Shown here piece after piece: positions 1 to 56,987 of a DNA stretch of 56,987 bases. How positions within the stretch are numbered: position 1 is the first letter of the stretch; each line of letters opens with the position of its first letter. The position numbers and the translations under genes were made by a program. Origin of the DNA: a virus; the IMG/VR virus record IMGVR_UViG_3300021964_000079, positions 1-56,987 of that record. One strand, given 5' to 3'. The notes under the pieces are model-generated. The model made no database searches. It was given only the letters and a program-made list of their open reading frames with translations, and was not told the DNA's origin.

Positions 1-1290
1 ATTGTAATTTGTGATAGTAGATTGTACAAGTGTCTCTAACGATTCTCTAGAATTTGTTGTTTTGTTACTATCGAATTTAAAATTGACGTTAAGGATAATG
101 TTTAGAGTTTCTGCATCTACGACTACGGGAGTAATAGACGCTACAGTGTACGGAGACAAATCTGTTACTAACTGTGCCTTTTGAATTTCATTTAGATTTA
201 GTCCTGTGGTTGACTTAACACTAATGAAAATTTTACCATACTCTGCAACATCAGACACACCAGTAACCGGATTAAATGAACCATCCTCGCCACCCCAAAC
301 AGAAACCGCTTGAGTGTTTGCGAACAACTGTTTAACATATGTCTTATAATCTTCTGTTGTAACACATCTTCCCTGCGATGCATAATCCAGAGGTGCGTTG
401 TACTTGATGGACTCAATACTTTCTGGTTCTGATCCACCATCAGAAATTGAAACAGTAACAACATTAACACTATTGACCGTATCGATTGCAGAAGATGAAG
501 TAAACGTACTTGCACCGTTAGCTGCGCCCTTATTAGTCACAACATATTGCATGATAATAATATTACCATCTTCTATCGCAGAACCCAGAATACCGTCACC
601 AAAATAAATTTCATACTGACCATCCTCAACCTCTTGAATAAAATATACATTCGATGTAGAGGTTAGTCCAGAAATATCTGTTGCTTGAGTAAAGGTTGTC
701 TGTATGGTATCCGTTGCAGAGTTTTGAACTATAACCGAAAGGGTTGTTGTATCTGCACGATCATCATTGATTAGAAACCTCTGTTCAACATTCTGAGTAT
801 CAGCAACGTATCGACTTGAAACATAACTTCCCTCATAAATTCTAACGTCATCAAAGACAATGTTTGAACCACTGTTAGATGAAGTTACATCAGATATGGT
901 TACAAACTGATAAGATACATCATCAACACTAGCACTGAACACTGTTCCTGCTGGCATAGTTGCACTTACATTCGTTGTGTTAAGAAAAATGTCAACAACT
1001 GCGTTAGATGCTGTTGCAGAACGAGTGGTGTATCCCAAGGTCTTCGCATGAGAAACTACACTTGACCTCAGTTGAGAAGAGTCAAGGAACATTTCATTTG
1101 CAAGCATGTTCGCATTGAAACCAAGATAGTGTGTATTATATGCAAGAACATCCAGAAGGGCAGATAGACCAGAGCCTTCGAAGTCATAGTCCTTGAACTC
1201 TGTCTGATTTCGCATGAAAAGTTTTAGGTTATCCTTAACCTCATCAAAGTCAAATTCTGTTACACTGAGTCTTTTTCTAGTCGCTGCCAT
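1..1290 (-). CDS. 6: Baseplate wedge subunit gp6-like (C-terminus outside window)
   Basis: The reading frame starts at the ATG at 1288-1290 and stays open to the window edge, so about 430 N-terminal codons are visible. The protein opens with MAATRKRLSVTEFDFDEVK and continues with the wedge-like text NTHYLGFNANMLANEMFLD and the baseplate_J-like region GQYEIYFGDGILGSAIEDG. T4 gp6 is about 660 residues and forms the wedge ring that joins neighbouring wedges. The start overlaps the gp25 stop as TAATG, the order 25-6 being typical of T4-like phages. Identification is from family recall plus context; it is strong. Confidence 0.85.
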   Translation of the reverse strand, partial: MAATRKRLSVTEFDFDEVKDNLKLFMRNQTEFKDYDFEGSGLSALLDVLAYNTHYLGFNANMLANEMFLDSSQLRSSVVSHAKTLGYTTRSATASNAVVDIFLNTTNVSATMPAGTVFSASVDDVSYQFVTISDVTSSNSGSNIVFDDVRIYEGSYVSSRYVADTQNVEQRFLINDDRADTTTLSVIVQNSATDTIQTTFTQATDISGLTSTSNVYFIQEVEDGQYEIYFGDGILGSAIEDGNIIIMQYVVTNKGAANGASTFTSSSAIDTVNSVNVVTVSISDGGSEPESIESIKYNAPLDYASQGRCVTTEDYKTYVKQLFANTQAVSVWGGEDGSFNPVTGVSDVAEYGKIFISVKSTTGLNLNEIQKAQLVTDLSPYTVASITPVVVDAETLNIILNVNFKFDSNKTTNSRESLETLVQSTITNYN

Positions 1291-1727
1291 TATCGTAATC
1301 TCTCTAATAGAACTTCCATATTCACAAGTTCTGTTGGGGCGTTAACAACATAAAACTCAATAGTAACATTATATGCATTGTTGTCAAGATTAGGTTGAGC
1401 TCGAACTCCAACGAGTCTAGCTCTTGGTTCAAAGTTCTCAATCACCTCTTCGATCTTCATAGTTAGAACATATGCAGTGATTGGCGTCATAGGTTCAAAT
1501 AGAATATCTCTTACACCAGAACCAATCTCTGGGTGAAAGGGTTTCTCATAGAAGTTAGTTAGAACAAGATTTCTGACAGATCGTTTGACGGCCGTAAAAT
1601 CTGTTACCTTGTTGATATCATTTGTTCCCGTCTTAGGTCCAAAAAACAAATCTATATCGGAATACAGTTGAGCAGCTCGTTCTTGTCCCTGATATGTACC
1701 GTCAGTATATGCGTCTTTAGCGCTCAT
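1290..1727 (-). CDS. 25: Baseplate wedge subunit gp25-like
   Basis: A protein of 145 residues with the GPW/gp25 family pattern: a central block reading NLVLTNFYEKPFHPEIGSG followed by DILFEPMTPITAY and a C-terminal beta-rich half. gp25 is the lysozyme-like, non-enzymatic wedge protein that contacts the sheath initiator. I choose the ATG at 1727 because GAGGA lies 7 bases upstream; the ATG at 1733 abuts that Shine-Dalgarno. It overlaps gp6 as TAATG and lies just downstream of a TATAAATA late promoter. Confidence 0.92.
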   Translation of the reverse strand: MSAKDAYTDGTYQGQERAAQLYSDIDLFFGPKTGTNDINKVTDFTAVKRSVRNLVLTNFYEKPFHPEIGSGVRDILFEPMTPITAYVLTMKIEEVIENFEPRARLVGVRAQPNLDNNAYNVTIEFYVVNAPTELVNMEVLLERLR

Positions 1728-1746
1728 GAGCATTCCTCTTTATTAT

Positions 1747-1754
1747 TATTTATA
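1747..1754 (-). promoter_or_regulatory. T4-type late promoter TATAAATA
   Basis: Exact TATAAATA on the minus strand, 20 bases upstream of gp25, followed by an AT-rich leader with AGAGGA. This is the T4 gp55-dependent late promoter consensus. Confidence 0.8.
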
Positions 1755-2031
1755 CATTTTCTGATGTATTATGTTTCATAATAAACTTATTATTAAACTT
1801 CCAAACGTCCTTTGCATTGACTCGAAGAAATCGTTTGTTTGTTTCATTTGTATTTGGGTTAGGAATAGTCACCATGACATTCTTACCCCTCTTAAAAGCA
1901 TCAATCTGATTATTCAACCGTGCAAGATCATTCTGCAAGTAATCTCTACGAAGTGCTTTACTCACATCTTTGCTTACGTTATTGCGTTCACCCTTTGATG
2001 TTTGTGTAGCCCTTGATTTTTTCTTTCCCAT
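1750..2031 (-). CDS. Conserved hypothetical phage protein (93 aa)
   Basis: A small, very basic protein with a Lys/Arg-rich N-terminus (MGKKKSRATQTSKGE), a predicted helical middle (RRDYLQNDLARLNNQIDAF) and a beta-rich end. It sits between gp25 and the tail-associated 422-residue protein, so a virion or assembly role is likely from context only. A 7/8 match to the late promoter lies at 2057-2064. The end of this gene overlaps the late promoter of gp25. No function assigned. Confidence 0.75.
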   Translation of the reverse strand: MGKKKSRATQTSKGERNNVSKDVSKALRRDYLQNDLARLNNQIDAFKRGKNVMVTIPNPNTNETNKRFLRVNAKDVWKFNNKFIMKHNTSENV

Positions 2032-2056
2032 AATATAACTCCTTTATGTGTGTTTG

Positions 2057-2064
2057 TATTTATG
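2057..2064 (-). promoter_or_regulatory. Late-promoter-like CATAAATA
   Basis: Seven of eight bases match TATAAATA (first base C). It is 26 bases upstream of the 93-residue gene and followed by AAGGAG. Confidence 0.5.
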
Positions 2065-2067
2065 TCT

Positions 2068-3336
2068 TTAAGTTTGTGGTTCTGGGTCATAGTTATCTAA
2101 GTATTCATATTCTATGAGTGCTGCAAAACCCCCGAAAGCTTTATTCAAAGATTTGTCTTCCAGAAATCTTCCGGGCCCAAATACGCTATCTTTTCTTACA
2201 GATGCGGGAAATCGTCCATAACATCGAAATACGCCTTTTACGTTGAGAATTTCATTATCAACACTAACAATATTGCCGGGGTGATCTTCCAATAATGATC
2301 CCGGCATAGAGAATATCAATTCTTTCCCATCAACTTTTACGTTTTGAGAACCTGTGCCACCCCCAGATGTATTAATCCACGGATACATATGTGGTCCATA
2401 ATAACTATTATAATGTGTACCGATAATTTTTTGATTAGTCGAACCCTCCTCTGGTACTACGAGAAGGTTTTTCATATTATCTCCAAGGTATAAATAAATA
2501 GCAATTTTGTCTATTGGTTGATTCTTTAATGTAACTTTCAATGAGAATAGTTCACCAAAGCTTCCATCTTTACCAAGATTTGTTATTTGAGATAATTTAA
2601 TCTTCTCTAACACAGATGCTCTTCTATTAGGTATGCCCCCATCAGGAGAAAAGGTTTTTCCTGATCCAACTGGCGCAACATTTACATCTCCTCCAGCTGG
2701 ACTTTTGATTGTTTTATCTGCCTTTACAACTGTTATTGCACCACTATCTTCAGTTGGTGCTTTATTAGTAACCGCATAAGCTTCCGTCTTTTGTTTATTA
2801 TCGGCAACTGCTGCTGTAACAGTTGCATTATCGTTTGATACCGAGGCGGCTTCAGTTACGGCAGGTGCAGCTGCTTGTTTTGGTGCAATAGGTTTTTGCA
2901 CTGCTGGTTCAGTACTCCCCGCATCTTTCTCAAGATTAGGAACGATAGCACAAATATCACCACCACCTGATATTGCCGAGGTAGCACTACTAACAAGACT
3001 ATCCAATTCTAAACCCGCAGCCTTGATGTCATCTTCAAACTCTGTTTTAATTTTTGCAAGAGCAGAAAGAAAAGATGGAGTGCCGGGTATCTGTGAGGCA
3101 AGCCCTGCTATCTCTGCTTGTAAATTTAACTTCGGTAGAGTTGGTATCTCAATTGATTGAAGTTTATCCTTCAGACCCGCAAGTTCATTCTGAGCTTCTC
3201 CAAACGCAGCTGCAGCAGTAGATGCAGCTTCATCAAGTTTTGCCTTTGCGTCTGCTTTCGCATCAGCAAGTTTAGATAGAACATCATTCAGTTCTGGACT
3301 AGCACCACATATATTTGGAATTTTAAAATCAACCAT
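2068..3336 (-). CDS. Baseplate/tail-associated structural protein (422 aa)
   Basis: The N-terminal half (about residues 15-130) is an Ala/Lys/Glu-rich heptad region (LADAKADAKAKLDEAA), followed by a low-complexity Ala/Pro/Thr/Val linker (about 150-230) and a C-terminal beta-rich globular domain (from about 240). It starts with VDFKIPNICGASPELNDV. The gene is wedged between gp25 and the PAAR/gp5 spike genes, which points to a baseplate or tail-fibre-attachment protein, as annotated in related marine T4-like phages. The exact role cannot be read from the sequence. Confidence 0.7.
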   Translation of the reverse strand: MVDFKIPNICGASPELNDVLSKLADAKADAKAKLDEAASTAAAAFGEAQNELAGLKDKLQSIEIPTLPKLNLQAEIAGLASQIPGTPSFLSALAKIKTEFEDDIKAAGLELDSLVSSATSAISGGGDICAIVPNLEKDAGSTEPAVQKPIAPKQAAAPAVTEAASVSNDNATVTAAVADNKQKTEAYAVTNKAPTEDSGAITVVKADKTIKSPAGGDVNVAPVGSGKTFSPDGGIPNRRASVLEKIKLSQITNLGKDGSFGELFSLKVTLKNQPIDKIAIYLYLGDNMKNLLVVPEEGSTNQKIIGTHYNSYYGPHMYPWINTSGGGTGSQNVKVDGKELIFSMPGSLLEDHPGNIVSVDNEILNVKGVFRCYGRFPASVRKDSVFGPGRFLEDKSLNKAFGGFAALIEYEYLDNYDPEPQT

Positions 3337-3337
3337 T

Positions 3338-3601
3338 CTAATCTCCTACCGAAACTGTGCTGGAACCACTTGCAGCATGACCACACGTTGCAAGGTCACC
3401 AGCATTACATACCGCAATACCACCAATAAAAACACTATCAGAACCAGCAATCATAGTTGGTGCATCATGGGGCGAGTCGCCATGTGCTGTGACAGAATCA
3501 CCATGCACAATTACATTTTTACCATTTGCAAACACGGTTGATTGAGATTTAATCAATGCTCCTCCAGCGGCATCGTCTGCATCTCTACATATACCCGGCA
3601 T
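3338..3601 (-). CDS. PAAR-repeat spike-tip protein
   Basis: An 87-residue protein with PAAR-like repeats: short Gly-rich beta segments such as IVHGDSVTAHGDSP and VFIGGIAVCNAGD with His and Cys residues placed to bind a metal at the apex. PAAR proteins cap the gp5-type spike and sharpen the membrane-piercing tip. It lies directly downstream of gp5, 9 bases apart, which fits. It ends two bases before the next gene in the operon. Confidence 0.88.
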   Translation of the reverse strand: MPGICRDADDAAGGALIKSQSTVFANGKNVIVHGDSVTAHGDSPHDAPTMIAGSDSVFIGGIAVCNAGDLATCGHAASGSSTVSVGD

Positions 3602-3610
3602 CGTTGTCTC

Positions 3611-5149
3611 CTATGGGTTCATCTGAATTTCAGAACCAACAATTGTTGCAATACCTGTAGATGTATGCGACCATGTTGTTCCTGTGGTGCTTGTCCATGA
3701 CGTACCGACGATTTGACTCAAAGTATTCTTAGATTCTATTTTCATTAATGCGTCCAACGGTCCGTTCGATGGAGAAACAGCGTTCTCCATCACGATTGTC
3801 ATATCCGCAGCTGATTTTATGTTCAATGTGTCACCAGATTTAATAGACATGATACCTGATATAGTTGTCTGCGATATATTGGTCTTTGCAAGCACGGTGT
3901 AGTTAGAATTAGTTGATATGAAAACACCATCACCACCCTCGTTTGAACCCATCTCCTTACCCGTAACATCCAAATCATATCCACCACCAACAATTTGAAT
4001 TTTAGATTTCTCAAAGGTGACAACCGAATCACCACCGACTCTACCTTTGATATCATCGTTGATATTGAAAGAATGATTGCCGATAATCTCTTCTTCACGA
4101 TTACCGCCCGGACCTTTTGGATGTGCATCGTTTGCAGCACCTACCTTGACACGATGGTTCTTATGAATCTTCTGAACGAAGTCTCCTTCAATCTCCTGTA
4201 TGTAGTCACCCTTAATGAGCTCTCTTACTGAACCCTCAACTGTGATGTTCTGAGAACCCTTGATGACAATGTTCTCACTACCAATCACAATCTCGTAGTT
4301 ATCACCGACAATCTTGGTGACAACAGAACCGTCAGGGTGAATCTCTTCAAATGTTCCTGCCATGTGCTGGCGAAACATTCTTTCTGCGCCGGGGCTATCA
4401 TCAACTTCCGTAATGTGACCAGACTCAGATTCAAATACATGGTTGTAGGGATAGACACCAGAAATATATGGGTTTGCATCTTCAATAATACCCTTGGGAT
4501 GTGGCTCTTCCCAGAATCCCCGTGTTTCATCTTCTTTTAATTCATCGCTGACAGTTTTTATGTTTGGTTTGGTTGCAGTAGGAATACCCGTATTGCTATC
4601 ATCTTCGTCATTAGACTCGACAGGATCACCACGCAACCGGCTCAGTCTACGAGAAATAAGAGACTGATGTGATTCTGATGCTCTACCCCTAGCTAAACGA
4701 CTAGTATCTGATTCACCGATACCATGACCAGAGTGAGTTATAGTGCCGGGATATGGACCATATTTTGGTTCAAACTGAAATCCTTTTTGGGATGAACCTT
4801 TTCCTCTTGGATCATTAAATCCTTCAGATGTACTAGCACTTTCTTCTGGAATACCCGGCAATGTACCCATGATAACAGGTTGCTGTGCTTCAGTGTCCCT
4901 AAAGAACCCAACAACCCACGAACCCTGTGTTAGAAATGACGGTGTGTGACCTAACCCCTGCATAGAAGGATCAGTTACAGGGTGCATCACATGCGCCCAC
5001 GGTAAGTCAATAGTCTTAACCTGAGTCAAGTCATCACTGTGCCGTCCAAGCACACGAACACGAACCCTACCCAATTGAGCAGGATCGTTCCTGTCTTCAA
5101 CCACACCAACGAACCAACTGAAACCGTCTTTACCCATGAAATCTTGCAT
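3611..5149 (-). CDS. 5: Baseplate central spike/hub gp5-like, without lysozyme domain
   Basis: A 512-residue protein. The N-terminal OB-fold is visible at about residues 10-105 (DRNDPAQLGRVRVRVLG, then GSWVVGFFRDTEAQQPVIMG). The C-terminal half is a spike-type beta-helix with short repeats such as IKGSQNITVEGSVRELIKGD. The lysozyme domain inserted between these parts in T4 gp5 (575 aa) is absent, as in many marine T4-like phages. A perfect TATAAATA lies exactly 5 bases upstream of the ATG at 5149, so the mRNA should begin at the start codon; no Shine-Dalgarno is seen. An in-frame ATG at 5137 is the alternative start. Confidence 0.9.
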   Translation of the reverse strand: MQDFMGKDGFSWFVGVVEDRNDPAQLGRVRVRVLGRHSDDLTQVKTIDLPWAHVMHPVTDPSMQGLGHTPSFLTQGSWVVGFFRDTEAQQPVIMGTLPGIPEESASTSEGFNDPRGKGSSQKGFQFEPKYGPYPGTITHSGHGIGESDTSRLARGRASESHQSLISRRLSRLRGDPVESNDEDDSNTGIPTATKPNIKTVSDELKEDETRGFWEEPHPKGIIEDANPYISGVYPYNHVFESESGHITEVDDSPGAERMFRQHMAGTFEEIHPDGSVVTKIVGDNYEIVIGSENIVIKGSQNITVEGSVRELIKGDYIQEIEGDFVQKIHKNHRVKVGAANDAHPKGPGGNREEEIIGNHSFNINDDIKGRVGGDSVVTFEKSKIQIVGGGYDLDVTGKEMGSNEGGDGVFISTNSNYTVLAKTNISQTTISGIMSIKSGDTLNIKSAADMTIVMENAVSPSNGPLDALMKIESKNTLSQIVGTSWTSTTGTTWSHTSTGIATIVGSEIQMNP

Positions 5150-5154
5150 GGAAC

Positions 5155-5162
5155 TATTTATA
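5155..5162 (-). promoter_or_regulatory. Late promoter TATAAATA of gp5 (leaderless spacing)
   Basis: TATAAATA followed by GTTCC and then the ATG of gp5. T4 late transcripts begin about 6 bases after this box, placing +1 on the A of ATG. Confidence 0.8.
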
Positions 5163-5167
5163 ATAGT

Positions 5168-5344
5168 TTAGTGAAGGTCTGGATCACGCCCCATGCGTTT
5201 TTCAACATGCGACCAGTTGTATTCCTCTATGTCATAAAGGATATCTGGATTGTTTTGTCTTAATATTTCAACACAAGTCAAGGCTTCTTCTTGATCCATG
5301 TTATCAGCAATTACTTCTTTTGAAAAGACTCTGTACTTAATCAT
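5168..5344 (-). CDS. Small hypothetical protein (58 aa)
   Basis: The ATG at 5344 overlaps the stop of the upstream oxygenase gene as ATGA, so it is translationally coupled. The product reads MIKYRVFSKEVIADNMD..., is acidic and has no membrane segment or recognisable motif. It ends just before the gp5 late promoter. Found by manual translation; function unknown. Confidence 0.65.
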   Translation of the reverse strand: MIKYRVFSKEVIADNMDQEEALTCVEILRQNNPDILYDIEEYNWSHVEKRMGRDPDLH

Positions 5345-5898
5345 GATGAACTCCTTTTTGAGATCACCAAATGCGTTCTGTCAGGTCCACAGTTAACAAA
5401 ACTGTGGAGAATTGTAGTATCAACCTCATAGAGAAAACCATCAGCGGGTATATGCATTATCTCATTCAACGTAGGAAATATAAAGTAAGCATTTGGATTA
5501 GTTATAAGAGCCAGATGATAACGAGGCGCTTGGTCTTTGTGTACGGAATATGCAGTGCAAGAATTCATATGCATAATCCTAGCACGTTCACCATTTACAT
5601 CCTGTATTATGTCAGCAAAAACTGTGCCTTCATAAACTTCATTTAATACTGTATATTCTGACTGATCCTTTATGATACGGTCTTTCTTCTCACGGTGTTC
5701 ACCAGCTCCATCTGTATATGGATTAACAACAGACTTGTTACTACGTTGTATACAAGTCTGTCGCCTTTGTCCATATATACCAGTGCCTTCAAGTTCATCA
5801 TTGTCATACAGTGCATCTCCTACACGCAGCTGTATGAGTTCCCACTCAACTAGACATCTATTCATATCATAGCAGTGATTTGTTTTTCTTATTGTCAT
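5341..5898 (-). CDS. 2OG-Fe(II) dioxygenase, Asp/Asn beta-hydroxylase-like
   Basis: A 185-residue protein. The double-stranded beta-helix signature is clear: the HxD iron pair in YSVHKDQAPRYHLAL (about residues 120-134), a cluster FIFPTLNEIMHIPADG, and the distal iron His and 2OG-binding Arg in ILHSFVNCGPDRTHLV. This matches aspartyl/asparaginyl beta-hydroxylase-like oxygenases. The substrate is unknown; phage members are suspected of protein or base modification. One of five 2OG oxygenases in this window. Confidence 0.8.
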   Translation of the reverse strand: MTIRKTNHCYDMNRCLVEWELIQLRVGDALYDNDELEGTGIYGQRRQTCIQRSNKSVVNPYTDGAGEHREKKDRIIKDQSEYTVLNEVYEGTVFADIIQDVNGERARIMHMNSCTAYSVHKDQAPRYHLALITNPNAYFIFPTLNEIMHIPADGFLYEVDTTILHSFVNCGPDRTHLVISKRSSS

Positions 5899-5908
5899 GG
5901 TGGGTTAT

Positions 5909-6178
5909 TTAGACAGTTCCAATCAACTCATTAGGAAGAATGTAATCAAAATTTGCAAGACCAGCAGTATTGCCCTTGGTAATTTCAATATAGACAGAGT
6001 TCAAAGACTTCTCCTTGAACTCAACATACTTCTTTAGCTTCTTGGATTTGTACATAAACACCCCATCCTTCAACTTAATGTCATCATACGAGTCTTTATC
6101 AGAACCAACAGCAGTCAAAATCCCCGTAAGGATTTCACCAAAGTCACCGTTATATACAACTTCATCACCGATATTCAT
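5909..6178 (-). CDS. Hypothetical protein (89 aa)
   Basis: A small beta-rich protein beginning MNIGDEVVYNGDFGEIL, suggestive of an SH3-like barrel (short strands such as DDIKLKDGVFMYKSKKLKKY) but without a diagnostic motif. It lies 10 bases from the oxygenase gene and upstream of it in the same operon, with AAGGAA before the ATG. No function assigned. Confidence 0.7.
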   Translation of the reverse strand: MNIGDEVVYNGDFGEILTGILTAVGSDKDSYDDIKLKDGVFMYKSKKLKKYVEFKEKSLNSVYIEITKGNTAGLANFDYILPNELIGTV

Positions 6179-6189
6179 TTTTTCGTTCC

Positions 6190-6381
6190 TTATAGATATT
6201 CAAACTTAGTTGTTACAATGGGTTCAATCTTTTCACCCACTGGCCTTCCATGACGATCAATCAATCGTGTCTCAGTCGTCACCATTCGTATTCGCCTTGA
6301 CTTTCGACGGTCAGCACCTGTAGTGTCGTAGTCAATCTCTTCGAAATACTCAGTCGTCACTATCTTGAACGGTTTCGTCAT
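6190..6381 (-). CDS. Hypothetical protein (63 aa)
   Basis: A basic, beta-rich protein ([19 protein letters not shown], then [19 protein letters not shown]). I choose the ATG at 6381, 6 bases after a GGAG; the ATG at 6393 is the alternative. Its first 32 bases overlap the end of uvsX in another frame, so it is probably coupled to uvsX translation. Function unknown. Confidence 0.65.
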
Positions 6382-7396
6382 TTCCTGCTCCATATTTAAA
6401 CTCCGTTTCGGCTGCGAGGTTCAGCTTGTGCATGATATCCTCAGTGAAGTAGGTTTCTGGGTCATTGAGTATCGCTTTACCAAACTGCTTTGACCCGTCA
6501 GGCAGTTCATACCGTGTTGATACCTTCTTAAATATCTCATACTTCTCTGCCAGTTCCAGCAGACCGTAGTATCGATCCAATCCCCTGTCATAAGTCAGTC
6601 GCACATCCACCATCTTGTTCTCTTTGGTGAGTCGGGACTTGTGGTTCTTACAATGAATGATATTACCGATAACCTCTGTACCATCTTTCTCTTTCTTCTT
6701 GCTGAGGTAGATGATACTACTCGCCGCATACTTCAGACCAGAACCACCACCCATCTCCTTGGTAGAGAACAGGCCCATACTCTCATAAGTATGATTAGTT
6801 ACGACCATCGGGACTTTCGCTCGCCCGAGTTTCAGCGTCAGAACTCGAAACGCCGCTTTTAGCACTTGAGCTCTGGTCATGTCTCTGGTTTCTTTACCAT
6901 CCGTGGTGTCTTCGACTTCCTTCGTGGTAGATAACATACCCAGAGAGTCCAGACAGAGGAACAACGGCTTACGGTCACTCTCAGGCTGCGCCATGTAGTC
7001 GTCAATCACTCGAATTGCCTGTGTACGAAACTCCTGTACGGTTGTGACAGGAAAGATCACCATGCGTTTCGGATCAATTCCACGGTCCACCACCATGTTC
7101 TTGGTAATCGCACTTTCACTTTCGAAGTATATGACACCAGCGTCTGGGTCTGCATCCAGAAAGTTCTTTACGATACCCATAAGGAAATACGTCTTACCAG
7201 TTGCACTCTCTCCTGCAATCGCAGTAATCTTATTCGAGGGAAGTCCCCCATATATGGAACCACTCAGTAGTCCATTGAAGATATATGAGCCAGTATCAAT
7301 GAAACTGTCAACATCTCCTGCTTCAACACCGTCATCCACGATAGCTGCGTACTCATTACCAGCATTCTTGATAACGTCTCTTAGAAAATCACTCAT
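6350..7396 (-). CDS. uvsX: UvsX RecA-like recombinase
   Basis: A 348-residue RecA-family protein. Walker A GESATGKT lies at residues 62-69, Walker B near [14 protein letters not shown], and the L2-type region near [16 protein letters not shown]. It drives strand exchange and recombination-dependent replication together with gp32 and gp59, both encoded in this window. The ATG at 7396 is the natural N-terminus ([13 protein letters not shown]); the longer upstream reading frame runs into a separate small membrane-protein gene. A sigma70-like promoter lies within that upstream gene. Confidence 0.95.
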
Positions 7397-7557
7397 ATAT
7401 TCGCTCCTAGTAAATAAAAGAATAGTATTGCTACCACTATATACCCTATTGCAAGAAATGTCAAGGTATAAAAGATATATTTTAAAGAAATAAGTGGATG
7501 TCTCACAAAGAAACAAACACAGAACCCGATTAGTAGTACTATTAGTATCGCTTCCAT
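7393..7557 (-). CDS. Small two-span membrane protein (54 aa)
   Basis: Manual translation gives a very hydrophobic peptide with two predicted membrane helices (about residues 3-18 and 29-50) separated by RHPLIS. It ends with TGA overlapping the uvsX ATG as ATGA. It contains the uvsX promoter. Nothing else is recognisable; a holin- or membrane-regulator-type role is only a guess. Confidence 0.6.
7436..7464 (-). promoter_or_regulatory. Sigma70-like early promoter for uvsX
   Basis: TTGACA at 7459-7464, 17 bases, TATAGT at 7436-7441, inside the small membrane-protein gene and about 40 bases upstream of uvsX. Confidence 0.7.
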
Positions 7558-7573
7558 AATATGTCCGGTTAAG

Positions 7574-7747
7574 TCAATCAGAGTCGCTCAGTTTTGGGGG
7601 TGGGGGTGTTTTAAACCAATTCGGGGTATGCCATGCATTGGTGTAGTTATTCTTGTACACCCTGTTACCATTACCATCATACATCCATTCCCTCTTATCA
7701 GGGTCAAGGTCGATTAGGTCAGGCCTGCGATATGGTTCATTATTCAT
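7574..7747 (-). CDS. Small hypothetical protein (57 aa)
   Basis: The product is polar and aromatic-rich (REWMYDGNGNRVYKNNYTNA) and ends in a Pro-rich tail (KTPPPPKLSDSD) encoded by a C-rich stretch. The ATG overlaps the end of the next upstream small gene. Function unknown. Confidence 0.55.
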   Translation of the reverse strand: MNNEPYRRPDLIDLDPDKREWMYDGNGNRVYKNNYTNAWHTPNWFKTPPPPKLSDSD

Positions 7748-7892
7748 TGTTATTCTCTATAGCTTTAATACGAGATTGCATGTAGTCCGTAATCTCTGGG
7801 TTTATATTCAAGTTCATATCGGTAATTCTCTGTAGTTCCATTTTGAATACTGTAAGGGTGGGCATATCTGCACCGTTGATGTTAGCTGACAT
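7740..7892 (-). CDS. Small hypothetical protein (50 aa)
   Basis: Starts at the ATG at 7890-7892 behind AAGGAG. The product (MSANINGADMPTLTVFKME...) is helical and acidic without known motifs. Its 3' end overlaps the start of the 57-residue gene by 8 bases, so the two are coupled. Confidence 0.55.
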   Translation of the reverse strand: MSANINGADMPTLTVFKMELQRITDMNLNINPEITDYMQSRIKAIENNNE

Positions 7893-7930
7893 AGGGGGGA
7901 AACTCCTTATAAGGGGTAGATAATTATATA

Positions 7931-7974
7931 GGGTAGTGCAAATGAAGTGCGCTGAGGTTTAGGGGGGGGGTGTC
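7931..7974. repeat. G-tract repeat, copy 1
   Basis: Plus-strand text GGGTAGTGCAAATGAAGTGC ... GGGGGGGGGTGTC. A diverged copy with the same order (GGGaAGTGCAAATaAAaTGC ... GGGGGGGTGTC) is at 8661-8702, and a shorter C-rich relative lies near 7576-7610. The copies flank small early genes. Function unknown. Confidence 0.6.
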
Positions 7975-8013
7975 TGAAATAAATCTAGACGAATACTTGA
8001 CTCTTAATCATCT

Positions 8014-8181
8014 TTATACCAGAATCACCGCATTAATATCCAGAGCGTCAGCAAGCTGAATCACTGCTTCAGCAGCTGCCTTCTCTGCCTCTTCCTCAGT
8101 GCAACCCTTAGCAGCAAAGTCTGCCTTGTATTCAAAGAACTTGTTCTTTAGGAACTCACTCTCATAGAACTCATAACTCAT
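8014..8181 (-). CDS. Small hypothetical protein (55 aa)
   Basis: Product MSYEFYESEFLKNKFFEYKA... is acidic and helical with an Ala/Glu-rich middle (EEEAEKAAAEAVIQLADALD). Its ATG overlaps the TGA of the reading frame at 8178-8264 as ATGA. Function unknown. Confidence 0.6.
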   Translation of the reverse strand: MSYEFYESEFLKNKFFEYKADFAAKGCTEEEAEKAAAEAVIQLADALDINAVILV

Positions 8182-8264
8182 TCATATGTCTCCATTAACT
8201 TATCCAGAGCATCAACAGCAGACTTCTCTGCCTTCACACCTATTGCTTTACACCAGTAGTTCCA
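8178..8264 (-). CDS. Short reading frame with WNYWCKAIGVK motif; start unclear
   Basis: The frame reads WNYWCKAIGVKAEKSAVDAL... to a TGA overlapping the next ATG. It matches the N-terminus of the small membrane protein at 49758-49913 (MWKYWCKAIGSK), so the match is unlikely to be chance. No ATG, GTG or TTG precedes the Trp in this frame before an upstream stop; it overlaps the 3' end of the 116-residue gene. It may use a rare start (ATA at 8265-8267), be expressed by frameshifting, or be a decayed copy. Confidence 0.4.
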   Translation of the reverse strand, partial: WNYWCKAIGVKAEKSAVDALDKLMETYE

Positions 8265-8590
8265 TATAGGCCTTTTCGCCGTGCAATATCATCTTTAATC
8301 ATTTTGTTCATACCTTCAAGGGTCATGGGATAACCACGCATCTTGAGGATTTTTGCAATATTGGGAGTTACATAACCCTTTGTCTCAAGAACCTTCAGAG
8401 GAGCCATACCCTTGTTCTCCAAGAGATCGAAGTACTCATTCACAGTGAAGTTCTCACGAAGGAACTTCTTGAATGCAACCATTCCACCGTATTTGAACCG
8501 AGCAACGAAACGCTCAAACCCTTCGCCAGGCACCTGATAGAACAGGTATTCGCCGTTGTAGTAGAAGTTCTTGTTCACAAACTTGGTCAT
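8240..8590 (-). CDS. Hypothetical early protein (116 aa)
   Basis: Begins MTKFVNKNFYYNGEYLFYQ at 8590, behind GGAGAAAG; the longer upstream frame would start inside the promoter region. It is basic and alpha/beta with a C-terminal helical half (YVTPNIAKILKMRGYPMTLEG) that may be a small DNA-binding fold, but no motif is diagnostic. Preceded by a strong sigma70-like promoter. Confidence 0.7.
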   Translation of the reverse strand: MTKFVNKNFYYNGEYLFYQVPGEGFERFVARFKYGGMVAFKKFLRENFTVNEYFDLLENKGMAPLKVLETKGYVTPNIAKILKMRGYPMTLEGMNKMIKDDIARRKGLYGTTGVKQ

Positions 8591-8619
8591 GTCTTTCTCC
8601 GTGTTTCTCATTATGTCTA

Positions 8620-8648
8620 ACAGTACCATACTCAGAAAGGTTTGTCAA
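8620..8648 (-). promoter_or_regulatory. Sigma70-like early promoter
   Basis: TTGACA (8643-8648), 17 bases, TACTGT (8620-8625), with the downstream motif TAGACATAATGAGAAAC shared with other early promoters here. Confidence 0.75.
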
Positions 8649-8660
8649 TAAAATAATGCA

Positions 8661-8702
8661 GGGAAGTGCAAATAAAATGCTCTCAGTTTTAGGGGGGGTG
8701 TC
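8661..8702. repeat. G-tract repeat, copy 2
   Basis: Second copy of the element at 7931-7974, just upstream of the promoter of the 116-residue gene. The run of seven G residues is followed by TGTC in both copies. Confidence 0.6.
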
Positions 8703-8801
8703 TTGGAAATATTCACAGGAAAATATTACTTAGGGAAGTTATTGCATTTATAGATTAGGTATAGCGTTCCAGTTCTAACCCCCCCTTAGTCATATGAGAG
8801 G

Positions 8802-9036
8802 TAGAGAGAGGGGGAATCGAACCCCCTGTTAGGTAGTGTGAGCTACCTTGATATTGTCTCACAAACGATCCTGGCTTCATCCATCCCACTGTCAGCTTCA
8901 GAGCTCTAGCGCTCTTCAGTAGTCAGTCCAACAGGATATATATCATTCACTCGTCCAGACTCTCCTCAATAAAAGAGAGAGTGTCAGTCCACCTAGCACT
9001 TCAGCAGTATACGTAAGACCATTCGGGACACTCTCT
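8802..9036 (-). ncRNA. tRNA-Ser(GCU)-like RNA interrupted by about 147 nt (candidate)
   Basis: The 3' part has a perfect T-arm (GGGGG-TTCGATT-CCCCC, 8810-8826), an acceptor strand TCTCTCT plus discriminator A (8802-8809) and a class II variable-arm hairpin (AGGTAG/CTACCT, 8831-8848). The 5' part starts AGAGAGT (9030-9036), which pairs 6 of 7 with that acceptor, followed by a Ser-type D-arm-like CCCGAATGGTCTTAC and a loop CTGCT. Joining CTGCT (to 9003) with AA (from 8855) would give the loop CTGCTAA, anticodon GCU. The anticodon stem would pair at only three of five positions. No CCA is encoded. Inserted sequence has its own 10-bp inverted repeat. It could instead be a decayed tRNA. Confidence 0.4.
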
Positions 9037-9043
9037 AAGACAA

Positions 9044-9235
9044 TCAGAAGAACTCTACACCATTAATGGCACGGTCCTCAAACTTATTCACAGCCTCATT
9101 AAAAGAGGCATCAAACACTTCACTCTCAGTGAAGTTCAACTTCTTCACCTCTACCTCATACTTGTAGTTCCCATACGCCCACAGGAAGACAGGAACGCCA
9201 TCAGTGGTATATCCTTTAGCAGCAAGAGTAGTCAT
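9044..9235 (-). CDS. Hypothetical early protein (63 aa)
   Basis: Begins MTTLAAKGYTTDGVPVFLWA; predicted beta strands then an acidic helix (ESEVFDASFNEAVNKFED). It has its own promoter at 9269-9297 and GGAG before the ATG. It ends 8 bases before the tRNA-like RNA, so the two may be co-transcribed. Function unknown. Confidence 0.65.
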   Translation of the reverse strand: MTTLAAKGYTTDGVPVFLWAYGNYKYEVEVKKLNFTESEVFDASFNEAVNKFEDRAINGVEFF

Positions 9236-9268
9236 ATCGAAGTCTCCGTTGTTTTCTCAGTATATCTA

Positions 9269-9297
9269 ACTATACCATACGCAGCGGGTAATGTCAA
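9269..9297 (-). promoter_or_regulatory. Sigma70-like early promoter
   Basis: TTGACA (9292-9297), 17 bases ending GTATGG, TATAGT (9269-9274), then TAGATATACTGAGAAAAC. The -35 box overlaps the stop codon of the upstream small gene. Confidence 0.8.
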
Positions 9298-9437
9298 GAA
9301 GAATCTTCACGTTTCTCAAATAACTCTTCTACCCTCTTACGCCATGCCTTGAACTCTCGAAAGCCTCTGTCAGTCATACGCTCACCACTCTCCATGCAAT
9401 ACTCTGCATATATGTCACGATATTCCTGTTCATTCAT
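9294..9437 (-). CDS. Small hypothetical protein (47 aa)
   Basis: Product MNEQEYRDIYAEYCMESGER... is a charged helical peptide. The ATG overlaps the upstream TAA as TAATG, and the stop TGA is part of the -35 box of the next promoter. Function unknown. Confidence 0.6.
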   Translation of the reverse strand: MNEQEYRDIYAEYCMESGERMTDRGFREFKAWRKRVEELFEKREDSS

Positions 9438-9655
9438 TACATCATCCTCTTGATGGCCAGAGTGGTATCAAAGCCACCCTCATTATACTCTTTCACAAAC
9501 CTGTCAGTGAATTCCAGATAGTCGTCATCACCCTTGAAGTCCTTACCAGTGATCTTCTCATACAGCACAGTCATCCAAGTGGCATCCAGAACATACATGG
9601 GGTTCTTATCAGTGCCCACATTCACAATGGGGTTAATGTCAGTGATATCAGTCAT
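9437..9655 (-). CDS. Hypothetical early protein (72 aa)
   Basis: An acidic protein (MTDITDINPIVNVGTDKNPM...) with a helical C-terminal half (DDYLEFTDRFVKEYNEGG). It is driven by the promoter at 9695-9723 and coupled to the following 47-residue gene. No known motif. Confidence 0.65.
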   Translation of the reverse strand: MTDITDINPIVNVGTDKNPMYVLDATWMTVLYEKITGKDFKGDDDYLEFTDRFVKEYNEGGFDTTLAIKRMM

Positions 9656-9694
9656 TCGTTAGTCCTTTATGTCTTATCAACCATCTACAAGCAG

Positions 9695-9723
9695 ATAGTA
9701 ACACATTGTCAAGGCGTTGTCAA
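9695..9723 (-). promoter_or_regulatory. Sigma70-like early promoter
   Basis: TTGACA (9718-9723), 17 bases, TACTAT (9695-9700). A second TTGACA overlaps the spacer. Confidence 0.7.
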
Positions 9724-9742
9724 GGACTTTCTGCAATTAAAT

Positions 9743-9774
9743 ACAAAAAAACCTCAGATATTTCACTGAGGTTC
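9743..9774 (-). terminator. Rho-independent terminator
   Basis: On the minus strand, AACCTCAG and CTGAGGTT form an 8-bp stem around an 8-nt loop, followed by a T run. It ends the HNH-gene transcript just before the next early promoter. Between it and the HNH gene (9775-9908) I see only AT-rich sequence and an imperfect CCGAT/ATCGG structure near 9782-9825. Confidence 0.8.
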
Positions 9775-9908
9775 TTTGATATTGAGCCGATACATGGGAG
9801 ACTTTAATCCCCTCTGCACATCGGTATATTATGTTTATTTTAACCTTTTTAATATATGGGGAAATATGGGTATTTATGGGTCTATTTGGGAGATGTTATC
9901 CGCATCAC

Positions 9909-10442
9909 TCATATATCCTGTGATTTCCTAGTTTTATTGTTATCCCAACTGGTCACTCTTCTTAGATTATCAAGGTGATTATTCGTAGGATCATCATCAA
10001 TGTGATCTATTACAATGGTCTTGCTTATATGGTTATACACACTAGGCAAATCTCTAACCTTCTCCCACTCTTCCCATACTATACCCTCTGGTGGATTGTC
10101 ATATAGTGGTTTCCATGTATCCATTACTATTTTATGCAATTTTATGTTGCGGCGTATTGTATTACCACTCTGAGGTAAACCAGAACCATCTTCCCAAAAT
10201 CCCTTTGGCACCGACATGAAAGTTTTTATACATGTAATATTTTTCGAACCATCTTTTCTCCTGATAAAACACGCCACGCCCTTTATGTGTCTATTAAATC
10301 TTATACTCCATAACTTACCACACTTGCTCACCCCCCACTTGTCATATACCTTACCGAAGCATATAGTTGGTTTCATCTCTATGTCTTTACCATCTATGTT
10401 AATGGTAATGTTATCACTGTTCATATCGAATAGGTTCATCAC
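9909..10442 (-). CDS. HNH homing endonuclease
   Basis: A 177-residue protein. The C-terminal HNH motif is VIDHIDDDPTNNHLDNLRRV (about 143-162), the typical His, Asn and Asn-Leu-Arg layout of HNH_3 endonucleases. The N-terminal part resembles NUMOD-type DNA-recognition segments (WSIRFNRHIKGV, RRNIKLHKIVMDTW). Such free-standing enzymes make breaks that spread their own gene. It is fused into the operon by an ATGA overlap with the 99-residue gene and ended by a strong terminator. Confidence 0.88.
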   Translation of the reverse strand: MMNLFDMNSDNITINIDGKDIEMKPTICFGKVYDKWGVSKCGKLWSIRFNRHIKGVACFIRRKDGSKNITCIKTFMSVPKGFWEDGSGLPQSGNTIRRNIKLHKIVMDTWKPLYDNPPEGIVWEEWEKVRDLPSVYNHISKTIVIDHIDDDPTNNHLDNLRRVTSWDNNKTRKSQDI

Positions 10443-10738
10443 GCAAACTTCACCCTGCCTGTCTCTAACTGTTCATCTATCTGATCAGCGAGTATATCAC
10501 CCATGAGGTTCATGAACTCTTCCTCATCTATGTCCTCAAATTCAAGCTTCGCATTATCCAGTATTTCGAACTCAAAGGATAGAACTGCACGGCCATCTTC
10601 TGTTTTTGGTAGATTTATCTTGGTATAACCCCATGCTACACCCTTGTACTTACCTTCTTCCATCATGACAGCCATATGTTCATATCCGTCTTTTGTCACA
10701 TATGAATATGTGTTTGGTTCAATTCTGCTCATTTCCAT
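10439..10738 (-). CDS. Hypothetical protein (99 aa)
   Basis: Acidic, beta-rich N-terminal half (YSYVTKDGYEHMAVMMEEGK) and an acidic helical C-terminus (FEDIDEEEFMNLMGDILADQ). It lies between a 2OG oxygenase and the HNH gene, overlapping both by a few bases. No recognisable domain. Confidence 0.65.
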   Translation of the reverse strand: MEMSRIEPNTYSYVTKDGYEHMAVMMEEGKYKGVAWGYTKINLPKTEDGRAVLSFEFEILDNAKLEFEDIDEEEFMNLMGDILADQIDEQLETGRVKFA

Positions 10739-11265
10739 ACCCTCTCTAGTACGTTGTATTCGTCTATTTTCTGCTCTTCATATCTATCTGGTGTGATCTT
10801 CCACCATACTATGCCTATTGATACTCTATTACCCTCATATGGTTGCACTCTATGCGTCAATGTTGCATCGAAGTATATCAGTCGATTGGGTATTGGTTCG
10901 AATGTTGTGGTGCATTTCCAATCTGATACAGGGCCCGGACCACCTATCTCAAGGTGGCCACCACTGTCTGGTGACCTCATATAATAGATGAATGTACTCT
11001 CAGGCAGTGAATTTATGGGATATTCGTCACAATAGGATAGAATGTCACTGTGCCACACGGGGTCCACTGGGCGCACGTTATACCACGCTGTAGCACCCAA
11101 TGCAGGGTCTTTTATATAGTTATACGTTGAATGCACCATCTTTGTCAGTGCATTGGTGTCGGGGTTCGATGCAGCACCCACCCAGTGTACCTTCGCATAC
11201 TCTATGTGCAGGTTATTCAGTGCATCGACATCATCCTGATCCAAATAGTCGTCAATGATTTTCAT
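10729..11265 (-). CDS. 2OG-Fe(II) oxygenase
   Basis: A 178-residue protein with the iron HxD pair in VWHSDILSYC (about residues 70-74), the strand STFIYYMRSPDSGGHLEIGG, and the distal His/Arg block LTHRVQPYEGNRVSIGIVWW. This is the 2OG-FeII_Oxy pattern seen in many marine phages. Substrate unknown. The start overlaps the upstream small gene as ATGA, and a promoter lies inside that small gene. Confidence 0.85.
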   Translation of the reverse strand: MKIIDDYLDQDDVDALNNLHIEYAKVHWVGAASNPDTNALTKMVHSTYNYIKDPALGATAWYNVRPVDPVWHSDILSYCDEYPINSLPESTFIYYMRSPDSGGHLEIGGPGPVSDWKCTTTFEPIPNRLIYFDATLTHRVQPYEGNRVSIGIVWWKITPDRYEEQKIDEYNVLERVWK

Positions 11266-11429
11266 CCTCTATAATACCTATCTGGCCTATTGTCAACCCA
11301 TTTCTTTGGACCTTCTGTCCAGTATTGTGCGTTTATACTTGCATTCCACCATCCAGCTACAAGTGCAGTGCCTATACTATAACCCTCTTCTCTTAGGTGA
11401 ATATACCATTTATACCATAATGCGGTCAT
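11262..11429 (-). CDS. Small Trp/Tyr-rich protein (55 aa)
   Basis: Product MTALWYKWYIHLREEGYSIG... carries eight Trp/Tyr-rich positions and one amphipathic stretch (TALVAGWWNASINAQYW). It overlaps the helicase stop and the oxygenase start as ATGA at both ends. Not recognised. Confidence 0.6.
   Translation of the reverse strand: MTALWYKWYIHLREEGYSIGTALVAGWWNASINAQYWTEGPKKWVDNRPDRYYRG
11268..11296 (-). promoter_or_regulatory. Sigma70-like early promoter
   Basis: TTGACA (11291-11296), 17 bases, TATAGA (11268-11273), within the 55-residue gene. TATAGA is followed immediately by GGATGAAAATC, so the oxygenase mRNA would have almost no leader. Confidence 0.6.
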
Positions 11430-12820
11430 ACCTTCCAACCCTCTCCAAACTCTGTCTTGTCAAATGTGGGCGACTCGAAGTCATCCTTCTCCTCTGTCTG
11501 GTTACTATCCGCAAGTCCATCCTGTTGGCTCTCATCTAGGTCCATAAGTCGCATCTTTCCACGATCAATACCAATGACAAAGCGTTTGTTCATAGTCGGA
11601 TCATTGTATCGGTTCTTTAACTGTTTCACCGCAATCTGATTTGCGGCCTCTAGTTCTTCGTTACTAATGAGTGCAAACATGAGGTCAGCAGTAGCCGGTA
11701 GTCCAAAACTCTCACTGGTATCTTCAAGGCCCACATCGGAATTGGAGAACCCAGAGCGTGTCGTTTGTGTTGCAGACATAATAGGGACGTTTGTTTCAAC
11801 TGCAAGTCCTCGTAATTCTTCTGCAATCGACTTGATATACATGTACGAATTGACATTTGCTTGTCCCTTGAATCGTGATGATGCACAGATATTCAGATAA
11901 TCTATGAAGATGATATCTGGCTTGAAACTCTTCTTGATAGCGAGTTCCTTGATTAGTCCCCTAAAGTGTGCGGAATGTGCGGATGCAGTAGGATATTCCT
12001 TGATGACCAACTGTCCATTCGTCTCCTTGATGATTTTATTGATCTTGGTATCATACATTGTCTTGGGTAAACTATGCAAGTCTTCCATAGACACATTCAT
12101 GAGGTTTGCATCAATACGTTCTGCAATGCGTTCCTCTGCCATCTCTAGGGTGATGTACAATACGTTCTTACCCTGATTCATACAGTTCGCTGCCATATGA
12201 CACATGAACAGGGATTTACCCACACCAGTACCCGCAAGGGCGATGTTCAGTGTCTTGGGTGGTAATCCCCCCTTAGTGATACGATTGAAGAATTCCAGAT
12301 CAAATGGTATCTTCTCCTCTATCGTATGGTAATACTCAAATCGGGCGTCTGCATCCAACAGGTAATCATGGCCAACAGAATTATCGAAACCCACAGCAAG
12401 GGCATCTGTGAGAATGCTTGGGATAGCGTCTGGGCCTCGTTCCTTATCCTTTCCATCAATGATTTGAATTCCTTCAACAATCGCATTATATACCGCCTTA
12501 TCCTTGCAGAACTTCTCTGTGGTTTCAACCAACCAATCAAAGTTCACATCTTTGTCGTTTTCTAGTTCCTTCACCACCGTTAATACACGCCGAATGTCAT
12601 CCTCGTTCAGATCACGGCGTGAGTCAATCTCAATCTCCAGAGTTGACTTAGTGGGTAGTGCATTGTATCGCTCTACGAACTTCTGTATCTCTTCAAATAC
12701 GATGCGCTCAGTACGGTCAGAAAAATACTCCCCTCGTATAAAGGGAAGCACCTTTCGTGCATACTGCTCATTACCTACCAGCTCTGATAGGGTTGTTCGT
12801 TCAATCGTTTGCATACGCAT
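11426..12820 (-). CDS. 41: Replicative DNA helicase gp41-like (DnaB family)
   Basis: A 464-residue DnaB/RecA-fold helicase. Walker A AGTGVGKS is at about 196-203, Walker B at DIIFIDYLNICASS, and the arginine-finger end at VKQLKNRYNDPTMNKRFVIG. An N-terminal helical domain precedes it. It forms the hexameric replication helicase, loaded by gp59 and partnered by gp61 primase, both in this window. The start overlaps the deaminase gene by 20 bases; the ATG at 12814 is equally plausible. Confidence 0.93.
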   Translation of the reverse strand: MRMQTIERTTLSELVGNEQYARKVLPFIRGEYFSDRTERIVFEEIQKFVERYNALPTKSTLEIEIDSRRDLNEDDIRRVLTVVKELENDKDVNFDWLVETTEKFCKDKAVYNAIVEGIQIIDGKDKERGPDAIPSILTDALAVGFDNSVGHDYLLDADARFEYYHTIEEKIPFDLEFFNRITKGGLPPKTLNIALAGTGVGKSLFMCHMAANCMNQGKNVLYITLEMAEERIAERIDANLMNVSMEDLHSLPKTMYDTKINKIIKETNGQLVIKEYPTASAHSAHFRGLIKELAIKKSFKPDIIFIDYLNICASSRFKGQANVNSYMYIKSIAEELRGLAVETNVPIMSATQTTRSGFSNSDVGLEDTSESFGLPATADLMFALISNEELEAANQIAVKQLKNRYNDPTMNKRFVIGIDRGKMRLMDLDESQQDGLADSNQTEEKDDFESPTFDKTEFGEGWKV

Positions 12821-13214
12821 TCACCTTTATCATACATTCATTGAGGAAATCCAATCCCTCAGTGTTCTTATAGGGATGTGTATACCACACCTCTATTATA
12901 CCAGATGAGTATAACAGTTTTGCACAGGAAAGGCAAGGGACATGTGTAATAAATGCTGTTGCACCCTCACCTGACTCATTGCTCCTTGCGAGCTTGGTGA
13001 TTGCATTCTCTTCTGCGTGTAGGACTTCTGGTTTGGTAACGAAGTCCTCATCCTCACATACGTTGGTCCACCCAGAGGGCATACCGTTGTATCCTATGGA
13101 TATGATGCGATCATCCTTGACGATCACACAGCCCACCTTGAGTCGTTCTGCTGTGCTGCACTCTGCATAGTTAAATGCAGACTTCATATGTGCTGCAATA
13201 TGTTTATTCTTCAT
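12801..13214 (-). CDS. cd: dCMP deaminase
   Basis: A 137-residue zinc deaminase. HAEENA (from residue 66) and PCLSC (about 93-97) supply the zinc ligands and catalytic Glu. It converts dCMP to dUMP, feeding ThyX (26744-27409) for dTMP synthesis. The length is shorter than T4 Cd (193 aa) because the extra zinc-site insertion is missing. It overlaps helicase and acetyltransferase-like genes by short coupling overlaps. Confidence 0.92.
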   Translation of the reverse strand: MKNKHIAAHMKSAFNYAECSTAERLKVGCVIVKDDRIISIGYNGMPSGWTNVCEDEDFVTKPEVLHAEENAITKLARSNESGEGATAFITHVPCLSCAKLLYSSGIIEVWYTHPYKNTEGLDFLNECMIKVNAYAND

Positions 13215-13615
13215 AGTGCGTATTCATAATTTCTAGTTGTCTCATTCTGTTTGATCAAAAATGCACCATTCTTGGTATGAAAATTATGTGCCATATCGGT
13301 ATTGGGTGACATGGTTACAAGACGTTCCCAACCATTGTATATGGCCCAATCTCTCAGGTCCATAATTATCTGTCTACCCGCTTTAGGTTTATAGCTCCAT
13401 ACTGTGTAAGGTATGGCATACAACCCTCTTTTAGATAGGGCAATGTCTCTTGTATCTTTGGGAATATATGTTGTCATTGCAACACACACTATAGCGGCAG
13501 GGTCATCCTCTTCACCGATATAATACATTTCACCCACACTCTTACGCCATGCGTAGGATAATGTGGGTCTTACAGGGTCATCTTTGATGTATTCATCACT
13601 TGTCAGTATTTTCAT
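13211..13615 (-). CDS. GNAT-like acyltransferase domain protein
   Basis: A 134-residue protein. Weak GNAT-like order is visible: an N-terminal segment, strand AAIVCVAMTTYI, then AIPYTVWSYKPKAGRQIIMDLRDWA and the C-terminal LVTMSPNTDMAHNFHTKNGA, which resembles the last motif of phage GNAT proteins. The Gly-rich acetyl-CoA loop is poor, so the call is tentative. I use the ATG at 13615; the longer frame upstream overlaps the HesB gene. Confidence 0.5.
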   Translation of the reverse strand: MKILTSDEYIKDDPVRPTLSYAWRKSVGEMYYIGEEDDPAAIVCVAMTTYIPKDTRDIALSKRGLYAIPYTVWSYKPKAGRQIIMDLRDWAIYNGWERLVTMSPNTDMAHNFHTKNGAFLIKQNETTRNYEYAL

Positions 13616-13625
13616 AATCTCTCGC

Positions 13626-13931
13626 TTATACGTTAAAGGACTCTCCACACCCGCAGCTGCTACTCGCAGTTGGATTGATAATCTTGAGGAAACTACCACC
13701 AAGTTCTGATACATAGTCAATCGTTGACCCCAATACGAACATCTCCGCCATAGGGTCAATCACCAGCACATCGTCAATGGGGTCAGACCAATCAACGTCT
13801 GGCCAGTTCTTGGAGAAGTCCCATACATACTGCATACCAGAGCATCCCCCGCCCTTTACGCCGAGGGACACAAAGTCTCCGTCACTCACAGATTTTAGAT
13901 AGTCTCTTGCAGAGTCAGTGAGGGTAATCAT
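13626..13931 (-). CDS. HesB/IscA-type iron-sulfur carrier
   Basis: A 101-residue A-type carrier with the three conserved cysteines: GGGCSGMQY (C30) and the C-terminal SSCGCGESF (C93, C95). A-type proteins take up and pass on Fe-S clusters. The gene is a known accessory gene in marine T4-like phages; it may supply clusters for host or phage enzymes. It is coupled by ATGA to the 44-residue gene upstream. Confidence 0.9.
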   Translation of the reverse strand: MITLTDSARDYLKSVSDGDFVSLGVKGGGCSGMQYVWDFSKNWPDVDWSDPIDDVLVIDPMAEMFVLGSTIDYVSELGGSFLKIINPTASSSCGCGESFNV

Positions 13932-14062
13932 GACAGGCGTTGTCCCTGTCGCAGTAGATACGCTAGGACATTAGACCAGTACTGTACGCCCCACTCTGAT
14001 TTAGTTTGTGTACAATTGTCTAGTGCCGTTCTTGCATTTGCTATAAGACGATCCCAATTCAT
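13928..14062 (-). CDS. Small hypothetical protein (44 aa)
   Basis: Product MNWDRLIANARTALDNCTQT... is a helical peptide ending RQGQRLS, coupled to HesB by ATGA. It overlaps the end of the upstream 91-residue gene by 62 bases in another frame, so one of the two may be shorter than drawn. Function unknown. Confidence 0.55.
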   Translation of the reverse strand: MNWDRLIANARTALDNCTQTKSEWGVQYWSNVLAYLLRQGQRLS

Positions 14063-14276
14063 TAGTTTGCATCTCCTGTATCATGTTTCCGAATAAACTA
14101 AAAATCTCTCTGACTCTTGCACTTTCATCTGCCCGAGGAATACAAAGAGTTTCAGCTGCTGCCATTCCTTGCGATGAAACAATTTTTGCTTGTTCCATGC
14201 ATGTTTGCATATCAGGCATATTTACGTTATACTCTGATCCCGTCATAGTCATTACGACCAATAGTGCTTTTATCAT
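14001..14276 (-). CDS. Small exported protein candidate (91 aa)
   Basis: The N-terminus MIKALLVVMTMTGSEYNV has a short hydrophobic core like a weak signal peptide, followed by a small domain with two Cys (MQTCMEQAK, AAETLCIPR). It starts at the ATG at 14276, overlapping the upstream TGA as TGATG. Function unknown. Confidence 0.55.
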   Translation of the reverse strand: MIKALLVVMTMTGSEYNVNMPDMQTCMEQAKIVSSQGMAAAETLCIPRADESARVREIFSLFGNMIQEMQTNELGSSYSKCKNGTRQLYTN

Positions 14277-14578
14277 CACACTTCACTCCATCCTGTCATT
14301 TCACACTTGTATTTAGTGTTTCCAATTAAAACCATGTCACCCATGCTTGTGCTGCGACATGCACCACCATCAAACATCTTGGTCACACCTTCGTTGTTCC
14401 ACCAGCCATCATTGATGCTGTTGGTCTTCACAAACGCCGCCTCTAACTTCTCGTTGATGGTTGCGTCCTTCTTAACCTCTACAAACGCAACCGTGGTAGG
14501 TGCGTCCTCAAAGGCTGCGTGTATCACCGCAACTTTTTCATAGAGCAGAGTCTTCGTTAGTGCGTCAATCTTATCCAT
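14276..14578 (-). CDS. Hypothetical phage protein (100 aa)
   Basis: Begins MDKIDALTKTLLYEKVAVIH; mixed alpha/beta with the segment NDGWWNNEGVTKMFDGGACR and a C-terminal strand pair (DMVLIGNTKYKCEMTGW). Two cysteines are present. In the early-gene run 14276-15593. No family recognised with confidence. Confidence 0.65.
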   Translation of the reverse strand: MDKIDALTKTLLYEKVAVIHAAFEDAPTTVAFVEVKKDATINEKLEAAFVKTNSINDGWWNNEGVTKMFDGGACRSTSMGDMVLIGNTKYKCEMTGWSEV

Positions 14579-14780
14579 AACGTATTTCCCTTAGTTTTTT
14601 CTTAGCAAATTTTCCCTCACCAAACGAGACATCAGAACACATTCTAATTTTCGAACGGAAAGACATGTCATCCTTTTTGCTCATGTCCCTGTCCCTAATC
14701 TTGTTTTTCCTCTTCGCAGTATAACTATTTTTCGATTTCCTTTTCGAAGAGTTGAAAACATCAAACGAGTTTTTACTCAT
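14571..14780 (-). CDS. Small basic protein (69 aa)
   Basis: Very Lys/Arg/Ser-rich (MSKNSFDVFNSSKRKSKNSY...), likely nucleic-acid binding by charge. I use the ATG at 14780, which overlaps the upstream stop as ATGAGTAA; the ATG at 14807 would lie deep inside that gene. Function unknown. Confidence 0.6.
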   Translation of the reverse strand: MSKNSFDVFNSSKRKSKNSYTAKRKNKIRDRDMSKKDDMSFRSKIRMCSDVSFGEGKFAKKKLREIRYG

Positions 14781-14988
14781 AATATCCATCCTCTGTAAAG
14801 TAACCAATTCCTTTATTGGCGTTGATAAAACTCAACTCACACCAAGAATAAGAACCATCGTCCCATTTGATCTTGACTTCTGGAGTCAATGCCGGGCATG
14901 ACGATATCGGGCTGATTGTAACAACCTCACCATTCCAGAGTTCAGTGTAACCACCAAAGTCACCAATAATTTTCGTACCTAATTCCAT
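14773..14988 (-). CDS. Hypothetical early protein (71 aa)
   Basis: A beta-rich protein (MELGTKIIGDFGGYTELWNG...) with the strand-turn WDDGSYSWCELSFI, suggestive of a small barrel. The start at 14988 follows AGAGG; the longer frame to 15048 is excluded because it would include the promoter at 15020-15048. Confidence 0.65.
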   Translation of the reverse strand: MELGTKIIGDFGGYTELWNGEVVTISPISSCPALTPEVKIKWDDGSYSWCELSFINANKGIGYFTEDGYYE

Positions 14989-15019
14989 AACAACCTCTTT
15001 GTTTCTCATCTTATATCCC

Positions 15020-15048
15020 ATATTACCATCTGGAATATGATTTGTCAA
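15020..15048 (-). promoter_or_regulatory. Sigma70-like early promoter
   Basis: TTGACA (15043-15048), 17 bases ending AGATGG, TAATAT (15020-15025), then GGGATATAAGATGAGAAAC. Confidence 0.78.
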
Positions 15049-15056
15049 TAGCTAAT

Positions 15057-15593
15057 TTAGCCCGCAACAGCGAATATTTCTGCATCGCTGTCATACAGGT
15101 CAAACACCTTGCCGATCAACTCACGATTCCCTGCCTTGGGGAAGTCAAATACCTTGGAATAGGGCGACTTCTTGGCATAGACTACAACGCCGGGTGTCTT
15201 GGACAGTTTGTTCCAGACATACCGTCCACCAGCAGACTGGCTGGTTCCTGCCTTGAGCGTGATATCCAGTTTCTTCATGAGGAACTTGTAAATCTTGATG
15301 GCAAGGTTATTACCCTTGTACCGGCTATCGACGCTGAGTAGGTCAACGTGCCATGCACCACGTTCTCTCGACAACTCCACCTTTGCAGCAATGCGGTAGC
15401 GAGTTTCCATGTCACCATAGAGAGTACGAACTCGTTTGGTCACATTGCGGTCATATACCCAAATATCGTTATATGTACTTTCAACCTTATCAACGTAGAT
15501 ATCGTACCCAAAGGCACGACCAACGAGCTCTAGATTGTCTAGATTACCGTATCCAAGAGCAACACCCTTGTTCATCGTAATTCTGTCAACCAT
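15057..15593 (-). CDS. GNAT-like N-acetyltransferase
   Basis: A 178-residue protein whose central block GAWHVDLLSVDSRYKGNNLA, then IKIYKFLMKKLD, looks like the GNAT acetyl-CoA site (strand, R/KGxx(G/N)xA loop, helix). The N-terminal region carries the beta sheet (YDIYVDKVESTYNDIWVYDR). Substrate unknown. Own promoter at 15624-15652. Confidence is moderate because phage GNAT proteins are divergent. Confidence 0.6.
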   Translation of the reverse strand: MVDRITMNKGVALGYGNLDNLELVGRAFGYDIYVDKVESTYNDIWVYDRNVTKRVRTLYGDMETRYRIAAKVELSRERGAWHVDLLSVDSRYKGNNLAIKIYKFLMKKLDITLKAGTSQSAGGRYVWNKLSKTPGVVVYAKKSPYSKVFDFPKAGNRELIGKVFDLYDSDAEIFAVAG

Positions 15594-15623
15594 TTGTAAC
15601 CTCTTGATTTCCGATTATACCTA

Positions 15624-15652
15624 AGTATACCATGCGAAAAGGATTCTGTCAA
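15624..15652 (-). promoter_or_regulatory. Sigma70-like early promoter
   Basis: TTGACA (15647-15652), 17 bases ending GCATGG, TATACT (15624-15629), then TAGGTATAATCGG. Confidence 0.8.
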
Positions 15653-15856
15653 CTAAAATCGACTCGGAATCCAAGAAAAATTCACATCATCTAGCCATCG
15701 CCACTCACCTGTTTTCAGTGATTTTATGGGGGGTAATGAGGGTTTTGGGGTCATATCCAGAACGCCGGGGGGAAGCTTTAGGACTTCCCACTTGTCTCCG
15801 TGTTCTCTGATTCGGTTCTTACCCTTGTTGGTGATGCCCTTGAGGGTGAGGATCAT
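15653..15856 (-). CDS. Small hypothetical protein (67 aa)
   Basis: Basic, begins MILTLKGITNKGKNRIREHG, with Pro-rich middle and a Trp-rich end (GEWRWLDDVNFSWIPSRF). It resembles short conserved proteins found in several phages but I cannot assign a role. Coupled to the preceding gene by TAATG. Confidence 0.65.
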   Translation of the reverse strand: MILTLKGITNKGKNRIREHGDKWEVLKLPPGVLDMTPKPSLPPIKSLKTGEWRWLDDVNFSWIPSRF

Positions 15857-16041
15857 TATGCAATCCCTCTATTGTTCATATTCGGCATCGTCAGACCAGC
15901 CTTCTTGAAGGCTTCAGAGATACGCTTCTCAGGGTCTTTACCATCCTTCCAGACTTCCAGCTCGGAAATGTCAATCCCTGCTTCTCTCATGATCCGCTTC
16001 TTGATCATCAGGTCACGAAATATCCAGTTGCAATTCATCAT
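15856..16041 (-). CDS. Small hypothetical protein (61 aa)
   Basis: Begins MMNCNWIFRDLMIKKRIM; helical, basic, no known motif. First gene after the promoter at 16071-16099, with AAGGAAG upstream of the ATG. Confidence 0.6.
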   Translation of the reverse strand: MMNCNWIFRDLMIKKRIMREAGIDISELEVWKDGKDPEKRISEAFKKAGLTMPNMNNRGIA

Positions 16042-16070
16042 AACGTCTTCCTTTTCTCAGTGTATAACTC

Positions 16071-16099
16071 ATATTACCATACGGAAAAGGTTTTGTCAA
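16071..16099 (-). promoter_or_regulatory. Sigma70-like early promoter
   Basis: TTGACA (16094-16099), 17 bases ending GTATGG, TAATAT (16071-16076), then GAGTTATACACTGAGAAAAG. Confidence 0.8.
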
Positions 16100-16107
16100 T
16101 AGCTAAT

Positions 16108-16812
16108 TTAGAATCCCTTGGGTTTTTTTGTGATGCCTCTGCGCTTCATCTCCATCTCAATCCACTGATGTGCTGTAGGATTTCGCACCTTTTTCCTGAG
16201 CAAACCTCTGACTTGTCTCAACACACTATTGAACAATGTGCCGTCATCCACTTTTACATCGTTATTATCAACAATAATCAGGTTGCCCCTAAAGTGCTGA
16301 CTGAATTTACCAAGGTTGGACTGAACGTCTTTCCACGATTTTGTTGCAATTGAGGCGTGTACCTTACGTTCACGCTCTGCATTACGAGCAAGTGCAACGT
16401 CCAACGAGGTATTGACATATATCATGTGAGTGTCGTAACCAAGTCTTTTAAGCTCGTTTGATTGTTTTGCAATCTTATCATAGTCACGCCCCGTGCCATC
16501 TATGATGAGTCCAAGGCGACCATCAACATAGTTATCCTGCTTTTTTTGCGTCACCACTTTTGCTCGATCACGCAGTTTGTCTCTAGGTTCCTTCTGACGC
16601 TCAGCCTTTGCCGTTGTCATGTCCATTTCTAGACCAGCATCTTTGAGATACTTCTCAAAGACATCATCAGAGTTGACTATCTTGAGTCCTGTACCGCCGG
16701 TAGACTTTCTGACAACGAAAGACTTACCACTGCCTGGTCCACCGGCGAGAAAGAATGCTTTAAATATATTGGGGTCTTGCAACCCTTCCTGTAGTTCGTT
16801 GTATGTCTTCAT
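16108..16812 (-). CDS. Zeta-toxin-like P-loop kinase
   Basis: A 234-residue protein with Walker A GGPGSGKS (residues 24-31), a catalytic-type Asp in IVNSDDVFEKYL, and GLIIDGTGRDYDKI plus an Arg-rich lid (NAERERKVH). This is the zeta toxin/polynucleotide kinase layout. In phages such proteins are of unknown substrate; zeta toxins phosphorylate UDP-GlcNAc, but no epsilon antitoxin is recognised here. Confidence 0.72.
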   Translation of the reverse strand: MKTYNELQEGLQDPNIFKAFFLAGGPGSGKSFVVRKSTGGTGLKIVNSDDVFEKYLKDAGLEMDMTTAKAERQKEPRDKLRDRAKVVTQKKQDNYVDGRLGLIIDGTGRDYDKIAKQSNELKRLGYDTHMIYVNTSLDVALARNAERERKVHASIATKSWKDVQSNLGKFSQHFRGNLIIVDNNDVKVDDGTLFNSVLRQVRGLLRKKVRNPTAHQWIEMEMKRRGITKKPKGF

Positions 16813-16948
16813 TTGGTGTTCGTCCTTCTCTTCTATATCCGGCCATCTCTATAATATATTTATCATTGTCTGAAAGTGGAGTGCAATCTAACTTGCGCTC
16901 TTGGGTCTGGAATGTCATCTTCTTGATACGATTTTTGGTCTTAGCCAT
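16760..16948 (-). CDS. Small basic protein (62 aa)
   Basis: Begins MAKTKNRIKKMTFQTQERKL at 16948 behind AAAGGAAC. Its last 53 bases overlap the kinase gene start in another frame. Function unknown; the N-terminus is strongly basic. Confidence 0.55.
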   Translation of the reverse strand: MAKTKNRIKKMTFQTQERKLDCTPLSDNDKYIIEMAGYRREGRTPNEDIQRTTGRVARPQYI

Positions 16949-17006
16949 TTTAAGTTCCTTTCGCTGTTGATGTTTGGATATAGAGGTGTTATAAATGGAC
17001 TTCTCC

Positions 17007-18431
17007 TTATTGAGTATCATATAGACCGATATCATCAAATTCTTTGATTGTTCTCGGCGGTGATTTTTGTTTTGGTTCAAAATTGTTATCAGGGGATGGA
17101 ATATTTTTTGTCATGCTATCTTTGACAACTTGCATTGACATAGTATGTCTTCTTGATTCTCCCATATCAAAATCGTGACGTAAAGTTTTGACTAGAAAAT
17201 TTCCCTTAAATAAACTGTCTTCAGTATCATTACCCTCTATGTTTGCTGCGGTGTTTGGAATTATTACACCAATTATATCGCCTGCACACACAAGTGTGCT
17301 ACCAGTGACATCAATGTTCAACGACAATCCATCCATCATTACCATCTGTGAAGCTCTAGATTGAATTATGTCAGGGAGTCTCTCTGAGGTAAAATTGTAT
17401 TGATAGGAGTCATCCAAATATGACTGATCATTACCAAAACCAACTGTGGGTTTTAAATATTGTTTTGAGGGAAAGGATGTTAAATTGCCTCCACCCTGTG
17501 TGAGAGGAATATTATTCAAGACCGGCCTCGCTAGTTCTTTGTCTATATGTCTTTGATTATCAAAACTATTAATATAGTTATATGTATGTTTTTTATAACT
17601 TTTAGAAATAATATCATGAACAATCAAACTTGAGGAATACGCACCACTATTATAATTTCTCAATGTATTTGGTGTACCTGTTATTGTAAAGTTTTCTATA
17701 GCAGAAGTTTCTAATGCAACATTCAACTTGCCGTCAGTATATCTGGTGCCCGGTATTGTGTATTGATATGTAATGATAGGAGTCTTAGAATACATGTTTC
17801 CAAGAGTTCTAAAATTAAACCCTCGCATAGATTCCCAAAAAATATATGTTGGATCATTGTGTTTTTTAGATATAGCATGTTTTGTCGCAATTTTTATTAC
17901 ATCAAAGGGGTATATGTTTGGAGCAACAATTTTTTTATTATCTACACTATCCTCGACATAAAATGGTTTACCACTGTCTAGATCAGTTCGCAACATGGTT
18001 TTGACAATATCTGAATAGGTTCCTACCAGAGTTCGACTGACTCGTTGTCTAGCATTCGTTATCAATTCTCTTGATGAAAAACTCAATATGTTTGCTTGAA
18101 CGCCGTTGCCGACATCAACACGTCTTTTTAAAGACGTAATCATAAAAGCATTGTCAGTAAAATCAATATTATATTCTTCATTATTATCTAGTCCGGGCGT
18201 TGCAATTTTAAGACTAAAATATTCTTGTCCAATAATAGGACCGACTGACCCTAAATTTACGGAATCTTGGATTGTCACAACCCCATCTATATTATGGCTC
18301 TCAATATTTTCAAACAAACTAAGCCCCATGATACTATTACCATCAACCAAGTCTATAACTACTCCTGTGGATAATGTCAGTTTAGCCTCAAGAAGATTAA
18401 ACTCACCACCAGTTTTCAATCCAGTTAACAC
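17007..18431 (-). CDS. 27: Baseplate hub protein, gp27-like
   Basis: A 474-residue protein, longer than T4 gp27 (391 aa). The C-terminal region GDIIGVIIPNTAAN ... GNFLVKTLRHDFDMGESRRH ... resembles the gp27/hub domain that stabilises the tail tube axis, and it lies next to gp53 and gp48 genes as expected for hub genes. Start codon is GTG at 18431, five bases after the gp53 stop. Assignment is from pattern and context; a search would be needed to exclude another hub-family protein. Confidence 0.65.
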   Translation of the reverse strand: MLTGLKTGGEFNLLEAKLTLSTGVVIDLVDGNSIMGLSLFENIESHNIDGVVTIQDSVNLGSVGPIIGQEYFSLKIATPGLDNNEEYNIDFTDNAFMITSLKRRVDVGNGVQANILSFSSRELITNARQRVSRTLVGTYSDIVKTMLRTDLDSGKPFYVEDSVDNKKIVAPNIYPFDVIKIATKHAISKKHNDPTYIFWESMRGFNFRTLGNMYSKTPIITYQYTIPGTRYTDGKLNVALETSAIENFTITGTPNTLRNYNSGAYSSSLIVHDIISKSYKKHTYNYINSFDNQRHIDKELARPVLNNIPLTQGGGNLTSFPSKQYLKPTVGFGNDQSYLDDSYQYNFTSERLPDIIQSRASQMVMMDGLSLNIDVTGSTLVCAGDIIGVIIPNTAANIEGNDTEDSLFKGNFLVKTLRHDFDMGESRRHTMSMQVVKDSMTKNIPSPDNNFEPKQKSPPRTIKEFDDIGLYDTQ

Positions 18432-18435
18432 TCAA

Positions 18436-18978
18436 TCAATCCTTTGTATTAGAAATCAACCTCTGAAAATCCTTAACAAATTGTTCCAGATAGATTGGGT
18501 CTAGGAGTCGTATTTTCCTAATTTCATCCTGTTTTTCTTCTTCATATTCTCTGTTTGTGATCAGTGTTGCATCTGCAATCGTATTACCATCTGTATCTAC
18601 ATTGCTAGTTCCAATATTGATTTTCACATTGGTATCACCCGACTCCTGATAAATCTCATAGTGATGCACTGCATCCACATTGTCATACCTCTCAGCAAGG
18701 TGTGCAAGAAACTGTCGAGTGTTCATTGGCCACTGGTGATACCTGTCTGTGATGTTATTGACTAACAGGATCACCCAATGATAATCTGCTTCACCATAAA
18801 ACTTGTGTGCAATCATCTCTGGTGTCTCACCGTTCCTAACATCATAGGTGTCGTAAAGTCCACTCACAGATTTTGCTTTACTGTGTAAGGCAACACGTTT
18901 GAGTAGATGCGTAACTACCTTATAGTCACCGTTACCAACAGAGTCATATACAATCGCAGGGAATTGAGAAAAATACAC
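18436..18978 (-). CDS. 53: Baseplate wedge subunit gp53-like
   Basis: A 180-residue protein with the gp53 hallmark NGETPEMIAHKFYGEADYHW ... ILLVNNITDRYHQWPM, a LysM-like fold matching T4 gp53 (LANAIYGNPQLYWVLLMCND). The true start is GTG at 18978, just after the gp48 stop with GGGGTACTAAGG upstream; the longer frame overlaps gp48. gp53 joins wedge units around the hub. Confidence 0.9.
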   Translation of the reverse strand: MYFSQFPAIVYDSVGNGDYKVVTHLLKRVALHSKAKSVSGLYDTYDVRNGETPEMIAHKFYGEADYHWVILLVNNITDRYHQWPMNTRQFLAHLAERYDNVDAVHHYEIYQESGDTNVKINIGTSNVDTDGNTIADATLITNREYEEEKQDEIRKIRLLDPIYLEQFVKDFQRLISNTKD

Positions 18979-18979
18979 C

Positions 18980-20107
18980 TTAGTACCCCCCGACCTGTGG
19001 CGAAACCATATTCTTGTCAATAAGTGTAATTTCACCAAAAGTCAATGATATTGTTGTTTTAACAGGGGCACCGTTGTAGTCATCGCCATCACTCTTGAAT
19101 GTTTGGAATTGATCACCGCCGTAAGTGACATCCATTTTTTTCAGAAAACACTTTCCTATCCTGTGCAAATTTAAATTTGGACCCATTGTGTGATGGTATG
19201 CAATTTCGAATATATCAGGAATTTTTTGTGATCTTGAACCAGCGTTAGCATCAAATTCTGGATGCATTCCTATTTTAAATTCTCTAATTATTTCCTGTAC
19301 GGTCTGAGCATCCTGTTTATCTTCAGGTAAAAAGGTAAATGCAAAAGAGAACTCTCGGCGTGAAACACCTCTAAACATGAGTTCCATCTTAGGTGTTGCA
19401 ATTTTACCCCGTTCCATTGCGATAAGGTCTTTCGCACCACTAAGACCGGGAATACCGTTAACAATCTTTGCTGCTTGTTGTGTTAAAACTTCTGCGGCTT
19501 CGCCTGATTGAAGTCCTTTGATATCTAGCTCACCAGTTGATTGATAAGTCTTAAAAAGACCATAGAGTACAGATGAAAACCCACTGATCTCTGATTCTGC
19601 ATATTCCATTCCATATGATACATTTAATTGTGGTGGCATATATAATGCTATGGTTCTCTGAATTTTGGTAGTGGTGAATTCACGACTGTTCAAATAAATT
19701 GAACTTGTCTTCCCAACACCAGCAGATTGAGCTCGAAGGGCTACATCCTTGGCTTGTACAGCCTCAAGAGATTCGTTGCCGCCGCCCCCTTGGTCAGCGT
19801 CTCGGTTCAATAGGGCGGTCACGTTAGGGCCTTTGCCAAGATTCTTTTTCAATTTAGTGTGAGCTACTGACATAGGTGTAAACATTATGTAATTCAAATT
19901 GCGACCATCTGTTCCTAGTCCAGCTGGATACATGAGAATTGGTTTCGCCTTTGCATTAAATGAACTTTGTAGAGGACTAGATGTAGAACTGGACGATGAA
20001 CCACCCAACCCTGATCTTAGACTACTAGCAGCTCCACTGACCAAACCTGATGCAGCACTAGCCGCTGCATTCTTTGCTATGTTTACAAAAGCGTCTCTTA
20101 ATGCCAT
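18980..20107 (-). CDS. 48: Baseplate tail-tube cap gp48-like
   Basis: A 375-residue protein (T4 gp48 is 364). The N-terminus is an Ala/Ser/Gly-rich leader; the C-terminal half has tube-family features: FTTTKIQRTIALYMPPQLNV, RGVSRREFSFAFTFLPEDK and the closing VKTTISLTFGEITLIDKNMV. gp48 caps the baseplate and starts tube polymerisation with gp54. It has a TATAAATA late promoter with the leader AAGGAT. Confidence 0.85.
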   Translation of the reverse strand: MALRDAFVNIAKNAAASAASGLVSGAASSLRSGLGGSSSSSTSSPLQSSFNAKAKPILMYPAGLGTDGRNLNYIMFTPMSVAHTKLKKNLGKGPNVTALLNRDADQGGGGNESLEAVQAKDVALRAQSAGVGKTSSIYLNSREFTTTKIQRTIALYMPPQLNVSYGMEYAESEISGFSSVLYGLFKTYQSTGELDIKGLQSGEAAEVLTQQAAKIVNGIPGLSGAKDLIAMERGKIATPKMELMFRGVSRREFSFAFTFLPEDKQDAQTVQEIIREFKIGMHPEFDANAGSRSQKIPDIFEIAYHHTMGPNLNLHRIGKCFLKKMDVTYGGDQFQTFKSDGDDYNGAPVKTTISLTFGEITLIDKNMVSPQVGGY

Positions 20108-20136
20108 GTCTAAATATCCTTATACACTGATGGAAC

Positions 20137-20144
20137 TATTTATA
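20137..20144 (-). promoter_or_regulatory. Late promoter TATAAATA for gp48
   Basis: TATAAATAGTTCCAT, the same 15 bases as the gp5 late promoter, 30 bases upstream of gp48. It lies in the divergent gap before the plus-strand gp4 gene, whose own promoter is not evident. Confidence 0.8.
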
Positions 20145-20148
20145 ACGA

Positions 20149-20592
20149 ATGTCATACAAAGGTCGATATACGCCGATCAATCCGAAAAAATATAAGGGTG
20201 ATCCACAGAACATAATTTATCGTTCTCTCTGGGAACGTAAGTTTATGGTATACTGTGACAACAGCACATCCATAATTGAATGGGGTAGTGAAGAGATCAT
20301 TATACCCTATTTATCACCCAAGGATGGGCGTATGCACAGATACTTTCCAGATTTCTACATCAAGGTCAAACAGGCTGATGGTCAAATCAAGAAGATGATC
20401 ATAGAGGTTAAACCCAAGGTGCAGTGCAAACCACCCAAGGAACCCAAGAGACGCACCAGACGATGGATGAACGAGGTTATAACCTATGGTGTGAATGATG
20501 CTAAATGGCGATATGCAACAGAATGGTGTGCAGATAATGGTATGGAGTTCAAGATTTTAACTGAAGATCATCTAGGTATTTCGTATAAATAG
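20149..20592 (+). CDS. 4: Head completion protein gp4-like
   Basis: A 147-residue protein with the gp4 pattern NIIYRSLWERKFMVYCDNST, then RYFPDFYIKVKQ and KKMIIEVKPKVQCKPPK: a PD-(D/E)XK-type fold with the acidic PDF and E-V-K residues. In T4, gp4 (50/65) completes heads before tail joining. It opens the only plus-strand block in the window. Confidence 0.9.
   Translation: MSYKGRYTPINPKKYKGDPQNIIYRSLWERKFMVYCDNSTSIIEWGSEEIIIPYLSPKDGRMHRYFPDFYIKVKQADGQIKKMIIEVKPKVQCKPPKEPKRRTRRWMNEVITYGVNDAKWRYATEWCADNGMEFKILTEDHLGISYK
20584..20591 (+). promoter_or_regulatory. Late promoter TATAAATA (leaderless spacing)
   Basis: TATAAATA followed by GATAT and the ATG at 20597. It overlaps the end of gp4. Confidence 0.75.
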
Positions 20593-20596
20593 ATAT

Positions 20597-21154
20597 ATGG
20601 CAATTAGTAAATACATGCAAGCAGTTAAGGATGAGGCGAAAGGTCGCCCAAAGTCAACTGCATGGTATAGAGAAAAGATCAAAGAATTGGGCACACCAAG
20701 TTCACTTGACCTCTTACGGGATGGTAAGAGGAACAACAAGCCGTTCTATGGTAAATTGAATATGTTTATGTATGACCCAAAGTTCAAGAAAACCCTACCA
20801 TACTATGACACATTTCCACTGGTGTTGCCACTAGAGACATATTCAGATGGATTTCTGGGTATCAATTTTCACTACCTACCTATTCCACTGAGGATCAAGT
20901 TACTTGACCGTTTGGTGGATTTCTCTAACAACACCGCATTTGATGAGTCTACTCGGCTAATTGTTGACTACCAGAAGTTAAAGGGTGTTCGACTTATCAG
21001 ACCAACCATACACAAATACCTTGCTGGACAAACCAAGTCACAGTTTCGTAGGATTGATGCAGATGAATTTACGATTGCAACCCTACTACCCGTGCAAAGG
21101 TTTAAGAAGGCATCTGCATCAGAGGTGTGGAAAGATTCGAGGGCAATGATCTAA
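20597..21154 (+). CDS. Conserved T4-like virion-associated protein (185 aa)
   Basis: Begins MAISKYMQAVKDEAKGRPKS and contains the highly characteristic block FYGKLNMFMYDPKFKKTLPY ... GINFHYLPIPLRIKLLDRLV, which I recall from marine T4-like phages as a conserved structural-gene neighbour. It is placed between gp4 and the tube-type gene and has a late promoter 5 bases from its ATG, so it is a late protein. Function unknown. Confidence 0.8.
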   Translation: MAISKYMQAVKDEAKGRPKSTAWYREKIKELGTPSSLDLLRDGKRNNKPFYGKLNMFMYDPKFKKTLPYYDTFPLVLPLETYSDGFLGINFHYLPIPLRIKLLDRLVDFSNNTAFDESTRLIVDYQKLKGVRLIRPTIHKYLAGQTKSQFRRIDADEFTIATLLPVQRFKKASASEVWKDSRAMI

Positions 21155-21816
21155 TGGCAACACTAGCAAGTTTTGTAGAATCAACCGCATTTGGCGTATT
21201 AAACAATTTCCTGTCAGAGTTTCACGGTGAAAATGGATATGCACTCCCAAGTCGGTATGAGGTTATTATCACATCTCCCGGTGCAGGGGATGCTAGGAAG
21301 GTTTCTATGAATTGCGAATCAATAGAACTGCCGGGGCGTGCTGTAACGAAAGAAACTAATATCTCGCAATATGGCATTCAGTCAGAACAGGTTAAAGGAA
21401 TGTCCTTTGCAGGCGCAGTCGCAATGTCTTTTTATGCAAGTAGTGATCTTTCAGAAAGAGTATTTTTTGAGAAGTGGCAAGAAGAAATGTGGGATGTCGG
21501 TAGATGGGAAGTTGGTTACTACAAGAACTATATCAAGGAAGTTGATATCTATGTTCTGGATCAGCAGAATACTCGACGTTTTGGAATTCGATTATTTGAG
21601 GCGTATCCAGAATCAATTGGGCCGTCATCACTGAGTTCTACCCCTGCCTCAGATGTTTTACGAATACCTATCACTATGAACTATAGATATTGGCAGACCC
21701 TTGACATTAATAACCAACCACCAAATCTTCTAGAGAAGGTTCTTGATACAGTGATATCGGGTGCAGAAAGATCAATCAATGCAAACATACCGAGGGTGTT
21801 AAGTAAACTAGGATAA
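21154..21816 (+). CDS. Tail-tube family protein, gp54/gp19-like
   Basis: A 220-residue protein of the T4 gp19 tube superfamily: YALPSRYEVIITSPGAGDAR, MNCESIELPGRAV, VKGMSFAGAVAMSFYASSDL and the long strand KEVDIYVLDQQNTRRFGIRL, ending PITMNYRYWQTLDI. Next to gp26 and gp48 genes it could be the tube initiator gp54 rather than the main tube. The ATG at 21154 overlaps the previous TAA as TAATG. Confidence 0.75.
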   Translation: MATLASFVESTAFGVLNNFLSEFHGENGYALPSRYEVIITSPGAGDARKVSMNCESIELPGRAVTKETNISQYGIQSEQVKGMSFAGAVAMSFYASSDLSERVFFEKWQEEMWDVGRWEVGYYKNYIKEVDIYVLDQQNTRRFGIRLFEAYPESIGPSSLSSTPASDVLRIPITMNYRYWQTLDINNQPPNLLEKVLDTVISGAERSINANIPRVLSKLG

Positions 21817-21833
21817 TTAAAGGATGAAATATT

Positions 21834-22541
21834 ATGGCATTACCTAAACTAAAGACTAATGAATACACACTAACAGTACCATCGACACAGGAGGAAGTTA
21901 AATTTAGACCATTCTTGGTCAGAGAACAAAAGATTCTGATGATTGCTGAAGAATCTAATGATGAAAAACAGATTGCTTCATCAATAGCCAGATTGGTATC
22001 CGACTGCACATTTCAATCAGTGGATGCGACAACATCTCCAATGTTTGATATAGAATATATTTTTCTACAAATTAGAGCAAAGTCTGTTGGTGAACAGGTA
22101 GAACTTGAAGTTACCTGTCCAGATGATGATGAAACAAGAGTTAAGGTTGAGATTAATTTGAATGAAATTAACATTCAGATGAATTTAGAACATTCGAAAA
22201 GTATTAAACTTACAGACGATATTGTTCTCAATTTTCGATATCCAATGATGAAAGACTTTGAAAGCTTAAACAATGATGTAGGAGAATTTGAGCAGACGAT
22301 GCAGATGATTTATAGTTGTATTGAAAGTGTTCAGAGTGGAGAAGAACTTATTCAGAGAATTGATATGACTTATGATGAGATTGTTGAGTTCATCGATTCT
22401 TTCAATACAGTTCAACTAGAATCTGTTGTAAATTTTTTCCAGACAATGCCAAAACTGAGACACGTTATTGATATAGTTAACCCAAAGACAAAAAAGAAAA
22501 GTGAATTATTGTTGGAGGGCTTAGAAAGTTTTTTAGGGTAG
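21834..22541 (+). CDS. 26: Baseplate hub assembly protein gp26-like / tail chaperone
   Basis: A 235-residue protein of the T4_baseplate (gp26) family: MALPKLKTNEYTLTVPSTQE, RPFLVREQKILMIAEES, a Cys-containing VTCPDDDETRVKVEINLNEI and a helical C-terminus. Immediately before its stop is a T TTT TTA heptamer, so a fraction of ribosomes may continue into the gp51-like frame. Its place directly upstream of the gp51-like, EF-hand and tape-measure genes matches tail-chaperone position in other tailed phages. Confidence 0.85.
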   Translation: MALPKLKTNEYTLTVPSTQEEVKFRPFLVREQKILMIAEESNDEKQIASSIARLVSDCTFQSVDATTSPMFDIEYIFLQIRAKSVGEQVELEVTCPDDDETRVKVEINLNEINIQMNLEHSKSIKLTDDIVLNFRYPMMKDFESLNNDVGEFEQTMQMIYSCIESVQSGEELIQRIDMTYDEIVEFIDSFNTVQLESVVNFFQTMPKLRHVIDIVNPKTKKKSELLLEGLESFLG

Positions 22542-22559
22542 CGCTGGCTCACGACAGCG
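22529..22559 (+). promoter_or_regulatory. Putative -1 programmed frameshift signal
   Basis: The heptamer T TTT TTA (22529-22535) is in the gp26 frame, two codons before the stop. Five bases later CGCTG (22542-22546) and CAGCG (22555-22559) can form a hairpin. Slipping back one base opens a frame through 22732 that runs through the ATG of the gp51-like ORF. Confidence 0.65.
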
Positions 22560-22585
22560 TAGTAAATTACTACAAGACAAATTTT

Positions 22586-22732
22586 ATGATGATGCAACAC
22601 CATAAATATAGTTTAACTGAGTTAGAAGATATGTTACCGTGGGAGAGAGAAGTATATATTGGATTGTTGATAAAACACCTTGAGGATGAGAAAGCACACC
22701 AAGAAAAAGAACTTGCAAGACAAAGGAGGTAA
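22586..22732 (+). CDS. 51: gp51-like hub assembly protein / frameshift extension of gp26
   Basis: The free-standing ORF is 48 residues (MMMQHHKYSLTELEDMLPWE ... RQRR). The same frame is open from the gp26 slippery site and would add about 65 residues to gp26, starting RVALAHDSVVNYYKTNF before the first Met. In T4, 26 is followed by 51, a hub assembly catalyst. No Shine-Dalgarno precedes the ATG at 22586, which favours the frameshift route. Its last codons overlap the Shine-Dalgarno of the next gene (AAAGGAGGT). Confidence 0.7.
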   Translation: MMMQHHKYSLTELEDMLPWEREVYIGLLIKHLEDEKAHQEKELARQRR

Positions 22733-22736
22733 TCAA

Positions 22737-23069
22737 ATGGGCGAAGAAGAAATTAAAGCATCAGGTCATCATCCAGCAGATACGAATGGCGATGGTAAGG
22801 TTGACCCAGAAGAACATGATATGTGGCTTGAGTTCAAACGTAAGGAACTTGAGGATGCAGATGCAATGCGTGATGCACAGCGCACAATGGCATGGTACTC
22901 TCTTGGTGGTATGTTGTTGTATCCTATTATCGTAGTCCTTGCAACAGTCTTCAATATGGATCAAGCAGCAAAGATTCTTGGTGATATGGCGGGTGTGTAT
23001 TTCATCGCAGTTGCCGGTATCGTCGCAGCTTTCTTTGGCGCACAAGCACTCAGCAAACCTAAGAAGTAA
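22737..23069 (+). CDS. EF-hand, two-span membrane protein
   Basis: A 110-residue protein. A canonical EF-hand calcium loop, DTNGDGKVDPEE, lies at about residues 14-25, followed by a charged helix and two membrane segments (SLGGMLLYPIIVVLATVF and VYFIAVAGIVAAFFGAQAL). The perfect AAAGGAGGT 5 bases before the ATG fixes the start at 22737. It sits between the chaperone-like genes and the tape measure. A virion or infection-stage membrane role is likely; details unknown. Confidence 0.8.
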   Translation: MGEEEIKASGHHPADTNGDGKVDPEEHDMWLEFKRKELEDADAMRDAQRTMAWYSLGGMLLYPIIVVLATVFNMDQAAKILGDMAGVYFIAVAGIVAAFFGAQALSKPKK

Positions 23070-23079
23070 GGAATAAGTC

Positions 23080-25002
23080 ATGGCTGATCTCTCAATTGTA
23101 GCATCTCTTTTAAAAGATACTAATAAAAAACTGGATAAACTTCACTCAGACAATGAGCAGGATGACACCAAGGCTGACATAATCAAGAACGCTCTACCAG
23201 AAATCTTGTCCGATACTCTCAATACACAGCGGCAAATTGCACAGTGGGAAGAGGAAAAAAAGCGTGATGAAGCTACCGATACTCTAATTAAGAAGGAAGA
23301 TGAGAAAGCCGCCAAGCGTGAAGAAACAACACAAAAACTCATAGGTGATATAAAAGAACCTTTAAAAACTCTTGGCCTTGCCATACCAAAATCAGGTTTC
23401 AATGCATTTTCCGAAAAAGCAAGTGATATCAGCGCTGAGAAATCTTTACCATCAGATTTCAAGTTAATGTTGCAAGCTCTTACTCCAAAGGCATTAACAC
23501 AGGGGTTCAAAGTAGGTCTGGGTGATATGTTTAAAGAACTTGGTGGTGGTATCAAGAAGATCGGCAGTGGAATGAAATCTCTTGCTACCAAAGGGCTGAC
23601 CGCAGCACAGAGAAAGTCAGAAGAAAAAGAGAAAGAGAGTAAAGAAAAGAGGAGGGATGGATTCTTTAAAAATCAGTTTGGTAAAATTACCGGCTTCCTT
23701 GGGGGAATACTTAAAACGGCAAAATTAGCAGGTAAAGCTGGATTTCTTGCTTTACTTGGTGCGGGTGCAATATATGCTCTTGCGAAACTAATAGAGAGTC
23801 CATATTGGAATACGGTAGCAGGAATAATAGAGTCTGGTTTCAAAAGAATTAGAAGTCTCTTTGAATTTATGGATGAACAATTTGGGGTGGGGGGAGTAAT
23901 TGCAACTGCACTGGCACTTTACTATGGTCCAAGGGCGGCCACTACACTTGCTGGAATGGGCATCAGAGCTCTGGCCAAAAAGTTATTTTTCAAAGGTGCA
24001 ACCGACACTTTAGCAGGATCAGCAGGACAAGCCGCAACATCATTGGGATCAAAGGCATCTAAACTTGGTTTGCTCGGAAGACTGGGATTGTTGGGCGGTG
24101 GTCTTACTGCGGCGGCCTTGGCGATGTATGGACTAAGCGTAGCTATAGACTGGTTTCATGATCGGTCGGCGAAAGCAGAAACAAAAATATTAAACGACGC
24201 AATAAAGGATATAGATAAACAAACGCCTGCAGAGCAACAGAGGCGGAAGGAGGTCGTCGATGAGATAGCGAGAAAAAGGAGCCAGCAGCGGGCAGATGAT
24301 CCACGGGCCAGAGAACAGCTGAGAAAAGCGAACGAAGCGCAGAGGATAATTGCCGATGCAGTCAAAAAGAGATTAGAACAGAAACCCCCGGTGGATGCAG
24401 CGGTATATGGTGGCAGCCCAGCAGAAATTCGGGCTATTATAGCTAAGTCATTTAAAGAGGCAATCTCCGCAACACATTTCGAGGGAAGTGCGGAAAATCG
24501 ACTTGGCCAATTGAAAGAATTATTTGGTGGTGTTTCATCAAAATTGCTTGGTAAGGAATTTCAAGCTTTAGATGCGGAGAAGAAGAGTGCATTTTTGAAG
24601 CTCTTGCGACTTGAGGAACAGAGTGCGTTCCAATCAATTCGTAGTGGCGGTAAATCAAAGTTTTCCGGCCAGTCAAGTTCAACGGCGTTTAGAGCAGGTA
24701 TAGATAAAAAGGATGAGCGTGAACTTATGCTGGGCTTTCAAGATGTCCGAAAATCCTTGATCAACCTTCGTAAGAGTCAAATCAAAGACCCAAGTTCCAT
24801 ACTTCCAGAGCTTAACGATGAATTGAGGAACAACACTGAACAATTGAAGACACTGAATGATACTCCAAGAGGTTCTGACACCACTGTTGTGAATTCAACC
24901 TCGGTTGGAGGAAACCACAATAGCGTAACCATCCCGCCGCAAGTTCCTATGTATGCACGTTTTCCAAATGGCGGAATCCACCATTATGGAGAGGTTTACT
25001 AA
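23080..25002 (+). CDS. 29: Tail tape-measure protein, gp29-like
   Basis: A 640-residue, mostly helical protein. Charged coiled-coil N-terminal part (to about 100), Gly/Ala/Leu-rich hydrophobic segments at about 215-235, 270-290 and 325-360 (GKAGFLALLGAGAIYALAKL), a long charged helix region (380-430) and a disordered tail. T4 gp29 is 590 residues and measures tail length. The position after the gp26/gp51 pair, last in the operon and before a strong terminator, is the standard tape-measure site. Confidence 0.78.
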   Translation: MADLSIVASLLKDTNKKLDKLHSDNEQDDTKADIIKNALPEILSDTLNTQRQIAQWEEEKKRDEATDTLIKKEDEKAAKREETTQKLIGDIKEPLKTLGLAIPKSGFNAFSEKASDISAEKSLPSDFKLMLQALTPKALTQGFKVGLGDMFKELGGGIKKIGSGMKSLATKGLTAAQRKSEEKEKESKEKRRDGFFKNQFGKITGFLGGILKTAKLAGKAGFLALLGAGAIYALAKLIESPYWNTVAGIIESGFKRIRSLFEFMDEQFGVGGVIATALALYYGPRAATTLAGMGIRALAKKLFFKGATDTLAGSAGQAATSLGSKASKLGLLGRLGLLGGGLTAAALAMYGLSVAIDWFHDRSAKAETKILNDAIKDIDKQTPAEQQRRKEVVDEIARKRSQQRADDPRAREQLRKANEAQRIIADAVKKRLEQKPPVDAAVYGGSPAEIRAIIAKSFKEAISATHFEGSAENRLGQLKELFGGVSSKLLGKEFQALDAEKKSAFLKLLRLEEQSAFQSIRSGGKSKFSGQSSSTAFRAGIDKKDERELMLGFQDVRKSLINLRKSQIKDPSSILPELNDELRNNTEQLKTLNDTPRGSDTTVVNSTSVGGNHNSVTIPPQVPMYARFPNGGIHHYGEVY

Positions 25003-25012
25003 AAATATAAAA

Positions 25013-25038
25013 AAAGGGGGAACCGAAGTTCCCCCTTT
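25013..25038. terminator. Bidirectional rho-independent terminator
   Basis: AAAGGGGGAAC, loop CGAA, GTTCCCCCTTT: 11-bp stem with A run upstream and T run downstream, between the converging tape-measure and gp32 genes. Confidence 0.92.
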
Positions 25039-25041
25039 CTC

Positions 25042-25926
25042 TTACTCGTTTGCCAACTTTTCAAAGTAGGACATTGTGTCCCCATCATCATCAGTATCAA
25101 CAGTAGGCGCTGGAGTAGGTTTTGTATCTACTTTAGGTTCAGCCCAAGGTGCATCTTCCATCACCTCTGTTGCCTTACCTACTGTGGTAGTCCCAGAAAG
25201 AACCATATCCAAACGCTTCTTCAGTTCATCGTAGGACTTGAAGTTAGATTCCCCAGTAAACTCTGATAGAGGATACTGCGTCTTCCAAAGCTCTTCCAGC
25301 TTGTCATCATCATCAAACAACGGACTTGGTGCTTCAAACTCAGACTTGTCATAGTTCCAGTAACCATCAACCATACGAAGCTTCAACTTGAAGTTCGCAC
25401 CTTCCCAGAAATCGAAGGGATTGACAGGACTTTCATCTTGGAATGCAGGCTGCATTGCTTCCATGCACTTGTCAAAGATTTTCTTACCGAAACGATAAAG
25501 CATAACCTTACCCTCGTTCTGAGGATTCGCAGGGTCTTGCACAACATAGATGTTGGCAAAGTACTGCAACTTACGCTTCTGTTTACGGGCAATCTCCTTG
25601 TCAGACTCAACACCAGAGTTCCAATATGCAGAGTTCATCTCTGATACGGGATCATTCTGTCCAATGGTGGTGAGAGAGTTCTCAATATACCACTGTCCAG
25701 TAGGGCCTTGAAACGCATGGTTCCAGACCTTTGCCCAAGGCATATCCTCACCCTCTACTGCGGGTAGGAAACGAATAACAGCATAACCGTTGCCGGTCTT
25801 ATCCATCGTAGGTTTCCAGAGGCGGTCATCCTGATAGGACTTCTTATCTTGGGGGGCGTTTTCTGCTTGGACTGCACCAAGCAGTTTGTCCAACGAATTG
25901 GACTTCTTGAGCGCACTTAACGACAT
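25042..25926 (-). CDS. 32: Single-stranded DNA-binding protein gp32-like
   Basis: A 294-residue protein. N-terminal MSLSALKKSNSLDKL is the cooperativity LAST-type region; the OB-core includes GYAVIRFLPAVEGED and KLQYFANIYVVQDPANPQNE ... VMLYRFGKKIFDKC; the C-terminal tail is acidic (VDTDDDGDTMSYFEKLANE). T4 gp32 uses His64 and three Cys to bind zinc in the core; here only one Cys is found in the whole protein, so the zinc site is absent. It is the first gene after the terminator and has its own promoter. Confidence 0.94.
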   Translation of the reverse strand: MSLSALKKSNSLDKLLGAVQAENAPQDKKSYQDDRLWKPTMDKTGNGYAVIRFLPAVEGEDMPWAKVWNHAFQGPTGQWYIENSLTTIGQNDPVSEMNSAYWNSGVESDKEIARKQKRKLQYFANIYVVQDPANPQNEGKVMLYRFGKKIFDKCMEAMQPAFQDESPVNPFDFWEGANFKLKLRMVDGYWNYDKSEFEAPSPLFDDDDKLEELWKTQYPLSEFTGESNFKSYDELKKRLDMVLSGTTTVGKATEVMEDAPWAEPKVDTKPTPAPTVDTDDDGDTMSYFEKLANE

Positions 25927-25965
25927 ATGTATTCTCCTTATGTAAATATATGCGATTTCGTATGT

Positions 25966-26751
25966 TTATAGTGTTACCACTTTATCACAAAAATCTGCTT
26001 TTGTCAAGTAACTTAGATTATTTTCTTGAATAAATTCCTCTTTGGCATCTACCCAAGAAAACTGAACATCCTTGAACTCTCTAAAAACAGTTTGCATTTG
26101 GTTCTGCCAGTTCACTGGATTAAAACCTCTTGCATCACTGGGCAGATAATTATCTGTCCCTTTATATATGTTGTTCAACGGCTCATCATATGATGATAGG
26201 TCAAACCCCAATATATAAATCTCTGTTGCACCCTGCTGACATGCAAGGTGCATAGCGGTGTTACCCGCTGACCATCCAATAGGAAAGTCAATCGTATTTA
26301 TGTTGTCATCCTCATAGACATATGTAATCCAAAGTCCAACATCCTTCTCCAGCTTCATCTGAAGGTCTTTCATATCAAGGTGGGGAAACTGTTGAATTGC
26401 AGATTCAATCCTTTCACTGAGTCCCACAGGGTCTTTACCTGATATTACACAACGGTCTGTAATGCCTGTTGTCTTGTGAATGAATGTCTCTGGAATGTCA
26501 TACCCCATAAGCATCATGTCTGCTACATCAGCAGGAAGGACTGTCCAGTTTGCAAACCAGCACTGAATATCTCTCCAATTGTTGGATTCGTAAATCTCCT
26601 GCTGCATACCATAGTCAACTGCAACAAGGTTGTCCACCATCACATCACGCCAGATTGCATTGCAACCCCATGTGACAGCATCCACCTCATACTGTTTATC
26701 ACCGAACCACTTGCGTGACTCACCATTACCAATTACTACTGCCTTAGACAT
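25966..26751 (-). CDS. DUF115/sialyltransferase-fold-like protein
   Basis: A 261-residue protein with the order VVIGNGESRKWFGD, VTWGCNAIWRD, LVAVDYGMQQ, and IGWSAGNTAMHLACQQGATE ... IYILGFDLSSYD. This arrangement (GNG-S, CN, xSGxxA, Y-L-G-F/I-D) is like DUF115 and the CST-type sialyltransferase fold. It could transfer a sugar to a surface or nucleotide target, but that is inference. Overlaps the ThyX stop by 8 bases. Confidence 0.55.
   Translation of the reverse strand: MSKAVVIGNGESRKWFGDKQYEVDAVTWGCNAIWRDVMVDNLVAVDYGMQQEIYESNNWRDIQCWFANWTVLPADVADMMLMGYDIPETFIHKTTGITDRCVISGKDPVGLSERIESAIQQFPHLDMKDLQMKLEKDVGLWITYVYEDDNINTIDFPIGWSAGNTAMHLACQQGATEIYILGFDLSSYDEPLNNIYKGTDNYLPSDARGFNPVNWQNQMQTVFREFKDVQFSWVDAKEEFIQENNLSYLTKADFCDKVVTL
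25979..26007 (-). promoter_or_regulatory. Sigma70-like early promoter for gp32
   Basis: TTGACA (26002-26007), 17 bases, TAAAGT (25979-25984), inside the end of the upstream gene, giving a leader of about 46 bases. Confidence 0.65.
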
Positions 26752-27409
26752 TACTGATATCCGTCATGAGGGGGAAAATCTTTGCAATCTCACGAGCACA
26801 TGCAATCGCAATATCCTGATGTTCCTTCTGTGTACCATTCGCACTCCGTAGGTCAATGTAGTGTACCCATGAGCGTAGTGTACCGTTCATGTATAGTCGG
26901 GACACTGTGTTGCCCTCTGGAAGAACTGCACGAGCCTGTTCCTTGGCAATACCATTATAAATGGCCCACTCATAGACCTTTTTAGCTTGTCGGATAATCT
27001 CCGTCTGTCTCATTCGAAAATCTTCATTCAGTCGGCGGTTGTCCTCACTCAGATCGATACTGTTCTGCCTGTTCTTAGGGTCTTGCAAACGTGCATCCCT
27101 AGTCTCAAATGACAAATCCTTGGTAGGGTCTGCATACCGCTGGCTGAACTCTTGAAACGAAAAAGATCGGTGTCGTAGAATCTGACGAGCAATGTCCCTC
27201 GTTGTCTCAATCTCCAAACATGCACTAACCATCTCTAGGGGTGACCAGTGCTTATGCTTGATGAGATACTTGATAAGCTTCTCGCTGGTGATCTTGTTGT
27301 TCTGGTTACCGGGATTGGATACCCTCGCACAATATGCGATGAGTTCCTGTGCGTCATCTACACCAATAATGTTATCTGGTGTAGAATGTGATGTCATTCT
27401 TACTTTCAT
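26744..27409 (-). CDS. thyX: Flavin-dependent thymidylate synthase ThyX
   Basis: A 221-residue protein with the ThyX signature RHRSFSFQEFSQR at residues 79-91 and the C-terminal PEGN..SRLYMNGTLRSWVHY. It methylates dUMP using FAD and methylenetetrahydrofolate; the dCMP deaminase supplies dUMP and the class I ribonucleotide reductase feeds the pool. Length and motifs are complete. Confidence 0.96.
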   Translation of the reverse strand: MKVRMTSHSTPDNIIGVDDAQELIAYCARVSNPGNQNNKITSEKLIKYLIKHKHWSPLEMVSACLEIETTRDIARQILRHRSFSFQEFSQRYADPTKDLSFETRDARLQDPKNRQNSIDLSEDNRRLNEDFRMRQTEIIRQAKKVYEWAIYNGIAKEQARAVLPEGNTVSRLYMNGTLRSWVHYIDLRSANGTQKEHQDIAIACAREIAKIFPLMTDISNV

Positions 27410-27422
27410 AATATCTCCAAAA

Positions 27423-27496
27423 TGGTGCTGGTAGAAAGAATCGAACTCTCAATTAAGGTTTACAAAACCCTCGTTATACCGTTTAACTATACCAGC
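27423..27496 (-). tRNA. tRNA-Thr (anticodon UGU)
   Basis: Acceptor GCTGGTA/TACCAGC, D-arm, anticodon arm AGGGT-TTTGTAA-ACCTT (anticodon TGT), T-arm with TTCGATT, and encoded 3' ACCA. The 74-nt cloverleaf is complete. It sits between thyX and a small coiled-coil gene on the same strand. Confidence 0.93.
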
Positions 27497-27504
27497 TATT
27501 CCAT

Positions 27505-27702
27505 CTACTTGTTAGAGTTAAACCTACGCTGAGGTTTATAACCCTTTGGCCAAGTGGGTTGGCGATTAGCAAGTGTCTTAACTCGCTCCGACAGTTCGTC
27601 GTTTTTAACCGACATCTCAGCGTTGACAAATTGCATTGCCTTCACTTCTTTTTCTAGTTCCCGGCACCGTGCCTCAAAGAACCCCTCTACTCTATCCATC
27701 AA
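27505..27702 (-). CDS. Small coiled-coil protein (65 aa)
   Basis: A helical peptide (CRELEKEVKAMQFVNAEMSV...) with a heptad pattern and a basic tail (KPQRRFNSNK). The ATG overlaps the gp59 stop as ATGA; a promoter inside the end of the gp59 gene serves it. Function unknown. Confidence 0.65.
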   Translation of the reverse strand: MMDRVEGFFEARCRELEKEVKAMQFVNAEMSVKNDELSERVKTLANRQPTWPKGYKPQRRFNSNK

Positions 27703-28280
27703 CTGGACTCCTCTATGAGTTTTAATAGTCTTATCTTATACTGTTCTTGATCAATTGTCAAGAACCTTTCGTAATTATTCATCAGATTATCTAAATCAAT
27801 CCATATGATATCATCCTCTAATTGTTTATTCCAATCTGGTCCAAAGTTGACCAGCTCATCTAGTATGATCAATGTCTCTAATGACACTCGGCCACCTAGA
27901 AACTCTTTCATTAATTTTGGGTGCTGCCCATTCGTTACTGTGAACAAATCCTCAAACGCTTCTACAAGAGGTTTCATCTCTACCTCAAACAGATCAAAGA
28001 AACCCTGTCGTTTTAGTTTCCATGACTCGTAGTTCTCATCATTGAAGTTGGCAATATACCCCTTCTTGTCCTTGATGAAATTTGATACAAAGTAGTTTTG
28101 AATTTCTTGTTCTGTGTTGTACTTGCGTGAAAGTTTTACGAAGAACGATCTGTCCTTACGTTTATAGAAGGTGTCTCTCTTGATACGAGTCTTGCCCTTG
28201 TATGTTACAAAGTCATAGTCACCCTTACCAAAGTGTGCTTTCATAGCACAGTACATTAGATAAACGTCAATCGGTTCCAT
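27699..28280 (-). CDS. 59: Helicase loader gp59-like
   Basis: A 193-residue protein (T4 gp59 is 217) with the same opening order as T4: VYLMYCAMKAHFGKGDYDFV, a strand, KRDTFYKRKDRSFFVKLSRK and IQNYFVSNFIKDKKGYI. The C-terminal half is helical. gp59 loads gp41 helicase onto gp32-covered DNA. It is preceded by small membrane-protein genes and gp33, the 59-33 order of T4. Confidence 0.85.
   Translation of the reverse strand: MEPIDVYLMYCAMKAHFGKGDYDFVTYKGKTRIKRDTFYKRKDRSFFVKLSRKYNTEQEIQNYFVSNFIKDKKGYIANFNDENYESWKLKRQGFFDLFEVEMKPLVEAFEDLFTVTNGQHPKLMKEFLGGRVSLETLIILDELVNFGPDWNKQLEDDIIWIDLDNLMNNYERFLTIDQEQYKIRLLKLIEESS
27733..27761 (-). promoter_or_regulatory. Sigma70-like early promoter
   Basis: TTGACA (27756-27761), 17 bases, TAAGAT (27733-27738), within the 3' end of gp59. 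It would transcribe the coiled-coil gene and the tRNA-Thr. Confidence 0.6.
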
Positions 28281-28413
28281 TACAGATACGCTTCGATACC
28301 CAATCAGTTAAAATGCAGGGGATTACCCCGTGAATAATTAGAACAATAGCCATCACCCACGCATGAGCAAGGTGCATAAAATAGTTAGTGTTGTTTTCCT
28401 TGAGATGTTTCAT
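28267..28413 (-). CDS. DUF6356-like membrane protein (48 aa)
   Basis: Product MKHLKENNTNYFMHLAHAWV... with one membrane helix and HGVIPCILTD; the HLxENN...H...A...HGxIP pattern matches small membrane proteins I recall as DUF6356. The ATG overlaps the upstream TGA as TGATG and its end overlaps gp59 by 14 bases. Function unknown. Confidence 0.6.
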   Translation of the reverse strand: MKHLKENNTNYFMHLAHAWVMAIVLIIHGVIPCILTDWVSKRICNGTD

Positions 28414-28535
28414 CAGTCCATAAACTTCCTGTCTTTAATTAAATGATGCAGTCTATGTTTGACTACAGTGAAGAATAGAACAAATAAATTATTTGCCCTG
28501 TATGTTCCGTTTGGAACTTTCAGTTCATATGTCAT
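28413..28535 (-). CDS. Small hypothetical protein (40 aa)
   Basis: Product MTYELKVPNGTYRANNLFVL... with one hydrophobic stretch (NLFVLFFTVV) and a basic end. Start overlaps the gp33 stop as ATGA; stop overlaps the next ATG. Coupled on both sides, so likely translated. Confidence 0.5.
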   Translation of the reverse strand: MTYELKVPNGTYRANNLFVLFFTVVKHRLHHLIKDRKFMD

Positions 28536-28750
28536 ACTGGAAGCTGTGCCTGTCTTGGAAGAAAGTTTAGTTCCCGTGCGTTTGCTTCAATCTTCTCTTT
28601 GAGACTCTTGGAAATAAGACGGCCCACTGTATCGGGTTCAATCTCTTGACGATGGCAATAGTCAAGGACTGCTTCCAAATGAGTGATATTCTTTTCGTTT
28701 GCAATACGTTCGATTTCCATCGAAAATGTCTTTGCAGTATTCAGTGCCAT
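28532..28750 (-). CDS. 33: Late transcription coactivator gp33-like
   Basis: A 72-residue helical protein (MALNTAKTFSMEIERIANEK ... LISKSLKEKIEANARELNFL) matching short gp33 proteins of marine T4-like phages (T4 gp33 is 112). gp33 bridges the sliding clamp gp45 and RNA polymerase at TATAAATA promoters, of which several occur in this window. The position directly upstream of gp59 matches T4. Confidence 0.72.
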   Translation of the reverse strand: MALNTAKTFSMEIERIANEKNITHLEAVLDYCHRQEIEPDTVGRLISKSLKEKIEANARELNFLPRQAQLPV

Positions 28751-28767
28751 GTGTACTCCATTAAAAT

Positions 28768-28796
28768 AAAAAATGGGGGTTTTTGAAAGGAACCCC
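28768..28796 (-). terminator. Rho-independent terminator
   Basis: On the minus strand GGGGTT (28791-28796) pairs with AACCCC (28776-28781), followed by ATTTTTTATTTTA. It ends the transcript of the exported beta-rich protein. Confidence 0.8.
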
Positions 28797-28809
28797 GTAA
28801 CCTTTAGTC

Positions 28810-29181
28810 TTAGAACTTATATTCAGTCTTAACACCGACAATTTTATCGGCGGTTTCAAAATCATTATTGAAATTGACTTCACCATAAGGTGTAATACCA
28901 AAGGATTCATTCACATCAAATGTATATCCACCCCAAAACTCAACATTAGAAATTTCACTGTCGTCCCAGCTAAACGATGGTTTAACTGACAGATCAAATC
29001 CCTTAATTCCAGCAACCACACCAAATTTTGTAGAGGTTGTTTCCTGAGTTACATTACGCTCAGTATCAGTCACAAAGGACATGTCAATTTTAGGTAGAAC
29101 AGATGAAACTTTCTTCTCTTCTGCCATAGCAACACTTGAAATACAAGTTGCTAGTGCAACTCCGATCATTAGTTTCTTCAT
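28810..29181 (-). CDS. Exported beta-rich (outer-membrane-like) protein
   Basis: A 123-residue protein with a clear Sec signal peptide (MKKLMIGVALATCISSVAMA, cleavage after AMA) and a body of alternating strands (KFGVVAGIKGFDLSVKPSFS, NVEFWGGYTFDVN) ending in an aromatic residue (KTEYKF), as in outer-membrane beta-barrel proteins. It would be periplasmic or outer-membrane located. Possibly alters the host surface; that is inference. Confidence 0.75.
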   Translation of the reverse strand: MKKLMIGVALATCISSVAMAEEKKVSSVLPKIDMSFVTDTERNVTQETTSTKFGVVAGIKGFDLSVKPSFSWDDSEISNVEFWGGYTFDVNESFGITPYGEVNFNNDFETADKIVGVKTEYKF

Positions 29182-29205
29182 TTGTTTAGTCTCCCTTTAA
29201 AAGTT

Positions 29206-29228
29206 GAGGGGCTAACCGTTGGCCCCTC
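29206..29228. other. Hairpin GAGGGGC/GCCCCTC
   Basis: A 7-bp GC-rich inverted repeat with a 9-nt loop between the HTH gene and the exported-protein gene. On the minus strand it is followed by AACTTTTAAAGGGAG, so it could be a weak terminator or sit in the leader of the exported-protein gene. Confidence 0.5.
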
Positions 29229-29277
29229 ACGGATGTATTACGGCATCACCCGTTAGTAGTGGTATTTAGTCTGTTAA

Positions 29278-29547
29278 TCAGACACCCTGTGCAAGAGCAC
29301 GATAACCAGCAGCAATCACAGCACGGGTTGGCTTACCAATACGATACTTATTGTAAACCTTAGTCTCACCTTCAAACACACTAGTGCGTTTGTTGAGATA
29401 TACAGGATATCCCTGCATACGAAGTGAGCTCATGAGCGCTCGAACATTCTTAACGCCATATCGAGCGCTAATCTGTTTCGCAGTAAGTTCAGTACCGTTT
29501 TCGAGAGCGGCAATAACCTTAGAAGTCTTAGTCGTAGTTTTAGTCAT
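29278..29547 (-). CDS. HTH DNA-binding protein (89 aa)
   Basis: Residues about 10-50 form a winged-helix/HTH pattern (NGTELTAKQISARYGVKNV, RALMSSLRMQGYPVYLNKRT). A Thr/Lys-rich start and basic end follow. I use the ATG at 29547; ATGs at 29559 and 29598 also occur. It has a strong promoter and lies just below the tmRNA. Probably a transcriptional regulator of early genes. Confidence 0.68.
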   Translation of the reverse strand: MTKTTTKTSKVIAALENGTELTAKQISARYGVKNVRALMSSLRMQGYPVYLNKRTSVFEGETKVYNKYRIGKPTRAVIAAGYRALAQGV

Positions 29548-29647
29548 AGTATAATTCATCCTTTCAAGATGATAAGTTAGACAATATTTGTCAGACACAA
29601 AGTGTTTCGTTTGAATTTCACAAACTCATCAGTGACATTATATACAG

Positions 29648-29676
29648 AGTATAACAGGTTATTATATATTTGTCAA
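29648..29676 (-). promoter_or_regulatory. Sigma70-like early promoter
   Basis: TTGACA (29671-29676), 17 bases, TATACT (29648-29653). Confidence 0.78.
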
Positions 29677-29864
29677 TACTCTTTTTGAATAAAGTGGTGG
29701 GTATTCTGTTGCAAGGAACCCACCGAACCCCGAAAGATTATGCTGCTAGAGCGTAATCTCCATAGTTTGCATTATCGTTTGCATTTAGAAATTTGACCAA
29801 TAACGCAGTCATCCGACAATTCTCCACTCATCTATTCCAGCCTGTCGATCCTATTTCGCCCCCA

Positions 29865-29963
29865 TCAAAAAGAGATTTTACCATAACCAAGTAACAAGGC
29901 TATGATACCAGAAATGAGAATAATATCAGCGCATACACTCCAAAGAATATATAACTTAAACAT
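29865..29963 (-). CDS. Micro-ORF, 32-aa membrane peptide, inside permuted tmRNA
   Basis: Reads MFKLYILWSVCADIILISGI... with one membrane helix, ending two bases before the coding-piece GGGGGCG. It lies wholly in the intervening segment that would be removed on maturation. No Shine-Dalgarno. May be chance. Confidence 0.3.
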   Translation of the reverse strand: MFKLYILWSVCADIILISGIIALLLGYGKISF

Positions 29964-30027
29964 AAATACCGATATTTTTTTTACTAGAGGATTCTTCATC
30001 TGAATCTCCTGATATCATCTCTTTCAT
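29956..30027 (-). CDS. Micro-ORF, 23-aa acidic peptide, inside permuted tmRNA
   Basis: Reads MKEMISGDSDEESSSKKNIG... and starts behind AAAAGGAGATTGTC, a strong Shine-Dalgarno placed directly after the tmRNA CCA. The next micro-ORF overlaps its end. Whether it is translated is unknown. Confidence 0.35.
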   Translation of the reverse strand: MKEMISGDSDEESSSKKNIGIYV

Positions 30028-30110
30028 GACAATCTCCTTTTGGTGGAGGCGGGGGGTATCGCACCCCCGTCCAGTTCTGTATTCAATTCGTATCATCAAA
30101 TTGTATCTTA

Positions 30111-30139
30111 TATATAACACACGGGGATTAATAAGTCAA
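30111..30139 (-). promoter_or_regulatory. Sigma70-like promoter for tmRNA
   Basis: TTGACT (30134-30139), 17 bases, TATATA (30111-30116); predicted start near 30104, matching the 5' end of the acceptor piece. Confidence 0.65.
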
Positions 30140-30502
30140 GTGCTTTATTGGCATTCCTTTAATTTTTTTTGGTAATGAAAGTAAAGTTCCACCCACTCCC
30201 TGACTTAAAATACACGCCCACTTACCCTGTATTTCTAATACTGTGGCTGTACCCGTGGTTTCATTTATATAGGACATGACAACACTTTTCTGTTCTGCAT
30301 CTACCCAAGCGGAAATTGATTCTTCACCAAACTCTTTGACCTTATCCATAACTTCCTTTACAGGACCGCATAACACAGGTTTCTGTGTTACAATCCAATT
30401 TGGAAATTCTTTTAAATCTTGTGGTTCTGGAATTGTTTCTTGCGCTAAGGTTTGGCTACCCATTAACAGAAACACTGCCAGTACTGCTACTAGAGGTTTC
30501 AT
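30128..30502 (-). CDS. Exported small protein (124 aa)
   Basis: Signal peptide MKPLVAVLAVFLLMGSQTLA with cleavage before QE, then a 100-residue domain with two Cys (PVLCGPVKEV, KWACILSQG) that may form a disulfide. Periplasmic. Start chosen at 30502 because the longer frame adds a polar segment before the signal peptide. It overlaps the end of the nuclease gene by 47 bases. Function unknown. Confidence 0.7.
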   Translation of the reverse strand: MKPLVAVLAVFLLMGSQTLAQETIPEPQDLKEFPNWIVTQKPVLCGPVKEVMDKVKEFGEESISAWVDAEQKSVVMSYINETTGTATVLEIQGKWACILSQGVGGTLLSLPKKIKGMPIKHLTY

Positions 30503-31172
30503 TCTGTTTGCTCCATTCTGCAACGGTTTCCACTAGAGCATCAAGGTATTCGTGTTTGTCTCTTACAAACTCTTGGACAGTTCCATCCTCTGTTACTACT
30601 AAAATCACTACCTGAGAGATTTCTATGCCAGTTCTTTCTCCGAACATCTCTGCATACGCAGAACCCTGAATGTAATAACTTTCGTTCCATTCGTCTTTAC
30701 GCTCTTTGGTTGATGTCTTGAAGTCGATAATCGACGGTACACCATTGTACTCTGCAATACAATCAACCCTTCCCGCTACCTTATATTTATCACTATAGAG
30801 TCCTGCTTCTTGTGCATATATGTTATCAATATTGCATAATGCTTTGTCTGCAAGTTGACCAAAAAGACAATATGGCAGGAAATTCTTCTTGTGTTTCGCC
30901 CATTCCTTGGGGAAATTGGTCGGCATGTTGTTGAGGTAATCTTCACACATGTGGTGAACCTTAGTGCCACGATTCGCAGCAGTTCGTGCTACATGGTTGG
31001 CAACTTCATTACCTACCCTCTTACGCCACTCCATCAGTCCCTTCTTATTACGGACTGATAGAACTGTTGTGATTGATGGATACTTATTACCCTCTGGTGT
31101 CTCATATAGACGAACACCGTCCTTATTAGTTGCTGTTATGGGTTGCAACTCCACCCCTACATGATTAAACAT
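30456..31172 (-). CDS. PD-(D/E)XK exonuclease (RecB/MGME1-like)
   Basis: A 238-residue protein with the nuclease core VAGRVDCIAEYNGVPSIIDF followed by KTSTKERK: Asp in GRVD, the E/D-x-K pair in IDFKTS, and the preceding helix NRGTKVHHMCEDYL. This pattern is typical of phage RecB-like and mitochondrial MGME1-like exonucleases, which process DNA ends or recycle host DNA. Confidence 0.82.
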   Translation of the reverse strand: MFNHVGVELQPITATNKDGVRLYETPEGNKYPSITTVLSVRNKKGLMEWRKRVGNEVANHVARTAANRGTKVHHMCEDYLNNMPTNFPKEWAKHKKNFLPYCLFGQLADKALCNIDNIYAQEAGLYSDKYKVAGRVDCIAEYNGVPSIIDFKTSTKERKDEWNESYYIQGSAYAEMFGERTGIEISQVVILVVTEDGTVQEFVRDKHEYLDALVETVAEWSKQNETSSSSTGSVSVNG

Positions 31173-31183
31173 TATTTAATTTT

Positions 31184-31531
31184 CTATTCCTCTTCCCAAG
31201 TATTATTAGAGCTATTAAAAACCTTAACTGTACCATCTTCTCCTGTAATTCTGCCAGTTATGTTGTTTGAGGACATATGTGTATTATATTGATCCCGCCG
31301 TTTGATCCAGTTAGGGGCGGGGTTATCTTCACTAGGAAGATTGTTTATATAATCTGCTTTGGATGCCCAAACATAACTACTTGTTTGCACTAGATTATCG
31401 CTATCAAAACTAGTGGAGATGGTAACATTTTCGAGAATGCGACCCTCACCACTTAACCCCAAATCTTCCCTCGGCCATTGAGTTGAAGTGTTAGGTCTTG
31501 TTATAACTCTTGTGACTGTGTAAGTTGTCAT
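31184..31531 (-). CDS. Late hypothetical protein (115 aa)
   Basis: Begins MTTYTVTRVITRPNTSTQWP, a beta-rich protein with Asn/Ser/Thr-rich segments and no recognised family. The TATAAATA box at 31553-31560 and GGAG before the ATG mark it as a late gene, so it may be a virion component. Confidence 0.65.
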   Translation of the reverse strand: MTTYTVTRVITRPNTSTQWPREDLGLSGEGRILENVTISTSFDSDNLVQTSSYVWASKADYINNLPSEDNPAPNWIKRRDQYNTHMSSNNITGRITGEDGTVKVFNSSNNTWEEE

Positions 31532-31552
31532 ATTTAATCTCCATTTATCATA

Positions 31553-31560
31553 TATTTATA
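31553..31560 (-). promoter_or_regulatory. Late promoter TATAAATA
   Basis: Exact match, 22 bases upstream of the 115-residue gene. Confidence 0.8.
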
Positions 31561-31562
31561 AC

Positions 31563-31892
31563 CTATGATAACGCACGAATCCTTGTCGCAGAAATCTTTT
31601 CTATTTCTTCACCAAGATGTTCTTGCTCAATATCATACCCAACATCTCTACCATATGTGATATTCACTATATTCGGAACGTGCATAATAATATAATCCTT
31701 ATCATACTCATATCCGTGATTTTTAAGATCAGCAATAACGTCTGGTTGATCAAACCATCCCTCACCAGTGAGTCGAACCATTATTGCAACTTGGCCAGTC
31801 TTTGCGTGAGCTCTCTTGAAAAGTTCTCTGTGTCCTTTATGCCATGGTTGAAACCGTCCAAGCATTTGAACAGTTGGTTTGTATCTATCCAT
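31563..31892 (-). CDS. HxGH nucleotidyltransferase
   Basis: A 109-residue cytidylyltransferase-superfamily domain: MLGRFQPWHKGHRELFKRA carries the HxGH motif (W-H-K-G-H) and EEIEKISATRIRALS the ISxTxIR motif that binds the triphosphate. The GRFQPWH form is closest to NMN adenylyltransferases, but ATP sulfurylases are in the same superfamily, which matters because the next genes are APS-kinase-like and sulfotransferase-like. The start overlaps the kinase by 112 bases. Confidence 0.8.
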   Translation of the reverse strand: MDRYKPTVQMLGRFQPWHKGHRELFKRAHAKTGQVAIMVRLTGEGWFDQPDVIADLKNHGYEYDKDYIIMHVPNIVNITYGRDVGYDIEQEHLGEEIEKISATRIRALS

Positions 31893-32248
31893 TTTTCTAT
31901 CCTTATATCATAATCTTCGGGTTCTATGAAAATCTTATTGGTATCCTCATATTTACCGACACCTATTGTTGCCATCCATATTATGAAATCTGCGTCAAAC
32001 TCTCGGCGTGTTTCTTCTGTAGGACAAATGAAGTCTGCAATTGCAACTCCACCAGCCATGACCACCCCATCTGAAAGGTGTTTCATTCTCTGTGATTGTC
32101 GAATACGTCCCTTATCAGAGAAGTCCCAATCATCGTATTTCTCTCTTACTTGATCTGCATTTATCCATATACCAAATAAACTTTTGGCCAGAGGTTCAGC
32201 AAATGTACTCTTACCTGATCCCGGCAGACCCATCACTAAAATCTTCAT
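31781..32248 (-). CDS. APS-kinase-like P-loop kinase
   Basis: A 155-residue protein with Walker A MGLPGSGKST (from residue 6), a DxxR-type INADQVREKYDDWDFSDKGR and VVMAGGVAIADFICPTEETR, as in adenylylsulfate kinases. It would phosphorylate APS to PAPS. Its last 37 codons overlap the nucleotidyltransferase gene in another frame. Adjacent to a sulfotransferase, it may supply its donor. Confidence 0.72.
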   Translation of the reverse strand: MKILVMGLPGSGKSTFAEPLAKSLFGIWINADQVREKYDDWDFSDKGRIRQSQRMKHLSDGVVMAGGVAIADFICPTEETRREFDADFIIWMATIGVGKYEDTNKIFIEPEDYDIRIEKWIDTNQLFKCLDGFNHGIKDTENFSRELTQRLAKLQ

Positions 32249-32838
32249 TATTCTCCAAACTCATAATTATACATTTCGATGTCTTTCTCATACCACTGAT
32301 GAACTTTCATTATATCTGCATCATCATAGTATTCCCAATAAGGTTTATGGTCTGTCTTGTTATAATGCTTATAATTTTGGGCCCAATCGACACATATTTT
32401 TGGAAACAAATATTTAACTTCTTCATCATAATTCTCAAACCGTGCTATGTAATCTACATCAGTTAGATAATCACATTGAGGTGTGTTATGATCATGAATT
32501 AGTCCGTCTTTTCTTAAATTCATATTTAACCATTCTTTAAAAGAAATATCTTCTGGGGGTTTAAATTTTCCCCCATTGTAAAAATAATTTGATAATTCTC
32601 TATCCCAAGGATTTCTTACAAAACCAAATTTGAAATACTCATCCCATTCCAAACCTAATTTTGGAAATACACCTTCTTTTATCCAAGAAGATTCAACATG
32701 AAAAGTTGCTTGTCCATCTCGAATTCTTTGTATAACTTTAGCACCAGAATCATGATGCAACATTTGTTTAAATATAGTCGTTCCACCAGTTTTCTGCACT
32801 TTAATAAAGAGATATTTTTTAGTCGATAATATCGTCAT
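32248..32838 (-). CDS. Sulfotransferase
   Basis: A 196-residue protein with the 5'-phosphosulfate loop LFIKVQKTGGTTIFKQML (about residues 10-27) and the 3'-phosphate motif KFGFVRNPWDRELSNYFYN (about 70-88). This is the Sulfotransfer_2 layout. It moves sulfate from PAPS to an unknown acceptor such as a host or virion glycan. It is coupled to the kinase by TAATG. Confidence 0.85.
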   Translation of the reverse strand: MTILSTKKYLFIKVQKTGGTTIFKQMLHHDSGAKVIQRIRDGQATFHVESSWIKEGVFPKLGLEWDEYFKFGFVRNPWDRELSNYFYNGGKFKPPEDISFKEWLNMNLRKDGLIHDHNTPQCDYLTDVDYIARFENYDEEVKYLFPKICVDWAQNYKHYNKTDHKPYWEYYDDADIMKVHQWYEKDIEMYNYEFGE

Positions 32839-33278
32839 GCCAAAGCACGAATCCTGTCAACTAGTCTATTTGCTCGATTGGTGACCTGACGATACCACGC
32901 CGAGTCAACCATCTCATCTGCGGCGGCATTCCAATCACGGGAATCCACACCACGTTTCATACCCTTGAATCTACTCAGGCGAGGTCGGCCCATATTGAAC
33001 ATCATGTTAGCAATCACTTGCTGAGCTTCTTCTGGCAGATCGTCAAAGTCTTCGTAAAGGATGTGGCAGTCTCGCAAGACGTTTTCGCAATCCTGTTCGA
33101 AGGCCTCAATGACTCTGGACTCACTGACGGGAGCGCCGATGGGATCACCGTATTCGGGGTCAGACTCAAGGACCAAATGGCCGACGCCAAAAGTAGCATA
33201 ACCAAGATGGTCATTATATACCTCATATTTAACTCCCTCGTCGATTTCGAGTTGTTCTCTAAATTGTTCTAAATTCAT
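32835..33278 (-). CDS. e: T4-type lysozyme (endolysin, GH24)
   Basis: A 147-residue lysozyme with the T4 catalytic triad in order: Glu14 (IDEGVKYEVYND), Asp23 and Thr29 (LGYATFGVGH). It cleaves peptidoglycan at lysis. The C-terminal part matches the family (MMFNMGRPRLSRFKGMKRGV). It has no signal peptide, so a holin would be needed; the gene lies between the sulfotransferase and PhoH genes. Confidence 0.93.
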   Translation of the reverse strand: MNLEQFREQLEIDEGVKYEVYNDHLGYATFGVGHLVLESDPEYGDPIGAPVSESRVIEAFEQDCENVLRDCHILYEDFDDLPEEAQQVIANMMFNMGRPRLSRFKGMKRGVDSRDWNAAADEMVDSAWYRQVTNRANRLVDRIRALA

Positions 33279-33991
33279 TATTCCATTCCTATCCCAAGCT
33301 TAATCTTATTAATGAGATAACTACGAACGAAGCCACTACGGACAATATCACCGATAGTAAACTCAGTACAGTTAAACTCTTCCATCTCCTCAAGAATTCT
33401 GAGGAAGTCATGTAATCCATTTTTTTCATTTGTCCTCTGTAAATCAGTCTGATCAAAGTCACCACAGAACATAATCTTTGAGTCTTGACCAACACGGGTG
33501 ACAATAGTATCAAGTTCGTGGAAATTCATATTCTGGCATTCATCTACTATAATGATTGCGTTATCAAATGTCAACCCTCTTAGGAAAGAAGTTGATAGGA
33601 AGTAGAGTGTACCCTGTCCCTTGAGACGATCATACAGATTGCTGAACGCCTGTTCATTTGGTTGTTCAAACATGAACTGTACCATGTTCTGATATGGCAC
33701 CTGATACAGTGCGGCCTTATCTTCTTCATCACCCGGCAGGAAACCAATCTCCCTCGTAGGGATAAGTGATCGAACCAATATGACCTTCTCATATTTGGTC
33801 TTCAAGTCCATCACTGCTTGCAGTGCAAGAAACAATGCACTAAAAGTCTTACCTGTACCCGCAGCACCAAATAGGAACTGGTTCTTACCATCCTTAAATG
33901 ATTTAAAAACCACTTTCTGATTATCAGTGATGGGTTTGACTGATACTAGATTATTGTGATTGATCTCTTTGTTCTTCTTAACACTGACCAT
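33278..33991 (-). CDS. phoH: PhoH-like P-loop NTPase
   Basis: A 237-residue protein with Walker A GAAGTGKT (residues 42-49), Walker B AIIIVDECQNMNFHEL and a sensor motif IMFCGDFDQTD. PhoH-family proteins are common in marine phages; their role, perhaps RNA helicase or nuclease control, is unsettled. The leader contains the structured RNA and late promoter at 34018-34131, so the gene is late or mixed-class. Confidence 0.92.
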   Translation of the reverse strand: MVSVKKNKEINHNNLVSVKPITDNQKVVFKSFKDGKNQFLFGAAGTGKTFSALFLALQAVMDLKTKYEKVILVRSLIPTREIGFLPGDEEDKAALYQVPYQNMVQFMFEQPNEQAFSNLYDRLKGQGTLYFLSTSFLRGLTFDNAIIIVDECQNMNFHELDTIVTRVGQDSKIMFCGDFDQTDLQRTNEKNGLHDFLRILEEMEEFNCTEFTIGDIVRSGFVRSYLINKIKLGIGME

Positions 33992-34017
33992 TATATATCC
34001 TTATTATGAAAGTAGTG

Positions 34018-34120
34018 AGAGGGGGGTTCGGACCCCCCTCTGATGCATAGGCGGAGTGACTTCCCAGCTTCCGTTGCCGCTGTGCAGCAGTGCTGAAGTT
34101 TGATTTCTCGCCCGCATCAA
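34018..34120 (-). ncRNA. Structured RNA in the phoH leader (candidate)
   Basis: From the late promoter, the RNA can fold as a closing helix TTGATGC/GCATCAG (34114-34120 with 34040-34046), inner helices CTTCAGC with GCTGGGAAG and CTGCT/AGCGG, and a 9-bp GC hairpin (34018-34041, loop TCCGAA). The hairpin and closing helix share two bases, so they could compete. It could be a riboswitch-like leader or a processed RNA with terminator. I could not match it to a known class. Confidence 0.5.
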
Positions 34121-34123
34121 TAC

Positions 34124-34131
34124 TATTTATA
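34124..34131 (-). promoter_or_regulatory. Late promoter TATAAATA for phoH leader
   Basis: Exact match, directly after the stop of the 99-residue gene; predicted start about 34118. Confidence 0.8.
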
Positions 34132-34431
34132 CTAAACAACACCGTGCTTTTTAAGAACTGCACGAGTTTTTTGTTGTTTGGTAGTCTCACCCCCATAGCG
34201 GTCAGCAAGGGCAGAACCGGGATGTGCCTCAGCAATCCGCTGAAGGTTCTCTGTCATACCACCATCTTGTTTTGGTCCCATACCCATGATATGATCACCG
34301 ACAAAAGCAAACCCACCGGGGATTTGACTGATATGTGGATTATCCTTTAGATACTCTTCACGTTCAGAATTAGGCATCATATCATCCCATTCCTTACCTG
34401 TCTTTTTATCATAAAATGTATATGTTGGCAT
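34132..34431 (-). CDS. MPTY-start conserved phage protein (99 aa)
   Basis: Begins MPTYTFYDKKTGKEWDDMMP, like FmdB-type zinc-ribbon proteins but with no cysteine at all, so the metal site is lost. This degenerate form is common in marine T4-like phages; role unknown. Coupled upstream by TAATG. Confidence 0.75.
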   Translation of the reverse strand: MPTYTFYDKKTGKEWDDMMPNSEREEYLKDNPHISQIPGGFAFVGDHIMGMGPKQDGGMTENLQRIAEAHPGSALADRYGGETTKQQKTRAVLKKHGVV

Positions 34432-34610
34432 TATACGTCTAACTCCAGTTGTTTAGGGTCACCACCAAGCAAGGAAACCTTACGTTCTAATTCTTCTACT
34501 CTACTGAGTAATTCTCTCTCCATGCTGGTTAGACCAACCTTACCATACATATAATTTCTCTCCTCACGCATTCGTCGCCCCATGTAATCCCAATGACTCT
34601 CTCTCTGCAT
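34431..34610 (-). CDS. Small coiled-coil protein (59 aa)
   Basis: A charged helical protein (MQRESHWDYMGRRMREERNY ... SRVEELERKVSLLGGDPKQL). The ATG at 34610 lies inside the end of the upstream gene; the longer frame to 34664 is less likely. Function unknown. Confidence 0.6.
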   Translation of the reverse strand: MQRESHWDYMGRRMREERNYMYGKVGLTSMERELLSRVEELERKVSLLGGDPKQLELDV

Positions 34611-35088
34611 TAAACCACTCCGGTACTGCTCTACTCTTCCAAGTGGCAAAGCCTGATTTCTCAACTATATAGTACTTCTGATAAGCAAGCACCGTGTCAT
34701 CACCTTTGCACTCTTCGGGCATACACTGGGGTGGATCACTAAAGAATGTTTCAAAATCCATATTCTTGGGAGACTTAAACAATGGTGCAAGCAACCGTTC
34801 TGTAGCATGGTTTTTGCCATACCGATAAGTGTACTCTACCATAAGAGCAACCATGTGGTCGTACAACCATGTGTAATTTTCCAAACTGGAACGAACCCAG
34901 ATAGTGCTTGGATGATTCTTATGAGCCAGTTTATACAGACCCTTACGATCAGCATACTCATCCCCGTCAAGGACACGATGGGCAGTGGAGAGCATCTGTG
35001 CGCTCTCCAGTATCATCTTGACCACATGCTTATCACACATCATCTGTGCAGCAACAACGGGGTCACGGTCTAGGTAGAATATGTTCAT
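34564..35088 (-). CDS. Conserved phage protein of unknown function (174 aa)
   Basis: Begins MNIFYLDRDPVVAAQMMCDK and contains HVVKMILESAQMLSTAHRVL and HPSTIWVRSSLENYTWLYDH, a pattern I recall from several phages without known function. Well conserved look and normal length. His and Cys residues are clustered near the N-terminus. Overlaps the next gene by ATGA. Confidence 0.7.
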   Translation of the reverse strand: MNIFYLDRDPVVAAQMMCDKHVVKMILESAQMLSTAHRVLDGDEYADRKGLYKLAHKNHPSTIWVRSSLENYTWLYDHMVALMVEYTYRYGKNHATERLLAPLFKSPKNMDFETFFSDPPQCMPEECKGDDTVLAYQKYYIVEKSGFATWKSRAVPEWFNAERESLGLHGATNA

Positions 35089-35312
35089 TTCTTGTACATA
35101 TCTCCATAATTATCGTATGCATATTCTGCAATTTCAGCAAACCCTTTAGGGTCATCGATCTTACCATTATTAGGACCACATCCACAGTTCTCAATATAAT
35201 GTTGAGTGCAACCAAATGTAATCCATCTATACCAGTGTTTTGCAAGCCATACTCTGGTACGAATACCATCACCATACCACCGATTAATTTTATTCTCAAG
35301 TCGTTTGTTCAT
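35085..35312 (-). CDS. Hypothetical protein (75 aa)
   Basis: Begins MNKRLENKINRWYGDGIRTR, basic, with a Cys pair (YIENCGCGPNN) and an acidic end. A promoter at 35378-35406 inside the next upstream gene may serve it. Function unknown. Confidence 0.65.
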   Translation of the reverse strand: MNKRLENKINRWYGDGIRTRVWLAKHWYRWITFGCTQHYIENCGCGPNNGKIDDPKGFAEIAEYAYDNYGDMYKK

Positions 35313-35343
35313 TGCATTTCCTCAATCGTATCCATAACAGCGC

Positions 35344-35577
35344 TCATTCTTCTTTCCTTTTCGAATTCAACAATAACATCTTACCTTGTTTTTCATCTAA
35401 TGTCAAGACCCTTTCAGTCTCAATCATGTCAATAATTATAGTTGTGATACCAACTTCCTTATCCAACTCAGCAATCTTTCTTTGTAGTTTTATCAGCGTT
35501 TCCTGATAATACTCAATCTCCTGTTGTTTCTTGAGTCTAGACTCAATCAGGTCTGTCAGTGATATTACCTCTGCCAT
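35344..35577 (-). CDS. Coiled-coil protein (77 aa)
   Basis: Helical, begins MAEVISLTDLIESRLKKQQE with heptad-like QETLIKLQRKIAELDKEV. Overlaps the oxygenase gene upstream by 13 bases. Function unknown. Confidence 0.65.
   Translation of the reverse strand: MAEVISLTDLIESRLKKQQEIEYYQETLIKLQRKIAELDKEVGITTIIIDMIETERVLTLDEKQGKMLLLNSKRKEE
35378..35406 (-). promoter_or_regulatory. Sigma70-like promoter
   Basis: TTGACA (35401-35406), 17 bases, TAAGAT (35378-35383), inside the coiled-coil gene. Confidence 0.55.
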
Positions 35578-36059
35578 GATAATCTTTCTATCATTGCGCT
35601 TTTAGCATTACATTGAAATACGACGATTGGCCGCAATTCCTGACAATACTTTGAAATTGGTTGTCCTTGGTGTATCTGGTCACAACTGAAAATCACTAAC
35701 CGATCACCAACATATGAAACCAGAGTGTCACCAATCAATGTTCCACCACCCCAATCAGATTGCCAATCCAGTTTTGGATAATATATCATGGTGAAGTCAC
35801 AAGCGTCATAATGAGCTTGTTGTTCCAACCCATGAGTGTGGCCAAGAATATAAGAGGAGTTAACGGAATCTAAACCCTCTAATTGGATTGATCCTACCAA
35901 ATCTTTGAACAGGTCATCAATGAAAGGTTTTCCGTCAGAATACCAGTGCTTGTTGAGTAGTGGTGGAGTTATTGGTTGATACTCGTATGACCATTTTAAA
36001 TGGGATATCTCTTGATCATATTTGTTAGTACCCAGAACATTATCAAATATTTCAATCAT
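35565..36059 (-). CDS. 2OG-Fe(II) oxygenase, P4H-like
   Basis: A 164-residue oxygenase: HxD in QQAHYDACDFTMIYYP (about residues 82-84), WGGGTLIGDTLVSYVGDRLV, distal His in DQIHQGQPIS and 2OG-binding Arg in LRPIVVFQCN. Prolyl-hydroxylase-like order. Substrate unknown. Coupled to the next oxygenase gene by ATGA. Confidence 0.84.
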   Translation of the reverse strand: MIEIFDNVLGTNKYDQEISHLKWSYEYQPITPPLLNKHWYSDGKPFIDDLFKDLVGSIQLEGLDSVNSSYILGHTHGLEQQAHYDACDFTMIYYPKLDWQSDWGGGTLIGDTLVSYVGDRLVIFSCDQIHQGQPISKYCQELRPIVVFQCNAKSAMIERLSWQR

Positions 36060-36583
36060 GGATTTCTCCTACCCTTGGGAACGTCCCACACAAATGTCAG
36101 CCTATCAACATCACCATTGTTATATGACATATGTGGACGTTTGTTGTCAAACCAGAAAAATGTGCCGGGATCAATCTGATGTGACTCATCTTCAACCGTG
36201 TACAGATATGTACCCTGCAACGATAGATGATACCTGTCCCGTGTCAGATAGTAGTCACCTTCATCAACATGCAGACCTAGTGTATCGCCTGGCCTCAATC
36301 TAAAGAACGCTGCTCTTGAATGTCGGTGCAGTTTATAAGACTTCAACCATTTCCTGATACCGGGATAACGATAGTACATAGGAGTGTTCTGTTGAAGTTC
36401 AGTCTTTTTAGGGTCGTCGTCAGGGTGTTTAACCGCAGCCATAGTGAGGGGTAGAAATCCATACGGTTTCGTATCTCCAGAAGCACCTTGTAGTGATCCT
36501 GCTACAGCCCAATCCTCATCCTTTATATCAGCGAGGATATCACTTACGTCAATGTTTCTTTCGATAAACCTAAAGTGACTCAT
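36056..36583 (-). CDS. 2OG-Fe(II) dioxygenase, Asp/Asn beta-hydroxylase-like
   Basis: A 175-residue oxygenase: HVDEGDYYLTRDRYHLSLQG supplies the HxD pair, and GTFFWFDNKRPHMSYNNGDV ... DRLTFVWDV the distal His and Arg. I use the ATG at 36583, which overlaps the SleB stop as ATGA. It resembles the oxygenase at 5341-5898. Substrate unknown. Confidence 0.82.
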   Translation of the reverse strand: MSHFRFIERNIDVSDILADIKDEDWAVAGSLQGASGDTKPYGFLPLTMAAVKHPDDDPKKTELQQNTPMYYRYPGIRKWLKSYKLHRHSRAAFFRLRPGDTLGLHVDEGDYYLTRDRYHLSLQGTYLYTVEDESHQIDPGTFFWFDNKRPHMSYNNGDVDRLTFVWDVPKGRRNP

Positions 36584-37089
36584 TTTTCCCAACGATAAAA
36601 AATATGATCCTGTATCTCTACAGTCTTCGTTTTAGTCTTTGCCCAAGCAGGCGATACATAGTCTGCATGGTAATGCGTTGCACCACCAGTGATATCTAAG
36701 AAGGAAATCTCATTACTTAGAATTGCTCCTGCAAGACCATACATCCTATTATATATCTTTTTATTACGAGGCGTATCACTCTTGCCGTCACAGAACCAGC
36801 TGAACTGACACCTATTTTTTATAGGGTATCTCACTTGGGGGTTCTGCCATGATGCTCGTGTAGGCCCCTGTTCTACCACCTCACAGATGGTGTTAGGGTA
36901 TCTCTTATCATTAACACGGTTCAATACGACAGCGGTAACTGCAAGCTCTCCTGCAATACCCTGACCTCTTGCCTCATGATACATGTTAAGTGCAAGACAC
37001 TCGGCAGACCTATCAGGTTCAATTGTCGGGGTGCTTGGTTGAGGGACTGCAATCATCAATCCAATGATTGCTGCTTCAAGGCCGTTCAC
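36580..37089 (-). CDS. Cell-wall hydrolase, SleB/CwlJ family
   Basis: A 169-residue protein. The hydrophobic N-terminus (AAIIGLMIAVPQPS) may be a signal anchor, followed by the Hydrolase_2 core CLALNMYHEARGQGIAGELA, VTAVVLNRVNDKRYPNTICE, CQFSWFCDGKSD and ATHYHADYVSPAW. The catalytic Glu is in YHEARG. It is a second peptidoglycan-degrading enzyme besides the T4-type lysozyme, perhaps exported. Confidence 0.88.
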   Translation of the reverse strand: MNGLEAAIIGLMIAVPQPSTPTIEPDRSAECLALNMYHEARGQGIAGELAVTAVVLNRVNDKRYPNTICEVVEQGPTRASWQNPQVRYPIKNRCQFSWFCDGKSDTPRNKKIYNRMYGLAGAILSNEISFLDITGGATHYHADYVSPAWAKTKTKTVEIQDHIFYRWEK

Positions 37090-37271
37090 ATTTCACCCAT
37101 TTGTTCAGTGAGATACTGTTTGGCGTACTTAGATGCTTCGTTGCTCTTGAAGTACATTCCAACATCCTCAACAATCTCATCAACACTGAAGTCATTCGGA
37201 ACAGGTGCATCAAAGAAATATCCATTACAGAAATCTTCGATGTCCATCATCCAGTTATTCATCTTACTCAT
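37086..37271 (-). CDS. Small hypothetical protein (61 aa)
   Basis: Acidic (MSKMNNWMMDIEDFCNGYFF ...) with a helical end; coupled by ATGA to both neighbours. Function unknown. Confidence 0.65.
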   Translation of the reverse strand: MSKMNNWMMDIEDFCNGYFFDAPVPNDFSVDEIVEDVGMYFKSNEASKYAKQYLTEQMGEM

Positions 37272-37693
37272 ATCACATATTCCTCTTTAAATTTTTCCAA
37301 TAGTCCACCCTGCATTGCGTATGCCTCAATCTCCCAAGGCTCATCATCATATGCAGTAGTATCATCATAGACCTTACCCATGTACATCTTACGAAATCCA
37401 TCAAGGTCTTTCATCTTGCGAGTGGCACCCTGCCACACATGCACCATTTCATGACACACAGTCTCAACCAACTCCTCATCGTCAAGTGCTTTATCAACGT
37501 CAATGTAGAAGTCACGATTACCGTCACCTTCATAACACCAACCAGCAACACCTTCATTCTTGAGATTCTTGATGTTGAGTTCAATCTCAAGGGTTCGCAT
37601 ACGAGGCATCAACTCACTGATGCAGAAGGTAACGGCACTCTCAGCGAGAGCACGTTTCTTCTTCGTAGCACCTATGACATTGACGTAGTTCAT
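37268..37693 (-). CDS. SprT-like zinc metallopeptidase
   Basis: A 141-residue protein with HExxH zinc motif at residues 81-85 (VCHEMVHVWQGATRK) and a downstream Glu in EPWEIEAYAMQGG. Similar SprT-like proteins occur in phages; the host relatives cut DNA-protein crosslinks. Driven by a promoter at 37720-37748. Confidence 0.82.
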   Translation of the reverse strand: MNYVNVIGATKKKRALAESAVTFCISELMPRMRTLEIELNIKNLKNEGVAGWCYEGDGNRDFYIDVDKALDDEELVETVCHEMVHVWQGATRKMKDLDGFRKMYMGKVYDDTTAYDDEPWEIEAYAMQGGLLEKFKEEYVI

Positions 37694-37719
37694 ATCTCAA
37701 TCTCTCTTGATTATATCTT

Positions 37720-37748
37720 ACTATAACACACGAAATAGAATCTGTCAA
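37720..37748 (-). promoter_or_regulatory. Sigma70-like early promoter
   Basis: TTGACA (37743-37748), 17 bases, TATAGT (37720-37725), then AAGATATAATC. Confidence 0.78.
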
Positions 37749-37751
37749 CCC

Positions 37752-37838
37752 CTAAAATGCGACGAGGGCAAACCACCCTGCCGCAAATAGGGTTAACATG
37801 AACATAGTTTCAATAGCGATTGTTGCAATCTTCTTCAT
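37752..37838 (-). CDS. Tiny membrane peptide (28 aa)
   Basis: Starts behind TAGGAGATTGATT, a strong Shine-Dalgarno, and reads MKKIATIAIETMFMLTLFAA..., a single membrane helix ending LVAF. Short, but the signal-peptide-like start and Shine-Dalgarno support translation. The following promoter begins 4 bases after its stop. Confidence 0.5.
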   Translation of the reverse strand: MKKIATIAIETMFMLTLFAAGWFALVAF

Positions 37839-37848
37839 AATCAATCTC

Positions 37849-38199
37849 CTAGAGATAAAGAGGGCCAGTCCAGTTGATGGTGTAACCACCGTCGAGGATA
37901 TTTCCCCGTGCTTTGTTCCGAGCAGGAGCAGCCCAACCAGCGGCTTTCAGAATGTCGCCCTTCTTGAACTTCTTGTCGTTGTCGGTATTGACAACAAAAC
38001 CCCAAACGCTACCACCTTCGGTAAATACCTTGATGTACTTATTACCAATCTTGTAGGTAATTTTCTCGTTGAACTCAGCGATCATCGTGTTATTGATGTC
38101 ACTGAGTCCACCTCGACCACCACTGTTTGCACAGATTGTGGTCCAGTTAAGGTAATCTTCTTTGATGTTCTCAATCAGGGTGTTCATTTCGTTGTTCAT
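37849..38199 (-). CDS. Hypothetical early protein (116 aa)
   Basis: Begins MNNEMNTLIENIKEDYLNWT, then beta segments (EKITYKIGNKYIKVFTEGGS, WGFVVNTDNDKKFKKGDIL) and AAGWAAPARNKARGNILDGG. I recall similar conserved proteins in marine phages with no function. Own promoter and AAGGAAGAGAC before the ATG. Confidence 0.72.
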   Translation of the reverse strand: MNNEMNTLIENIKEDYLNWTTICANSGGRGGLSDINNTMIAEFNEKITYKIGNKYIKVFTEGGSVWGFVVNTDNDKKFKKGDILKAAGWAAPARNKARGNILDGGYTINWTGPLYL

Positions 38200-38231
38200 G
38201 TCTCTTCCTTTGTTTTCTCAGTTTATACCTA

Positions 38232-38260
38232 AGTATAGACCAAAAATCAGGCTTTGTCAA
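38232..38260 (-). promoter_or_regulatory. Sigma70-like early promoter
   Basis: TTGACA (38255-38260), 17 bases, TATACT (38232-38237), then TAGGTATAAACTGAGAAAAC. Confidence 0.8.
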
Positions 38261-38310
38261 CAAAAATCGTACATGCTAAGTCATTGATTCTAAACGATTC
38301 TCAAAAAAAG

Positions 38311-38805
38311 TTAGCCTGCGGCAAGTCCTTTTGCCTGTGGATACTGAGTTTGTTCGATTCGGACATAATCATCATCCCAATCAAACGCTTCCTTGACCAC
38401 ATTATCAGACAATCCCTTGTACTTACGATGCAGGGTCTTATCCTTTGCAGCAATCAATAGTTCTGCCTCATCCTTGTGAAGACCCTCAAGCATCTGGACA
38501 AACATCATTTCACGTTTGTTCTGATTTAGAGCAGGATTACCACCCTTAATGAAGTGATACAGTCGGCGTACCTCTTGCTGCAATGAAGTATGCTCTGTTC
38601 CTTCTGGTGCATCATTTGGTGTGTATGGTACATCACCTTCGGGTAGTTCCCATACGATTTTTGGGTCAAAAGACGACTTGCAGATCATGCGAAGTGCATC
38701 AGTCTGGTACTGCCTCAAAAATTGAACTTTCTCTTTCTTTGTCTTTATCTTGGAAACCTGTGTCAAGATTTCAGCAAAGCTGCGTGTATATGTGTCTATC
38801 GCCAT
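38311..38805 (-). CDS. DUF6433-like conserved phage protein
   Basis: A 164-residue helical protein (MAIDTYTRSFAEILTQVSKI ... KVQFLRQYQTDALRMICKSS ... REMMFVQMLEGLHKDEAELL) that matches the DUF6433 family of marine T4-like phages as I recall it. It is next to RNase H in these phages. Function unknown; coupled by TAATG. Confidence 0.72.
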   Translation of the reverse strand: MAIDTYTRSFAEILTQVSKIKTKKEKVQFLRQYQTDALRMICKSSFDPKIVWELPEGDVPYTPNDAPEGTEHTSLQQEVRRLYHFIKGGNPALNQNKREMMFVQMLEGLHKDEAELLIAAKDKTLHRKYKGLSDNVVKEAFDWDDDYVRIEQTQYPQAKGLAAG

Positions 38806-39650
38806 TAGAATTCTCCTATCGATTCAACGAGGTTTCTCAACCTCTTCTGTGTAAAATAATTTAGTAGTTTGCTACGGTCACCATCTGGTGCATCTTGATA
38901 CTCTTTCAGTATATCAAAAAATAACTCAGGTGGTGATTCTTTGAGGTCAATCAGTCTCTTGTTTCTTTGAAAGTTTCGTTTGACCTCATCGTTAGGAAAC
39001 TCTCCCTCAACCATAGCCTGAATTTTCTTCCTGCTCAGAGGTTTCTGTCGCAGCCCATCCACGAAAGTATTGTCTGGTGATAACACGTTTGGAATGCCGT
39101 CACTGCTGTCACCCTTTAGAACATGCTCACTCAGATAGATATCTGGGTCAACACCATTAACAAACTTCTTGGTGATGGGGCTGTATTGTGTCACGTTACG
39201 GAACTTCTGCAACTGAATGAAATCCTTGTCGCCTGACAGGATCAACGTCTTACCGTTGTCGAACTCCAACTCACCACATAGGGCAGCAATGATATCATCA
39301 GCCTCTGCACCATACACCTCAAGATGTTTGTAGGGAAAGAACTCTTTCAGTTCTGCCTTGACTGCGTTCAGCACTTCGAAGATGGCATCCCAATCATTTG
39401 TGGATTTTTCTCTACCCTTCTTACGACTGTGCTTGTACTCAGGGTAATAGTCCCGACGCCAGTAGTGCTTGGAGTCATAACATAGAACCAATTCGCCATA
39501 CTCATCGCAAAACCTCATGCGATACATGCGTAGAGAATTGAGGATCATATGACGGACCATATCCTCATCGGGTTTGGTCTGCTTTGTCATGTGCAGATGC
39601 ATCATTACGGATGCAACTGAAATCTGGTTCATATCAACTAAAATAGCCAT
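38805..39650 (-). CDS. rnh: RNase H / 5'-3' exonuclease (T4 rnh-like)
   Basis: A 281-residue FEN-1-like nuclease. Acidic metal-binding residues are visible: AILVDMNQIS, ELVLCYDSKHYWRRDYYPEY, EVYGAEADDIIAALCG, LILSGDKDFIQL and GDSSDGIPNVLSPD. In T4 it removes RNA primers from Okazaki fragments with gp32. A late promoter lies just upstream. Confidence 0.92.
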   Translation of the reverse strand: MAILVDMNQISVASVMMHLHMTKQTKPDEDMVRHMILNSLRMYRMRFCDEYGELVLCYDSKHYWRRDYYPEYKHSRKKGREKSTNDWDAIFEVLNAVKAELKEFFPYKHLEVYGAEADDIIAALCGELEFDNGKTLILSGDKDFIQLQKFRNVTQYSPITKKFVNGVDPDIYLSEHVLKGDSSDGIPNVLSPDNTFVDGLRQKPLSRKKIQAMVEGEFPNDEVKRNFQRNKRLIDLKESPPELFFDILKEYQDAPDGDRSKLLNYFTQKRLRNLVESIGEF

Positions 39651-39665
39651 AATTATTCTTTCGTT

Positions 39666-40343
39666 CTATTTATTATTTATAACGGTTGCATTGAAGGCCA
39701 TCATGCGTCGTTCACCTTCTACAGAGAAGGGATACACAAGATGTTTCAACCAAGATGGAAATACTAGAAACTTACCAACCTCTGGTTTGAATTTCAAATT
39801 GTCACACCTAAAAGATTGTGTTTCACCATATGCAAATTCAATCAAACCCTTTGCAGGATAGTGATCTTGCAAATCTTCTGCCCATTCATCGTTCATACCT
39901 TCTGGCACCTTGAGATAGATACCACCAGAGAAATCTCCGTTATGGTGATGAAAAGGATTGAATTCACCAGCATACTGACTAACTACCCAACTGTGATCTA
40001 GATGAATATTAGCTAATGTAGGTTTTTTATTCCAGTTTGCAGAGTCCATTCGAGTCCAAGGATTATTTCTCCCCTTCTGAATCATGTGAAGCAGATAGTC
40101 TAGACATCCCTGTTTTACAGTTTTGAGAAGATATTGTTTGTCTTCTTCACTAGTAAGAGGAATTAGAACTTCTTTACTCACCTTACCAACAAGGTGGTTT
40201 GACCAATCCCACTTCTTACTTTTTTCTTCACTGGAAAGAACATCATCAGATACATCATTAACGATTTTTATAAATCGCTTTGTCACTTCAGTCTCTAGAA
40301 TTGCTGGACTAAATGGTTCATGAAATTTCTGGGTCATCATCAT
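39666..40343 (-). CDS. 2OG-Fe(II) oxygenase (TIGR02466-like)
   Basis: A 225-residue oxygenase: SWVVSQYAGEFNPFHHHNGD (iron His/Asp), SGGIYLKVPEGMN, GKFLVFPSWLKHLVYPFSVE and GERRMMAFNATV. This layout is the TIGR02466 group. Substrate unknown. Its 3' end contains the late promoter of rnh. It overlaps the next gene by about 26 bases. Confidence 0.85.
   Translation of the reverse strand: MMMTQKFHEPFSPAILETEVTKRFIKIVNDVSDDVLSSEEKSKKWDWSNHLVGKVSKEVLIPLTSEEDKQYLLKTVKQGCLDYLLHMIQKGRNNPWTRMDSANWNKKPTLANIHLDHSWVVSQYAGEFNPFHHHNGDFSGGIYLKVPEGMNDEWAEDLQDHYPAKGLIEFAYGETQSFRCDNLKFKPEVGKFLVFPSWLKHLVYPFSVEGERRMMAFNATVINNK
39674..39681 (-). promoter_or_regulatory. Late promoter TATAAATA for rnh
   Basis: Exact match, 24 bases upstream of the rnh ATG, inside the oxygenase gene. 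Confidence 0.72.
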
Positions 40344-40752
40344 CTTCCTCTACTAAATTTGCTAGTTCAGTAATTGTTTCAAAGTCAACTTCTGTCTCAA
40401 AGACATTATCTTCATTAATATTGATATCAACATATTCTTCCATGAACTTTTGTGTTATATGTTCCATTTCCATATCTCTATATATTGAACCGTTCACCAT
40501 CGAAATAACCATTGCCATGTCACGAATAAAAGATTTCGCACCAACATCAATACCATTCTCACTCATGGTGTGAATCATCTGGACCATCAAACTCTGAGTA
40601 AGTTCCTCAGCGAATTGCCTGTCCTGTTGCATAGCAATAACATCCTCATCAGGAAGCTTTACTTTTCTTCCGCTTTTTGCGAGCCACGGTCCCTTTATCA
40701 CGTTCTCCGGCGGTGTCGTCTCTTGGTCGCTCATTTCCATATTCCTCTTCAA
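40318..40752 (-). CDS. Conserved phage protein (144 aa)
   Basis: Acidic helical protein. Residues about 30-115 (DEDVIAMQQDRQFAEELTQS ... MVQMIHTMSENGIDVGAKSF) recall a conserved marine T4-like protein. The real start may be the ATG at 40734 (MSDQETTPPEN). It overlaps the 210-residue basic protein by about 86-104 bases in another frame. Function unknown. Confidence 0.65.
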   Translation of the reverse strand: MKRNMEMSDQETTPPENVIKGPWLAKSGRKVKLPDEDVIAMQQDRQFAEELTQSLMVQMIHTMSENGIDVGAKSFIRDMAMVISMVNGSIYRDMEMEHITQKFMEEYVDININEDNVFETEVDFETITELANLVEEDDDDPEIS

Positions 40753-41281
40753 GCATTTCTTGTGTCCACACCAATCCCAAATCAGGATAGAATGTTCCTA
40801 CGTCTCGTTTTGGTTGACCCTTGCGTGGTCCATACCAGTAGTAAGCCATTGCAACACATTTGTTGCGAATCTTACCTTGTTGCTGTTCTCCGTAGAACAT
40901 ATCCACCCAAACACCATCACGAAGGTATTTTTGCATATTGCGAATGTACCCCTCATGATCTGCAAGTTTTGCGTCTGCGCCCTTTACCTTTTGTCTTACA
41001 GCAGCACGTTCAGACTTTGCATAATCTTGCTGAACCTTGATCCACTTCTTAACTCTAGCAGGACTTAGCTGATGTTCATCAGGAAGACCACGCAAACTCT
41101 CATGTATGTTGGTCTTACCATAATCAGGGTTCTTAGCAAGTTTTGCTTCTCTTGCTTTTACAAGACGTTCTGATGCAGCTGCTTTCTGTTCATCAGACAT
41201 GGGTTTGCGGGGTTTGCGTTTCTTAGGTGCTTTCCACTCACTATTATCTGTAGTAGCAGTGATCTTCTTCTTGCGTGCCAT
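40649..41281 (-). CDS. Conserved basic phage protein (210 aa)
   Basis: Begins MARKKKITATTDNSEWKAPK; Lys/Arg-rich N- and C-terminal tails around a conserved middle (LRDGVWVDMFYGEQQQGKIR, CVAMAYYWYGPRKGQPKRDV). I recall this middle block from marine T4-like phages. Basic tails suggest nucleic-acid binding. The ATG at 41281 is used; the longer frame would run over the S21 gene. Confidence 0.68.
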   Translation of the reverse strand: MARKKKITATTDNSEWKAPKKRKPRKPMSDEQKAAASERLVKAREAKLAKNPDYGKTNIHESLRGLPDEHQLSPARVKKWIKVQQDYAKSERAAVRQKVKGADAKLADHEGYIRNMQKYLRDGVWVDMFYGEQQQGKIRNKCVAMAYYWYGPRKGQPKRDVGTFYPDLGLVWTQEMLEEEYGNERPRDDTAGERDKGTVARKKRKKSKAS

Positions 41282-41285
41282 TGGA

Positions 41286-41489
41286 TTAATATCCCTGTTC
41301 TTCCATTCGCTTTTCAAGATTACGTTTCTGCCGTCGTTTAGAGGCAGCACGTTCGTGTCGCTTCTTCTCACCCTTCGATGTGTAAAACTCTCGTTCTCGC
41401 AGTTCATTAAAGAACCCATCTTCGGTGAGCTTCTTCTTTAGAATCCTCATCGCCTTTTCAACATTATTATTACGCACTTCAACTTTCAC
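41286..41489 (-). CDS. rpsU: Ribosomal protein bS21 homologue
   Basis: A 67-residue bS21: VEVRNNNVEKAMRILKKKLT, then ELREREFYTSKGEKKRHERA and a Lys/Arg-rich end. Length and motif match bacterial S21, which sits by the anti-Shine-Dalgarno site on the 30S subunit. The phage copy may replace the host protein and change start-site choice. Coupled to the deaminase gene by ATGA; promoter at 41512-41541. Confidence 0.92.
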   Translation of the reverse strand: MKVEVRNNNVEKAMRILKKKLTEDGFFNELREREFYTSKGEKKRHERAASKRRQKRNLEKRMEEQGY

Positions 41490-41878
41490 ACCAATTCTCC
41501 TTCTTTTGAATAGTATACACTCTTTAGGTCAAATAAGTCAATGCACTTTTTGCATCCACTACATGGTTTTGACATACCAGTAATCCATTTTCTGTTCGCC
41601 TTATCTCTCTTTGCCCTTACAATATATAGTTCGCACTTAGACAAGTCTTCTACATCAATTGACTTGAGTGCATTCTTGATTGCATGGACCTCTGCATGAA
41701 AAAACACTGCATGATTGTTCTTGCAAAATTGAGCCTGAAAGGGGTGTGTCTTTTTATGATTGTATCCATAGGAAACCACCTTGCCCTTGCGTACCACTGC
41801 CGCAGCAATCCTTGCACCACGAACAGGTTCTACTGACTGTGCAAGCTTGAAAGTATCATCGAAGATTTCAGTGATCAT
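41486..41878 (-). CDS. Cytidine/deoxycytidylate deaminase-like protein
   Basis: A 130-residue zinc deaminase fold: HAEVHAIKNAL (from residue 61) and MSKPCSGCKKCIDL (about 105-112) with the zinc ligands. It is different from the dCMP deaminase at 12801. Substrate may be a nucleoside or nucleotide. Coupled upstream by ATGA. Confidence 0.82.
   Translation of the reverse strand: MITEIFDDTFKLAQSVEPVRGARIAAAVVRKGKVVSYGYNHKKTHPFQAQFCKNNHAVFFHAEVHAIKNALKSIDVEDLSKCELYIVRAKRDKANRKWITGMSKPCSGCKKCIDLFDLKSVYYSKEGELV
41512..41541 (-). promoter_or_regulatory. Sigma70-like promoter for rpsU
   Basis: TTGACT (41536-41541), 18 bases, TATACT (41512-41517), inside the deaminase gene. Confidence 0.55.
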
Positions 41879-42252
41879 CCTCGCCTCATCTTTGCAACTT
41901 CTTCAGCAGACTTCTTGTTTCGTACCGGCACAGCATTGGACTTGTGCATCTGTGCGATACCTATAATCTCAGTGCCAGTATAAACATTCTCTTCTTTCTT
42001 TGACATAGAAGAATTGTAAGTAGGTTTGCAGGACTCTAATTTGGCGCACTCGACAGGACTCGAACCTGTGACCCACGGCTTAGAAGGCCGTTGCTCTGTT
42101 CCAGCTGAGCTACGAGTGCCTATACCCATCTTCTTGAGAAACTTTGCGTGTTGACGCTCTGCCTCTAGGACAGAGGCCGACTTCTTTTTCTGTTTGCGCT
42201 TGCGAGTATTCGTAGTCGAATAATACACAGGCAATAAATGCATACCGCTCAT
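41875..42252 (-). CDS. Conserved phage protein with a tRNA gene embedded in frame
   Basis: The open frame is 125 codons. Residues 4-45 (MHLLPVYYSTTNTRKRKQKK ... HAKFLKKMGIG) and the last 45 (SCKPTYNSSMSKKEENVYTG ... MHKSNAVPVRNKK) look like the two halves of a conserved marine T4-like protein. Between them lie 26 codons that are the tRNA-Arg gene on the same strand, kept in frame without a stop. The start may be the ATG at 42252 or 42243; the ATG at 42006 could make the C-terminal 43 residues alone. Confidence 0.6.
   Translation of the reverse strand: MSGMHLLPVYYSTTNTRKRKQKKKSASVLEAERQHAKFLKKMGIGTRSSAGTEQRPSKPWVTGSSPVECAKLESCKPTYNSSMSKKEENVYTGTEIIGIAQMHKSNAVPVRNKKSAEEVAKMRRG
42042..42119 (-). 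tRNA. tRNA-Arg (anticodon UCU)
   Basis: Acceptor GCACTCG/CGAGTGC, D-arm with AGCTCAGCTGGAACAGAGC, anticodon arm ACGGC-CTTCTAA-GCCGT (anticodon TCT), T-arm with GTTCGAGTC and encoded GCCA. The 78-nt gene is complete. It reads AGA codons. It lies inside the ORF at 41875-42252. Confidence 0.95.
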
Positions 42253-42258
42253 TATATA

Positions 42259-42287
42259 ACTATAAACTAATTTTTAGGATTTGTCAA
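42259..42287 (-). promoter_or_regulatory. Sigma70-like early promoter (near-leaderless)
   Basis: TTGACA (42282-42287), 17 bases, TATAGT (42259-42264), then TATATA and ATG at 42252, placing the start codon at the predicted +1. Confidence 0.72.
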
Positions 42288-42489
42288 GGTCTTTTATCAC
42301 ATCTTCAATAAGAACAAGCTCCTTGTCGCCATCCTTATCCATTTTGGTCTTAATATAACCCTCTGATTCGAGAGTTTCAAGCATCGATTCTACAACATCC
42401 TCAATCTTTGGATTCCTAAAATAATTTCCTGCAAAATATGCAGCACCGATAACACCCATTGCAAGGGCTGTGTGAAGGTATACATCCAT
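42274..42489 (-). CDS. Small single-span membrane protein (71 aa)
   Basis: The ATG at 42489 gives MDVYLHTALAMGVIGAAYFA, one N-terminal membrane helix, then an acidic and basic soluble part (EDVVESMLETLESEGYIKTK). A late box lies exactly 5 bases upstream of this ATG, and an early-type promoter a little further. The longer frame to 42519 would run over the late box. Function unknown. Confidence 0.68.
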   Translation of the reverse strand: MDVYLHTALAMGVIGAAYFAGNYFRNPKIEDVVESMLETLESEGYIKTKMDKDGDKELVLIEDVIKDLDKS

Positions 42490-42494
42490 AATCA

Positions 42495-42502
42495 TATTTA
42501 TA
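42495..42502 (-). promoter_or_regulatory. Late promoter TATAAATA (leaderless spacing)
   Basis: TATAAATA, TGATT, then ATG at 42489. Confidence 0.75.
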
Positions 42503-42530
42503 TCTTTCCTTAGAACCAATCTACAAGCAT

Positions 42531-42559
42531 ACTATACACTAAAAATTGACCCCTGTCAA
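42531..42559 (-). promoter_or_regulatory. Sigma70-like early promoter
   Basis: TTGACA (42554-42559), 17 bases, TATAGT (42531-42536), upstream of the late box; the gene thus has both promoter types. Confidence 0.7.
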
Positions 42560-42578
42560 GACATTTCTTTGATTTTTT

Positions 42579-44630
42579 TTATTTAGTTGTGGCTATGAAC
42601 ACACCGTTCCAATCTTTGTCTAGTGGCTGGGTCTTCATGAACTCACACCTTTCTATCCACATAGTATAGTAGTTTCTCATTTTACCATCAAATTCATTCA
42701 TCAGATCATTGCATAGACGAATGGCATGGTCAAATTGTTGATTGCTATAATACTCGTGCATTCTTTCATGCTGGTTTTCTGCCATACCCCAATTGGTATT
42801 CTTCATCATCCAATCCATTTCACTCAGGACGGTGTAGATACGAATACCGATGGTCTTACCCTTCACTGCCAGTTCATCAACCTTGAGATAGAAGAAGTCA
42901 TTCTTAGTCAAGTCATATGTGGATTCGCCTACTAACAGCAGACAACCATATTCCTTACACTTGCTCTCAATCCTAGCAGCAGTCGATACTGCATCTCCTA
43001 GAACATCGTAGCTGTGTCGCATAGTAGAACCCATCTCTCCAAGATAACCAAGGCCGGTGTTGATACCCGCACCCATTCCTATAGGTGGTTTACCTTCTGC
43101 AACGATCTTGTCGTTAAACTTTACTACTGCATCTAACATCTGTAGTCCAGTTTTGACTGCGCTCCTTGGATGGTCTGGGTCATCTATAGGTGCATTATGA
43201 ATATGCATACTCGCATCACCGATATATTTGATCACCATGCCATTTGAATCTAAAATAGGTTGTGTGATTGCATCCATATACCCATTCATGATTTCAGTAA
43301 GACCCTTGACATCATCACCAAAACTCTCACCCAACGGTGTGAACCCACGAAGGTCAGAGAAGCAAATGCTGATCTCCTTCTTCATACCATCTTTAATAAG
43401 AGAAGGGTTCTCCTGTAGCATACGCACAACTGTAGGTGATGCATACCCTGCGAACTGTTTCTTGATCTCCATCTTCTCCTTATATTCTTCCATGAACCGT
43501 AAGAACGCAGCAATGGCCCAGACCACAAACATAGTAAGGACGGGATATGACCAATCCACTAGATAACTGTACTCTGTAAAGAGGTAGGACGACCCGTAGA
43601 ACGATCCAACAAGAAAAATGGGTAGTAATACTGCCCCAAAATACCATGCGAGTGTGAGAACCACTGATGCTAAGATCAATGCACCCACTCCACTGACTGC
43701 AAGTTCAGCAAGGTCAGTCCAAAATGGTCTGGTTATATTGCGTCCTGTCATCATGGTAGCAAGTGATGCACCTATAAGATTATGCGACTGTATGACCCCC
43801 ACAGGGGTTGCTACGGGACTTTCTAGACCAGAAGCAGTCATACTCAGTATAACGATCTTACCTGTGAGGTCTGGTAATTTCTCATGTAATGCATACACTG
43901 GTGTCTTCCATTTGAAGTCCAACCAGATATTACCATTAGCATCTGTGTCAATCATTTTGTATTTGGGTATGCGTAGTTTCTCCACACCAGCAATACCTGT
44001 CTTCATCTGAAACGATATATCCCCCGCAGCCATGCGTAGGATTTCCATACTGATAGATGGATACAACTTCCCGCCCACTGCAACAACCAAAGGCATACGA
44101 CGAACCACACCATCTTTCTCTGGTGCGATTACCATCATACCAACCGCATTGGCACTCTTTGCCAGTTCTGGAATAGGACCAACCACGCCGGGGTAACTGT
44201 ATACCCACGGTTGCCAGTCTTCTCCAACAGTTGCAACACCACGAACCACACCAGTGTTACTCTTGTCGTTGCTGGGTATCTGTCCTATAACCGTAGGAGT
44301 CTTTTTGAGTATTCTGGCAAGTGCATCATCTTTACCAAATCTGTCTGGGTCTGCAAATAGAATAGGGACAACCACGATAGAGGCACCAGCCTGATAGAGT
44401 TCTATAATTTTGTTTGCAACCCTGTTTCGATCCCACGGCCACTGACCTAGTTTTCTGATTGTTTGATTATTGATCTCTACCGTAGCAAGGTTAGAGAGAG
44501 TCAGAGACTCCTGATTACGTTGGTGTTGGTCTAGTGCTTTGAGTCGCACCATGTCCAAAAACCACGGGTCTGCAAAACGCAATCCACATAATACTAAAAT
44601 CACTGATAATGATATAATCCACTTTTTCAT
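42579..44630 (-). CDS. CHASE2 sensor-class III nucleotide cyclase
   Basis: A 683-residue membrane protein. N-terminal membrane helix, then a CHASE2 extracytoplasmic sensor (about 25-300; LATVEINNQTIRKLGQWPWD), three more membrane helices (about 310-380) and a cyclase domain. Metal-binding Asp residues are in ICFSDLRGFTPL (about 426) and KYIGDASMHIHN (about 472). In GDAVSTAARIES the usual transition-state Asn is Ser, while the Arg is kept, so activity or product may be altered. It would make cAMP or cGMP in response to a periplasmic signal. Start at 44630 overlaps the previous stop as ATGA. Confidence 0.9.
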   Translation of the reverse strand: MKKWIISLSVILVLCGLRFADPWFLDMVRLKALDQHQRNQESLTLSNLATVEINNQTIRKLGQWPWDRNRVANKIIELYQAGASIVVVPILFADPDRFGKDDALARILKKTPTVIGQIPSNDKSNTGVVRGVATVGEDWQPWVYSYPGVVGPIPELAKSANAVGMMVIAPEKDGVVRRMPLVVAVGGKLYPSISMEILRMAAGDISFQMKTGIAGVEKLRIPKYKMIDTDANGNIWLDFKWKTPVYALHEKLPDLTGKIVILSMTASGLESPVATPVGVIQSHNLIGASLATMMTGRNITRPFWTDLAELAVSGVGALILASVVLTLAWYFGAVLLPIFLVGSFYGSSYLFTEYSYLVDWSYPVLTMFVVWAIAAFLRFMEEYKEKMEIKKQFAGYASPTVVRMLQENPSLIKDGMKKEISICFSDLRGFTPLGESFGDDVKGLTEIMNGYMDAITQPILDSNGMVIKYIGDASMHIHNAPIDDPDHPRSAVKTGLQMLDAVVKFNDKIVAEGKPPIGMGAGINTGLGYLGEMGSTMRHSYDVLGDAVSTAARIESKCKEYGCLLLVGESTYDLTKNDFFYLKVDELAVKGKTIGIRIYTVLSEMDWMMKNTNWGMAENQHERMHEYYSNQQFDHAIRLCNDLMNEFDGKMRNYYTMWIERCEFMKTQPLDKDWNGVFIATTK

Positions 44631-45100
44631 AGCGCCGCCACACAATTTCTAAAATATATCATCTCATCGTCTAAATCTTCTTCAAATATGTATATAAAAA
44701 AATTATCCATAATATCTATCCATTCAGATGTTTGTATATTATTTAGGTATGTCCACGGCCCGTGGACATGTTGTGATAAGTCAATTGACAATTCCCCACT
44801 GCCTTTAACTTTTTTTGCAATACCTTCAACCTCTTTTAAAACTCTTTCTTTAGGACAATGTTCAAGTGAAGCATATGAAATCCATTTATCTGCTAAAGGA
44901 ATATCTATGTCATCACTCCAATAATTATAATATGTTTTGTCTACAACTTTAATATATTCTGGTGTGAAATGAAAATCTCGGCTCTTACAGTCTATTGCAA
45001 TTGTTCTATAACCTTCTTTTTTCGCTTTTGTAATACTATATGGGATAGTTTCTAACCCTCTCATATTACATGGGGCGCCAAACTCAATAAATGTTTTCAT
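44627..45100 (-). CDS. Hypothetical protein in curli-like cassette (157 aa)
   Basis: Begins MKTFIEFGAPCNMRGLETIP; alpha/beta (GYRTIAIDCKSRDFHFTPEY, ELSIDLSQHVHGPWTYLNN) without a signal peptide, so cytoplasmic. Not recognised. It links the second curlin gene (1-base gap) to the cyclase gene (ATGA overlap), so it belongs to the same operon. Confidence 0.65.
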   Translation of the reverse strand: MKTFIEFGAPCNMRGLETIPYSITKAKKEGYRTIAIDCKSRDFHFTPEYIKVVDKTYYNYWSDDIDIPLADKWISYASLEHCPKERVLKEVEGIAKKVKGSGELSIDLSQHVHGPWTYLNNIQTSEWIDIMDNFFIYIFEEDLDDEMIYFRNCVAAL

Positions 45101-45101
45101 T

Positions 45102-45887
45102 TCAATTCCCTTGTGTAACGCTTACACTGCATCCCCCCACTGTCGCACAACTTTGCGATAGACTATACGATTGTGCTGTGCCGCCCTGTTGTTTTAGGTC
45201 TAGAGTTGTTGAGTAAGACCCCGAAACTGTTACTGTAGCACTGTGTGCAGCATTACCAGTTTGTACCATATCAATATTATTAGTATCGTTATTCACAGTC
45301 AAGTTCATTGTTTTACTCACGTTACTATCTTGTCGCATGTAAATATCGTTGCTATCTCCGTATATATAGGTCACCATGCTATGTTCATGTCCAGAGTTAT
45401 TTGACCTTTGACTTCCTAAAAATGTATTGCTTGACCCGTGAATATCAAGTATTATAGAATGACCACCATGTTCTACTGTATCAGACGAAGCAACACCGCC
45501 AGCTGTCACGGTATATCCCTGATAAAACTCAACATCATTACTATCGCCCTTTATGTGAAATTCAAACCTGTCTCCACCACAGGTTGATTGATTGCACAAT
45601 TGTTTTACCAATAGAGAATTACTGTCGCCGTCGAGGTCACCACCCCATGATGCACCAGAGCCCCAAGCAGAAGTATATCCAACGTAACCGTCTTTACCCT
45701 CTTGTGTTATGTTGATGGTATTGTTTCCACCGCCATGACTCATATTAATTTCATTATCATTTCCATCTACATCCACAGTGATACTATTCGAATTACCAGT
45801 GGTAACTTGATTGATTATAACTGAATTGCCTGCAAAAGCAATGTTAGTCAGACTGAGTAATAGTAATGATATTAGAAGCGTCTTCAT
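45102..45887 (-). CDS. Curlin-repeat exported protein 2
   Basis: A 261-residue protein with signal peptide MKTLLISLLLLSLTNIAFA and repeated curlin-like units with Q/N-G-N spacing: NSVIINQVTTGNSNSITVDV, NTINITQEGK, DSNDIYMRQDSNVSK, NNIDMVQTGNAAH. Two Cys pairs are present (LCNQSTCGG, SCATVGGCS). It would be secreted by CsgG and may assemble as amyloid. Its first 44 bases overlap the FecR gene. Confidence 0.75.
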   Translation of the reverse strand: MKTLLISLLLLSLTNIAFAGNSVIINQVTTGNSNSITVDVDGNDNEINMSHGGGNNTINITQEGKDGYVGYTSAWGSGASWGGDLDGDSNSLLVKQLCNQSTCGGDRFEFHIKGDSNDVEFYQGYTVTAGGVASSDTVEHGGHSIILDIHGSSNTFLGSQRSNNSGHEHSMVTYIYGDSNDIYMRQDSNVSKTMNLTVNNDTNNIDMVQTGNAAHSATVTVSGSYSTTLDLKQQGGTAQSYSLSQSCATVGGCSVSVTQGN

Positions 45888-46905
45888 CTCTTGTTGTTAT
45901 CTCCGGCACGGGTGTACCCTGTGTAATGTTGATTGTATATCCATAGTCGTTTATCAAGTCTAGTTCTATTGTATTGTTTCCTACCCTTCGTATGATTCGT
46001 GTGCTGTTTCCGTCTACCAGTGTATTAACTTGTGTTGACTTATTAAATCCACTTGTCCTACCATCTATCAACTCTGACTGAGCCAAAGCAAGAGCAATCT
46101 GGTCAAGAATGTTACCTAGTAACTCCACATCCAAATCGTTAATGTCCAACTCGTTAAACTCAAACAAGTCTTCCTCTAGCTCATTCTTATCTAAAGCGGC
46201 AAACTCAAGAAAATCAATATCAAGTAAATTCTTGTTTGCCTTTGAGTCACTAAGCAATTTGATAAGTTTCTTCTTTGGTGGTTTGATAATCAATAAGTTG
46301 TTAATCTGGTCTAGTGTCAAATCTAGTATCACTGGTTTGGATGGTTTTGCTTCTCCTGTACCAACCACAGTTGACTGAAATGCTTGATTCATTATAACCT
46401 GTCCTACATCAGTCTCCACCGATATCTTACCCACTGTCCCGTCTTTATTAGGTAACAGAATAATTAAAGACTTACCAACCTCATCCACCGTCATACTGAA
46501 CGCCGTTCCCAACACACCAATTCTTGCTGTTGGTGTCCGAATGTCCACGTTCTGATTATTCAACTTCGCAATATTACCACTCGCATAACGCACCGTGCCA
46601 AGTGCAATATTCATAACCAACTTCGACCCCTTTCTAGAGTTAGGGTCATAGATAAACTCATCGATAACCAAGGCACTGTGGGCACTCACTGCTACGTTGG
46701 TGTCATCAACAAACTTGATACCAACATCGCCTTTACCAGTTTTCACCGTGTCCTTGAACTCGATATCAGAACCCTTTTGCAAAACAGAGTTTTCACCTGA
46801 CCGTTCTACAGAAGCATTCCCTTTGTGTTTCACCACATTTCCAATAGCACCATAAGCACTGGTACTAAAGAGAATGATACTAATCGTCCATAGTAATCGT
46901 AACAC
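45844..46905 (-). CDS. FecR-domain exported protein with curlin-like tail
   Basis: A 353-residue protein: signal peptide MLRLLWTISIILFSTSAYG, FecR domain (about 20-160; VVKHKGNASVERSGENSVLQ, IALGTVRYASG, TARIGVLGTAFSMT), an acidic helical region (about 205-285) and a C-terminal tail with curlin-like strands (NTIELDLINDYGYTINITQG, IITITQSD). FecR proteins sense or scaffold periplasmic signals. FecR next to CHASE2-cyclase genes is a familiar bacterial pairing. Confidence 0.82.
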   Translation of the reverse strand: MLRLLWTISIILFSTSAYGAIGNVVKHKGNASVERSGENSVLQKGSDIEFKDTVKTGKGDVGIKFVDDTNVAVSAHSALVIDEFIYDPNSRKGSKLVMNIALGTVRYASGNIAKLNNQNVDIRTPTARIGVLGTAFSMTVDEVGKSLIILLPNKDGTVGKISVETDVGQVIMNQAFQSTVVGTGEAKPSKPVILDLTLDQINNLLIIKPPKKKLIKLLSDSKANKNLLDIDFLEFAALDKNELEEDLFEFNELDINDLDVELLGNILDQIALALAQSELIDGRTSGFNKSTQVNTLVDGNSTRIIRRVGNNTIELDLINDYGYTINITQGTPVPEITTRDEDASNIITITQSD

Positions 46906-47563
46906 TGTGATTTGACCCCACTGTTGTCACATCTACAGCTCCATCATAGGCACCACCCTGTGTAATTGAAAATGTGCTAGATGAACCAGTGTGATGAAGA
47001 GTTGTGTCTTGATCAGCAGCACCAGTGTGTGTTGATGTAATCGTATTACTCCCGCCGATAGCTGTGATGTTCGTCACCTTCTTGTCACCAACACCCATTG
47101 TAGCAGTGCTGTTTTCATTTACTGTAATAGTATTGCTATCGCCTGTCGCAGTGATATCAATATCAGCATCATCGGTTGCAGCATTATTACCCACGTTCAC
47201 TGTTGTTGTATTTGAACTGCCAGTGATTGTTTGGATAATACTATTGTCATCAGATGCAGAGTTAGCACCAACAGATACGTTAGACGTATTACTATTACCT
47301 GTCTGATTTATTGTCAATGTCTGTGTTGCACCGACAACAGATGCAGCAATGGTGTTAGTGTTACCAACCTGATCAATGTCTAACGTCTGGCTGTCACCTG
47401 TTAGAGTAACATCAGTTGTATCATCACCGAACTTATTGGTCTGTCCATCTTGATTGATGTTTGCAGTCAGGCTCGCACCAGACTGTGTTATGTATACGTC
47501 GCTCGCATAACTCACACTACACATAACAAAGTAAGCGAGTATTGTAAGTATGCTCGTTCTCAT
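46880..47563 (-). CDS. Curlin-repeat exported protein 1 (CsgA/CsgB-like)
   Basis: A 227-residue protein with signal peptide (MRTSILTILAYFVMCSVSYA) and about eight curlin-type repeats: VYITQSGASLTANINQDGQT, QTLDIDQVGNTNTIAASVVG, QTLTINQTGNSNTSNVSVGA. Alternating Q/N-G-N and Ser/Thr spacing fits amyloid-forming curlins. ATGA coupling to CsgG upstream supports secretion through that pore. Confidence 0.82.
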   Translation of the reverse strand: MRTSILTILAYFVMCSVSYASDVYITQSGASLTANINQDGQTNKFGDDTTDVTLTGDSQTLDIDQVGNTNTIAASVVGATQTLTINQTGNSNTSNVSVGANSASDDNSIIQTITGSSNTTTVNVGNNAATDDADIDITATGDSNTITVNENSTATMGVGDKKVTNITAIGGSNTITSTHTGAADQDTTLHHTGSSSTFSITQGGAYDGAVDVTTVGSNHSVTITMDD

Positions 47564-48348
47564 TTGATTTTCTCCTCTTTAAATTTCCATAATTCTTTTT
47601 GCTCACCTTCCTTGATTATTTCAATAACTGCTTGTTCAATTGCTTTTCTCACAGCGTAGGTAGTGGACTCATTGTCCGTTATCCCTGCTTCAGTCTCCAG
47701 CAATTTAGTTCCCATATCTAAAAATTTAAACACTGTGGCAGATAACTTTGTACTCAGAATAGTTTTCTGAGAACTGACTGCCAAAAGTACTTCACCTGTC
47801 TGTACAGATATTAATCGTAAAGCCACTGTTACCATGTCCTTACGATATTCATCAGATACACCAATACCCAGATATCTTACCCCCATACCACCTGTACTTG
47901 TATTGGTGTCATACCCAACTATGCCCCCTGTCAGCAATACTCCCGCAAACAATAGGGGTTTAATCTTTTCTGCCGTATCTCCGTCATAGTTCTTTCTTGT
48001 GTTTCGTATAATCTGTCTTTCTTTTAACAGATTTTCCAGTTCCATTCTTTCTATGACTTGAAACCACTCGCCCTTACCTGCTTTCTTTAGGGCTTGGATT
48101 AACCATATATCTCCACCTTGTGTCACTGCACTACTTAGTAATGCAAGTGATGAGCTGGATTTTCTTTGTCCTGTTACGTCATTGAACTTATACACCGCAA
48201 CCGGCACCTTACGTTCAGGTGGTGTTATGTTGTATAGTTCATCTACTAACGGCACAGTACTAGGTACAGGAGCATCCTGTGGTTGGATGCTCGCACAACT
48301 AGAAAGTAAAGTCGCCAACAGGAACAGTGATAACAGTCGTACTACCAT
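47560..48348 (-). CDS. csgG: Curli secretion pore CsgG
   Basis: A 262-residue lipoprotein. Signal MVVRLLSLFLLATLLSSC with lipobox Cys18, then the CsgG order: VPVAVYKFNDVTGQRKSSSS, FQVIERMELENLLKERQIIR, GGIVGYDTNTSTGGMGVRYL (the transmembrane strands), VALRLISVQTGEVLLAVSSQ and a helical C-terminus. Side by side it follows E. coli CsgG throughout (277 aa). It forms a nine-subunit outer-membrane pore. Upstream ATGs exist at 48354 and 48360. Confidence 0.93.
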   Translation of the reverse strand: MVVRLLSLFLLATLLSSCASIQPQDAPVPSTVPLVDELYNITPPERKVPVAVYKFNDVTGQRKSSSSLALLSSAVTQGGDIWLIQALKKAGKGEWFQVIERMELENLLKERQIIRNTRKNYDGDTAEKIKPLLFAGVLLTGGIVGYDTNTSTGGMGVRYLGIGVSDEYRKDMVTVALRLISVQTGEVLLAVSSQKTILSTKLSATVFKFLDMGTKLLETEAGITDNESTTYAVRKAIEQAVIEIIKEGEQKELWKFKEEKIK

Positions 48349-48853
48349 TTGCATCCACAATCGTTAAATCTACGGTTTCGCTACTTTTGACATAACTAAT
48401 TGTTGTACCCTCAAAAGTAACTGTACCGGAAGTTGAAGCCTCTTCTCCAAACATACTATCTACTAGTTGTTTTGAAAGTTGTGCATATATTCTTGATTCC
48501 ACATTCTTCATAAATTTAGAAAGGTTTGTATTTGCAGCATCTCGTATTGCTTGACGTTCAGCAGCTTCTTTCTTTTCTCTAATTGCTTGCGACCTTGAAA
48601 ACTCTTGGTTCTCAATGGTCAAAACATGTGCGCTGTATCCCTGACCACTAAATGCGGGTGACTTCCATGTGTGAGTAAGTTCCCCAGCATGTGAAGGTGA
48701 GAGGAATGCACATCCGAAAGCAAAGAGCGCACCGACAAATGCCCCTATCAAGAATGATTTGAGCATATCACTATCGTGCCAGATTGCCTGATTTTTAAAG
48801 AATACATCAGAAGCATGATGACCTGTTTTTAGACTGAAAAAGTTCCTACTCAT
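48299..48853 (-). CDS. csgF: Curli assembly factor CsgF
   Basis: A 184-residue protein. Residues 30-55 form a signal/anchor (MLKSFLIGAFVGALFAFGCA ... SHAG), followed by the CsgF N-terminal pore-plug motif (WKSPAFSGQGYSAHVLTIEN), a charged helix and the C-terminal beta part (GTTISYVKSSETVDLTIVDA). Start at 48853 overlaps the upstream stop; the ATG at 48766 would give a cleaner signal peptide. It overlaps csgG by about 50 bases. Confidence 0.85.
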   Translation of the reverse strand: MSRNFFSLKTGHHASDVFFKNQAIWHDSDMLKSFLIGAFVGALFAFGCAFLSPSHAGELTHTWKSPAFSGQGYSAHVLTIENQEFSRSQAIREKKEAAERQAIRDAANTNLSKFMKNVESRIYAQLSKQLVDSMFGEEASTSGTVTFEGTTISYVKSSETVDLTIVDANGSTTVITVPVGDFTF

Positions 48854-49100
48854 CCTTCTTCTCCTTTTCTATGTCACGAAGTTCCAGAATCGTATTGATT
48901 TTCTGGTCCATTCTTATCATGTCATTATCAAGCATCCTTACTCTGTCAATGAGAGATATAGTTGTCATCGTAGCTTTGTCGAGTGCGGGTAAAATTTGTT
49001 GAGTCACATACTTCCATATAAAAAATATAAAATAACCCATACCAACAGCCATGACAACAGTTATACCTTCGTCTTGAACCGCTTTAATAATATCTTCCAC
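48846..49100 (-). CDS. Small single-span protein, paralogue 2
   Basis: 84 residues from the GTG at 49100 (AAAGGA 8 bases upstream): a membrane helix (ITVVMAVGMGYFIFFIWKYV) and an amphipathic helix (SLIDRVRMLDNDMIRMDQKI). It is homologous along its length to the next gene upstream. First genes of the curli operon; holin- or adaptor-like role possible. A longer ATG frame exists to 49157 but overlaps the upstream gene. Confidence 0.7.
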   Translation of the reverse strand: MEDIIKAVQDEGITVVMAVGMGYFIFFIWKYVTQQILPALDKATMTTISLIDRVRMLDNDMIRMDQKINTILELRDIEKEKKDE

Positions 49101-49104
49101 ACAA

Positions 49105-49383
49105 CTAATCCTTTCTGGCATCCTCCTTGCCATCGGCCGCAGACATCCTTCTGACATCTGGCTTCACACCCAATACATGGCATACCAAAGAATCTAATCG
49201 TACAATTTCATTATTAAGAGTTTTGACACGGTTATCCAACGCCGAAATCAACATATTCAAATTTGACGCCGCATCCACAACAGAAGCGAGAATATATTTT
49301 AGGAGAATAACAATAAAAACACCACCACCTAGTACAGCAGTGATGGTAAAACCTAACTCAGCAATAACACCAAAGATTTCCAT
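49105..49383 (-). CDS. Small single-span protein, paralogue 1
   Basis: 92 residues: MEIFGVIAELGFTITAVLGG, a membrane helix to about residue 32, then SALDNRVKTLNNEIVRLDSL, matching its neighbour (helix then x-L-x-D-x-I-R-x-D). Tandem duplicates at the head of the curli-like operon. Function unknown. Confidence 0.7.
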   Translation of the reverse strand: MEIFGVIAELGFTITAVLGGGVFIVILLKYILASVVDAASNLNMLISALDNRVKTLNNEIVRLDSLVCHVLGVKPDVRRMSAADGKEDARKD

Positions 49384-49422
49384 ACGGTATTCTCCTATGG
49401 ATATTTAGGTTATTCGATTCGT

Positions 49423-49764
49423 TTAGGACGATTTTTCGTGTAATTTAACGAAATATTCAGCATCAACCACTACAAGAGGTTTTTGGTTGTTGCGTTTAAT
49501 GAACACTACGGGTTCATAATCACCAGAGTTTGACTCTGCTTGTTCGTATGATTTCCACACATTAAGGGATTCTTGGTTCTTACACTCAATAGAATACGGA
49601 AACTTCTCTCTCGCAGCACGGGCCATGATAAGGTCTTCACCCCCTGCACCCATACTGCGAGACTCTACATCCTCTGGATGTACGTCAAGTTGTTCAATCA
49701 GCTGATCACGAACCCACTGTTGGAATCTACGACCTTTTGCCTTTGCTGAACTCGTTTTCACCAT
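49423..49764 (-). CDS. PD-(D/E)XK nuclease (resolvase-like)
   Basis: A 113-residue protein with a basic N-terminus (MVKTSSAKAKGRRFQQWVRD) and the nuclease core SRSMGAGGEDLIMARAAREK, YSIECKNQESLNVWKSYEQA. Asp in GEDL and E-x-K in ECKN fit, as in Holliday-junction-resolvase-like phage nucleases. ATG at 49764. Confidence 0.78.
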   Translation of the reverse strand: MVKTSSAKAKGRRFQQWVRDQLIEQLDVHPEDVESRSMGAGGEDLIMARAAREKFPYSIECKNQESLNVWKSYEQAESNSGDYEPVVFIKRNNQKPLVVVDAEYFVKLHEKSS

Positions 49765-49913
49765 TGTCTCCAAGCGTTTGCAATGATAGCAAAACACGTT
49801 ACTATATGTAGGATAACCCAGACAGTCCTGATTATTGCAACCCTGTCTGCTTTTTTATCTTCATCAAATGATTTAGACCCAATTGCCTTACACCAATATT
49901 TCCACATGTTCAT
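49758..49913 (-). CDS. WxYWCKAIG small membrane protein (51 aa)
   Basis: Product MNMWKYWCKAIGSKSFDEDK... then a membrane helix (RTVWVILHIVTCFAIIANAW). ATGA overlap with the SDR-like gene and a 7-base overlap with the nuclease gene make translation likely. Its N-terminus matches the short frame at 8178-8264. Confidence 0.65.
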   Translation of the reverse strand: MNMWKYWCKAIGSKSFDEDKKADRVAIIRTVWVILHIVTCFAIIANAWRQW

Positions 49914-50341
49914 GGTGTAACCGTAATGTCTTTAACTCTATATGGTTGATTAAGAATCCAATCAATCACGCCCACACAATATGATACAGTCATTTTTGGT
50001 GCGTCAATATGAGCAACCCTATCAGTATCAAAACGACCAAACCTTACAATCGTCGTATCTATTCCTAGATAATATAATTGATCGTTAGCAAAGTCTAGTG
50101 CTGCTTTTTCAGTTGGATAAGTTCTAATCCTATTTCCACGTTGATCCGGTGAGTTTGACCCTATGTTGATTATACGTTTGTTGAGTTCAGCAGCCTTATA
50201 TAATAGATCAACTTGTTGAAACCCATCGTGCTTACAATTAATGAACACATCACATTCTTCTAGAGTATCTACTGTGTCATAGAATATACTAAGTGCTTGA
50301 CCAAGACCTCTCCTTGTTCCAGTAATATAAAAATTACTCAT
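49910..50341 (-). CDS. Short NAD(P)-binding SDR-like protein
   Basis: A 143-residue protein with SDR elements: MSNFYITGTRRGLGQALSIF (TGxxxGxG), VFINCKHDGFQQ (N-A-G-like site), IINIGSNSPDQRG and YPTEKAALDFANDQLYYLGI (Y-x-x-x-K-like). It is much shorter than usual SDRs (about 240 aa), lacking the C-terminal substrate lobe. Substrate unknown. Confidence 0.65.
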   Translation of the reverse strand: MSNFYITGTRRGLGQALSIFYDTVDTLEECDVFINCKHDGFQQVDLLYKAAELNKRIINIGSNSPDQRGNRIRTYPTEKAALDFANDQLYYLGIDTTIVRFGRFDTDRVAHIDAPKMTVSYCVGVIDWILNQPYRVKDITVTP

Positions 50342-50486
50342 CACCGTACTCTTCTACTTCATCTTCAAGTTCTTCTGCGAGCTCACCCCCACAGAATACA
50401 CAAAACTTTATAAAATAATAATGATCATCCATCCCATGTTTAATACGAAACTCAGCTTCACATTCTTCACATACTATAAGTTTCAA
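50334..50486 (-). CDS. Small zinc-ribbon protein, TTG start (50 aa)
   Basis: From TTG at 50486, which overlaps the nrdB stop as TTGA, the frame reads LKLIVCEECEAEFRIKHGMD ... FCVFCGGELAEEL, two CxxC knuckles, then an acidic tail. No ATG is possible before the first Cys pair. Overlaps the SDR-like start as ATGAGTAA. Confidence 0.6.
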   Translation of the reverse strand: MKLIVCEECEAEFRIKHGMDDHYYFIKFCVFCGGELAEELEDEVEEYGDE

Positions 50487-51733
50487 TCTACTGCCTCATA
50501 TGCGTCATCCCAGTTACCTGATAATCCTGCCACCTCATACTCCGTAACACGGTTCTCAAAAAAGTTAGTATGATCTGCACCATTCAGTACCCACTCTAAC
50601 CAAGGTAAAGGATTTTCCTTCACCTTGAAATTGGTTTTCAAACCCAACTGCAACAAACGTCTGTCTGTTATATACCTTATATATGATTTTACTTCAGACG
50701 CATCTAGACCTTCAATCTCACCCATCTTATAAGCAAGGTCAACGAACTTGTCTTCCAACTTGACTGCAAGTCGAGCCATTGTATAAATGTCTCCCTTGAA
50801 ATCATCGTCAACCACCTTGGGGTGTTCAACACAGAACTGACGAAACACCTTTGCGTTTCCTTCGACATGCATAGACTCATCACGGATTGACCACTCGACA
50901 ACCTTGCCCATACCCTTCATCTTACCGAACCGTTGGAAGTTGAGAAGCATAACAAATGATGCAAACAGTGCAACACCCTCGTTGAACACAGACTTTGCAA
51001 GTGCAAGTCCTAGCCCCTTCATGGTAGTATTGTCGGACTCCTGCATGAACTCAATCTTATTGACCATCTCCTTGTATTCAAGAAATGCATGGTACTCACT
51101 GTCTGGTAATCCAAGTGTCTCATTCAGTAGAGCATATGCCCGTTGATGAATACCCTCACGAGCTGCAAAGGAACCAAGCATGTTACGGATTTCATTATTC
51201 TTGAACTTGGGAATGAACTGGTCATAGTAGTTCTGACCCACTGCAACATCTGACTGTGTGAACAGACGTAGAATATTGGTGACGTAATCTTTCTCAACCT
51301 GAGTGACCTTACCGGACTTCCAATCTGATACATCTTCTGACAAATCAAGTTCGTCCTCAATCCAGTGTGCCTTCTCATGTCGTGTGGTAATCTCTACTGC
51401 CCACGGGTAGTGAAAAGGTTTATAGGTTTCACTGAACTGCAATAGTCCACCACCACTACGTTTCTTTAATAGATCATCGCCTACCTTCATTAGTTCATCA
51501 TACCCACCGATACGTTTGTCATCAATGAAGATTTGAGGAACAGAATTAACTCTACGAGTATTCATCTCACCTACCACTTCGGTAGCACCATTGATTGTCT
51601 GATAGAACGCAAGACGTTCCTCTTCATTATCAATCAACTCTTCTTCATACTCAAACGCATGTTCCTTCAACCAATTCTTTGCCATCGAACAAAATGGACA
51701 ATCTGTTTTTGTTACTACTCTTATCCCTGACAC
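50483..51733 (-). CDS. nrdB: Glutaredoxin-ribonucleotide reductase beta subunit fusion
   Basis: A 416-residue protein. Residues 1-85 are a glutaredoxin (TKTDCPFCSMAKNWLKEH; VPQIFIDDKRIGGYDELM), and about 95-416 the class I beta subunit: iron ligands in WIEDELDLSEDV, AAREGIHQRAYA, NEGVALFASF and IRDESMHVEG. It makes the radical for NrdA and the fused Grx can recharge the enzyme. GTG at 51733, 8 bases after GAGGAG, is the best start; it overlaps nrdA. Confidence 0.92.
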   Translation of the reverse strand: MSGIRVVTKTDCPFCSMAKNWLKEHAFEYEEELIDNEEERLAFYQTINGATEVVGEMNTRRVNSVPQIFIDDKRIGGYDELMKVGDDLLKKRSGGGLLQFSETYKPFHYPWAVEITTRHEKAHWIEDELDLSEDVSDWKSGKVTQVEKDYVTNILRLFTQSDVAVGQNYYDQFIPKFKNNEIRNMLGSFAAREGIHQRAYALLNETLGLPDSEYHAFLEYKEMVNKIEFMQESDNTTMKGLGLALAKSVFNEGVALFASFVMLLNFQRFGKMKGMGKVVEWSIRDESMHVEGNAKVFRQFCVEHPKVVDDDFKGDIYTMARLAVKLEDKFVDLAYKMGEIEGLDASEVKSYIRYITDRRLLQLGLKTNFKVKENPLPWLEWVLNGADHTNFFENRVTEYEVAGLSGNWDDAYEAVD

Positions 51734-53526
51734 GCAACACACTCCTCTTGACTCATAGCCTGAGTCTCATAATCTTTCAGTGCTTCACGCACTACCTTGG
51801 TTGATACGTTCTCTGCTTTGTTTGAAGTTTCTGTTCGTAAGTAATACAACCCCTTACATCCCAACTTCCAAGCATTATAGTGTACTTTATGTAGGTCTAC
51901 CTTCGATGCTCCTGATGGAAAGAATATATTTAGAGACTGACCCTGACATAGATACTTTTGACGATCTGCGGCTTGAGTTACGATTGCGTTCTGGTTAATT
52001 TCAATAGCAGTCCTAAATATACTCTTTACCTCTGGTGACAGAAAACTTAGATGTTGAACAGAACCACCATTGGTGATGATTGAACTCCAAGTTGTCGCAT
52101 CATTCTTATTTACCTTCATCAATTCCGCTTCAAGATACTTGTCCTTGACCAGATGTGAACCAGCACGGGTTCTATGCGTGTATGCATTTGCCTTACTAGG
52201 TTCAATAGATGGTGATGTACCACAGATAATAGAACTGTTAGCATTAGGTGCAATGGCCAATAGATGGGAATTGCGACGACCTGTGCGTTCCATGTCTGGA
52301 CACTCACCACTTTCTGTTGCTAGTTTTAATGTCTCTGCAACTGCCTCTGATTTGATATGTTCAAAGATTTGAATGTTCTTAACCGCAGCAGTATCGGACT
52401 CAAAAGGAATATGATTCTTGTGTAGATAGGAATGCCAACCCATTGCACCCAAACCAAGGGATCGTTCTTGTGAAGCAGAGAAACGAGCACGACTAATCTC
52501 ATCACCAGAATTGTCAATGAAGAACTGAAGTACGTTGTCTAGGAATCGAATAAGGTCACGAATCATTGGTGTGTCCTTCCATTCGTCATACTTCTCCAGA
52601 TTGACAGATGATAAGCAACACACAGCAGTGCGGTCATCATTGGTAGGTAGATGAATCTCATTACACAGGTTAGACCCGTTAATCTTTAATCCTTTGTCTT
52701 TCATGGTCTGTGGTAATGCACGATTAGCAGTATCAATGAAGTTTAGATAGGGTTCACCTGTGCGATAACGAATCTCTAGGATTGTCTCCCATAACTTCCT
52801 TGCCTTCATACTGTCACGGGCATCTTGTTCGTTAGGGTCAACCAAGTCCCACATCTCATCTCGTTCTACAGCTCGCATGAATGCATCCGTGATATTCACC
52901 GCATGGTGCAGATTTAGGTTCTTACGATTGACATCTCCTGTAGGAATACGCATATTAAGGAACTCAATAATATCAGGGTGGGATACATCCATGTATGCAG
53001 CGTATGACCCCTTACGGGTCTTCCCCTGTCGATATGCGGTCATATCAGCGTCCACTGTATGAATGAATGGCATAGGTCCGGGTGCCTTATCTGACACTGC
53101 ACGAACATCACTCCAATGTCCCCCGACTCCACCACCCTTGACTGACAACCACCGCAACTCAGCAGAATGGTCAATCAGTCCTTCCAGTGTATCGGGGACA
53201 TATGTAAGAAAGCAAGAGATAGGAAGAGCTCTTACCTTCTCACCCGGCATAGGAGCATTGGATAACACAGGTGACGCAAACATGAACCACCCGTCACTTA
53301 CATAATCGTAAATGCGTTGGGCAAGGTCCATGTCACCATATGAATACGCAACCGCTGCTCGTGCATATGCCTGTTGTGGTGATACCTCATCCTTTGTCTG
53401 GTAGTAATCTGTAAGTAACTTCTTAGCTTGTTCTGATAGAGATTGATCTTTTGTTCTGTCTATTTTGATTCCAACGTAGTCTTCTGTGGTTTCGAGGTAT
53501 ACAACTTCAGCGGTTGCGACTTCCAT
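51721..53526 (-). CDS. nrdA: Ribonucleotide reductase alpha subunit NrdA
   Basis: A 601-residue class I alpha subunit. Catalytic elements: ALPISCFLTYV (thiol Cys), NLCNEIHLP (N-C-E active site), second thiol CCLSSVNL, tyrosines near GLYYLRTET and the C-terminal thiol pair CVACQG. The N-terminal ATP-cone is missing, so dATP feedback control may be absent. It converts ribo- to deoxyribonucleotides for phage replication. Confidence 0.95.
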   Translation of the reverse strand: MEVATAEVVYLETTEDYVGIKIDRTKDQSLSEQAKKLLTDYYQTKDEVSPQQAYARAAVAYSYGDMDLAQRIYDYVSDGWFMFASPVLSNAPMPGEKVRALPISCFLTYVPDTLEGLIDHSAELRWLSVKGGGVGGHWSDVRAVSDKAPGPMPFIHTVDADMTAYRQGKTRKGSYAAYMDVSHPDIIEFLNMRIPTGDVNRKNLNLHHAVNITDAFMRAVERDEMWDLVDPNEQDARDSMKARKLWETILEIRYRTGEPYLNFIDTANRALPQTMKDKGLKINGSNLCNEIHLPTNDDRTAVCCLSSVNLEKYDEWKDTPMIRDLIRFLDNVLQFFIDNSGDEISRARFSASQERSLGLGAMGWHSYLHKNHIPFESDTAAVKNIQIFEHIKSEAVAETLKLATESGECPDMERTGRRNSHLLAIAPNANSSIICGTSPSIEPSKANAYTHRTRAGSHLVKDKYLEAELMKVNKNDATTWSSIITNGGSVQHLSFLSPEVKSIFRTAIEINQNAIVTQAADRQKYLCQGQSLNIFFPSGASKVDLHKVHYNAWKLGCKGLYYLRTETSNKAENVSTKVVREALKDYETQAMSQEECVACQG

Positions 53527-53535
53527 TTCTTGCTC

Positions 53536-54531
53536 CTATATCCTTCTCCAATCTGCGAACCTCAACTTTGCTGCGACACCGGAGAAGGTGTTATTTGTTA
53601 TGATGTCTTGTATTTCTTTCTTAGAATATCCCGCAATTATCATATCGTTGATATCCTTATATTCTATATTATCAGGCCACAGGCATACGCTTTTCCCCTG
53701 ATCAATCGTCTTCTCTATCTGTTTGTTGATCTCCTTATTTCTAGGTTCATTGTCATAGATGACTGTGAGGTCACCTTCCATATTACTAAAGTCTGCTCCG
53801 GCGACTGCAATGCAGTTATCTAGAAACAGACTATCTAACGGTCCTTCAACAACAAGAATAGGTTTACTCTTATCTACCTTATCCAGACCAAAAATCTTAT
53901 CACGATCTTCATCAATTTTGATGGTGATATACTTAGGTTGTTCATTACCAAAGGCTCTACCCTGATACGCAAACACCTCACCATCTTCACCACGGAACGG
54001 AATAAGCAACCTTGGATGATCACCATCCAAAGAAGGAAACTTACCTTTGATTATCGAATTCGTGAATTTAAAAAATGACTCGCATAGATACAAATCGGAG
54101 AGCGATTCCACAGGGAGTTTTCGTCTTTCAACAATCTGTTTCGCTGGGTGGTCATCAGGTAGGTTCTTAATAGATTTAAGCCCCTCAAGGATACCCTTTT
54201 TGCGAAACACTGGTGCATTGAATTTGAACTCCGGCTGGGGACTACTGCGAGTTTCGACCCCCTTTTTGTATCGTTCCATTATATAGTCTTTGTAGGTTTT
54301 TGAGTCGATTGTCTTGATCAGATTACCTAAAGACGCACCAGTGCCACAATTATGACACTTGAAGAACAGGTCATTCTTCTTACGGAAGACAAATCCCCTT
54401 GCCTTAATTCGTGATTTCTGGGAATCCCCACAATAGGGACAACGGAAGTTCCATAGATTATCGCCCTTCTTCTTGAACTGCTGAAGATAGGGGCTGATAA
54501 TGTTTAGGTATTTTGTATCAATATAAGACAT
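53536..54531 (-). CDS. 61: DNA primase gp61-like
   Basis: A 331-residue DnaG-type primase: zinc ribbon CPYC (31-34) and CHNC (59-62), a basic region and a Toprim core (PILVVEGPLDSLFLDNCIAV, LTVIYDNEPRNKEI). It works with gp41. The ATG is only 6 bases from the -10 box (TATTGT), so the mRNA should start at or next to the start codon; no Shine-Dalgarno is seen. Confidence 0.93.
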   Translation of the reverse strand: MSYIDTKYLNIISPYLQQFKKKGDNLWNFRCPYCGDSQKSRIKARGFVFRKKNDLFFKCHNCGTGASLGNLIKTIDSKTYKDYIMERYKKGVETRSSPQPEFKFNAPVFRKKGILEGLKSIKNLPDDHPAKQIVERRKLPVESLSDLYLCESFFKFTNSIIKGKFPSLDGDHPRLLIPFRGEDGEVFAYQGRAFGNEQPKYITIKIDEDRDKIFGLDKVDKSKPILVVEGPLDSLFLDNCIAVAGADFSNMEGDLTVIYDNEPRNKEINKQIEKTIDQGKSVCLWPDNIEYKDINDMIIAGYSKKEIQDIITNNTFSGVAAKLRFADWRRI

Positions 54532-54537
54532 TCATAG

Positions 54538-54566
54538 ACAATAACAGGTCTATGGTAAAATGTCAA
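54538..54566 (-). promoter_or_regulatory. Sigma70-like early promoter of gp61 (leaderless spacing)
   Basis: TTGACA (54561-54566), 17 bases, TATTGT (54538-54543), CTATGA, ATG at 54531. Confidence 0.75.
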
Positions 54567-54994
54567 GTAAGATTCACCATTTTGTGTAAAATAAATCCTG
54601 CGACGATTGATGATCCGATAAGGACATGCCGCCATTTCTCTAGGACGCCCACCCTTGCAGCAAGTTCGTCCTTAATCTTCTGTATCTCTTTGTTCTGTTC
54701 AGTGTGCTGTTGAGCTGCAGCAGTCATAATCTCTTTTGTGTTTGTGGTGATACGAGAGTGCAATTCGTCTATCTTAGCAGTCAATTCTGTGCGACGGATT
54801 TCTAGTTTAGCAGCTGCTGCTACGGTGGCCTCTTCTTGTCGAGCAATCTTCTCTTCATGTACGGCAAGCATACGATGAATAGAGTTGGAGACATCAGTTA
54901 GTTTTTCAATCGCAACATCCAAACGGTCATGTATTTTTGCTTGGTCCTGCAACTCTTTTTTGAGAAGTTTAACCTCTGTCTCCAACTCTACCAT
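54563..54994 (-). CDS. Coiled-coil protein with C-terminal membrane anchor (143 aa)
   Basis: Long heptad coiled coil (MVELETEVKLLKKELQDQAK ... IHRMLAVHEEKIARQEEATV) ending in a membrane segment (HVLIGSSIVAGFILHKM). The stop lies in the gp61 -35 box. Possibly a lysis or cell-envelope factor; unknown. Confidence 0.7.
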   Translation of the reverse strand: MVELETEVKLLKKELQDQAKIHDRLDVAIEKLTDVSNSIHRMLAVHEEKIARQEEATVAAAAKLEIRRTELTAKIDELHSRITTNTKEIMTAAAQQHTEQNKEIQKIKDELAARVGVLEKWRHVLIGSSIVAGFILHKMVNLT

Positions 54995-54999
54995 AATAT

Positions 55000-55164
55000 T
55001 TACTTCTCAGATTTCAACATGGTTAGAACACCCCATGCGATAGCTGCCATTGCAGCATATTTTGCAAATGGTCCAAGGAATAGTACAACTAGTCCAACAC
55101 CGATAAGTGCGCCGCCATCCCAAGAAGTACGTTCCATAATTCTGTTTTTAATCCAATCAAACAT
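55000..55164 (-). CDS. Small holin-like membrane protein (54 aa)
   Basis: Product MFDWIKNRIMERTSWDGGAL... with two membrane helices (IGVGLVVLFLGPF and YAAMAAIAWGVLTML) and a charged end. GGAG precedes the ATG. I recall very similar small proteins in marine phages. Size, topology and closeness to spanins suggest a holin, not proven. Confidence 0.68.
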   Translation of the reverse strand: MFDWIKNRIMERTSWDGGALIGVGLVVLFLGPFAKYAAMAAIAWGVLTMLKSEK

Positions 55165-55165
55165 A

Positions 55166-55447
55166 TTATTTCTCCTTTTCTATCTTTTCTATTCTCATTT
55201 GCAAATCATCGATTTTTTCAGTAATCTTTGGATACCTTTTTCTCCAAGCATCCTCTGGTTGCTCAAGCCACTTCAAACCCCACTTTGCAACCAAATAATC
55301 TACTAATGCATCAAACTTAGAATAACCCCAAAGACCAATCCTTGTGGTACTTAGATATGCAAGAGCTGCTGCGCCTGCTAATGAACCAATAATACTTGTG
55401 TATAACCAGAGGCGATCACTGGCAAGTCTCTCAACCATTTCCCACAT
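55166..55447 (-). CDS. Membrane protein (93 aa)
   Basis: MWEMVERLASDRLWLYTSII with one or two hydrophobic helices (SIIGSLAGAAALAYLSTTRI) and a coiled-coil end (ITEKIDDLQMRIEKIEKEK). I use the ATG at 55447; a longer frame overlaps the zinc-ribbon gene. Probably part of a lysis/envelope cluster. Confidence 0.65.
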   Translation of the reverse strand: MWEMVERLASDRLWLYTSIIGSLAGAAALAYLSTTRIGLWGYSKFDALVDYLVAKWGLKWLEQPEDAWRKRYPKITEKIDDLQMRIEKIEKEK

Positions 55448-55448
55448 A

Positions 55449-55625
55449 TCAACCCCAATCGGGTATTGAACATTTTGTACAACGACAAGATTTGCAGACT
55501 TCTGTCTGACCCATGATTCCACCATCGCTACTGTAACCACGATGATCAACCATTTTGTTTGTTCCACAATGCGACTCATGACCACAATTTTTACAATAGA
55601 TCACGCCCCATTCTTCTGACATCAT
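55449..55625 (-). CDS. Small zinc-ribbon protein (58 aa)
   Basis: MMSEEWGVIYCKNCGHESHC ... CKSCRCTKCSIPDWG: several CxxC pairs typical of a zinc ribbon, plus two His. The ATG at 55625 overlaps the DUF1353 stop as TAATG. Function unknown. Confidence 0.7.
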   Translation of the reverse strand: MMSEEWGVIYCKNCGHESHCGTNKMVDHRGYSSDGGIMGQTEVCKSCRCTKCSIPDWG

Positions 55626-56104
55626 TAGTCTTCTTCCCTTGGAATGATTGACCAACGACCACAGAGAACAACTGCATAGTATGCGGCATACATCTTCCAT
55701 TTAGGAATGGCGGGGTCAGCGTCTTTCATTGCCATCAGAAATACATTGTCTGATGCTTTCTTTGCAGCCTTGTAGTTACTGATAATTTCATATACATTGG
55801 GGTGTTCATCAAGAACACCTTCTTTTTCACGATACTGGCGAATACGTTTGTAGAGAAGGTCATGAATGATAGCAGCACGGGCAATGTCCCACGGAGAAAT
55901 CAACCACCAGATTGCACGGGGTACACTAGCAAGGTCTGTCACAAATCCCTTAGTACAAGTGATCTTACTTGCAGGACATTTCACACCAACTGTCTCTAGT
56001 GCGCCCTCATCAATCTCTTCATTCTGATATGAGAGAGAGCGTTCCAGAATCCACTTCTTAGGTGGATGGAATTCAGCTGAAATTTTATTATTGAACTTTC
56101 CCAT
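55625..56104 (-). CDS. DUF1353 family protein
   Basis: A 159-residue protein with the DUF1353 core CTKGFVTDLASVPRAIWWLI, IARAAIIHDLLYKRIRQYRE and a helical C-terminus with conserved His/Asp. DUF1353 proteins are frequent near phage lysis genes, function unknown. Overlaps the lipoprotein gene by 17 bases. Confidence 0.85.
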   Translation of the reverse strand: MGKFNNKISAEFHPPKKWILERSLSYQNEEIDEGALETVGVKCPASKITCTKGFVTDLASVPRAIWWLISPWDIARAAIIHDLLYKRIRQYREKEGVLDEHPNVYEIISNYKAAKKASDNVFLMAMKDADPAIPKWKMYAAYYAVVLCGRWSIIPREED

Positions 56105-56468
56105 CTTCCTCTTCCTTATTCGGTACTACTGCATTTTCGTAGTAGACAATGATCTGCTTCTGTTGTTCTATATATCGTCTCAGTTCAGCAAAGTTTAGAC
56201 TAAGGTTTTCGTAGTCCTTCACTGATAGCGCAATGTACGAATCCGCTCCATTTTTCTTTTCATATGACTTAATAAATTCATCGTAGTTTACCTTTGAAAC
56301 TACATAAATCTTAACGTCATTTAGTTGGACTTGTTTTGGTCTTGCTACTACCGGAATTTCCGTTTTTACTACCTTTGTCACCGTCACCACCTTCGGTGGC
56401 ATTATCCGGCCGCACCCCATTAGGGTCAGTGATAATAGCAAGATCGTCCCATAAACGATTGGTCGCAT
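56088..56468 (-). CDS. Outer-membrane spanin lipoprotein (o-spanin)
   Basis: A 126-residue lipoprotein: signal MRPIVYGTILLLSLTLMGC with lipobox Cys19, then a Pro/Val-rich part and a C-terminal coiled coil (ELRRYIEQQKQIIVYYENAV). Its first 152 bases overlap the i-spanin gene in another frame, the usual Rz1-in-Rz pattern. Confidence 0.8.
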   Translation of the reverse strand: MRPIVYGTILLLSLTLMGCGRIMPPKVVTVTKVVKTEIPVVARPKQVQLNDVKIYVVSKVNYDEFIKSYEKKNGADSYIALSVKDYENLSLNFAELRRYIEQQKQIIVYYENAVVPNKEEEDGKVQ

Positions 56469-56796
56469 TTTGCATCCTCTTCTCTATCAAACCCGGTTTC
56501 TTATTCGCCAAGTGAGTTAGGTTATGTTTTCGCAGAGTGTTACGCAACTGGTCACCATACTGTTCTGCTACTTGTAATTCTTTTTGTAGTTCTCTATTTA
56601 GTTCTGAATTTCTTTGAACATCCTCAATCATCGTATTGATAGTTTCTTCTTGCAGTTGTGCAGCTACTTCTAGTTTCGCATTGTTTTCGGTCAGGATAGC
56701 AATACGCTCTTGAGTGTCCTTGTAATATATGTACCCACCGTAACCTACGCCACCTATTACACCCATGATAATCAGGAACAGATAAACTTTAATCAT
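56317..56796 (-). CDS. Inner-membrane spanin (i-spanin)
   Basis: A 159-residue protein with an N-terminal membrane anchor (MIKVYLFLIIMGVIGGVGYG) and a long coiled coil (ENNAKLEVAAQLQEETINTM ... NRELQKELQVAEQYG), then a low-complexity Gly/Ser/Lys tail that is only there because it overlaps the o-spanin gene. Fuses inner and outer membranes at lysis. Confidence 0.8.
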   Translation of the reverse strand: MIKVYLFLIIMGVIGGVGYGGYIYYKDTQERIAILTENNAKLEVAAQLQEETINTMIEDVQRNSELNRELQKELQVAEQYGDQLRNTLRKHNLTHLANKKPGLIEKRMQNATNRLWDDLAIITDPNGVRPDNATEGGDGDKGSKNGNSGSSKTKTSPTK

Positions 56797-56987
56797 TACT
56801 GAATATACATGTTAAGTTCATATCTCTTGTTGTCGAGATTAGCAACTTGAATATGTACCTTCTGTTTTTTGTTAGTATCTAGGATGTAACTGTTCGTCTT
56901 ACCACTGCTTGGTTTTCTTGGACCACTCGCAACCTTACTATCAATCTCATCAGGGTCTACTATCACGCCTTTGCTCTTTGCGAACTT
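56796..56987 (-). CDS. C-terminal end of a conserved phage protein (N-terminus outside window)
   Basis: The frame is open from the window edge and ends at TAA at 56796, overlapping the i-spanin ATG as TAATG. It reads KFAKSKGVIVDPDEIDSKVA ... KVHIQVANLDNKRYELNMYI. Family unknown. Confidence 0.65.
   Translation of the reverse strand, partial: KFAKSKGVIVDPDEIDSKVASGPRKPSSGKTNSYILDTNKKQKVHIQVANLDNKRYELNMYIQ

Follow-up and report, generated by a model that had tools for sequence, protein, structure and literature searches.

A conserved small reading frame within the intervening segment of a permuted phage tmRNA

The tmRNA locus and its phage

The window, i.e. the whole stretch of 56,987 nucleotides analysed here, carries on its minus strand a complete permuted two-piece tmRNA (30104..29738) that is recognized by ARAGORN and by two Rfam models (Table 1). 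ARAGORN calls a tmRNA* at 29647-30133 (minus strand) with the tag ANDNANYGDYALAA*. In a covariance-model search, as proposed by an earlier sequence-only reading of this DNA, RF04321 (tmRNA_permuted) matches 30104..29738 on the minus strand with 116.9 bits (model positions 1-213 of 213), and RF01849 (alpha_tmRNA) matches over its full length with 115.1 bits (positions 1-355 of 355), both above the gathering threshold. The Rfam models used are those without pseudoknots, and at the pseudoknot regions sequence conservation alone was matched. In transcript order the acceptor piece is located 5' of the coding piece; the acceptor stem pairs in 7 of 7 positions, and the CCA is encoded. The sequence-only reading had recognized the permuted two-piece form, the 7 of 7 pairing with one G-U and a spacing of about 180 bases between the acceptor strands, all of which hold. 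The spacing is 177 nt, the G-U is the pair G3-U70, and all parts lie on the minus strand, which that reading had left unstated. G3-U70 is the identity pair of alanyl-tRNA synthetase.

Acceptor pairing and tag frame are also maintained in relatives, as had been asked of a genuine tmRNA. All 58 distinct viral tRNA-like domains have G3-U70, and compensatory variation in the T-stem extends to all four Watson-Crick types at its two outer pairs. The tag frame ending in ALAA plus stop is retained, with LAA at the end of 163 of 173 viral tags. The permuted tmRNA of the window is real and not a chance arrangement. The contig contains no SmpB gene, so that SmpB of the host must be assumed. The promoter-like site 5' of the tmRNA is absent from the list of a consensus scan, since it ends in a base other than T. 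It is overlapped by the 3' end of a 131-aa ORF (30128-30523, minus strand) that has a signal-peptide-like start and no family match.

Table 1. Features of the tmRNA locus, in positions of the window.
Feature	Position	Strand	Basis
Promoter-like TTGACT-17-TATATA just 5' of the tmRNA (putative)	30111..30139	-	by eye; inference
Acceptor piece (5' flank, T-arm, acceptor 3' strand, ACCA)	30041..30104	-	RF04321, RF01849, ARAGORN
T-arm within the acceptor piece	30072..30051 region	-	
Acceptor 3' strand CGCCTCC and ACCA	30051..30041	-	
Intervening segment, 177 nt, absent from the mature tmRNA	29864..30040	-	between the two pieces
AAAGGAGATT, ribosome-binding-site-like, directly 3' of CCA; also 5' strand of the end-to-end helix	30031..30040	-	
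Leader ORF1, 23 aa, MKEMISGDSDEESSSKKNIGIYV; start at -28 from ORF2, conserved frame offset	29956..30027	-	
ORF2 (family A), 44 aa, MKNPLVKKISVFMFKLYILWSVCADIILISGIIALLLGYGKISF, one hydrophobic helix, stop TGA	29865..29999	-	dN/dS, frame controls, 290 viral relatives
AATCTCTTTT, 3' strand of the end-to-end helix = last ORF2 codons (..KISF)	29868..29877	-	
Coding piece, from GGGGGCG (start 29863) to the tag stop	29738..29863	-	Rfam, ARAGORN
Tag reading frame ANDNANYGDYALAA and stop TAA	29738..29782	-	ARAGORN
Coding-piece 3' tail (second pseudoknot region of the alpha-type model)	29693..29737	-	RF01849, matched to its last position

The carrier, an IMG/VR virus record, is the contig of a T4-like marine phage of the Melnitz/pelagimyophage type. 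Its T4-type genes encode gp32, gp59, a replicative helicase, a primase, a ribonucleotide reductase and a baseplate lysozyme, and the gene order PDDEXK nuclease, tmRNA, gp59 is that of phage Melnitz. The contig also encodes a homologue of the curli pore CsgG (47560-48360, minus strand; PF03783, E 4.5e-57), a gene already described from Melnitz and SAR11 myophages, and a protein matching the galactose-3-O-sulfotransferase family (32248-32838, minus strand; phrog_3347, E 5e-15), which is unusual for a phage. Genes for tRNA-Thr (27423-27496) and tRNA-Arg (42042-42119) are backed by both ARAGORN and Rfam; a tRNA-His call at 8800-8890 (minus strand), made by ARAGORN without Rfam support, is probably a false positive.

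The proposal that the tmRNA is host-derived or host-matched is not established. The tag ANDNANYGDYALAA is confined to viral loci (the window, L245, L264, L272 and L291): the suggested comparison with host-type genomes returned it in 0 of 107 tmRNAs of alphaproteobacterial contigs. Across the coding piece, identity is 86-100% with the closest viral loci and no more than 73% with the 150 bacterial loci compared, among which the likely hosts, SAR11 and OM43, may be too sparsely represented. The median length of intervening segments delimited by a 20-nt pattern is 77.5 nt in viruses (n = 116, 48 of them at least 90 nt long), compared to 34 nt in alphaproteobacterial loci (n = 102, same pattern), none of which is filled by an ORF. 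We considered long ORF-bearing segments as a bacterial trait; they are absent from these 102 pattern-matched loci. The span from acceptor to tag is 367 nt in the window, versus less than 290 nt for almost all, and 351 nt at most, among the matches listed for 385 alphaproteobacterial genomes. For Pelagibacter, a separation of 75-125 bp between the two tmRNA pieces has been described (PMC2704228), which exceeds our bacterial median; probably SAR11 is under-sampled here, or the published count takes in flanking parts.

A reading frame inside the intervening segment

The sequence-only reading had treated the gap between the two pieces as empty. It contains a conserved protein gene, ORF2, whose stop codon TGA ends one base before the GGGGGCG of the coding piece. 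The predicted product is a single-pass membrane protein with a hydropathy maximum of 2.43. A family alignment search yielded 290 viral relatives, denoted family A. Among 51 distinct sequences that were examined, 34 are located between an acceptor and a coding piece according to a strict pattern, several more are truncated by contig ends or escape this pattern, and 10 are free-standing, with neither tmRNA piece adjoining. For nested copies dN/dS is approximately 0.14, computed from 15 distinct sequences of the 44-aa form and 24 of the 38-aa form, and the signal is gone in shifted reading frames. Judged by this substitution pattern, ORF2 is protein-coding and under strong purifying selection. 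A chance ORF was considered and is ruled out by the frame-specific dN/dS of 0.14 together with the filling of segments by ORFs above the level of shuffled sequences (see below).

ORF2 is preceded by the short leader ORF1, which starts with RTG in 36 of 36 aligned nested family A copies (copies that were chosen for RTG at this position). The leader is found at -28 with the same frame offset in nested as well as free-standing copies, and this fixed distance suggests translational coupling to ORF2. The nested proteins of the segment families have no significant match to Pfam or PHROGs families. One free-standing family A protein gives a borderline match to the TciB-like membrane protein family phrog_1470 (E 0.0077, with 22 hydrophobic residues aligned); the ORF2 protein of the window has no match. 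Families A and B (the latter described below) have no tblastn match in cultured phages.

The two ends of the intervening segment pair with each other in a single register. In 76 distinct long segments, pairs 2-10 of this helix are formed in 84-97%, with many compensatory combinations. The helix occurs just as often in short viral segments and in those of bacteria, segments without an ORF included, and is therefore a general feature of the precursor. Its candidacy as a switch peculiar to ORF-bearing segments is thereby weakened. In family A the ribosome-binding-site-like AAAGGAGATT supplies the 5' strand of the helix and the final codons of the ORF supply the 3' strand, so that RNA fold and protein code are met jointly. 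The predicted fold of the window precursor is 5.4 standard deviations below that of shuffled sequences.

Cargo of the segment in related phages

The same syntenic locus, flanked by genes for a PDDEXK nuclease, gp59 and often an HTH_39 protein, harbors different cargo in different phages. Family A occupies segments of 159, 177, 183 and 192 nt; other fillings are family C (phage Melnitz) and family D (L096), and in L313 a segment of 260 nt contains D followed by A. The empty form of the slot is about 30 nt long and has no gene. In L253 (3133-3900) a segment of approximately 0.6 kb encodes an HNH-type endonuclease (PHROG endonuclease, E 7e-20), likewise in L254 and L255. Family A of L253 is relocated to just upstream of the tmRNA and has its own promoter-like site, and the acceptor stem, read from the sequence, is compensated (GGGGGTG/CACCTCC). 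ARAGORN overlooks this tmRNA. In L303 (1476-1840) and L306 (3057-3368) family A is found directly upstream of a tmRNA with a short segment rather than inside, an arrangement that may correspond to a stage before or after nesting.

ORF-filled segments are not restricted to family A. After removal of near-duplicates, 23 of 40 long viral segments (at least 90 nt) have an ATG ORF over at least 60% of their length; dinucleotide shuffles give a mean of 3.6 and a maximum of 8. The ORFs cluster into about 20 groups. Family B (ICINNYS..HARL) has a dN/dS of 0.122. Family C (KIPKYLSG; dN/dS = 0.20) is nested in 9 of 9 distinct sequences, cultured phage Melnitz among them, and is the one family among A, B and C that is anchored in an isolate. 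Family E (VKGHL..NNEEAYLHEDGFEEAY) is nested in 13 of 44 distinct sequences and not nested in 31; its dN/dS of 0.33 is a weaker signal obtained from four nested sequences. Permuted tmRNAs with structured-looking segments of about 90-110 nt and no convincing ORF occur in cultured Ruegeria, Rhodobacter and Erythrobacter phages (L123, L428, L429, L431 and L432), whose records do not annotate the tmRNA.

The boundary between segment and coding piece, TGAT|GGGGGCGAAATAG, provides stop codons in two frames. For family A the frame is closed by the TGA just ahead of the coding piece. In families B and E, most of the nested ORFs continue into the coding piece and end in ..GAK or similar with a stop TAG at +13, i.e. 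they finish on codons and a stop of the mature tmRNA (GGG GCG AAA TAG); the family C ORF of Melnitz reaches +42. Families B and E have no clear mutual similarity except for this shared end. The C-terminal residues of their free-standing homologues differ from those of the nested copies, hence the nested copies took their C-terminus from the tmRNA.

Interpretation and relation to known systems

We consider it likely that the precursor of this functional-looking tmRNA is at the same time an mRNA, and that the segment cut out of it is a cargo slot in which small phage genes can be exchanged. A single transcript would be the precursor of the permuted two-piece tmRNA. RNase P of the host would cut at the 5' end of the coding piece and a 3'-end nuclease would act after the CCA; processing by RNase P and tRNase Z has been proposed for permuted tmRNA (PMC3985003), and we infer it for the window. 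The two mature pieces would then join via the acceptor stem and be charged with alanine, and the charged tmRNA, together with host SmpB, would release stalled ribosomes and append the tag to their products. The discarded segment would be translated into the 44-aa membrane protein from the ribosome-binding sites just 3' of the CCA, and its contents would be exchangeable provided that the pairing of the segment ends persists. The nested protein would most likely be an early membrane-acting host-takeover protein.

The locus might instead be no more than a usual permuted phage tmRNA whose spacer is longer, with an ORF that is a chance frame or a by-product of RNA structure. Some long segments indeed lack an ORF and seem structured, and the end helix could be conserved for RNA reasons; however, the frame-specific dN/dS of family A, the occurrence of homologous genes outside of tmRNAs and a degree of ORF filling far in excess of shuffles render this very improbable. 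Another reading, in which the tRNA-like halves are mere processing signals that release small messages and trans-translation has been lost, draws on the many phages whose segment is filled by protein genes. It is hardly credible given the retained tag frame with its LAA ends, the covarying tRNA-like domain with an invariant G3-U70, and phages that retain the tmRNA without any cargo.

Closer to the cargo slot are two readings that concern the relationship between cargo and tmRNA. The segment may be a merely tolerated landing place, as compact genomes fill unconstrained gaps, with cargo and tmRNA functionally unlinked. This is a sub-case of our preferred explanation and differs from it in coupling alone; we lean slightly towards it. 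It accounts for cargo that is varied and exchangeable at one locus, for the free-standing occurrence of the same families and for an HNH-type endonuclease in one segment. Against it stand the conserved helix built from the ribosome-binding site and last codons of family A, as well as stop codons at fixed positions relative to the coding piece, although neither is proof of regulation. Alternatively, processing and translation might exclude each other: the end helix, in which AAAGGAGATT pairs with the end of the family A ORF, would hide the ribosome-binding site, and a translating ribosome would open the helix and block maturation. In families B and E, whose stop codon is reached 13 nt into the coding piece, RNase P would remove that codon and leave a non-stop mRNA, a substrate of the same tmRNA. 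Both parts taken together are conceivable but unlikely, since the helix also occurs in bacteria and in segments without an ORF. An extension to a control circuit is rather unlikely; here each precursor would yield either a small host-takeover protein or mature tmRNA, and the B or E message, left without a stop by processing, would be resolved by the newly made tmRNA. If true, the output of the cargo would report on the capacity for RNase P processing and ribosome rescue during infection.

Permuted tmRNAs of Methylophilales phage Melnitz EXVC044M and Pelagibacter phage Mosig were published in 2022 (PMC9004378), hence the tmRNA of the window alone is not new in kind. In the same study two-piece forms account for 53 of 133 unique phage tmRNAs, 50 of the 53 from aquatic phages (PMC9004378). 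Melnitz, Mosig and the phage of the window are all T4-like marine phages with an alpha-type permuted tmRNA, and with Melnitz the window also shares the PDDEXK nuclease upstream, gp59 downstream and an ORF in the segment, where the Melnitz record shows a tmRNA feature and nothing else. The two differ in cargo (family C in Melnitz, A in the window) and in a glutamine riboswitch (RF01739, L122:1688-1736) that directly follows the tmRNA of Melnitz and was not found at that of the window. The papers examined make no mention of a gene in the segment. With alphaproteobacterial permuted tmRNAs (RF01849/RF04321) the window shares gene order, the G3-U70 acceptor stem, the tag type AND..ALAA and the helix of the segment ends; it differs in its 177-nt segment with a conserved gene, as opposed to the short segments of the bacterial loci, none ORF-filled.

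The sole second gene that the tmRNA database paper mentions within the intervening sequence of a permuted tmRNA is a tRNA-Ala gene in one nominally archaeal sequence (PMC11915505). That case involves one RNA gene, whereas several protein families in many phages are involved here. Intron-type tmRNA genes contain group I introns with homing endonuclease genes (PMC11915505) and thus likewise have protein genes in the removed part of a tmRNA transcript. In contrast to these, the segment is no intron, would be removed by end processing and holds mostly small proteins, apart from the HNH-type endonuclease of L253. In the literature searched, no earlier account places a protein gene between the two pieces of a tmRNA, though older key papers may hold a remark.

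The annotation of tmRNA features, for example in the Melnitz record, may conceal genes. Should the nested genes be translated, then what is known only as the precursor of a non-coding RNA would be an mRNA as well, and a segment presumed to be waste would be a reusable gene slot of marine phages. Maturation of the tmRNA could then be tied to how small phage proteins are expressed, which may be one reason that phages retain permuted tmRNAs.

Follow-up and report, generated by a model that had tools for sequence, protein, structure and literature searches.

Curli-type export genes (type VIII secretion system, T8SS) have been described in pelagiphages, both podo- and myophages, by Wittmers et al. 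2022 (PMC9599517). The published module reads one or two genes labelled 'histidine kinase' (HK), CsgF, CsgG, CsgA/B, FecR, CsgA/B and AC, has no CsgC, CsgD or CsgE, and was found at every one of the 65 ocean stations that the study sampled. Earlier pelagimyophage and Melnitz papers had recognised only CsgG/CsgF and an unspecified curli-associated protein. The phage module has CsgG, CsgF and curlin repeats in common with E. coli curli (csgBAC-csgDEFG); it differs in lacking CsgC, CsgD and CsgE and in adding a FecR protein and a CHASE2 cyclase.

The window analysed here is a viral sequence of 56,987 nucleotides (IMG/VR record IMGVR_UViG_3300021964_000079). The ORF listing shows nine reading frames between 49383 and 42579, all on the minus strand and most of them overlapping (Table 1), in the 5′ to 3′ order small membrane protein 1, small membrane protein 2, CsgF, CsgG, curlin-like protein 1, FecR-domain protein, curlin-like protein 2, a 157-aa protein and the CHASE2 cyclase. 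In a survey of relatives keyed on CsgG, this order was invariant in all phage loci spanning the region. The order is also identical in the complete modules of the cultured Pelagibacter phage HTVC008M and Methylophilales phage Melnitz, the CsgG and FecR proteins of which are 47–49% and 40–46% identical to those of the window. A preliminary description had proposed a nine-gene overlapping operon in which FecR and a CHASE2 cyclase are associated with the curli genes; both proposals held, with FecR and the cyclase belonging to one conserved unit. The coupling of curlins with FecR and a cyclase, to which it drew attention, is not new, because phage modules with all three were published in 2022 (PMC9599517). 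Relative to those modules, the window adds the 157-aa gene before the cyclase and a Ser-type catalytic domain.

Table 1. Features of the curli-type module and flanking motifs in the window
Feature	Position	Strand	Evidence
Late-promoter-like motif CCTAAATA	49402..49409	-	18–26 nt upstream of first gene
Small membrane protein 1, 92 aa	49105..49383	-	ORF; phrog_18771 E 4.1e-25
Small membrane protein 2, 103 aa	48846..49157	-	phrog_18771 E 3.8e-29; alignment
CsgF, 155 aa from likely start 48766 (ORF to 48853)	48299..48766	-	Pfam CsgF 1.2e-19
CsgG outer-membrane pore	47560..48360	-	Pfam CsgG E 4.5e-57; lipobox LLSSC
Curlin-like protein 1, 227 aa	46880..47563	-	Signal peptide, curlin repeats; NCBIfam CsgA 2.2e-6
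FecR-domain protein, 353 aa	45844..46905	-	Pfam FecR 2.9e-6; signal peptide; model
Curlin-like protein 2, 261 aa	45102..45887	-	Signal peptide, beta-solenoid model
157-aa protein	44627..45100	-	Weak phrog_266 E 0.0019
CHASE2 sensor, membrane segments and class III nucleotide cyclase	42579..44645	-	CHASE2 1.2e-35; Guanylate_cyc 1.1e-16
Sigma-70-like promoter TTGACA-17-TATAGT	42531..42559	-	11/12 consensus positions

Profile searches passed the Pfam thresholds for CsgG, CsgF, FecR, CHASE2 and Guanylate_cyc. Residues 10–261 of CsgG match the solved E. coli structures 3x2r/4uv3 (E 1e-46 to 1e-43), and its lipobox Cys22 is invariant in the phages. CsgF read from position 48766, a likely start that, like that of the cyclase, was judged from relatives and signal peptides, carries a signal peptide. 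The protein has the pore-constriction peptide motif F-x-x-P-x-F-x-G, in which P34, F36, G38 and G40 (alignment numbering) are invariant, and a profile aligned this stretch to FRNPNFGGN of E. coli CsgF (E 0.03). Two features of a type VIII system, a CsgG pore lipoprotein and a CsgF with a pore-inserting peptide, are thus present. As the preliminary description had stated, the CsgE gate, CsgC chaperone and CsgD regulator are absent from the module's Pfam, PHROG and NCBIfam matches. These three belong to the E. coli set, are often missing elsewhere and are not required for type VIII membership; alphaproteobacterial curli modules are likewise reported to lack them (PMC9599517).

The same description had noted the pore and CsgF together with two substrates with signal peptides, and all of these were found. 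The signal peptides of both curlins were recognised by eye, and the repeats stood up in shuffles and homologues, although the window's own Pfam Curlin_rpt scores are sub-threshold (curlin 1, E 0.0033, 17.8 bits against a cut-off of 20.7; curlin 2, E 0.38). Curlin 1 has 4 copies of the hxhxQ strand motif where composition shuffles give an expectation of 0.8 (p 0.005), and curlin 2 has 9 where 1.1 are expected (p <0.0002). Summed over all relatives, the counts are 178 versus 34 expected for curlin 1 and 266 versus 42 for curlin 2. Curlin_rpt is matched by 14/19 curlin-2 homologues, the best at 2.6e-10, and this, together with the hxhxQ excess, sets the curlins apart from low-complexity noise. 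Structure prediction folds curlin 2 into a solenoid of repeated strands (mean pLDDT 77.7, pTM 0.79). A Foldseek search of the PDB with this model returned nothing significant (best E 0.16) and VIA matched generic beta-helices and SufB/D, so the fold indicates a solenoid rather than curli specifically. Motif excess, homologue Pfam matches, the NCBIfam CsgA match and the solenoid model together identify curlin-repeat substrates with Sec signal peptides, the third feature of type VIII systems. Both curlins, with repeats far above chance, are kept in every spanning phage locus.

The FecR-domain protein combines several parts. Its residues 18–113 resemble, in both fold and profile, the periplasmic anchoring domain of the Marinomonas primoryensis RTX adhesin MpAFP (5ix9; VIA, Z 11.1, 2.0 Å over 73 residues, 34% identity; Foldseek, prob 1.00, E 1.9e-3, 0.9 Å over 62 columns, 40% identity; profile, E 4.5e-4). 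However, the phage module has neither RTX repeats nor type I secretion genes, and the FecR protein differs from the RTX-adhesin and LapA-type retention modules in lacking a [T/A/P]AAG LapG cleavage site and in having a FecR beta domain after the anchor-like part. As a 353-aa Sec-type protein with no AAG motif, it does not form the start of a giant adhesin that is exported by type I secretion and cut at a LapG site. Residues 49–209 adopt a fold like that of FecR/PupR periplasmic domains; a low-confidence linker (about 203–282) is followed by a C-terminal beta module (286–351) that ends ITITQSD. A terminal phi-x-phi-x-Q motif, as in curlins, is present in 23/23 distinct phage FecR homologues. 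A claim that this tail is homologous to curlins was considered and not upheld (hhalign probability <3%); hmmsearch, with a target set of just 28 sequences, gave E 1e-4 to 1e-2. The likeness consists of the motif at the end of the protein and of low profile scores, so we describe it as a resemblance.

The 2022 study proposed that FecR is an iron-responsive regulator (PMC9599517), a role with which the Pfam match and the PupR-like fold agree. However, a signal peptide lies immediately ahead of the FecR domain in all homologues, the cytoplasmic anti-sigma region is absent, and the module contains neither a sigma-factor gene nor a FecA-type receptor gene; FecR-domain matches in alphaproteobacteria, moreover, often belong to very large proteins (roughly 600–6,900 aa). 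Since the N-terminal anti-sigma part and a sigma-factor gene within the module are both missing, the protein is unlikely, on its sequence, to be a FecI/FecR sigma-factor regulator, and we regard the iron-responsive role as highly improbable.

The first two genes of the module were described as paralogues, in agreement with the match of both products to phrog_18771. Small membrane protein 1, encoded by the conserved first gene, has one transmembrane segment and then a polar tail that is probably coiled-coil. Genes at this position were labelled 'histidine kinase' by Wittmers et al. 2022 (PMC9599517). Fifteen homologues of about 81–116 aa matched no family in Pfam (E 0.01), and HisKA and HATPase were absent; we therefore reject the kinase identity.

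At the other end of the module, the 157-aa gene is inserted only in the window's lineage (the window and the near-identical L004), and its product had no match among annotated phages. The cyclase gene probably starts at 44630, giving a protein of 683 aa, the length found in relatives, and Pfam recognises both the sensor and the class III cyclase domain. Of the six catalytic residues expected in such an enzyme (two metal Asp, the Lys and the purine residue, Asn and Arg), D431, D477, K473, D547 and R558 are in place. Because Ser554 stands where the transition-state Asn would be, activity of the window's enzyme is uncertain; the Ser-type domain is shared with Melnitz, whereas that of HTVC008M is the canonical Asn-type. 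Identity between the window and the related locus L008 is 93% for CsgG, 92% for FecR, 73% for CHASE2 and 43% for the cyclase domain, whereas with Melnitz the corresponding values are 47%, 40%, 36% and 89%. This pattern indicates that the catalytic domain is swapped between phage lineages, with the sensor half staying with the export genes, although CHASE2 adjoins those genes and simple linkage could explain the pattern. In bacteria, a biofilm-regulating operon of Burkholderia has adjacent FecR and CHASE2 genes outside curli (PMC5192318), and the CHASE2 cyclases of S. meliloti answer a signal that is perceived by way of NsrA, an outer-membrane barrel (PMC13001267).

A bacterial counterpart was found in the chromosome of Hyphomonas sp. 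TMED17 (NHBW01000006.1, 705-kb contig), where csgF, csgG, curlin, fecR and CHASE2 cyclase genes form the same five-gene core in the same order as in the phages, with partial overlaps. This locus differs in its metabolic neighbours, the lack of small membrane genes and a single long curlin, and its FecR, unlike that of the phages, has no terminal Q motif. The Hyphomonas CsgG branches inside the phage clade (100/100), but on a long branch, and a sister position to the phages was not rejected (AU p 0.08–0.09), so no direction of transfer is claimed. FecR and CHASE2 were absent from the other alphaproteobacterial curli loci examined.

Upstream of the module, several relatives have TATAAATA at the position of the window's CCTAAATA, which differs from it at two positions; TATAAATA itself occurs 9 times in the window, against 3.15 expected. 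The sigma-70-like promoter lies just past the cyclase gene and faces the next genes. From the late-promoter-like motif, the curli module is most likely expressed late in infection. The inference of an alphaproteobacterial host from an alpha-type permuted tmRNA was considered and rejected, because Melnitz has the same tmRNA type and infects OM43.

The reading that we favour, with a probability of roughly 0.55, is that the locus gives a T4-like marine phage a complete and self-contained exporter of the curli type (type VIII), made late and fitted with a periplasmic FecR/CHASE2 readout. The host Sec system would deliver the curlins to the periplasm, from which they would leave through CsgG/CsgF and assemble into fibres on the infected cell. 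With its N-terminal part resembling the outer-membrane anchor of RTX adhesins, the FecR protein would be the periplasmic partner, and its C-terminus, which resembles curlins, could attach to the pore or the fibre. CHASE2 would read the state of periplasmic assembly and set a cyclic-nucleotide output, predicted to be cAMP. Candidate benefits to the phage are late sticking together of cells or virions and shielding against other phages; late aggregation is our first choice.

The Melnitz study speaks against this reading: it reported that infected cells in culture show no clumping, and CsgF was argued there to have diverged from the pore. The absence of clumping fits a different use of the pore, proposed for HTVC008M-like phages and Melnitz, in which it would serve uptake or time lysis in a pinholin- or secretin-like manner, the curlins would be plugs or relics and no fibre would form; without CsgE, moreover, the pore may be ungated. 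We consider this unlikely, given that the two curlins persist with their repeats in every spanning locus and that the pore peptide of CsgF is conserved. The Melnitz argument also assumed that there were no curlins, whereas the Melnitz record contains two annotated curlin-repeat genes. Alternatively, the locus may be primarily a signalling cassette, in which the FecR/CHASE2 cyclase raises host cAMP and reprograms metabolism with the curli genes as passengers. In favour of this, the cyclase gene is long and occurs in each of the spanning loci, and the replacement of its catalytic domain by recombination suggests that its output matters. Set against this, the Ser-type domain of the window and Melnitz lacks the catalytic Asn, and the cyclase never occurs without curli genes in our CsgG-keyed survey; such a primary role appears improbable.

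A more specific arrangement, quite unlikely, is that the FecR protein anchors the fibre by a tether: its RTX-anchor-like and FecR domains would remain in the periplasm, its flexible linker would pass through the CsgG–CsgF pore and its curlin-like C-terminus would seed or cap the fibre outside, with the CHASE2 cyclase sensing whether the anchor is seated. If true, phages and a marine bacterium would share a sensor that reports pore occupancy during amyloid export. Beyond the 2022 paper, the analysis contributes the reading of FecR as a secreted, anchor-like protein, the removal of the kinase label, the Hyphomonas locus, the cyclase domain exchange and the late-promoter-like motif. Parts of phage curli modules have been partly mislabelled in the literature, and the FecR, kinase, Hyphomonas and cyclase-swap results replace a vague account of 'auxiliary genes' with specific protein interactions that can be tested.

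The nine ORFs of the curli-type module encode two small membrane proteins, CsgF, CsgG, curlin 1, FecR, curlin 2, a 157-aa protein and a CHASE2-cyclase. The CsgF, CsgG, FecR, CHASE2 and cyclase identities proposed in a preliminary description are all backed by Pfam, PHROG and NCBIfam matches. A shared gene order, which that description proposed to look for, was also found: in viral contigs scanned using CsgG as the key (46 loci; the frequency of FecR or CHASE2 apart from CsgG is beyond the reach of this key), it is identical in all loci spanning the region, as it is in Pelagibacter phage HTVC008M and Methylophilales phage Melnitz. The 157-aa gene is an insertion, present among the surveyed loci in only the window and a near-identical relative, L004. 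CsgF and CsgG have been reported in phages (Zaragoza-Solas 2020, PMC7029224); the Melnitz pore has been modelled, with curlins said to be missing (Buchholz 2022, PMC9004378); and curlins, FecR, adenylate cyclase and 'HK' (histidine kinase) genes have been identified in the order seen in the window (Wittmers 2022, PMC9599517). A search of the literature after these 2020–2022 reports gave nothing more. The histidine kinase label of the small membrane proteins is unsupported: 15 homologues, covering both types, matched no Pfam family at 0.01, and the proteins consist of a single hydrophobic stretch and a polar tail.

Locations of the features described in the text
Feature	Location	Strand	Remarks
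Curli module, nine ORFs	window 49383 to 42579	minus	mostly overlapping or almost abutting
Three strong sigma-70-like promoters	window 42531-42559, 42259-42287, 41512-41541	minus	tandem; after the module's cyclase gene
NrdB	window 50483-51742	minus	thioredoxin/glutaredoxin-like domain fused N-terminally (phrog_22 residues 9-87; phrog_86 residues 105-416)
tmRNA	window 29647-30133	minus	permuted (alphaproteobacterial-type); tag ANDNANYGDYALAA
FecR model regions	residues 22-200; 203-282; 286-351		folded; low confidence; beta strands
csgF-csgG-curlin-fecR-CHASE2 cyclase	L054:9486-15509		Hyphomonas sp. TMED17, NHBW01000006.1; partly overlapping
Phage-type modules in bacterial MAGs	L079 (JAAXIF010000105.1), L086 (JAAXIF010000028.1)		121-kb and 142-kb contigs
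Further phage-type modules	L050-L053, L055, L057, L081, L087, L099, L100		short MAG contigs

The window CsgG matches the solved E. coli CsgG along its length, and the window CsgF retains an F-x-x-P-x-F-x-G stretch, the E. coli counterpart of which enters the CsgG barrel in CsgG–CsgF structures. An earlier proposal on Melnitz held that phage CsgF has stopped pairing with CsgG; the retained stretch counts against such a loss in phages. Both window curlins score under the Pfam cut-off for Curlin_rpt. Their family assignment is nevertheless secure: Curlin_rpt is matched by 14 of 19 curlin-2 homologues, the NCBIfam CsgA model hits curlin 1 at 2.2e-6, strand motifs exceed composition shuffles about 5- to 8-fold and the curlin-2 structure model stacks about 18 strands. 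Signal peptides were called by eye. The phage curlins are predicted to form amyloid and, by homology, would pass out via CsgG–CsgF.

All of the FecR homologues have a signal peptide at the start and the FecR domain immediately after it. The AlphaFold model of FecR is of moderate quality (pLDDT 66, pTM 0.52), and it resembles FecR-type periplasmic domains at residues 49-209 (Z about 15 to PupR and BDI_1681). A second match, at residues 18-113, is to 5ix9, the domain that anchors an antifreeze adhesin of Marinomonas primoryensis to the cell surface (Z 11.1, 2.0 Å, 34% identity over 73 residues; Foldseek, 40% identity over 62 columns, 0.9 Å; profile match, E 4.5e-4). Adhesin retention domains are periplasmic and keep the adhesin within its outer-membrane channel (PMC13090378). 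All 23 distinct phage FecR proteins carry a phi-x-phi-x-Q motif close to the C terminus. So do 21 of 23 proteins of the curlin 2 type and 7 of 32 of the curlin 1 type; among the other module products, 2 of 25 cyclases have it, whereas CsgF, CsgG and the small membrane proteins all lack it. Profile comparison of the FecR tail with curlin did not prove common descent.

Pairwise identity in the cyclase gene changes abruptly near residue 400. The window and Melnitz cyclases share 36% identity in the sensor half and 89% in the catalytic half, whereas the window and L008, a related phage locus, share 73% and 43%, respectively. These identities show that recombination exchanged the catalytic half in an ancestor of one of the window, Melnitz or L008 lineages, the sensor half remaining linked to the genes for export. 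At six key positions, the exchanged type reads D-K-D-D-S-R, with the transition-state Asn replaced by Ser; the other type is canonical (D-K-D-S-N-R). In two further phage loci, the catalytic Arg is also lost (L005, DKDDSS) or the cyclase is divided between two ORFs (L024), possibly reflecting decay or sequencing errors. FecR and CHASE2 may together constitute a readout, as suggested by their gene coupling, by neighbouring FecR and CHASE2 genes in a Burkholderia biofilm operon (PMC5192318) and by the known signalling from the outer membrane to CHASE2 in S. meliloti (PMC13001267).

The window has 9 copies of the octamer TATAAATA (3.15 expected), several of them immediately upstream of tail genes. 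About ten distinct relatives carry this octamer 7-45 nt upstream of the module's first gene; in the clade of the window itself, CCTAAATA takes its place. Two of the three promoters after the module are identical (TTGACA-17-TATAGT), and the tandem suggests that an early-gene block begins there. Together, the upstream motifs and the sigma-70-like promoter after the cyclase make late expression of the module likely. The window, a viral IMG/VR contig of 56,987 bases, has T4-like genes for UvsX, a DnaB-type helicase, a primase, NrdA and NrdB, a baseplate hub with tail lysozyme and a tail-tube cap. Its nearest cultured relative by protein is Melnitz (NrdA 77%), and HTVC008M is much farther (tail-tube cap 29%); both are filed in Kyanoviridae. 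Melnitz has a tmRNA of the same permuted type, followed by a glutamine riboswitch; a riboswitch search of the window gave none above threshold.

In bacteria and archaea, we surveyed the best 80 of 265 CsgG relatives and 18 additional loci (Hyphomonas relatives and other Proteobacteria). About a dozen of the best 80 are phage-type modules on short or phage-sized contigs, in MAGs assigned to unlikely taxa such as Sphingobacteriales, Flavobacteriaceae, Synechococcus and Pirellulales, and are probably misbinned phage contigs. A 1,499-base 'Salmonella phage' record (OR851715.1), encoding a CsgG 37% identical to that of the window, is probably host DNA. About 67 of the best 80 are alphaproteobacterial-type curli loci with no FecR or CHASE2 in the stretch examined, and both are likewise absent from the 18 additional loci. 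In another alphaproteobacterial genome (L213), a CHASE2 gene adjoins a divergent FecR-domain gene, with no curli genes in the short stretch examined. Of roughly 85 bacterial curli loci examined, FecR and CHASE2 are present solely in the chromosomal locus of Hyphomonas sp. TMED17, which has metabolic genes on both sides on a 705-kb contig. Its CsgG clusters with phage CsgG (100/100) and, in the best tree, falls within phage diversity (98/93); a sister placement was not rejected (p 0.08-0.09). The abstract of the 2022 report states that the regulators lie outside bacterial T8SS operons (Wittmers 2022, PMC9599517); contrary to that abstract, Hyphomonas sp. TMED17 has a bacterial curli locus with those regulators.
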